Shown here piece after piece: positions 1 to 24,353 of a stretch of 24,353 nucleotides of DNA. This DNA is from a virus, in the IMG/VR virus record IMGVR_UViG_3300022169_000030, positions 1-24,353 of that record, one strand, 5' to 3'. Under the pieces are notes generated by a model. The model searched no databases and was not told where the DNA came from. It saw only the letters and a program-made list of their open reading frames with translations. How positions within the stretch are numbered: position 1 is the first letter of the stretch; the number at the start of each line of letters is the position of its first letter. The translations under genes were made by a program, and so were the position numbers.

Positions 1-2
1 AA

Positions 3-1724
3 GCCGACACGCGTAGCTATGGGATGTGCTACCTTAAGAACAGAAGATCCGGTTTTTCGTTCATGGCAAGCGGGGAGACAGTTAACCAAGCAACAATATC
101 TACAGATGCTCGCTTTGGTATACTCTCTAAATCTGGACCCGATGCAAAGAAGATGTTTACTGACAAAGTTGTCCCAATATCAGTCAATTACCCCTTCTTT
201 TTCAAGCCAATACAGGATGGAATGGATCGACCGAAGACAGAACTCGCTTATAGAGTTCCCGCGTCGAAGTTCACAAGACGGAAGCTCGACTCAAACGAGA
301 AGCTACAAGAGATCACAGGACTTGACACGACCATCGACTGGAAAAACACAGGTGACAACTCCTATGACGGGGAGAAACTAAAACTACTAGTACACGATGA
401 AAGTGGAAAGTGGGAAAGACCTACGAATATATTAAACAACTGGAGGGTAACTCGAACTTGTTTAAGGTTAGGTTCAAGAATTATAGGAAAGTGTATGATG
501 GGTTCAACCTCAAACGCTTTAGATAAAGGTGGAGAGAACTTTAAAAGATTATACAATGATTCAGATGCCACGCAAAGAAACGCCAATGGACAGACTCGCT
601 CAGGACTCTATAGTTTGTTCATACCTATGGAATGGAACTACGAGGGTTACATTGACACTTATGGCTTTCCTGTATTCGACACTCCAGAAAAACCCGTAGA
701 AGGTCCAGATGGAGAACTAATAACGCAAGGAGTAATAGAGTATTGGAATAATGAAGTAGATGGTTTAAAGTCAGATCAAGACGGTTTAAATGAATTTTAC
801 AGACAGTTTCCACGAACAACAAAGCACGCTTTTAGAGATGAATCAAAACAATCTCTATTTAATCTTACAAAGATTTATGAGCAAATTGATTTTAATGAAG
901 ATTTAAAAAATTCAATACAAGTTACTCAAGGAAGTTTTCAGTGGGAGAACGGTGTTAAAGATACTAAGGTTATATTTGTACCAAACAAAAGTGGTAGATT
1001 TAGAGTTTCCTGGGTTCCACCTGTACATCTTCAAAATAAAAGGTATTTAAAAAATGGTACTAATTATCCTGGCAATGAGCATTGCGGAGCATTCGGCTGC
1101 GATAGCTACGATATATCGGGAACTGTGGATAGTAGAGGATCCAACGGATCTCTTCATGGTTTAACGAAATTTTCAATGGAAGACGTTCCATCTAATATGT
1201 TCTTTTTAGAATATATTGCAAGACCTCAAACTGCTGAGATATTTTTTGAAGATGTTTTGATGGCTTGTGTGTTTTATGGAATGCCTATATTAGTTGAGAA
1301 TAACAAGCCCAGACTTTTATACCACTTCAAGAGAAGAGGTTATAGAGGGTATTCAATGAATAGGCCTGATAAAAAATATAATAAATTATCGATAACAGAA
1401 AGAGAACTTGGTGGAATACCAAACTCAAGTGAAGATATTAAACAAGCTCATGCTGCTGCTATTGAAACTTATGTAGAAAGCTTTGTTGGTTTAAAAGAAT
1501 CAGGTTATGGTGATATGTTCTTTCAAAGAACTTTAGAGGATTGGGCTAAATTTAATATAAACAACAGAACAAAGCATGATGCTTCTATTAGTTCTGGATT
1601 AGCTTTAATGGCATGTAATAAACATAGATACGCTCCTGGAGCTCCTAGGCAAAAACCTGTAGCTTTAGATTTAGGCATAAAAAAATACGATAATAAAGGT
1701 AATACTTCAAAAATAATAAGTTAA
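3..1724 (+). CDS. terL: Terminase large subunit, 5'-truncated by window edge
   Basis: This is the ATPase/nuclease motor that packages phage DNA into the prohead through the portal. The frame is open from base 3, so the true start lies upstream; 573 residues are present. Near residues 12-19 of this fragment KNRRSGFS resembles the deviant Walker A of crAss-like terminases. Residues 125-133 contain LKLLVHDE, a Walker B with its catalytic DE, and near residue 165 GSTSNALDKGG fits the coupling motif. The C-terminal half looks like an RNase H-fold nuclease: CDSYD (acidic residues 367 and 370), LVENNK (E432) and KHDASISSGLALM (D526) supply a plausible metal-binding triad. Only the extreme N-terminus seems to be missing. 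The TAA stop touches the portal ATG, so translation is probably coupled. The identification is firm; the assignment of each catalytic residue is inferred. Confidence 0.93.
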   Translation, partial: ADTRSYGMCYLKNRRSGFSFMASGETVNQATISTDARFGILSKSGPDAKKMFTDKVVPISVNYPFFFKPIQDGMDRPKTELAYRVPASKFTRRKLDSNEKLQEITGLDTTIDWKNTGDNSYDGEKLKLLVHDESGKWERPTNILNNWRVTRTCLRLGSRIIGKCMMGSTSNALDKGGENFKRLYNDSDATQRNANGQTRSGLYSLFIPMEWNYEGYIDTYGFPVFDTPEKPVEGPDGELITQGVIEYWNNEVDGLKSDQDGLNEFYRQFPRTTKHAFRDESKQSLFNLTKIYEQIDFNEDLKNSIQVTQGSFQWENGVKDTKVIFVPNKSGRFRVSWVPPVHLQNKRYLKNGTNYPGNEHCGAFGCDSYDISGTVDSRGSNGSLHGLTKFSMEDVPSNMFFLEYIARPQTAEIFFEDVLMACVFYGMPILVENNKPRLLYHFKRRGYRGYSMNRPDKKYNKLSITERELGGIPNSSEDIKQAHAAAIETYVESFVGLKESGYGDMFFQRTLEDWAKFNINNRTKHDASISSGLALMACNKHRYAPGAPRQKPVALDLGIKKYDNKGNTSKIIS

Positions 1725-4112
1725 ATGAATATATATACTAACTCCAATAGTTCATTCCCTAGTCAAGTAGTTAGCGATGCTGAAAAGCAAAGTTTGGATT
1801 ACGGAACACAGGTTGGTCAAGCGATTGAATACGAATGGTTTGGTCAAGGTCGTACTAACGGTAATAGATATTTAACTAATTGGAATCAATTTCACCAATT
1901 AAGACTATACGCAAGAGGTGAACAATCAACACAAAAATCAAAAGATGAATTATCTATTAATGGTGATTTGTCTTATTTAAACCTTGACTGGAAGCCTGTA
2001 CCAATTTTATCTAAGTTTGTAGATATTGTTGTTAACGGTATATCGGCTAAGGCTTACGACATAAAAGCTTATGCTCAAGACCCATCGTCTATAAAGAAAA
2101 GAACCGATTACGCTTCTATGCTTTATGAAGACATGATAGCTAAAGAGTATTTAGATGGTCTTCAACAAACTTTAGGTATTAATCTGTACCAAACCTCAAA
2201 CCTTGATGTGGTACCTGAATCAAAAGACGAGTTAGAATTACATATGCAGCTAACTTATAAGCAATCTGTTGAGATTGCTGAAGAAGAAGCTATTAGTACT
2301 GTAATGGCTCAGAACAAATTTAATCTTACCAGACGAAGATTAAACATGGATTTAACAGTCTTAGGTATTGCAGCTACTAAAACAGGTTTTAATGAGGCTG
2401 AAGGTATTACGGTTGATTATGTAGATCCAGCTTATTTGGTTTATTCTTACACAGAAGATCCTAATTTTGATGACATATATTATGTTGGTGAAGTTAAAGC
2501 TATTACAATTCCAGAGCTTAAAAAAGAGTTTCCAGGAATTACAGATCAAGAGTTGCAAAGAATACAACAGATGCCTGGTAACAAGTCTTACACGACTGGC
2601 TGGGGAGATTATGACGAAAATACTGTTCAAGTATTATACTTTGAATACAAGACTTATTCTAATCAGGTATTTAAAATAAAGCAAACAGAGCAAGGATTGA
2701 TGAAGGCTTTAGAGAAGCCTGACACTTTTAATCCACCTGAGAACGACAACTTTGAAAGAGTTTCAAGATCTATTGAAGTACTTTATGACGGGGCTAAAGT
2801 TTTAGGAACTGATACAATGCTTAAATGGGAGCTAGCTGAGAATATGTCTAGACCAACAGCTGACACAACTAAGGTTGAGATGAATTACGGTATTGTTGCA
2901 CCTAGAATGTATAAAGGACGTATAGAATCAATTGTAAGCAAATGTATTGGATTTGCTGACATAATACAACTAACGCATTTAAAACTGCAACAGATATTAT
3001 CTAGAATGGTTCCAGATGGCGTCTATTTAGATATGGACGGATTAGCTGAGGTTGATCTTGGTAATGGAACTAATTACAATCCAGCGGAAGCATTAAACAT
3101 GTATTTCCAAACTGGTTCTATCGTAGGTAGATCACTTACTCAAGATGGAGATATGAATGCTGGTAAAGTTCCAATTCAAGAACTTAACAGCTCAAGTGGT
3201 CAAGGTAAGATACAAGCGCTTATACAAACGTATCAATATTATTTACAAATGATACGTGATGTCACGGGGTTAAACGAAGCTAGAGATGGTTCTGCTATGG
3301 ATAAAAATTCATTAGTAGGACTGCAAAAGATGGCTGCTAATGCATCTAACGTTGCAACTAGACATATCAAGCAATCTAGTTTATATTTGACCCTTAAAAT
3401 AGCAGAGAACATTGCTCTTAAAATAGCAGATGCTTTAGAATATCCTTTAACAAGGTCTTCTCTGCAAAACTCTATATCTACTTACAATATTAAAACGTTA
3501 GACGAAGTAGTTACATTGAACCTACATGATTTTGGTATATTCTTAGAATTAGAACCAGATGACGAAGAGGTTGCTCAGTTAGAAGCTAATATACAAGTTG
3601 CTTTACAACAAGGTGGTATTGACTTAGAAGATGCTATTGATTTAAGAAATATTAAAAATCTTAAATTAGCTAACCAAATGCTTAAGGTAAAACGTAAAGC
3701 AAAAGCTAAACAAGATCAAGCTAACCAGCAAGCTAATATTAAAGCTCAAGGTGATTCTCAAGCTGAAACAGCAGAGAAAACAGCAATGGCTGAAGTGCAG
3801 AAGCAAGAAGCTATTATGGGTGCAAACGTTCAATTTGAACAATCCAAGAATCAAATGGAGATTCAAAGAATGGAAATTGCAGCTCAATTAAAAGCTCAAG
3901 AAATGCAAACTAAGTTTCAGTTTGATATGCAGTTAAAGCAGTTAGATGTTCAGAACATACAAGAAAAAGAAACTAGAATAGAAGATAGAAAAGACCAACG
4001 TAGTAAAATAGAAGCTACACAACAAAGTCAGTTAATTAGTCAAAGACAAAACGACTCTTTACCTATAGACTTTGAAACCGAACCTGATCAAGGTATGGAA
4101 GCTTTCATGTAG
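1725..4112 (+). CDS. Portal protein with long Gln-rich C-terminal coiled coil
   Basis: This is the probable portal, the dodecameric ring through which DNA enters and leaves the capsid. It has 795 residues, long for a portal but similar to crAss-like portals. The support is its position between terminase and scaffold/capsid and a crAss-portal-like body: VPILSKFVDIVVNGISAKAY near residue 90, an EIAEEEAI helix near 185, and the DLTVLGIAATKTGF and EGITVDYVDPAYLVY segments around 205-240. From about residue 640 to 775 the chain becomes a Lys/Gln/Ala/Glu-rich probable coiled coil with almost no aromatic residues, and it ends in an acidic tail (ETEPDQGMEAFM). The start directly abuts the terminase stop and has no Shine-Dalgarno sequence. 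The stop is TAG. The function is inferred from context and resemblance. Confidence 0.88.
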   Translation: MNIYTNSNSSFPSQVVSDAEKQSLDYGTQVGQAIEYEWFGQGRTNGNRYLTNWNQFHQLRLYARGEQSTQKSKDELSINGDLSYLNLDWKPVPILSKFVDIVVNGISAKAYDIKAYAQDPSSIKKRTDYASMLYEDMIAKEYLDGLQQTLGINLYQTSNLDVVPESKDELELHMQLTYKQSVEIAEEEAISTVMAQNKFNLTRRRLNMDLTVLGIAATKTGFNEAEGITVDYVDPAYLVYSYTEDPNFDDIYYVGEVKAITIPELKKEFPGITDQELQRIQQMPGNKSYTTGWGDYDENTVQVLYFEYKTYSNQVFKIKQTEQGLMKALEKPDTFNPPENDNFERVSRSIEVLYDGAKVLGTDTMLKWELAENMSRPTADTTKVEMNYGIVAPRMYKGRIESIVSKCIGFADIIQLTHLKLQQILSRMVPDGVYLDMDGLAEVDLGNGTNYNPAEALNMYFQTGSIVGRSLTQDGDMNAGKVPIQELNSSSGQGKIQALIQTYQYYLQMIRDVTGLNEARDGSAMDKNSLVGLQKMAANASNVATRHIKQSSLYLTLKIAENIALKIADALEYPLTRSSLQNSISTYNIKTLDEVVTLNLHDFGIFLELEPDDEEVAQLEANIQVALQQGGIDLEDAIDLRNIKNLKLANQMLKVKRKAKAKQDQANQQANIKAQGDSQAETAEKTAMAEVQKQEAIMGANVQFEQSKNQMEIQRMEIAAQLKAQEMQTKFQFDMQLKQLDVQNIQEKETRIEDRKDQRSKIEATQQSQLISQRQNDSLPIDFETEPDQGMEAFM

Positions 4113-4121
4113 GAAGTAAAC

Positions 4122-4142
4122 AATTATTTAATTATATTATAT
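4122..4142 (+). repeat. 21-bp direct repeat, copy 1: putative promoter/leader of scaffold-capsid unit
   Basis: The sequence begins aattatttaattatattata and ends with one more t. It is identical, base for base, to positions 6889-6909. In both places it ends exactly one base before an ATG that opens a new unit. The flanking bases differ apart from a short agt a few bases upstream. The element is a plausible phage late promoter (a TATATT-like -10 would put the transcript start at or near the ATG) or an A/U-rich translation leader. Identity and spacing are directly visible; the role is inferred. Confidence 0.6.
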
Positions 4143-4143
4143 T

Positions 4144-5343
4144 ATGTCAGAAGTAAAAACAAATGAACCTGTTAAGCAGGAAGGTGAGTTTAAAGTTAAA
4201 AAGAAAACTCCAAAGAAGTTAACAACACAAAGCAGTGATCCTGTAGTTGTTAATATTAAAGAACCTTTAATAGAAATACCGCCATCTATAACAAAAGTTG
4301 TGGTACCTGCTGAAGAACCTAAACAAGAAGAAGATGCCATTCAAATCGGAGAAACAAAGAAAGTTCCTGTGGAAGAACCATCCGGAGATAGCGCTGCGGT
4401 GGGAGAACAAATACAAAAGCCCGTCGAAGATGTTAAAGAGTTTACACCAATCAAAGAGGTTGAAGTAGCTAAAGTTGAGGCAGAAGTTAAACAAGCTTTA
4501 AGAGATGAAAAAGTACTAGGTAAGCAATTACCTGAAAACATTGAAAAACTAGTTAGCTTCATGGAAGAAACTGGTGGGACAATTGAAGATTATACAAGGC
4601 TTAACGCCGACTACTCTAACATTGATGAAACAACATTATTAAAAGAGTATTACAAAAAAAATAAACCTTATTTAGATGATTCAGACGTAGAGCTTCTATT
4701 AGAAGATTTTGACTATGACGAAGATTTAGAGGAGGATAGAGATATACGCAAAAAGAAACTTGCGTTCAAAGAAGAAGTTGCAAAAGCTAAAGGTTATTTG
4801 GAGGAAACAAAGAGTAAATATTACGACGAGATCAAGTTGAGACCGGGCGTTACTCAAGACCAACAAAAAGCTACAGATTTTTTCAACCGATACAATGAGC
4901 AGCAGAAAGCAGCTGAGCAACAACATTCACAATTTCAAGAAAATACTAAAGAGCTTTTCAACGATGGTTTCGAAGGTTTCGATATCAAAGTCGGTGATAA
5001 GAACTACAAGTACAATATTCAAAATAGTGATAAAGTTGCAGAAAGCCAATCAAATATTAACAACCTAATCGGGAAGTTCCTAGATACAGAAGGTAATGTT
5101 AGTGACACGAAAGGTTATCACAAAGCTATGTACGCAGCTGACAACGTAGACAAGATCGCGTCTCATTTTTATGAGCAAGGAAAAGCCGATGCAGTTAAAG
5201 AAGTCGTAAACAATTCTAAAAACATGAGTGGCTCCAAAGCTAGGTCTACTCAAGGAGAAGTGTTTGTCGGTGGATTTAAAGTAAAAGCTATCACGGGAAC
5301 AGACTCTGCAAAATTGAAAATTAAAACAAGAAAATTTAACTAA
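4144..5343 (+). CDS. Probable head scaffolding protein
   Basis: This 399-residue protein lies directly upstream of the major capsid gene, the usual place for a scaffold. Its composition fits: about 115 N-terminal residues are disordered and rich in Lys, Glu, Pro and Val; a helical centre around residues 120-260 includes a very acidic patch (DFDYDEDLEEDRD, about residue 190) and a Gln/Glu-rich helix; the C-terminus is small and basic (KLKIKTRKFN). The last feature recalls scaffolds that bind capsid protein through a basic tail. I see no catalytic triad that would make it a fused maturation protease. The ATG follows the 21-bp repeat by one base, which supports this start. The stop is 12 bases from the capsid ATG, so the two genes are probably co-transcribed. 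The assignment rests on position and composition rather than a recognised domain. Confidence 0.7.
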   Translation: MSEVKTNEPVKQEGEFKVKKKTPKKLTTQSSDPVVVNIKEPLIEIPPSITKVVVPAEEPKQEEDAIQIGETKKVPVEEPSGDSAAVGEQIQKPVEDVKEFTPIKEVEVAKVEAEVKQALRDEKVLGKQLPENIEKLVSFMEETGGTIEDYTRLNADYSNIDETTLLKEYYKKNKPYLDDSDVELLLEDFDYDEDLEEDRDIRKKKLAFKEEVAKAKGYLEETKSKYYDEIKLRPGVTQDQQKATDFFNRYNEQQKAAEQQHSQFQENTKELFNDGFEGFDIKVGDKNYKYNIQNSDKVAESQSNINNLIGKFLDTEGNVSDTKGYHKAMYAADNVDKIASHFYEQGKADAVKEVVNNSKNMSGSKARSTQGEVFVGGFKVKAITGTDSAKLKIKTRKFN

Positions 5344-5355
5344 AAAAAACACATT

Positions 5356-6792
5356 ATGAGTGTATCACCACAATTTGGGAGTTTAATCCCATCTCAAACG
5401 CAGGCATTATTGTCTACGAATTATTTGCAATTTAACAGCGCCGCTGGCGGTGGAACTTTTGCACAACAGTATTTACCAGAAATCTATGAAGCAGAAGTAG
5501 AGCGTTACGGAAACAGAACTTTATCTGGATTCTTACGTATGGTAGGAGCTGAAATGCCTATGACTTCGGATCAAGTAATTTGGTCAGAACAAAATAGACT
5601 ACACGTATCTTACGATGGAGTTAGTCAAAGTAGTATTTTCCCAGGAACTACGTCTCGGATTGCAATCAATCCTGGAGCTGCTGCTGGAGTTTCAAACGTT
5701 ATTTCTCTTAATGACACTGTTGTTGTTTTAGATCCTGTAACTGGATTAGAAGCTAAAGGTGTTGTAACTGATACTGTTGTTGGAGCTGCTGGAACTATTG
5801 TCGTTCAGCCTTTTTCAAACGTAAATTTAGAAGATCAAGGATTTAGCCTTACTGGTTTAAAAGTGTTCGTTTACGGATCTACTTATGCTAAAGGATCTGA
5901 CACTGCACTTGCAGCTCAGGCTCGTATTAGTATTGAACCTGTACTTACTCAGTACTCTAACTCTCCAATCATTATCCGTAACCAATACGTAGTATCTGGT
6001 TCTGATATGGCACAAATCGGATGGGTTGAAGTTGCTACTGAAGACGGTACTTCTGGTTACTTATGGTATTTAAAAGCTGAATCTGAAACTCGTTTACGTT
6101 TTGAAGATTACTTAGAAATGTCTATGATTGAAAGTGAGTACGACCAGTCACAAGGTGCTGGAGAAGTTGCTCGCCCAGGAACTCAAGGTTTATTCTCTGC
6201 TATTGAAACTCGTGGAAATGTTGAAGTAGGATTTACTGCTGCAGCTGGACTTGACGAATTTGATAACATCCTTAAGAATTTAGATACTCAAGGTGCTATT
6301 GAAGAGAACATGTTGTTCTTACAAAGACAAACATCTCTTGATTTTGACGATATGCTAGCTGGCATCTCTGGTGGTTTCGCCGGTGGTACTGCTTTTGGTT
6401 TATTCGAGAACTCTGAAGAAATGGCTTTGAACTTAGGATTTAGCGGATTCCGTAGAGGATCTTACGATTTCTATAAGACTGACTGGAAATACTTAAATGA
6501 CGCATCTACTCGTGGAGGTCTTACAGGTATCAGTTCTGTTGAAGGTGTATTAGTACCAGCTGGAACTTCTACTGTTTACGATCAGATCTTAGGAACTAAC
6601 ATCCGTCGACCATTTTTACACGTACGATACAGAGCTTCACAGTCTGATGATCGTCGTATGAAGTCTTGGTTAACTGGTTCTGCTGGAGGAGCTTACACAT
6701 CAACTTTAGATGCTATGGAAGTAAACTTCTTATCTGAAAGATGTTTAGTAACTCAAGCTGCTAACAACTTTGTACTTTTCAAAGGAATCTAG
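5356..6792 (+). CDS. Major capsid protein
   Basis: This 478-residue protein is the probable HK97-fold shell subunit. Its position between the scaffold and a strong terminator fits, and segments such as GSDMAQIGWVEVATEDGT, GYLWYLKAESETRLRFEDYL and RRGSYDFYKTDWKYLND resemble major capsid proteins of crAss-like and related marine phages. The middle (about residues 130-190) is a Val/Gly/Thr-rich beta segment that could be an insertion domain. Codon use differs from the neighbours: of 22 arginines I count 16 CGN (12 CGT) and 6 AGA, whereas AGA dominates elsewhere. This fits a very highly expressed gene. There is an A-rich leader (aaaaaacacatt) and no Shine-Dalgarno. The gene ends in TAG, 15 bases before the terminator stem. 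No protease cleavage site is obvious. Confidence 0.9.
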   Translation: MSVSPQFGSLIPSQTQALLSTNYLQFNSAAGGGTFAQQYLPEIYEAEVERYGNRTLSGFLRMVGAEMPMTSDQVIWSEQNRLHVSYDGVSQSSIFPGTTSRIAINPGAAAGVSNVISLNDTVVVLDPVTGLEAKGVVTDTVVGAAGTIVVQPFSNVNLEDQGFSLTGLKVFVYGSTYAKGSDTALAAQARISIEPVLTQYSNSPIIIRNQYVVSGSDMAQIGWVEVATEDGTSGYLWYLKAESETRLRFEDYLEMSMIESEYDQSQGAGEVARPGTQGLFSAIETRGNVEVGFTAAAGLDEFDNILKNLDTQGAIEENMLFLQRQTSLDFDDMLAGISGGFAGGTAFGLFENSEEMALNLGFSGFRRGSYDFYKTDWKYLNDASTRGGLTGISSVEGVLVPAGTSTVYDQILGTNIRRPFLHVRYRASQSDDRRMKSWLTGSAGGAYTSTLDAMEVNFLSERCLVTQAANNFVLFKGI

Positions 6793-6807
6793 TAACATAT
6801 CAATAAC

Positions 6808-6835
6808 AATCCCTGCCTTCGGGTGGGGATTTTTT
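6808..6835 (+). terminator. Rho-independent terminator after capsid gene
   Basis: The left arm aatccctgcc (6808-6817) pairs with the right arm ggtggggatt (6822-6831) over 10 base pairs, two of them G-U. The loop is ttcg closed by C-G, the extra-stable UUCG tetraloop. Six T residues run from 6830 to 6835. It would stop transcription of the scaffold-capsid unit and protect the capsid mRNA 3' end. Confidence 0.93.
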
Positions 6836-6838
6836 ATA

Positions 6839-6880
6839 TGACATTAGCCCCTTACTATCTATATACTAAGGCTATTGTCA
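6839..6880 (+). repeat. Imperfect inverted repeat between terminator and next gene
   Basis: tgacattagcc (6839-6849) pairs with ggctattgtca (6870-6880), 10 of 11 positions with one T-T mismatch, around a 20-base A/T-rich loop. It lies between the terminator and the second 21-bp repeat, with agtttt shortly after. It could be an operator, a second weak terminator, or an RNA structure. The large loop argues against a strong terminator. Confidence 0.45.
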
Positions 6881-6888
6881 CAGTTTTA

Positions 6889-6909
6889 AATTATTTAATT
6901 ATATTATAT
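6889..6909 (+). repeat. 21-bp direct repeat, copy 2: putative promoter/leader
   Basis: This is a perfect copy of 4122-4142 and again ends one base before an ATG (6911). It follows the capsid terminator, where a new promoter would be needed to transcribe the neck and tail genes. That arrangement is the main argument that the element starts transcription. No other full copy was noticed in the window. Confidence 0.6.
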
Positions 6910-6910
6910 C

Positions 6911-7777
6911 ATGGCTAAAAAAGCTACAAACGCAGAAACAATCGAGGTTGCACCTCAGGAAGTAAAGGAAACAATAATCAATAAAATTAATTATCCTGAA
7001 TCAACTGTTGCGAAAAAAACAACAGTTCAACAACAAACAAAACCTGAATGGGAAATAAAGGCACGTACTTATTATCTTAAAGGTAATAACAATCCCTTAA
7101 CTCTAACTATTCCAGCTAGACATACTAGAAAACACTCATTACTATATTTTGACAAGCAAAATGGTAAGCAACGTGAAATTAGGTATGCTACAAATCAAGA
7201 TAGTCCTTTAGTCGATGAACAAAAAGGGGAAGCTACACTAGGGCATGTTAGATTTCATGACGGTACATTAATAGTTCCTGTTGAAAAACAGAACTTACAA
7301 AAATTATTATCATTATATCACCCTTTAAAAGGTAGGATATATGAAGAGTTCAGTGCAGTTGCAGTTGCTGAAGATGAACTAGACGTTTTAGATCTTCAAA
7401 TCGATGCTTTAAACGCAGCTAGATCAATGGATGTAGATCAATCAGAGGCAATATTAAGAGTTGAACTAGGATCTAAAGTTAACTCAATGAGTTCTAAAGA
7501 GCTTAGAAGAGATCTTTTATTATTTGCTAGAAAAAACCCTGCATTATTTATAAACTTAGCTAACGATGAAAATGTTATGCTAAGAAACTTTGCTATTAGA
7601 GCACAGGAAATTGGTATTATTAAACTATCACAAGATCAAAGAACATTTACATGGGGATCAAACGGTAGAAAATTAATGAATGTACCATTTGATGAAAATC
7701 CTTACTCAGCATTTGCGGCTTTCTTAAAGACAGACGAAGGTGTTGAAATCTATAAGTCTATAGATAAAAAACTATAA
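6911..7777 (+). CDS. Conserved phage protein of unknown function, head/neck region
   Basis: This is a 288-residue protein whose function I cannot name. The first 45 residues are Lys/Thr/Gln-rich and probably disordered. A compact part follows at about 48-140 (TYYLKGNNNPLTLTIPARHT, LLYFDKQNGKQREIRYATNQ, VRFHDGTLIVPVEKQNLQKL). This is a beta-rich pattern with a leucine-rich helix, of a type often encoded next to capsid genes in marine phages. The C-terminal half (about 150-288) is mostly helical and includes MSSKELRRDLLLFARKNPAL. It follows the capsid terminator and carries its own copy of the 21-bp element, so it may be expressed at a different level or time from the capsid protein. A minor head, head-completion or assembly role is possible from position only. 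Confidence 0.75.
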   Translation: MAKKATNAETIEVAPQEVKETIINKINYPESTVAKKTTVQQQTKPEWEIKARTYYLKGNNNPLTLTIPARHTRKHSLLYFDKQNGKQREIRYATNQDSPLVDEQKGEATLGHVRFHDGTLIVPVEKQNLQKLLSLYHPLKGRIYEEFSAVAVAEDELDVLDLQIDALNAARSMDVDQSEAILRVELGSKVNSMSSKELRRDLLLFARKNPALFINLANDENVMLRNFAIRAQEIGIIKLSQDQRTFTWGSNGRKLMNVPFDENPYSAFAAFLKTDEGVEIYKSIDKKL

Positions 7778-7790
7778 AAACAAGTAATAC

Positions 7791-7831
7791 TATAGTAGCT
7801 AGGTCACTTTAAGTGTGGCCTAACTACTATA
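7791..7831 (+). promoter_or_regulatory. Strong stem-loop in intergenic gap, role unknown
   Basis: Bases 7791-7807 pair with 7815-7831: 17 positions with one C-A mismatch and one G-U pair, around a 7-base loop (tttaagt). No T-run follows on the + strand (the next bases are attaataaaaac), so it is not a standard terminator. A TATAAT string overlaps its right arm at 7828-7833. Possible roles are an mRNA-stabilising or processing hairpin, or a partial terminator that sets expression of the following gene. Confidence 0.6.
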
Positions 7832-7848
7832 ATTAATAAAAACATAAA

Positions 7849-8589
7849 ATGGCGGTAAGCGTAGACAAAGTATATAAGACGGTCTTGTTCATACTAAACA
7901 AAGAACAAAGAGGATATGTAACTCCTGCTGAGTTTAACAGTATTGCAGAGCAAGTTCAATTTCAAATATTTGAATCTTACTTTCCGGATGGTAATCAACA
8001 ATACCGTAAAAATCAACAAAATGCTCAGAATAATACTGAGTTTTTTGATATGTTTAAAGACATTTCATATAAGTTATATCCGTTTGAACAAGAAATAGAA
8101 TTTGCTTTTAGTGCTCCAGCAAATGGCTTTGTTCAAGTTGGTGGTGGTTCTATATATAAAATAGGAGAAGTTTTATCAAACTATGTAGGTATTAACCCTA
8201 ACATTGGATCTATAACTCAACTAACAAGTAAAAGCGATTTTAATAAAATAGTAAGATCTCAACTTACAGCACCAGATCAAAAAAACCCTTTGTTTTATAC
8301 AACTAATTTAAACAATGGTTTAGTGTTAAAGGTATCTCCACAGCCTGACACTTTAACTGTAAATATTCTAACGTTACCAGCTTCACCTGTTTGGGCTTTT
8401 ACAATTGGTACTTTAGGACAATATATTTACAACTCAAATGGTTCAACTCAATTTACTTTAGATATATCAGAGCAAACAAATTTGATAATTAACATCTTAA
8501 AGTATTTTGGTATAGTTATAAACGATCCAACAATAATTCAAGTAGCTGAGCAAGAAGCTCAGTCGATGGAAATTAACGAAAAATCTTAA
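7849..8589 (+). CDS. Probable virion structural protein of the neck
   Basis: This 246-residue protein resembles an unnamed conserved protein of crAss-like and marine phages. The N-terminus has a typical pattern: VYKTVLFILNKEQRGYVTPAEFNSIAEQVQ (given in part), helical with an EF-hand-like spacing but no calcium loop. Residues 40-75 are Gln/Asn-rich, and 80-170 look beta-rich (EIEFAFSAPANGFVQVGGGS). Its place, 6 bases ahead of the adaptor/ring gene, suggests a ring or connector component between portal and tail. The ATG sits in aaaacataaaATG, an A-rich context without Shine-Dalgarno. No enzyme motif is visible. The role is inferred from context; a tail-tip or head-completion protein is equally possible. 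Confidence 0.7.
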   Translation: MAVSVDKVYKTVLFILNKEQRGYVTPAEFNSIAEQVQFQIFESYFPDGNQQYRKNQQNAQNNTEFFDMFKDISYKLYPFEQEIEFAFSAPANGFVQVGGGSIYKIGEVLSNYVGINPNIGSITQLTSKSDFNKIVRSQLTAPDQKNPLFYTTNLNNGLVLKVSPQPDTLTVNILTLPASPVWAFTIGTLGQYIYNSNGSTQFTLDISEQTNLIINILKYFGIVINDPTIIQVAEQEAQSMEINEKS

Positions 8590-8595
8590 TAAAAA

Positions 8596-9816
8596 ATGGG
8601 TCTAATAACAGAAACAAATCAACAATACTACGCGGGATCACAAGGCTTTATAGCTGACGGTATTTCAGTTAGTTTTACAACATCGTTTAATACTAATCTA
8701 GTTTTAGGTAGTTTTAATCCTTTAGATGTTAATTACTCTTTAAATAACTTTAAATTATACACAAGCACCACTGGACTTCCAGAATCATACACGGAATTTA
8801 CGACATCTTTTACAGTTGTTAGTGATGTTGTAACGTTTCCAGTTGCACCAGTTGATGGCTTATACATTGTTGTTCAGTTAAAAATACTGACTGGCGGCAA
8901 ATACGGTCAAACATTAGCCGAGCAAGCTTTTGGTCAAGCAGTAGAAGACAACTATGGAAGTTATCAATACATAAAACTTAACGATGCAATAGACAACTTT
9001 ATGGTTGGTTATGTCGGTGAAGGTAAGATACTACAGAGAGCTAAAAAATCTGATGTACTGTTTTTTGCAAAACGAGCAGTTCAAGAATTTAGCTATGATA
9101 CTTTAAAAAGCATTAAGTCAGCGGAGCTAACTATACCTCCAAGTTTGACTCTTGTGATACCTCAAGACTATGTCAACTATGTTAAGTGTTCTTTTGTAGA
9201 TCACTTAGGTATTTTACATCCTATTTATCCTACAAATAATTTAACCACTAGTCCATATTATACGCAAATACAAGATAACGCTGGAATACCTACTCAAGAT
9301 AATTTTGGTGAAAATGTAGAGGGTACTTCACTTACTCAAGAAAGATGGCATGCAGCTGGAGGTCAACTTTTAAATGCCGTGTTAACAAACAACAGAGAAG
9401 GTTGGTACTATGATTGGGATGAGTATGGTGTTTGGTCATACCAGAACTGGGGACAACTTTACGGCTTAGAACCTCAACTGGCTCAAAAAAACGGTTGGTT
9501 TAATATAAATGAAAGAGAAGGTAAGCTTTCTTTCTCAAGCAACTTAGTTGGCAAGCTAATCATTTTAGAGTACATCTCTGATGGTTTAGCATTTGACGCA
9601 GATACAAAGATACCTAAGCTAGCTGAAGATGCTCTATACGCGTCTATACTGCATTCTATAACGTCTACAAGAGCTGGACAACAAGAATACGTTGTTCAAA
9701 GACTTCAAAAAGATAAAAGAGCTAAGCTAAGAAATGCTAAAATAAGATTATCAAACATCAAGTTAGAGGAAATTTCTCAAGTAATGAGAGGTAAATCTAA
9801 GTGGATTAAACACTAG
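8596..9816 (+). CDS. Head-tail adaptor/ring protein, P22 gp4-like, with extra N-terminal beta domain
   Basis: This 406-residue protein is probably a ring below the portal. Residues about 130-172 hold the helical signature AIDNFMVGYVGEGKILQRAK followed by an FFAKRAVQEFSYDTL helix. Beta strands follow (ELTIPPSLTLVIPQDYVNYV), the pattern seen in crAss-like proteins usually called tail tubular or P22 gp4-like. Residues 1-110 form a separate Thr/Phe/Val-rich beta domain (GISVSFTTSFN, NNFKLYTSTTG, DVVTFPVAP) that recalls phage fibre N-terminal domains, and this makes the protein longer than simple adaptors. Around 230-300 there is a Trp-rich stretch (WYYDWDEYGVWSYQNW). The basic C-terminal helix (QKDKRAKLRNAKIRL) could contact DNA or the portal. 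The gap to the upstream gene is 6 bases, also 6 to the downstream gene, so this is a tight operon. The stop is TAG. Confidence 0.75.
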   Translation: MGLITETNQQYYAGSQGFIADGISVSFTTSFNTNLVLGSFNPLDVNYSLNNFKLYTSTTGLPESYTEFTTSFTVVSDVVTFPVAPVDGLYIVVQLKILTGGKYGQTLAEQAFGQAVEDNYGSYQYIKLNDAIDNFMVGYVGEGKILQRAKKSDVLFFAKRAVQEFSYDTLKSIKSAELTIPPSLTLVIPQDYVNYVKCSFVDHLGILHPIYPTNNLTTSPYYTQIQDNAGIPTQDNFGENVEGTSLTQERWHAAGGQLLNAVLTNNREGWYYDWDEYGVWSYQNWGQLYGLEPQLAQKNGWFNINEREGKLSFSSNLVGKLIILEYISDGLAFDADTKIPKLAEDALYASILHSITSTRAGQQEYVVQRLQKDKRAKLRNAKIRLSNIKLEEISQVMRGKSKWIKH

Positions 9817-9822
9817 AATTAA

Positions 9823-12800
9823 ATGGCTAAAGTTACTAATACTTTTATAAAGAATAAATTAAACCAAGACTTAGACGCTAGGTTACTTCCAAACGGAGAA
9901 TACAGAAACGCTTTAAATATTCAGGTTAGTAAATCTGAAGGTGCGAACGTAGGTTCTTTAGAGAACGTGTTAGGTAATATCAAAGTAAAAGATTTTGAAG
10001 TTTTAACGGGTGTTGATGATTTAATTTGTATTGGTTTTTTAACCGACGAATTTAACAACACTATATATTTATTCTTAACAGACAACCCTAAGTCAACTGA
10101 TTTAAACCCAGAGGCTTACAAGCCAACAGCAAACAACTTTATATTCTCTTATGACACATTGCTTGACGACGCTGACAATACAACTTTATTAGTTGAAGGC
10201 GCTTGGCTAAACTTTTCAAAAAACTTTCCAATTACAGGTGTTAATATTTTAGAAGGTTTATTATTTTGGACTGATAACAGAAATCAACCAAGAAAAATAG
10301 ATACTACTAAAGCAAACCCTAGTCGATTAGCAAATCCAACACACTATATATCTGAAGATCAAGTGTCAGTTGCGAAGTACAACCCATACGATCCAATCCA
10401 AACATGGAAAAAATCTACGGATCCAGATTCTGGAACTTGGGCGGTTCCTTATGAATCAACTATGAAAGATGTTAGCAGTAAGTTTATGCCAAACGGTGGA
10501 TCTGCTGATGTAGTAGGAGCTTACTTAGGCGGAAATAATAATATTCCAATTTCAACAGTAAAAGGAGATATTCAGTTTACGGGTTCAAATGCTTACGATA
10601 CAAATTCAACCATTTCCTATATAAACCCTAGCACAGGAGAATTAGTTTCAACAGGGCTTTTAGTAAGTAACTACAACACTAGTGTAGATCCACCTGAGAT
10701 AATTACAACAGCAACTATACTTGACCCTATGCCTGCTTTATCTAGTGGTACAGAGTTAATATTTAACGCAAACCCTTATTACGAGTACTTATTTGCAGGA
10801 GATCCTGATTACTTAGAAGATAGATTTGTGCGTTTTAGTTATAGATATAAGTTTGAAGATGGAGAATATTCTATATTTGCCCCATTTACGCAGATTGCTT
10901 TTATACCAAAGCAAGATGGTTATTTTTTATTTACAAACAAAGAAGGTATACCTGAAAAAGACGATCAAAGTAATACTTATAGAAGTACTATTGTTTCTTT
11001 TATGGAGAACAAGGTGGATGATATTGAACTAAGAGTTCCTTTACCCACTGGTTACACTGGAGCAGATATAAGTGAAGGATTAAAGATAACTAAGATAGAC
11101 ATTCTTTACAAAGAGTCTGATGCTTTAGCTGTAAAAGTAGTTGATACAATTAACGTAGAGGACATGGTATTTGTAGAAGATTATTTTTCTTACCAATATG
11201 AGTCTAAAAAACCATTCAAAACACTACCTTCAAAAGACTTAATAAGAGTTTATGATGTAACACCGGTTAAAGCTTTATCTCAAGAGATAATCAGCAATAG
11301 ACTTGTTTATGCAAACTTTCAAGATAAACACACTCCACCAGACACAATAAACTATAGCGTAAACGTTGGAGCTAAAAAACCATTTAATTTACAAAATGGT
11401 ACGGCTATTGCAGACTTTCAGTCAGATACTACCACGATACAGATATCGGGTAAAACTGGAACTATTTTAGTTGGTAGTATAATTACTAATTTATTGTCAG
11501 GCGGAAACCCTGTAGCTGTCACTGTTGTAGATACTCTTTTTAGTGAAATTACAGTAAGTGGTCCAGTAACTATTACTCAAGGCCAAACATTGATATTTGA
11601 AGCCGCTGCAGACGACACACAGTACACGAGCACTATAGAAAGCCCTAACCATAGTGTTAAACAAAATAGAAACTATCAGGTAGGTATTGTTTTATCTGAC
11701 AGATTTGGAAGACAATCTTCTGTTGTAATATCTAATGATTCAACTTTAACAATAGAAGGGGGTGATGAATTTGGAACCTCAACTATATATTCTCCATACC
11801 AAACAACAGCTGTAGAGCAGAATGAATGGCCAGGAGATTCGCTTAAGCTTTTATTTAACGATCCTATTGGACCAGCAAATCCAAACACCACAACTGGTTG
11901 GCCTGGTATATATAATGGAGATATAACAAGTCTTAGTTATAATCCTTTGGGATGGTATAGTTACAAAATTGTAGTTAAACAAACAGAGCAAGAATATTAC
12001 AACGTTTATTTGCCTGGAATTATGGCAGCATACCCAGAGAGTACTACATTGGAAATAGGTAATACATCTCATGCAGTTTTAATTAATGACAATATAAACA
12101 AAGTACCTAGAGATTTAACTGAAGTTGGACCAGATCAAAAGCAGTTTAGAAGTTCAGTGAGGTTATTTGGTAGAGTAGAGAATACGTCTACAGAGATTTT
12201 GTACACTGGAACAAGACCTACCAATATTGGGTTATCAAATGATCAATACTTTCCAGGAAGAGAGTCTGACACGGTGTCAACAATATCTACATTAAACGAC
12301 TTGTTTAATTATGATCCTAATGATCCACCACGTCCAGATTACTTTCCTCAGCTTTATACGTTTCTATCAAATCCTTTAATAGCTAGGATTAGTACTGATG
12401 ATAAAATAGGTCAGATAGCTACAACTAATTTTGATATAGCTAGCGCTATAGTAGACGCTGACGTTTCGAACAGTACTAACGTTGTGTTGAAAAACGTTAC
12501 TGGAATTCCAGTTTCGGATATGGTTGTTTTTGGAGGTGGATTACCCGCCGACTCTACCGTGGGTTCTTATAATCCTGCAATTTTTACATTGATTTTAAAC
12601 GATGCTGTTACTTTAAAAGCAGATGATGTTCTAGCTTTTGCTCAAGGTTTTCCAACCCCAAACCAAGGGACTATAATAGAACCAGGTATTCAGCATTTAG
12701 CCATATATGAAACAGAACCAGTAGAGTCTGAATTAGATATATTTTGGGAAAGTTCTACAGCTGGATTGGTTAATGACTTAAACTACTTAATACTAAACAC

Positions 12801-14043
12801 TACTGGAGCAGGAGCAACATTTAGCTCATTCAATACTAATGACTGGGACGAGACAATTAATTGGACACCTCTACTTACAGCTAATATATTAACTAATGAT
12901 TTTACTCTATTAGACAACTTTGGTCAACCTGTTGATGTTTTTACTTTAACAATGACTAGCGTAAAGAATAGCGTACTACCAAACGGTGTGGATGTTTCTC
13001 AGTATTTTGAGCTCTTTGAAACACCAACCCCAAACTTCTACAACATTAGAGTAACTGAAGATTATTGGGATAACATATACTTTAATAGCATAGCTACTCT
13101 AAGAAACTTTACTTTTAGTTTTGTAAGCGTAGTTGATACAGTGTCTACTCCATTTTTAGAGATTGGTAACCCTAATAACATAGCTCCAAGTATACTACCT
13201 TTTCCAGGTAGCGGGGAAGTATGTGGTGGACTTATATACGCTAGTAGAAACCAGGAAAGCATTACAACTAAGTGGGGTATAAATGGAGCAGGTAATGACG
13301 AACTTAGAAATAGAGATTTAAACTGGGAAATCACCTCTCAAACAGATGAGGGTGGGAATCCAGTAGATCCAAATAACCCGTTTACTATAGATGCTGACGC
13401 TCTTGGTTTTGGTACTCTTTTAGGTACTCCGGATTTTGTTAGTCAAGTAGTTCTTCAAAACTTACCAGCAAATCAAAGTAAACCAGCTGGAAGATATTCT
13501 GTAACACTACAACTTACAGATCCAGGTGCGTCAGTGGAATGCGTTGTAAATATTGAACAAAGAGTGACTTCGTCTGTTCCTACTTGGAGAGGGTTAACTG
13601 TTTACGGTGAAAACCTTGCGGCTTCTCAATTTGATCCTGAGTATTTTAATTGTGAGGGTATTTACTTTAAAGTAGACGCAAACAATTTTGGCGCAAGAGT
13701 CGGGTGGTATTATTATATTTACAGTTTAGGAAATTCACCTGACTCAAACATTTCAAATCCAAGCACATATCAAACCGCCGCTTTAGCCAGCACTGTAAGT
13801 CAAGGTTCAATAGGTATATTCAAAAACGCATCAAGTTCTTTAACTGGAACTACTTTAGGAGCAGGAGATTGGCTTTTTAGCAATGCAACAGCGGAGTTTG
13901 GAACAGGTTCTGCTCAAGAGTTTTTTAAAGACGCTGTTGAAAATAGAGTTTTTCCATCTCAACCAAACTATGATCCTGCGGATGTTGATGCGGGTGTCAC
14001 TCAAAACGCACCTTTTACACCAGATTCAGTAGAATTTATATAA
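9823..14043 (+). CDS. Tail stabilisation (muzzle-type) protein, N-terminal part, with adhesin-like beta insertions
   Basis: This 1,406-residue protein begins with a segment typical of crAss-like stabilisation/tail proteins: KNKLNQDLDARLLPNGEYRN followed by ALNIQVSKSEGANVGSLENV. Further family-like segments are EGLLFWTDNRNQPRKIDTTK (about residue 145) and LAIYETEPVESELDIFWESS (about 965). Two similar beta modules of about 60 residues lie at 536-595 and 883-942. From about 1,030 the chain is rich in Asn, Thr and Pro with a cadherin/Ig-like look (LPNGVDVSQYFELFETPTPN), and it could be surface exposed or receptor binding. The expected C-terminal part of the family (YFNSF onwards) is absent and is encoded by the next gene in the same frame. 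The protein would form the short tail tube and mouth. Family resemblance is strong over the N-terminus; the insertion domains are tentative. Confidence 0.8.
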   Translation: MAKVTNTFIKNKLNQDLDARLLPNGEYRNALNIQVSKSEGANVGSLENVLGNIKVKDFEVLTGVDDLICIGFLTDEFNNTIYLFLTDNPKSTDLNPEAYKPTANNFIFSYDTLLDDADNTTLLVEGAWLNFSKNFPITGVNILEGLLFWTDNRNQPRKIDTTKANPSRLANPTHYISEDQVSVAKYNPYDPIQTWKKSTDPDSGTWAVPYESTMKDVSSKFMPNGGSADVVGAYLGGNNNIPISTVKGDIQFTGSNAYDTNSTISYINPSTGELVSTGLLVSNYNTSVDPPEIITTATILDPMPALSSGTELIFNANPYYEYLFAGDPDYLEDRFVRFSYRYKFEDGEYSIFAPFTQIAFIPKQDGYFLFTNKEGIPEKDDQSNTYRSTIVSFMENKVDDIELRVPLPTGYTGADISEGLKITKIDILYKESDALAVKVVDTINVEDMVFVEDYFSYQYESKKPFKTLPSKDLIRVYDVTPVKALSQEIISNRLVYANFQDKHTPPDTINYSVNVGAKKPFNLQNGTAIADFQSDTTTIQISGKTGTILVGSIITNLLSGGNPVAVTVVDTLFSEITVSGPVTITQGQTLIFEAAADDTQYTSTIESPNHSVKQNRNYQVGIVLSDRFGRQSSVVISNDSTLTIEGGDEFGTSTIYSPYQTTAVEQNEWPGDSLKLLFNDPIGPANPNTTTGWPGIYNGDITSLSYNPLGWYSYKIVVKQTEQEYYNVYLPGIMAAYPESTTLEIGNTSHAVLINDNINKVPRDLTEVGPDQKQFRSSVRLFGRVENTSTEILYTGTRPTNIGLSNDQYFPGRESDTVSTISTLNDLFNYDPNDPPRPDYFPQLYTFLSNPLIARISTDDKIGQIATTNFDIASAIVDADVSNSTNVVLKNVTGIPVSDMVVFGGGLPADSTVGSYNPAIFTLILNDAVTLKADDVLAFAQGFPTPNQGTIIEPGIQHLAIYETEPVESELDIFWESSTAGLVNDLNYLILNTTGAGATFSSFNTNDWDETINWTPLLTANILTNDFTLLDNFGQPVDVFTLTMTSVKNSVLPNGVDVSQYFELFETPTPNFYNIRVTEDYWDNIYFNSIATLRNFTFSFVSVVDTVSTPFLEIGNPNNIAPSILPFPGSGEVCGGLIYASRNQESITTKWGINGAGNDELRNRDLNWEITSQTDEGGNPVDPNNPFTIDADALGFGTLLGTPDFVSQVVLQNLPANQSKPAGRYSVTLQLTDPGASVECVVNIEQRVTSSVPTWRGLTVYGENLAASQFDPEYFNCEGIYFKVDANNFGARVGWYYYIYSLGNSPDSNISNPSTYQTAALASTVSQGSIGIFKNASSSLTGTTLGAGDWLFSNATAEFGTGSAQEFFKDAVENRVFPSQPNYDPADVDAGVTQNAPFTPDSVEFI

Positions 14044-14082
14044 GATAAGGAGCTTATGAATAAAACATGTAATAATTAATTT
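14044..14082 (+). promoter_or_regulatory. 39-base spacer with AAGGAG, mini reading frame and second in-frame TAA
   Basis: The spacer separates two genes that share a frame. It contains aaggag (14047-14052), the only clear Shine-Dalgarno-like string I noted next to a start codon here. Three bases later lies ATG (14056), which opens a seven-codon frame (MNKTCNN) ending at TAA 14077-14079. Three bases later comes the ATG of the next gene. Re-initiation or coupling is possible. The spacing from aaggag to ATG 14083 is too long for direct use. Confidence 0.5.
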
Positions 14083-15588
14083 ATGGGAGCAGTAGTAGAA
14101 GTTAAATATTTTAACAGCTTTGTGTTAAAGAAAACCATCCAAGATGAGAAACAACCTATTTGGAACGGTTCATTTGGCATACCCCAAGAAAACGGAGGTT
14201 ACCCAGTGGTTTCAGATACATCAGAGGCTAACAACTGGGCTATTGAAGAAGCTAGAATACGAGGCGGATATAACAACACTAACGTTGATTATGGAGTTAA
14301 AGCGTACCTGGTTGAAGAGGAACCAAATTCGTCTATAAGATTTAATTCTCTAATATGGTCTGGAATATTTAATTCTAGAACAGGTATAAATAACACAAAC
14401 GTATTTTCAACAGGAACTAGCATAACTAAAAGTGCAGATCCAGCAGATGGTTCTATTCAAAAGCTTTACGCAGAAGATACCAACTTGGTAATATTTCAAG
14501 AAAGAAAAGTTAGTAGAGCTTTAATTGACAAAGATGCAATTTATTCAGCAGAAGGAACTAGTAGTATAACATCGACTAATTTAGTTGTAGGAGTTATACA
14601 ACCTTACGCTGGTAGGTTTGGAATAAGTAGAAACCCTGAGAGCTTTGCTGTTTATGGTTTTAACAAGTTCTTTTCAGATAAAAACAATAATGTAATACTT
14701 AGGTTAGGTCAAAACGGGATAACTGAAATATCAGCTTCTGGTATGAAAGATTATTTTAGAGATCAACTAAACGCTATAGATAGCACTGGAGGAGTAGAAG
14801 GTTATGTCAGAGGTGGTTATGATATTTACAATAATAAGTACATAGTATCAACTCAACAAAATATTGCAAACCCAACGTATAACACCTTGTCTTGGAGTGA
14901 TTCTATTGGCGGTTGGACAAGCTTTTTTAGCTATCGTCCAGATCAATTGTTTAGTATAAGAAATAATTTTTATACAGTTCAAGACGGAAGTTTATATAGA
15001 CATCACGATAACACCGTTAACAGAGGGCAGTTTTATGGAGTAGACACACCTAGTCTTATAACTTTTATATTTAATCCAAGTCCCACGCTTTCAAAAACTT
15101 TTAAAACAGTTTCTTACGAAGGTAGTAACGGCTGGAAAGTTATTTCATTTGCGTCAGATGGTACGGGTCAAGACTTTGACTTACCAAACAATAATTGGGT
15201 AGTTAATCAAGACGAGACTACAATACCAGGAAATTTAGATTTATACTCACCAACATCGGTACATAGTTATCTAGAAGGTGAATATGTTATTAACCCAGCT
15301 AATGGCCAACCAGTAATTAGACAAGATTATTTAGCTACATTTGGAACTATAAGACCTGCTTTGAATAAAGAGTACGCTGGTTTTAATAGAAAAGAAAATA
15401 GCTACGCTTCTAACCTAGTTAACTACAGCACTCCAGAGGATGGTGAGGTTGTATATGGCGAACAAATTGCCGGCATTAAAGGTTATTATTCAACAGTAAC
15501 TTTTTTAACTGATGCCGTTACAAACGTTGGAGCTGAGAAACAATTATTTGCAGTTAGCTCTGAGTTTACTCAAAACAATGGTTATTAA
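14083..15588 (+). CDS. Tail stabilisation protein, C-terminal part
   Basis: This 501-residue protein reads like the back half of crAss-like stabilisation proteins. VKYFNSFVLKKTIQDEKQ near the start corresponds to the family's YFN-F segment. IRFNSLIWSGIFNSRTGINN (about residue 85), DGSIQKLYAEDTNLVIFQER (about 125), KDAIYSAEGTSSITSTNLVV and RFGISRNPESFAVYGFNKFF follow in the expected order. The rest is beta-rich and ends in a Tyr/Asn/Gly-rich tail. It probably assembles with the preceding 1,406-residue product in the short tail. The start is set by the two stop codons upstream in the same frame. The stop overlaps the next ATG by one base (TAATG). Whether relatives encode one protein or two decides if this is a recent split. 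Confidence 0.8.
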   Translation: MGAVVEVKYFNSFVLKKTIQDEKQPIWNGSFGIPQENGGYPVVSDTSEANNWAIEEARIRGGYNNTNVDYGVKAYLVEEEPNSSIRFNSLIWSGIFNSRTGINNTNVFSTGTSITKSADPADGSIQKLYAEDTNLVIFQERKVSRALIDKDAIYSAEGTSSITSTNLVVGVIQPYAGRFGISRNPESFAVYGFNKFFSDKNNNVILRLGQNGITEISASGMKDYFRDQLNAIDSTGGVEGYVRGGYDIYNNKYIVSTQQNIANPTYNTLSWSDSIGGWTSFFSYRPDQLFSIRNNFYTVQDGSLYRHHDNTVNRGQFYGVDTPSLITFIFNPSPTLSKTFKTVSYEGSNGWKVISFASDGTGQDFDLPNNNWVVNQDETTIPGNLDLYSPTSVHSYLEGEYVINPANGQPVIRQDYLATFGTIRPALNKEYAGFNRKENSYASNLVNYSTPEDGEVVYGEQIAGIKGYYSTVTFLTDAVTNVGAEKQLFAVSSEFTQNNGY

Positions 15589-16049
15589 TGAATAAGCTTA
15601 GTAACTTTACTAGAAACCTAGAAGCACTGCAAGAAGTTTTAATAGCTAACAACGACAAAGAATTTATACACGGTGATGGAAAAACTCTTGTAGACAACGA
15701 GGACTTTCCTATAAAGCATAACTTTTCAGATCAACTGTATATGAGAGAAATGAAAATGAAAGCTGGAACATTTGTTGTAAGCGCTATGCATCATACAGAT
15801 CATTTTTGGTTTTTAATGACTGGTAGAATACAAGTGACGACGGATGGTGAAACAGTAGAGCATATAGCACCTTGTTTTGAAAAGTCTATAAAAGGCGCTA
15901 AAAGACTTATAACATGTACAGAAGACTGTGTGTTTATAAACGTACACAAAAACCCATCTAACGATCAAAACTTAGATAAAATACAAAAAAACTTATATTC
16001 TTTTACTATAGAAGAGTATGTAAATAAAGAAAAAGTATGTCAGGAATAA
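15588..16049 (+). CDS. Small cupin-like protein
   Basis: This 153-residue protein has a single RmlC-like cupin (jelly-roll) pattern. AGTFVVSAMHHTDHFWFLMT (residues 59-78), with histidines 68, 69 and 72, is followed by the strand GRIQVTTDGETVEHIAP and then a GAKRLITCTEDCVFINVH strand pair. The histidines could bind a metal, but the classic E-(x)6-G second half of cupin motif 1 is not complete, so a purely structural jelly roll is possible. Its first base overlaps the stop of the preceding tail gene, and its last 13 bases overlap the next gene, so it is translated within the tail operon. Possible roles are a minor tail component or assembly factor, or an enzyme acting on a host sugar or small molecule. 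The fold assignment is moderately sure; the role is unknown. Confidence 0.65.
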   Translation: MNKLSNFTRNLEALQEVLIANNDKEFIHGDGKTLVDNEDFPIKHNFSDQLYMREMKMKAGTFVVSAMHHTDHFWFLMTGRIQVTTDGETVEHIAPCFEKSIKGAKRLITCTEDCVFINVHKNPSNDQNLDKIQKNLYSFTIEEYVNKEKVCQE

Positions 16050-16720
16050 TAACGGCAGGCGTTATAGGAGGAGTTGCTTCTATAGCAGGCGGGATTTTTG
16101 GATCATCAGCCGCTAAAAAAGAAAAGCGAAGGGCTGAAGCTGAAAAGCGACGGTTGACTAAAAAGCTAGAAACACTAGAGGCTAATAGACAAGAGATAAT
16201 AAACCCTTATGCAGACGTAACAAGTCTTAGTAGCATGATAAGTAATCCATTTGCTAACTTGTCAGTTGCAACAGGAGCGGCTGAAATGAAGATTGAAGAG
16301 GCTGACATATCATTAGCAAACACATTAGATACAATTAGAGCAACCGGTGGAGGTGCTGGTGGTGCTACGGCGTTAGCTCAAGCTGCTTTACAGTCTAAGA
16401 AAGGTGTTGCAGCTAGTATTGAAATGCAAGAAAAAAGTAACGAAGACAAAAGAGCTCAAGGAGAAGCAAATGTTCAACAGCAAAAAGTTGCTGAGGAGCG
16501 TAGAATGCAACAATCTGAAGTTGCTGGTAAACAATTTGTATATGGTGAAACTGAGAACAGAGAGGTTGCTCAATTAAACAGAGTAGCTGGTCAATTAGGA
16601 ATGGCAGAACAAGTTAGAGCACAAGCTCAAGCGGATCAAACAGGAGCAATAACCGGTATGTTCGGTAGCTTAGCTAGTATAGGAGGTTCTATGGCTGAAG
16701 GCGGAGCGTTTAGTAAATAA
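16037..16720 (+). CDS. Probable internal virion / DNA-ejection protein
   Basis: This 227-residue protein opens with a small-residue hydrophobic segment (IITAGVIGGVASIAGGIFGS, residues 4-23) that could insert in a membrane. A basic helix follows (KKEKRRAEAEKRRLTKKLE). The middle has a Gly/Ala run (TGGGAGGATALAQAALQS, about 104-121) and then long Glu/Gln-rich helices. A second small-residue segment lies near the C-terminus (GAITGMFGSLASIGGSMAEG). This layout is typical of small internal core or ejection proteins of podoviruses such as those of T7 and P22, which leave the virion first and help form a channel in the host envelope. The start lies inside the cupin-like gene with a 13-base overlap. 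The role is inferred from composition and context. Confidence 0.72.
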   Translation: MSGIITAGVIGGVASIAGGIFGSSAAKKEKRRAEAEKRRLTKKLETLEANRQEIINPYADVTSLSSMISNPFANLSVATGAAEMKIEEADISLANTLDTIRATGGGAGGATALAQAALQSKKGVAASIEMQEKSNEDKRAQGEANVQQQKVAEERRMQQSEVAGKQFVYGETENREVAQLNRVAGQLGMAEQVRAQAQADQTGAITGMFGSLASIGGSMAEGGAFSK

Positions 16721-16732
16721 AGACAATAACTT

Positions 16733-17833
16733 ATGGAAAACAATAACATACTTCAAAATCTTTTTATACAACAATTTAATCAAAGCGATTCTATTGCGTA
16801 TAACAAAGGTTTTACAGCTAACACCAGTGATTACAATTTTCAATTACTAGACAACGCTTATAGAAATACAGGTAAGATATATGCTAGAATAAAAATAGCT
16901 ATAGAGAATAATGACTGTCAATCAGAGAATTGTGCTTTAGAACTTACTGAGTTGAAACACTTAACGGATGCGCCTCAAATATCACTAGATTTTTTAGCTT
17001 CAATCATGGCTGAGCTTTCAGTGACAGAAGACCCAACGTTTGATCCTAACAATGATTTTAAATATACTGTTGCTAATAGTATACTAAACGGTAGACCTGG
17101 GTTTTCTAAAACAGATGGCTACAATGTTCACTTAGATTTATTACCAGGTGGAGCACAGCAAATAGTTTTTATAGGTCCTTTGTTTGAAGAGCCTTTTGTT
17201 ATAAACAATACGGCTTTAAATGCTTTAAATCTAGCGCAAACATCATTAGTAGGATCTACGCCAACAATACCAAGTGACATGTTGTCTTTATTAACAGCTG
17301 TAGGTATTTTTGCTGCAGATGCTGTTATGGAAAATGGACAATTAGGAGCAGGAGCTAAAATTCAAGAAGAGTTTGTTTTAAAGAATCCAGACGGATCTTT
17401 TGACTATGCGATAATTGATATCGGTGGAGGTAAAGGTAGAAACATTTTAAAATACGATTTAGATAAAATAGAAAAGAAAACAGCTCCTTTTATAAATTCT
17501 GAAATAGCCGGTTTAATGAGCTCTGAGCAAGACGTAATTGCTGCTTGGAACGTTTATATATCTAAAAGTACAAGTGCTGAAGAGGATGCTCAGATGGTCC
17601 AAGACGCTAACGCTGGAGAATCTAGTTGGTCTTACATTGATAATTTACCTTTAGCTCAAGATAAAAAAGTTTTATTTGAAAAGAAATATAAAGAATACTT
17701 TATGAATAATTATCTAAAACAATTTATTACAAATCAATTTCCTACAGTTCCAGAAGATGCAGCTGTATTTGATTTAGCTGAAGCTAAAAAAGCTAAAGCT
17801 CAAAAGTTTATTGACGATAACAACTTAAATTAA
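16733..17833 (+). CDS. Conserved virion-associated protein of unknown function
   Basis: This is a 366-residue protein that I cannot assign. It starts with an Asn/Gln-rich helix (NNILQNLFIQQFNQSD). A cysteine pair sits near residues 62 and 67 (NDCQSENCALEL), and an acidic C-terminal helical tail ends AKKAKAQKFIDDNNLN. The centre (about 110-240) contains GYNVHLDLLPGGAQQIVFIG and FDYAIIDIGGGKGRNILKYD. The latter superficially recalls a nucleotide-binding or methyltransferase glycine motif, but the surrounding sequence does not support that. It sits between a putative ejection protein and the giant polyvalent protein, each about a dozen bases or fewer away, so a role as internal virion or ejected protein or as chaperone of the giant protein is plausible. 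The only evidence for that is position. Confidence 0.65.
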   Translation: MENNNILQNLFIQQFNQSDSIAYNKGFTANTSDYNFQLLDNAYRNTGKIYARIKIAIENNDCQSENCALELTELKHLTDAPQISLDFLASIMAELSVTEDPTFDPNNDFKYTVANSILNGRPGFSKTDGYNVHLDLLPGGAQQIVFIGPLFEEPFVINNTALNALNLAQTSLVGSTPTIPSDMLSLLTAVGIFAADAVMENGQLGAGAKIQEEFVLKNPDGSFDYAIIDIGGGKGRNILKYDLDKIEKKTAPFINSEIAGLMSSEQDVIAAWNVYISKSTSAEEDAQMVQDANAGESSWSYIDNLPLAQDKKVLFEKKYKEYFMNNYLKQFITNQFPTVPEDAAVFDLAEAKKAKAQKFIDDNNLN

Positions 17834-17838
17834 ATTAA

Positions 17839-20800
17839 ATGACATTACTAGAATACGTACAATCACTTCAAGATCAAGGCGCAACAGACATACCTGATAA
17901 AGTTCAAGAATGGAAAAAGAAAAACCAACCCAAAGTTGAAAAAGAGGTAATTAAAACACCTGTTAAACAAGCAAAGACAGAAGTTGTTGTGGAGAAGGAT
18001 GCGACTGCAGCAACAACCCCGGTAGCATCCGAGAGTTTAAGTTCTGGAAGTGGCGAGCCTACTTTTACTTCAATGTACGACGAAGACGCAACAGCTAGTC
18101 AAGGACTTGATATAATAAATCAAAGAGCTTTAAGATTAAAAGCTGAAAAAGACTTTGATGCGGACGTGGGCGGCGTTAAAACTAAAGCTATATTAAGTAA
18201 ACTACCCTTAGGTTCTAAACAAAGAGCTGACTACTACATAAGTAGGGGTTTCGAAGCAGACGATACTATAAGTAAAAGTTATTACGATAGAGCTTCAGGC
18301 TACGTAGCTCCTAATAGTTTTTTAATAGACGAGGGTGAAGCTGAAGAGGAGTTTAGTCTTTCAGCTCCTAAAACAGAAATACCTTCAGAGTCTCAAGAGT
18401 TAAAAGGTTCAGATCAAATAATTGATTTTAAAGGTCCTAGCGACCCTTTAGGTTTGGACGAGCCTAAAAAACAAGTTCCAGACACTTTTTTTGAAGATTT
18501 AACTAAAGAGTTTGAGTCTGAAAAAGAACGCGGAACTGGTACAACGGAAGGTTTTATAGATGGTTTTATATTAGAAAACGATTTAGATTTAGAATATGAA
18601 AATTTATATTTTAATAAAGAAAAATCAACTAAGTTTGTAGATGATTTTTACGGTGGCGCTGACGCTTTAAAAGAGTTCGGAGTTAACGCCGTTGATTTTG
18701 AGGGTTTTTTAAACAGAAATGGCTATGCTGATGATTACCTAAATAATCTAAAAGAAGGAGAGTACGAAGATACTTCTATATATGGTAAAGACAATAAGTT
18801 AGCCGAAGAAAGGCATTTAAGAAAGTATTTAAACTTATATGTAAACCGTCAAGACTATAAAGCAAATCAACTTAATAAGTTAGAGAAGATAAAAAAAGAT
18901 CCTAAATTTAAAACTTCTACTTTTGGTAACGCTAGGAGCAGTGTCTTAAACGCTATTAGTAAGGTTGAAGAATCAAATATATATCTTACTACTGTAGATC
19001 AACAAAAACAAAAGGATTATTTAAAATCTAAATTTACACTATCTACCGCGAAGGACAAAGAGTATGCTAAAGCTAAAATAGATTACGCAAAAGAATTAGA
19101 TCAAAGAGGGGATTGGTACGCGGCAGCTGCTAATACGGGATCTTTTTTAGCTGAAGGTGGTGAAGGTTTTTTAACAGGAATGCGAGATCTTGTAAACTTT
19201 GGTTTAGATATAACTGGATTTGACTTAGCTGTAGATAAAGATAGAAATTATCAAGCTGAAGAGCAGTTAGCTAAAGACTCTTCTTATTTCACTAGTATAA
19301 CGGATGCTAAAACAATAACTAAAGATGGTATTGAATACGCTAAAGACTCTAAGGGTAATATATACAATGTATCGGCTGGATATAATGTTAGTGGCGTAAT
19401 AACAGGTTTGCAGTTAGAAAGTTTAGACAAAGAGATAGAATCTAAAGGCGTAAAAAAGAACCACACTTCTTTAAGAGGTTATTTGACGGTTGGAGGTAAT
19501 GTTACTGGAAATGTTTTAAGTCAGGTTGTTGGTCAAAAAGGATTTGGAGCTGTAACAAAAGCTGCTAAACTAAGAACACTAGCCTCAGTTAACGGTTTTA
19601 AAAGCGTAAAAGATTATAAGAACATGGTTAATCTTTCTAAAGCTATAGGAGGAAAAGCAAAACCATCTTTTAGAATTCCAGTTAAAAAATCAACAGTAGA
19701 TGCAATGCTTTTTCAAGGGTCTTATGGAGGTGCTATAGGTTATAACAATACTTTAGCTCAAGCAAAATCCGCTGGATTCAATGATGCCGACGCTGAAGCT
19801 TTAGCTTATGACGCCGGTCAATACATGGCTGTTTGGTATGCGGCTACAGGACCTGTTAGTGATAGAACAACCTGGTTAGATAAAGTTGGAGGAAATTTAG
19901 CTGTTAAAAAAATTATTTCCAATGCTTTATCTAAAACTAGAAAAGGTAATGTAAAGAACTTTTCACAGTCTTTAAAAAATCAATTAACAAATTTAAGTTA
20001 CAAGCTAAAGTCTAAAGGATATGATTTTGCTAAAGAAGGTGGTAAAGAGACTTTACAGGAAAACCTACAGCAATCAGGTGAATTTCTTTGGATAAATCCT
20101 AAATTAAACACTAAAGCCAAGGCTAACTTCTTACAAGATACATACAGTAATGACGAAATTATTTCTACTTCTGTTTTGTCTTTTGCTACAGGAGGTTTGC
20201 TATCTCAGATTAAAGTACCTAGTTTTAAGCCTAACGCAAGTGCGCAAATAGCCAACTACACTTATATAGCTAAAAACTCAGCAAAAGCAGAACTAGAACT
20301 TGACAGGTTAGTGAATAGTGGGTTTGCAACTCAAGAGGAGGCTGACCAAATAATGTTTAACTCTAAAGCTATATTAAATCAATCGCCTAAGATACCTAAA
20401 TGGTTAAGTGGTGACTACGTGTTAAACGTTGCTCAATTAATGCAGCAAAAACAAGATTTAGAAAATCAAAAAAAATCTACAGCTCCTTCTTTTCATGGTC
20501 CTTTAGATGATGATATAGAAAACTTAGATTTAGAAATAGACGCGCTTATAAGACAATCAGCTGACGAAAAAAGAACGCAACTACAGAAGGGTGTTAGTAC
20601 TTTTGTTGATGCAGTAGCTAAAGCTAGCGATAAAGAGGTTGATATACAGAATTTTGAAACCACTTCTGAGGCCAACGCTTATAGGCAAGAGTTAGAGGAT
20701 AAAGGAGCTAATGTTTACCAATCTCAAGGCTATGGAGATTTTGTTTTAGACGACAAGACTGGAGATATAACAATAATAATAGACGATCAAGTTAACACAG

Positions 20801-23800
20801 AGGATAATGTAGTAACCACTGAGGTACATGAAGGAGGTCATCTTTTAGTTTCAGCAACTGTGAAAAAAGATCCTAAAGCAGCGGCTAAACTTGGTAGTAG
20901 TCTTTTACAAGAGTTAGCTGATAATTCTAATATAGAAATAAAAAACGACAAAGTAGCAAAGCGAATAGCTCAATATATAGCCGATGGCGACAGTACAGCG
21001 GTGGTGATGGAGGAAGTAATGATGTTTACAAGCGAAGCGTTAATTGATGGCGACATAGTTTTTAACGAAACAGCTTCTACCAAAATAGGTGATCTTATTA
21101 GAAGAACTCTACAAAACGTTTTTGGGATTAAAGTTAAATTTAAAGACGGTAAATCTGTTATTAATTTTTTAAGAGATTACAACAAAACAATTGAATCTGG
21201 GAAAGCCTCAAAAGGATTAGTTAGAACAGCTATTGAAGGATCAAAAGTCACTATAAAAGACTCTGATGTTGATGCTGCTAAGAAAATAGGTAGAACAGAG
21301 GTTGTTGTAAACGAAGAAACGGGTGTTGCAGAAGACGTTGAAGTAAAACCTGTAGTTGAAGAAGAATCATCTAGAGCTAGTAAAAGAGACACAGGTGTTG
21401 AAGCTTCTGCTAAAGTACAAGAAATATACGATGCACAAGGTGAAGCTGGAGCTTTTGATATTATAGATCAATTCAAGCCTATAGTAAATAGAATAGTAGA
21501 AAAAAGAAGAGACGCGCCTAATTTTGATCGTCAGTTGTTAACTGATGAAATTGAAACAGGTAAGCGTGGAATATTCGATTTAATTAGAGAATACAAACCT
21601 GAATCAGGCGTGCCATTAGCCGCTTATATAAATAAGTTTTTACCAGCTAGAGCAATTGAAGCCTCTAAAAGAGTTTTAGGTGAAGAGTTTACTAGTGATG
21701 TTACAGAAGCTAAAGGCGTTATGGCAGAAGAAGTGACAACTGAAGTTGCTGCTAAACCTGTTACTAGAAAAATAAAGCCAAGCTCGTTTATTTCTAACGA
21801 AGCTGTCACTAAAATTAAAGAGCAAGTACAGGAGAAGATTAAAGGCATCGATCCTAAAAATCTAACGTTTAAAAAACTTGGTGACTTAGCTCCTGAAATT
21901 ATTGCACAAGAACTTGGTATACCAGTTAAAAAACTAACTAGTCCAACGGCTAACCTATCAAAAGGTGATGCTACAGCTATTCAGCAGTTTGTCAATAAGA
22001 ACGCAGATAAATTATTAAAGATATTACCTGAAGGGGCAGTAGTAGAAGCTGCAACAGACAAGCTCTTAGGTACGTCTACTGGCGTGCCAAAAGGATTACT
22101 TAATGCTTTTTATACTAAACAAGCTAGATTAGGTAAAGGCGCTGGACTTGCTCCGTTTAAATTAAACAAAGGAATTAGCAAAGCTGATTTCTTAGAAACG
22201 TTTGGTATTGTTGAAGGTAAAAAAGCTGAAGGATTTGACGCTAGATCACCACAAGCTCAAGCTTTAAAAGGTATTGCAAGTTTATACGGTAAGTTAGTTA
22301 CAAACGAAATTGTAAGATCTGACACAGATTTAAGTTTAGAAGATAAGCAAGATGTTGCAGCTGGAAAGAACAAAGCTATGGCTAGTAAGCGAACACAGAA
22401 GCTGAACTGGAAAGAAACAGATGAAGCTATAGTGGCTTCTTTTAAAATAGGTGATAGAACTTATAAAACAACTTTAGAAGAAACCGCTTTCATGGAATTT
22501 GACGAAGGTCAAACCTACCAGGACATAGAGGATGTAGCTAAAGATTTAGATATACTTGAAGACGCAGAAGGAAACCCGATAGAAAGTTCTGAGAATTTTT
22601 ACCATTTAGAGTTCGGAGATACTGAGCTTGGAAAAGGTATAACAGGTAAAGGTAACGCTTTTGAAGTGTTTACCACTACTATGAACGGTGTTGTAGATTA
22701 CTTAAAAGCTAATCCAAGAATAGAGGGCGTTGTTTTTACAGCTAAAGAACCTAGTAGAATTAGATTATATAAAACTCTAAGCCAAGTATTAGCTGGTAAG
22801 CTTAATGGCAGCTCTGGTTTTAAAAACGACACTTTTATTGTGTCAACTAAACCTGCAACGGTTAGCAAGCCAAAGTCTATGGCTAGTAAGCGTGTAACCA
22901 AGGAGCAAAAAAGTAAAGGCATAAAAGATCAAATCCATCAAGATTCTGGTAAAAGTTTAGTATCTAAAACCGTAGATTTATTAACAAGAAAAGATGGTGT
23001 AGCCGCGGGGTTTGGAAACGCATCACTACCATTTATAATAACTCCATTTAATCTATCATCTGGTGGTAATTCTGCGAGACGCGGCTATGTAGCCATAACA
23101 GACGCTAGTTTAACTAGAGACAAAGATCGGGTTAAGACTGAAAAAGCATTAAAAGAAGGTGAAGTTTTTGACTTAAGAAAAGTAAGAAGTAAAGTAACTG
23201 ATTTAGGTTTATCTAATTTAGGACCTCAATTTACTACTGACCAATTAAAAGAAATGAGTCTAGTTACTAAAGGCGGTAGTAGATCTTCTATAGCTAGAAA
23301 TAAAGAGAAAGTTAAAGCTTTAATTAACGGTAAAAATTCTTTTTACGACGGTTTTTATAGAGCTTATGATGCAAATCCTGAGGCTAATTTACCTGGATTA
23401 AAGCAAATAATATATCCAGCAGATCAATCTTCAAACGCTACATTAGGTAGAAAAATAGCTACAGCAGTTAATGATTCTAATAAAGGAGATAAAGTACCAT
23501 ACTTAGAGCATTGGTTTCCATATGGACAATGGGCTTTAACTACTATTTCTACTTTTGATATGCCTCAAGCCTCTAGAAATGCCTGGAAAAAATGGGCTAA
23601 TGAACATTATTATCAAGAGAATATAAGTTCACAAACTCAAACAGCGGTAGACAAAACATACACGGTAAAATTAGAAGATGGTACAGGAGTTTCTTGGAAG
23701 TCTAAAGATCAAAACCATCCGCTTCTTGAAAAGCAATTGAGCAAGTTTAGAGAAACAGGAGATGTTAAGTATTTAGATAAAGCTAGTAGACTTTCAGATA

Positions 23801-24353
23801 TAAGAAAATACCCTGGAGTACACACTGAGGTTAATCCATTTGTCCACGGTAGATATAACGTCACTGACGCAGCTAAGTATGGAATAAAAGTTTCTCCAAG
23901 CTTGGAATCTAATTTAGAGGTGCAACACGAAGCTAGTGCTATTATACATGAGGTTATAGTTGGTAATATAACAGAGGTTGAGGCTCAAGAAAGAATAGAA
24001 GCTTTTATTTCTATAGCTCCTGGAAAGTCAATGGCTTCAAAACGTGACAGCGATTTAATTCCTGACGCTATAAAGTACGACAGACCTATAACTGTACAGA
24101 CGGCTATAAACGCTTTAGAAAAAACTGATAAAGCTTTAGAACTTGCTAGAAAATTAGACCAACCTGTTAAGAAGATTAGAGTATTTGATTTTGATGATAC
24201 ATTGGCTAGAACTAAAAGCAATGTGTTATACACAATGCCTGATGGAACTACTGGAGCTATTGATGCTGCTACATTTGCTAAAGAAGCAGGTAACATGGAA
24301 GCAGAAGGAGCTCAATGGGATTTCTCTGAGTTTAGTAAAGTAATGCAAGGAAG
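17839..24353 (+). CDS. Giant polyvalent (multidomain) virion protein, 3' end beyond window
   Basis: The frame stays open to the window end, giving at least 2,171 residues. The ATG lies five bases after the previous stop, with no Shine-Dalgarno. Order of parts: charged, proline-containing N-terminus (1-250); helical part (250-420); Gly/Ala-rich part with FATGGLLSQ (425-800); metallopeptidase-like part with HEGGH at 997-1001 and a likely third ligand in MEEVMM (1057-1062); possible sigma-region-2-like helices (1192-1285; GVPLAAYINKFLPARAIEAS); helical part (1300-1510); GNAT-like part (1535-1672; GKGNAFEVF, EPSRIRLYKTL); unknown part (1700-2050); start of a HAD-like domain (VFDFDDTLA, 2115-2123). 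RASKR (1179-1183) and MASKR (1514, 1681, 2065) lie between the modules. It is probably packaged and injected, with the parts acting on the host. The domain calls range from strong (HAD, zincin motif) to weak (sigma, GNAT). Confidence 0.85.
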   Translation, partial: MTLLEYVQSLQDQGATDIPDKVQEWKKKNQPKVEKEVIKTPVKQAKTEVVVEKDATAATTPVASESLSSGSGEPTFTSMYDEDATASQGLDIINQRALRLKAEKDFDADVGGVKTKAILSKLPLGSKQRADYYISRGFEADDTISKSYYDRASGYVAPNSFLIDEGEAEEEFSLSAPKTEIPSESQELKGSDQIIDFKGPSDPLGLDEPKKQVPDTFFEDLTKEFESEKERGTGTTEGFIDGFILENDLDLEYENLYFNKEKSTKFVDDFYGGADALKEFGVNAVDFEGFLNRNGYADDYLNNLKEGEYEDTSIYGKDNKLAEERHLRKYLNLYVNRQDYKANQLNKLEKIKKDPKFKTSTFGNARSSVLNAISKVEESNIYLTTVDQQKQKDYLKSKFTLSTAKDKEYAKAKIDYAKELDQRGDWYAAAANTGSFLAEGGEGFLTGMRDLVNFGLDITGFDLAVDKDRNYQAEEQLAKDSSYFTSITDAKTITKDGIEYAKDSKGNIYNVSAGYNVSGVITGLQLESLDKEIESKGVKKNHTSLRGYLTVGGNVTGNVLSQVVGQKGFGAVTKAAKLRTLASVNGFKSVKDYKNMVNLSKAIGGKAKPSFRIPVKKSTVDAMLFQGSYGGAIGYNNTLAQAKSAGFNDADAEALAYDAGQYMAVWYAATGPVSDRTTWLDKVGGNLAVKKIISNALSKTRKGNVKNFSQSLKNQLTNLSYKLKSKGYDFAKEGGKETLQENLQQSGEFLWINPKLNTKAKANFLQDTYSNDEIISTSVLSFATGGLLSQIKVPSFKPNASAQIANYTYIAKNSAKAELELDRLVNSGFATQEEADQIMFNSKAILNQSPKIPKWLSGDYVLNVAQLMQQKQDLENQKKSTAPSFHGPLDDDIENLDLEIDALIRQSADEKRTQLQKGVSTFVDAVAKASDKEVDIQNFETTSEANAYRQELEDKGANVYQSQGYGDFVLDDKTGDITIIIDDQVNTEDNVVTTEVHEGGHLLVSATVKKDPKAAAKLGSSLLQELADNSNIEIKNDKVAKRIAQYIADGDSTAVVMEEVMMFTSEALIDGDIVFNETASTKIGDLIRRTLQNVFGIKVKFKDGKSVINFLRDYNKTIESGKASKGLVRTAIEGSKVTIKDSDVDAAKKIGRTEVVVNEETGVAEDVEVKPVVEEESSRASKRDTGVEASAKVQEIYDAQGEAGAFDIIDQFKPIVNRIVEKRRDAPNFDRQLLTDEIETGKRGIFDLIREYKPESGVPLAAYINKFLPARAIEASKRVLGEEFTSDVTEAKGVMAEEVTTEVAAKPVTRKIKPSSFISNEAVTKIKEQVQEKIKGIDPKNLTFKKLGDLAPEIIAQELGIPVKKLTSPTANLSKGDATAIQQFVNKNADKLLKILPEGAVVEAATDKLLGTSTGVPKGLLNAFYTKQARLGKGAGLAPFKLNKGISKADFLETFGIVEGKKAEGFDARSPQAQALKGIASLYGKLVTNEIVRSDTDLSLEDKQDVAAGKNKAMASKRTQKLNWKETDEAIVASFKIGDRTYKTTLEETAFMEFDEGQTYQDIEDVAKDLDILEDAEGNPIESSENFYHLEFGDTELGKGITGKGNAFEVFTTTMNGVVDYLKANPRIEGVVFTAKEPSRIRLYKTLSQVLAGKLNGSSGFKNDTFIVSTKPATVSKPKSMASKRVTKEQKSKGIKDQIHQDSGKSLVSKTVDLLTRKDGVAAGFGNASLPFIITPFNLSSGGNSARRGYVAITDASLTRDKDRVKTEKALKEGEVFDLRKVRSKVTDLGLSNLGPQFTTDQLKEMSLVTKGGSRSSIARNKEKVKALINGKNSFYDGFYRAYDANPEANLPGLKQIIYPADQSSNATLGRKIATAVNDSNKGDKVPYLEHWFPYGQWALTTISTFDMPQASRNAWKKWANEHYYQENISSQTQTAVDKTYTVKLEDGTGVSWKSKDQNHPLLEKQLSKFRETGDVKYLDKASRLSDIRKYPGVHTEVNPFVHGRYNVTDAAKYGIKVSPSLESNLEVQHEASAIIHEVIVGNITEVEAQERIEAFISIAPGKSMASKRDSDLIPDAIKYDRPITVQTAINALEKTDKALELARKLDQPVKKIRVFDFDDTLARTKSNVLYTMPDGTTGAIDAATFAKEAGNMEAEGAQWDFSEFSKVMQG

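Follow-up and report, generated by a model that had tools for sequence, protein, structure and literature searches.

A start-codon-anchored 21-bp element at two capsid-flanking sites in an uncultured phage clade: a candidate late promoter

Why should a viral contig carry the same 21 letters twice, each time exactly one base before a start codon and on either side of its capsid gene? The 24.4-kb contig concerned (the window, meaning the whole stretch of DNA analysed) encodes terminase, portal, putative scaffold, capsid, neck and tail genes, and the features around the repeat are all on its + strand. The first copy of the AT-only element AATTATTTAATTATATTATAT, copy S (4122-4142), lies in a 31-bp gap directly downstream of the portal gene (1725-4112; phrog_6547, E 3.4e-134) and opens a unit whose first member is the putative scaffold gene (4144-5343, 399 aa), so labelled from its position between portal and capsid, the protein having no PHROG match. 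The major capsid protein gene that follows (5356-6792, 478 aa; phrog_13704, E 1.9e-88) has no copy at its own start. The second copy, P (6889-6909), is situated between the capsid terminator and a 288-aa post-capsid gene of unknown function (6911-7777; phrog_34748, E 1e-24), which it opens. A reading of the sequence alone had reported an identical 21-bp pair with differing flanks, and this is confirmed: the preceding base is C (4121) at copy S and A (6888) at copy P, and the copies are followed by T and the scaffold ATG (4143-4146, ATG from 4144) and by C and the post-capsid ATG (6910-6913, ATG from 6911), respectively.

The same reading held that a chance match was very unlikely, which is correct in direction, although from the window alone the match is not astronomically so. 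The repeat is the longest exact direct repeat in the window (21 nt), and no third copy occurs there on either strand with up to three mismatches (shuffled sequences give 0.05). Across 300 third-order Markov surrogates, the longest repeat typically measured 15 nt and never exceeded 20 nt, a length reached once, so that in a genome this rich in A and T the window by itself lends moderate support, and it is conservation among relatives that settles the matter. The element persists, always at the same two sites, across phages whose capsid proteins are as little as about 53% identical, and these comparative data refute the notion of a chance repeat, the probability of which is now negligible.

The comparative picture derives from an exact AATTATTTAATTATATTATAT scan over 2.9 million viral contigs, the counts being those among the matches listed. 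Every one of the 147 exact copies among these matches, in which some contigs are represented more than once, has an ATG exactly one base downstream. Allowing up to three mismatches, 202 distinct near-copies among the matches listed divide into 96 before the scaffold family, 96 before the post-capsid family, and ten that mostly fall at contig ends, short ORFs or shifted sites. The search for further copies suggested by the sequence-only reading thus returned the same two genes and no copies inside genes, rather than many copies elsewhere. The element was present at 121 of 122 scaffold (S) sites and 114 of 115 post-capsid (P) sites scored, and the distinct capsids of its bearers form a single clade (support 0.85). 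Among 50 records of about 47-69 kb that carry the sigma gene described below, all 43 pattern matches are at the two capsid-flanking sites, the reversed pattern giving two matches in the same records; in two near-complete genomes the only strong position-weight-matrix sites are these two. Position profiles are near-invariant from -22 to the ATG with little conservation further upstream, and distant members have a diverged element that retains an ATG-anchored core, TATTNTATYATG. AATTATTTAATTATATTATAT is, then, a conserved element of one uncultured phage clade. Neither this clade-wide distribution nor the sigma factor could be seen in the window, and the sequence-only reading names neither. The hosts of the clade are probably marine Bacteroidota, as its sister phages include cultured Flavobacterium phages. 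No description of the motif was found in the literature searched, and one elsewhere is possible. The few outliers are of different kinds: locus L044 has a low-scoring S site, where a near-copy opens only a 54-aa frame, the P site of L304 contains an insertion, and L079 is a borderline variant.

A direct repeat that brackets a gene unit might also mark a boundary of recombination or module exchange around scaffold and capsid, and the position and identity of the two copies in the window are what this idea would predict. In distant members, however, copy S and copy P are no longer identical, yet each is still anchored to its ATG, a pattern explained by selection on function and not by homogenisation. 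This origin is therefore considered very improbable.

The end of the scaffold-capsid unit bears on what that function might be. The strong terminator that had been claimed to close the unit is indeed present, as an intrinsic-terminator-like hairpin with a 10-bp stem followed by a T run (6808-6831), upstream of copy P. Terminator-like structures recur in the capsid/post-capsid gap of 81 of 115 clade members, against a shuffled expectation of 1.0, in a test that allows G-U pairs and includes a shuffle control; a stricter earlier test undercounted them (24/114). Because the terminator precedes copy P, a new transcription start is needed there.

A second line of evidence comes from the sister clade, in which the place of the element is taken by a promoter box of the host type. 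TAHNTTTG is a known Bacteroidetes -7 promoter element (PMC6847099), and it is found at 61 of 70 scaffold sites in the sister clade, where the element is absent, compared with 2 of 122 sites scored near scaffold starts in the element clade. The named sister genomes, those of Flavobacterium phage elemo (MT497065) and of ctfjg026 (MW202828), show a TAHHTTTG box upstream of each of the two genes, scaffold and post-capsid. A further 80 sister loci mostly have the box ahead of the scaffold gene, again with no element there, and their post-capsid site usually has a terminator without a box. The difference extends beyond these two sites, as host-type boxes occur at 10/25, 10/22 and 7/22 gapped starts in three sister genomes and at 0/9, 0/23, 3/34 and 0/18 in the element clade. 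The distance from box to ATG varies in the sister clade, from -38 to -23, whereas the spacing of the element is near-fixed. The element is thus comparable to Bacteroidetes sigma-ABfr promoters (-7 element TANNTTTG) in its position upstream of the scaffold gene; it differs in that the -7 element is absent from its 21 bp, which contain no TTTG, and in that it is found where the host-type box is lost.

Where would transcription begin if the element were a promoter? Bacterial polymerases usually prefer a pyrimidine at -1 and a purine at +1. The base between element and ATG is T or C, and never a purine, at all 235 sites (121 S and 114 P), even though T/C changes at this base number at least 12 and 23 on the tree. 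Other late starts have a purine at -1 in 105 of 167 cases; capsid starts also favour T (93 T, 29 A and 2 C), so that the pyrimidine rule is suggestive rather than proof. With the A of the ATG taken as the first base of the RNA, ATTATATT would occupy -13 to -6, and there is no conservation at -35. A promoter is argued for by the pyrimidine at -1, the position of the most conserved block, at the place expected of a -10 box, and the near-invariant spacing to the ATG, together with the replacement of the host-type box of the sister phages.

It is accordingly proposed, as a model, that the 21-bp element and the next base (-22 to -1 relative to the start codon) constitute a phage-specific late promoter. 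Host core RNA polymerase, most likely with a phage sigma-70-family factor, would open the DNA over TTATATT, and RNA would start at or within 1-2 bases of the A of the ATG (4144 for the scaffold gene, 6911 for the post-capsid unit), so that the messages would have no leader or almost none. From copy S, scaffold and capsid would be transcribed up to the terminator, and copy P would restart transcription for the neck and tail genes that follow. Judged from sequence comparison, the element is very likely a promoter; given that, a start at or next to the ATG is likely, and reading by a phage sigma is fairly likely. The combined model of a late promoter, most likely sigma-read and starting at or beside the ATG, is on balance favoured. 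The label 'late' would follow from gene content only. With regard to the sequence-only reading, its promoter branch, with TATATT as the -10, fits best, given an element confined to two genes and sister phages that have a host-type box at its place; its leaderless messages are retained as a prediction.

The other branch of that reading was a shared translation enhancer, that is, a leader in transcripts starting upstream whose RNA word recruits ribosomes in place of a Shine-Dalgarno sequence. The near-fixed distance to the ATG would suit such a role, as would the A that is always present at -3, since A at this position promotes initiation in Flavobacterium johnsoniae (PMC6847099). A is also favourable at -6, yet 95% of elements have T there. 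No copy precedes the capsid gene, where enhanced translation should be most needed, or any late gene of the window besides the two; this counts against a general translation enhancer and leaves it the weaker branch. Moreover, the element takes the place of the sister phages' promoter box and at site P comes after a terminator, and a translational role would not require the loss of a host-type promoter. A leader function of this kind is regarded as improbable.

A candidate reader of such a promoter is encoded by the phages themselves. The early genes of two element-bearing records include a 252-aa protein of the sigma-70 family (Sigma70_r2 and phrog_351 matches) with a conserved domain 2 and a C-terminus resembling domain 4; when superposed on a solved sigma-70 domain 2, the predicted domain 2 aligns over 98 residues at 2.3 A (Z 12.8). 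The gene is present in every element-clade record of the first set that reaches the early module, and a scan recovered it in at least 80 contigs. Of the 50 sigma-bearing records, 49 hold the capsid gene and these carry the element, while the sigma gene was found in none of 21 sister records, several of which are 54-65 kb long. The window, a 24-kb fragment, is too short to include the gene, and its possession of a sigma is extrapolated from relatives, the sigma-bearing record with the closest capsid (G026) being 80% identical in that protein. As the element-bearing capsids form one lineage, the association of sigma and element amounts to effectively one evolutionary event. Two records that might have passed for exceptions with an element and no sigma were set aside as truncated: in G002 the search showed no early module, and the sequence of G003 stops shortly before the ERF gene, on its upstream side.

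The sigma sequence had no match in isolate phage records, so the search yielded no cultured phage that carries it. In genome contigs there were seven matches (L441-L447), in metagenome-assembled genomes of unrelated phyla, with labels that include Aliivibrio, Halieaceae, Ilumatobacteraceae, Saprospiraceae and a gammaproteobacterium; these are probably phage contigs that were binned into the wrong genomes. Record G021 (IMGVR_UViG_3300047157_000162, 129.5 kb; loci L214 and L219) carries the sigma gene twice and the pair of element sites twice. It looks like two related phage genomes joined, and one of the sigma frame matches contains stops. The clade phages also encode GroEL and GroES-like chaperonins of their own (L206:14041-14646 and L206:9431-10984).

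The assignment of the sigma to the late element is complicated by a second clade-specific, promoter-like motif, TTACAAAC..AATACGA-N10-GATAATATA, which precedes early genes with a leader of variable length. There are 7-12 copies in each of three genomes of the clade and none in three sister genomes; an example is the early region of L205 (6421-14164, - strand), and the motif is likewise found in the early regions of sigma-bearing relatives. The sigma might read this early class instead, as its bipartite layout suits a protein with domains 2 and 4, whereas in the late element no -35 is conserved. The late promoter, with its start near the ATG, would then be read by a phage RNA polymerase, from the virion or otherwise, or by the host polymerase with another phage factor. 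Two promoter-like classes with only one sigma found are compatible with that arrangement, and phiKZ-type virion polymerases typically use promoters that are long, AT-rich and strictly conserved, for example AAATATATATTAT-(6N)-G in AR9 (PMC5312081). In several genomes, however, the sigma gene itself lies behind an early-class motif, which suggests that this class is readable before any sigma has been made. Nor is there a phage RNA polymerase among the families listed; a search with PF00940 (T7-like polymerase) gave no match in 25 records, nor in any control genome. A reader other than the sigma is thus rather unlikely, though it merits more weight than a translational leader, and the sigma-read late promoter is preferred. 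A k-mer search for a further late class turned up no obvious promoter-like motif in the late region. It is possible, though somewhat less likely than not, that the clade has abandoned host-type promoters for a private two-class system, with bipartite early promoters and a sigma-dependent late system of two promoters fused to the start codon and yielding leaderless messages.

How would such a system compare with those already described? The closest analogies are to late promoters read by phage sigma factors in T4 and phiEco32, from which the element would differ in sequence, in the number of sites and in its start-codon register. The late promoters of T4, read by the sigma-family protein gp55, likewise serve late structural genes, are followed by AT-rich DNA and lack a conserved -35; their AT-only box lies about one helical turn ahead of the base where transcription begins (PMC2988020), a place that ATTATATT would share if RNA started at the A of the ATG. 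A sigma-family factor encoded by the phage, one mark of the T4 late type, is present in clade members with a predicted fold that matches sigma domain 2, its binding to the element being putative. T4, on the other hand, has an 8-bp box that recurs about 50 times, with gp33 taking the part of sigma domain 4, whereas the element clade has about 22 conserved bp at two sites, a sigma with a predicted domain 4 and the ATG in register. The podoviruses phiEco32 and 7-11 resemble the element clade, as modelled here, in having a phage sigma with few, strongly conserved phage-specific promoters and in carrying structural genes on one strand and early genes on the other (PMC4331800). They differ in consensus (TAATGTATA; TGTGATGTTATA) and infect enterobacteria, and no start-codon register is reported in the available part of that source (PMC4331800). 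The promoters of phiKZ-type virion RNA polymerases (AR9, phiKZ) are also long, AT-only and strictly conserved (PMC5312081); these serve early genes of jumbo phages, whereas the element precedes late capsid genes, and near-complete records of its phages measure about 60 kb.

If the model is true, it would describe a natural promoter in fixed register with the start codon in Bacteroidota. Mapped transcripts of this phylum mostly carry leaders; in Flavobacterium johnsoniae most mapped messages have leaders longer than 10 nt (PMC6847099). It would also supply a concrete predicted pair of promoter and reader for a widespread uncultured phage clade, and so compact a two-promoter sigma system could be of use as an expression tool and as a marker for these phages in metagenomes. 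A 21-base repeat spotted by eye can, it seems, lead to a regulon.

Two further features of the window were noted downstream of these genes. A giant frame (17839-24351, more than 2171 aa), which runs off the end of the contig, has no Pfam or PHROG match. The muzzle-type tail protein of crAss-like phages is split over two adjacent genes (9823-14043 and 14083-15588), which match PF25731 and PF25729 and both match phrog_14478; at the corresponding position, elemo has one long ORF.

Follow-up and report, generated by a model that had tools for sequence, protein, structure and literature searches.

A boundary motif that changes in step with a built-in peptidase suggests that a giant phage protein cuts itself into separate tools

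The window analysed here, a stretch of 24,353 nucleotides of viral DNA, carries a giant polyvalent protein ORF (17839..24351) of 2171 codons, which contains no stop and is still open at the window end; its relatives are mostly 2300-3400 aa long. Genes for a terminase, a portal and a virion structural protein (PHROGs) lie in the same window and on the same strand as the giant ORF, the plus strand, which also holds all features described below. Motifs and fold likeness, with no curated family match, point to the combination of an HExxH peptidase, a sigma-2-like module and a HAD-like module in this one frame. The zincin-like metallopeptidase module (residues 897-1146, 20527..21276) is followed by a helical module resembling sigma-70 region 2 (residues 1185-1282, 21391..21684), by two exchangeable modules (22393..22878 and residues 1686-2064, 22894..24030) and by a HAD phosphatase-like module (24046..24351), which is cut by the window end and bears the motif FDFDDT at 24184. 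The Pfam matches of the HAD module are sub-threshold. The first exchangeable module (residues 1519-1680) had been read as GNAT-like from the letters alone, an identity that is unconfirmed: its DUF6934 match is sub-threshold, and neither Foldseek nor VIA-align gave support. The second is an unnamed module, and other cassettes take its place in relatives. In the AlphaFold2 model the sigma-like module has pLDDT blocks of 86-94, and 48 of the 50 VIA-align rows among the matches listed align here, from sigma-factor entries, with Z up to 7.5, a level that VIA-align calls common for helical bundles. Foldseek on the 1022-residue model returned no match at E 0.001 or better.

Four copies of an ASKR motif stand in this frame at exactly the residues and nucleotides that the sequence-only reading had given: RASKR 1179-1183 (21373..21387), MASKR 1514-1518 (22378..22392), MASKR 1681-1685 (22879..22893) and MASKR 2065-2069 (24031..24045), encoded by AGAGCTAGTAAAAGA, ATGGCTAGTAAGCGA, ATGGCTAGTAAGCGT and ATGGCTTCAAAACGT, respectively. 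Their placement at module boundaries also holds, with copy 1 after the HExxH domain (997-1001) and the others before three further modules: copy 2 precedes the sub-threshold DUF6934 module, copy 3 the unnamed module, and copy 4 sits 51 residues upstream of FDFDDT (residue 2116). Copy 1 is degenerate in relatives, which show KASKR, KASQR, KQSQR, KESKK or KPSKK. A fifth ASKR, which that reading overlooked (EASKR 1274-1278, 21658..21672), is incidental and outside the motif system, because it lies in a confident helix within the folded sigma-like module and is EASQR in L005, L006, L008 and L009. ASKR is the commonest 4-mer of the giant protein (5 copies against 0.048 expected by composition), and MASKR occurs 3 times against 0.0005 expected; some 5-mer was present three or more times in 12 of 2000 shuffles. 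Across the 16 giants sharing this form of the motif, ASKR is found 48 times in 44,078 aa, incidental copies counted, whereas the remaining ORFs of at least 100 aa at their loci (38,785 aa in all) have none. A position inside folded domains would speak against a boundary role, and here the models are divided: pLDDT is below 50 around all four window copies (and for 444 of the 1022 residues modelled), and likewise at the site before HAD in the relative L002, but the HAD-end copy of L002 lies in a helix with pLDDT of about 72-86.

The family is common in viral contigs: one scan confirmed at least 473 relatives and three further scans between 458 and 531 each, of which 80 per scan were kept for analysis. 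In 50,697 phage isolate records there was no match to the giant protein (E 0.01) or to the constant C-terminal domain of a relative (E 0.001), and the DNA of one relative had no isolate match. Only two relatives were found in genome contigs, a Cryomorphaceae MAG and an Aliivibrio MAG. A Bacteroidota host, probably flavobacteria, is inferred from relatives of the capsid protein. Capsid-protein similarity also led to MW202828, elemoE and Panino, whose giants, counterparts by position and size, contain no comparable repeated motif. In phi38:1 and an elemo phage, the proteins that correspond by position carry structural-protein annotations.

The motif comes in dialects (MASKR, MASKL, ASKG, KFSKT, KFSE and SQAKD): the boundaries of one protein tend to agree, while proteins differ. 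This concordance within a protein (z 0.95, 0/10000 permutations) persisted when the set was thinned to 15 proteins sharing less than 65% identity (0/10000), and control windows 9 or more residues away gave no consistent dialect signal. It was repeated in 81 new proteins (84 minus 3 dropped), where one control window of eleven reached 215/5000 in the most thinned set. Since relatives share motifs, for many proteins their own motif reaches only a middling rank among the 71 compared. At the HAD end, the SK motif is absent in 43 of 84 new relatives. The dibasic KR had been read as a hint of a proteolytic processing site; a processing role is indeed the best explanation, but the evidence does not support KR as its essential feature, as other clades have SKL, SKG, SKT, SE or SQAKD at comparable boundaries.

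Homology among relatives often ends at the motif and gives way to different cassettes. Alignments to L004, L005, L007, L009, L029 and L058 (6 of 77 among the matches listed) stop exactly at residue 1518, the end of copy 2. Between the flanking MASKR copies, L004-L009 hold cassettes other than the window's 1686-2064 module, and in L003 a cassette related to that module follows KFSKR. The module at 22393..22878 is 62% identical in L014, where different dialect motifs flank it, and a related module stands after the HAD domain in L061. With nine near-duplicates and three giants shorter than 1500 aa left out, 186 alignment ends fell within 12 aa of MASK[RL] against 50 expected, and 400 within 12 aa of [MK]FSK against 102 expected (0/2000 shifts in both cases). 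Among seven control words, ATK was enriched 2.1-fold (1/2000), DSK (1.4) and K[LIV]SK (1.5) were not beyond chance, and the other four gave 0.67-0.88. Raw enrichment is not unique to the motif (KFS ranks 13/1502, and KFSK 38, MASK 52 and ASKR 102 of 1591) and HAD-core words outrank it, because conserved HAD words share one breakpoint. We therefore designed a test, with no motif preselected, that counts the proteins in which a 4-mer recurs at more than one breakpoint; the leading 4-mers were ASKR (15 proteins), MASK (13) and KASK (9).

The peptidase module offers a candidate reader of these sites. Its HEGGH sequence (residues 997-1001, 20827..20841) forms a predicted zinc site, with Glu1059 (21013..21015) as the predicted third ligand. 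In the 30-member alignment the H, E, H and the distal E are invariant (30/30 for the last), of which only the distal E is informative, because the members were selected for HExxH. The best Pfam match among them is Arc_PepC (3 members, 0.0005), which is no zincin; zincin matches are weak, namely SprT-like (3 members, best 0.012) and Peptidase_M78 (2 members, best 0.0087), and the best match in the PDB, at E=0.74, is a zinc endoprotease. Among 82 giants, HExxH is replaced by an EExFH variant in five and neither form is present in another five, one of which is truncated.

The residue after SK, here termed X, covaries with the residue located 8 positions before HExxH in the protein's own metallopeptidase (position -8; Asp989 in the window, 20803..20805). 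With HAD-end sites only, Asp at -8 is accompanied by Arg or Lys at X in 18 of 18 proteins and a non-Asp residue by a non-basic one in 17 of 19, leaving 2 exceptions in 37; Val at -8 goes mostly with Thr or Ser. This position was first spotted by eye in a table, so the systematic scans were not blind, yet they rank all columns: position -8 came first among 4578 column tests based on phylogenetic contrasts, with 10 concordant, 0 discordant and 2 ties of 12. On the peptidase's own tree 4 of 8 contrasts were informative and all 4 concordant (p=0.06). When eight regions were compared, only the peptidase region beat the sign-flip null (P 0.0017, against at least 0.15 for the others), and the same test revealed no covariation signal with X for the gene just upstream of the giant. 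These non-strict scans took X from the HAD-end site if the motif was present there and otherwise from other boundary copies, with X set by hand for the window, L069, L083 and L091. In the strict version, restricted to HAD-end sites, the peptidase region gave P 0.0029 (others 0.078 or more), and position -8 was equalled by another peptidase column, that of Leu at residue 1068 of the window protein. The prediction was then fixed in writing before new loci were scored. A filter at 90% identity set these loci apart from the first set, though some are still related to it. After dropping 20 loci without anchor, 132 near-duplicates, 43 lacking an SK motif, 4 of the EExFH type and 1 lacking HExxH, the new sample was concordant in 30 of 36 cases (p=0.0035): Asp went with a basic residue in 5 of 6 and non-Asp with a non-basic one in 25 of 30, that is, 6 exceptions. 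A secondary prediction on the EExFH variant failed (1 of 4 new proteins). Pairing of Arg at -8 with Leu or Ile, at first suggested by two close relatives, did not recur: the three new ones gave Thr, Thr and Ser.

Based on the motif, its boundary placement, its dialects and the covariation, all directly observed, we propose that the giant gene product is a self-processing polyprotein located in, or ejected from, the virion, whose own metallopeptidase reads the motif. This is the best explanation, to which we assign a probability of about 0.7. The sequence-only reading did not specify a protease; the candidate favoured by the data is the protein's own module. The HExxH metallopeptidase would recognise [MK][AF]SK-X in the intermodule links and cleave at these sites, so that several modules (sigma-like, GNAT-like, unknown and HAD) would be separated from the N-terminal and C-terminal portions. 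As zincin specificity usually resides at P1', the scissile bond most likely lies just before X; we infer both this position and the timing of the cuts. The specificity for X may be largely set by residue -8, Asp selecting Arg or Lys and Val mostly Thr or Ser, so that peptidase and sites would change together and a new cassette would have to carry or evolve the local dialect. We consider it somewhat better than an even bet that uncultured phages, probably of Bacteroidota, encode such an effector polyprotein with a protease-site code, in which one zincin recognises one dialect and owes its specificity largely to a residue beside the zinc site, cassettes are exchangeable only with a matching dialect, carried or acquired, and the cargo includes a sigma-like module that enters with the DNA.

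Cleavage of the motif by another protease, of the host or of the phage, with the embedded metallopeptidase being itself an effector, is an unlikely alternative, although the strongest. It could account for the giants with the EExFH variant, which still show dialects, and for the weakness of whole-domain peptidase similarity as a driver of dialect (partial r 0.065 once other domains are allowed for). However, the best covarying column among the regions tested adjoins the peptidase zinc site, the link held out of sample, and the gene just upstream is without signal. Slightly less probable again is a docking or anchoring peptide that the metallopeptidase module, or else a virion partner, would bind without cutting, so that modules are held for ordered ejection. 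The same concerted change and covariation would be expected of it, and the N4 virion RNA polymerase retains an HExxH domain and is packaged intact (PMC5512222); against it, the covarying residue adjoins the predicted zinc site, which has an invariant distal Glu, and this is a place where one expects substrate specificity to be set. A recombination scar or hot spot for cassette swaps, with no role in the protein, is improbable: cassettes do switch at the motif, but codon identity between copies (100/224, 0.446) is below the 0.509 expected from codon usage, which bears out the earlier suggestion of protein-level constraint, the 62% identical module has different flanking dialects in the window and L014, and tracking of a peptidase residue would not be expected. 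Chance, or a general linker preference for A, S, K and R, would fit the breakpoint enrichment of unrelated words such as ATK and those of the HAD core, yet it has very little left to it given that two samples, each with null controls, show dialect concordance and that the other ORFs have no ASKR. Least credible are internal translation starts for separate module proteins, since ATG opens three window copies but K or R begins copies at comparable positions and the KFSK dialect has no Met.

RNA-virus polyproteins carry their protease within the chain, together with repeated sites that change in step with it; the window differs in being from a DNA phage, with an HExxH zincin and exchangeable effector modules. 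If self-processing is correct, it would provide a DNA-phage parallel in which protease specificity varies naturally, and would account for cassette exchange that leaves processing intact. It would also sharpen the general guess that peptidase domains of polyvalent proteins free the remaining domains, giving a rule that names residues and sites and can be tested, and would allow anonymous giant phage proteins to be parsed into effectors.

Processing of polyvalent proteins is already predicted in print: Iyer et al. 2017 proposed autoproteolytic domain release, likened to RNA-virus polyproteins (PMC5512222). Neither the site motif nor its covariation turned up there or elsewhere in the literature searched, which covers a minority of the subscription journals, and the main text of PMC5512222 has 0 occurrences each of 'linker', 'spacer' and 'short motif'. 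The phage polyvalent proteins with zincin-like MPTase domains described in that paper are similar in being giant multidomain proteins beside virion genes, with an HExxH peptidase, a distal Glu and shuffling modules of unlike activity; the window family differs in its repeated site-like motif, clade-specific dialects and peptidase-residue covariation. Phage P1 DdrB and DarA are polyvalent head proteins reported to be proteolytically processed, but, compared by description only, no repeated site motif is mentioned for them in the available portion of PMC5512222. The N4 virion RNA polymerase, likewise a giant ejected protein with an HExxH domain, is packaged unprocessed (PMC5512222), and the available portions of its accounts describe no punctuation motif (PMC5512222, PMC12633501). 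Lastly, in phage SPN3US a short linear motif, AXE, marks 14 sites in nine virion proteins, but a separate prohead protease cuts after Glu, removing N-terminal propeptides in 13 of the 14 cases (PMC10052503), whereas the window's candidate protease lies inside the substrate. The AXE-type motif is repeated and ends in Glu; the window motif contains no Glu, and L061 has KFSE.

On the + strand, phage virion genes including terminase, portal and a virion structural protein (PHROGs) stand in a row that ends with the giant open frame (17839-24351), which is cut by the window end. No relative of its product was found at E 0.01 in 50,697 phage records; among IMG/VR viral contigs, a single query gave 13 loci, and alignment of the constant C-terminal domain revealed at least 473 relatives, the best 80 of which were kept. 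L103, a relative in this domain, comes from a contig that was assigned to an Aliivibrio MAG and may be misbinned phage DNA.

A sequence-only reading had proposed that the motif (M/R)ASKR marks module boundaries in this protein under protein-level selection. Its four copies lie exactly at the reported residues (1179-1183, 1514-1518, 1681-1685 and 2065-2069), and homology breakpoints do cluster at the motif, with different cassettes beyond it. Residue 1518, the Arg of the second copy, is the exact alignment end in six of the 77 listed relatives, and several more alignments stop within a few residues of it; in those six, the next aligned stretch starts between 1907 and 2062, and the intervening cassettes differ between relatives. 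Over 82 non-redundant giants, alignment ends are enriched at MASK[RL] (3.7-fold) and [MK]FSK (3.9-fold; 0 of 2000 random shifts for each), and one of seven control words is also enriched (ATK, 2.1-fold). When no motif was chosen and 4-mers were ranked by their recurrence at a minimum of two breakpoints inside one protein, ASKR, MASK and KASK came first of 513 words, followed by SMAS and KFSK.

A fifth copy, EASKR at 1274, had been overlooked and is incidental, because it falls within a confidently modelled helix (pLDDT about 86) of a sigma-like module and is replaced by EASQR in four relatives. The structural neighbours of this module (21391-21684, + strand), which has no Pfam match, are almost all sigma-70-family region 2 (Z up to 7.5). 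The fold match alone, being to a helical bundle, is moderate; the module may be a virion-delivered sigma factor. The other four copies are modelled in stretches with pLDDT below 50, which favours a linker placement but is only mild support, since 444 of the 1022 modelled residues are equally low. The copy at the end of the HAD module (the HAD-end site) of the relative L002 is modelled in a helix, with pLDDT of about 72-86, which counts against self-cutting. In L025, L029, L032, L058 and others, about 46 additional residues are inserted into the HAD domain behind the MP of VxMP. L009, L033, L035, L036, L037, L041 and L042 contain, inside or beside the HAD module, a stretch VHMVVATTPLETA..RNKARTERSLPDFVV after the HAD motif that we take to resemble zeta-toxin-like kinases.

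Relatives use different versions, or dialects, of the motif: MASKR, MASKL, ASKG/ASRG, KFSKT, KFSKS, KFSE and SQAKD. The clearest case is a single module shared by the window and L014 at 62% identity over 180 residues: MASKR flanks it on both sides in the former, FSLN and KFSVS in the latter, whose remaining boundaries are also of KFS type; in L061 a related module follows the HAD domain and is framed by that protein's own KFSET. In the 71 giants whose HAD-end site could be defined, the motif there is closer to other places in the same protein than motifs from other proteins are (mean z 0.95 with a permutation sd of 0.12; 0/10000). This concordance persists after thinning to 15 proteins below 65% identity (0/10000) and to eight below 55% (80/10000), and recurs in 81 further proteins (z 0.89, 0/5000); control windows shifted by at least nine residues from the HAD-end site gave no consistent signal. 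The codons of copies within one protein agree no more often than expected by chance, which, together with the concordance, places the constraint on the protein as proposed; the copies seem to answer to a single reader.

A candidate reader is the HExxH module with an invariant distal Glu. It has no curated family match at threshold, and a few members give weak zincin matches; the passages of PMC5512222 on MPTase domains of polyvalent proteins likewise describe HExxH and a distal Glu. Similarity over the whole peptidase domain explains little of the dialect (partial r 0.065). Single columns were then examined: every column in the alignments of the peptidase, the HAD domain and the C-terminal domain was scanned against a basic or non-basic residue X, the fifth of the motif. 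The best of 2560 tests was Asp eight residues before HExxH (position -8, Asp989 in the window; p 4.9e-9), a position spotted by eye in a table beforehand, to which the scan was not blind. On the C-terminal-domain tree, 10 of 12 independent contrasts for -8 were concordant, none discordant and two tied, a result unmatched among 4578 column tests (next, Leu at window residue 1068, with nine). Tree distance was at most 0.16 in seven contrast pairs; the neighbouring domain had thus barely altered where the HAD-end motif changed with the peptidase, at least 1000 residues away. A sign-flip null for the maximum gave P 0.0017 for the peptidase region and at least 0.15 for the C-terminal, HAD, N-terminal and flanking regions and the upstream gene.

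In a strict version restricted to HAD-end sites (37 proteins), Asp at -8 accompanied Arg or Lys at X in 18/18 and non-Asp other residues in 17/19; nine of ten contrasts were concordant and one tied, the peptidase P was 0.0029 (other regions at least 0.078), and Leu 1068 tied with -8. The peptidase's own tree, counted on the opposing side, offered few contrasts: 4/4 informative ones concordant and four ties (p=0.06). The Asp/basic link was then predicted in advance for new loci (236 fetched, 216 with anchor, 84 non-redundant and new, 36 testable), where Asp went with a basic X in 5/6 and non-Asp with a non-basic X in 25/30 (p=0.0035). The exceptions were L143, L131, L149, L180, L292 and L308; after the fact, L131 and L149 carry Asp at -6 instead. 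Pairing of an acidic Asp with a basic X is chemically reasonable. Val at -8 accompanied Thr or Ser in 7/7 strict and 3/4 new cases. In two early cases, L021 and L022, Arg at -8 seemed to pair with Leu or Ile, but this was not repeated: three new proteins have Thr, Thr and Ser.

The simplest account, from sequence comparison, would be a self-cutting polyprotein whose peptidase accepts [MK][AF]SK-X, with the pocket for X influenced by residue -8. Its predicted products are an N-terminal part that includes the peptidase, the sigma-like, GNAT-like and unknown parts, the HAD module and the C-terminal domain. As P1' is usually the position of strong selection in zincins, the cut would be expected before X. 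Of the earlier proposal of dibasic KR as a processing site, processing is still the preferred reading, but other dialects lack KR and the cut would not follow it. Against self-cutting we count the absence of an SK motif at the HAD end of 43/84 new relatives and of HExxH in 10/82 giants, of which five have EExFH and five neither. At the peptidase position of L023, L032, L082, L085 and L086 the former pattern appears in full as YAAxAPxEE[IL]FH, with Glu replacing the first His; L229, L244, L293 and L301 match the shorter EExFH. In such proteins the motif's last residue is usually small (G, A, V, S). The prediction of Gly, Ala or Val at X in EExFH giants failed (1/4, the other three Ser). Alternatively, the motif may be a docking site without cutting, which would yield the same covariation. 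A host protease may instead cut there, making covariation with the embedded peptidase a coincidence.

Among known systems, as far as the passages of PMC5512222 go, N4 vRNAP has such an HExxH domain and is packaged uncut, again counting against self-cutting; P1 DdrB is cut, and release of other domains by MPTase domains was suggested as a possibility. In SPN3US, many cuts in virion proteins are marked by one short motif, but a separate protease does the cutting, according to the relevant part of PMC10052503. The idea that MPTase domains may release others is thus already published; the literature searched yielded no description of a repeated motif at module boundaries, of its dialects or of their covariation with a peptidase residue, all of which are, to that extent, new.

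The relatives of the capsid protein belong to Flavobacterium, Cellulophaga and Maribacter phages and one uncultured phage, so a Bacteroidota host is likely. Amid the virion genes, a small protein at 15588-16049 appears cupin-like by eye (HHTDHFWFLMTGRIQVTTDGE). Directly downstream of the giant gene in L002 (13972-16795) are small ORFs, three with a near-identical N-terminus, MSSPFQxxF, that looks like a common tag on different small proteins.
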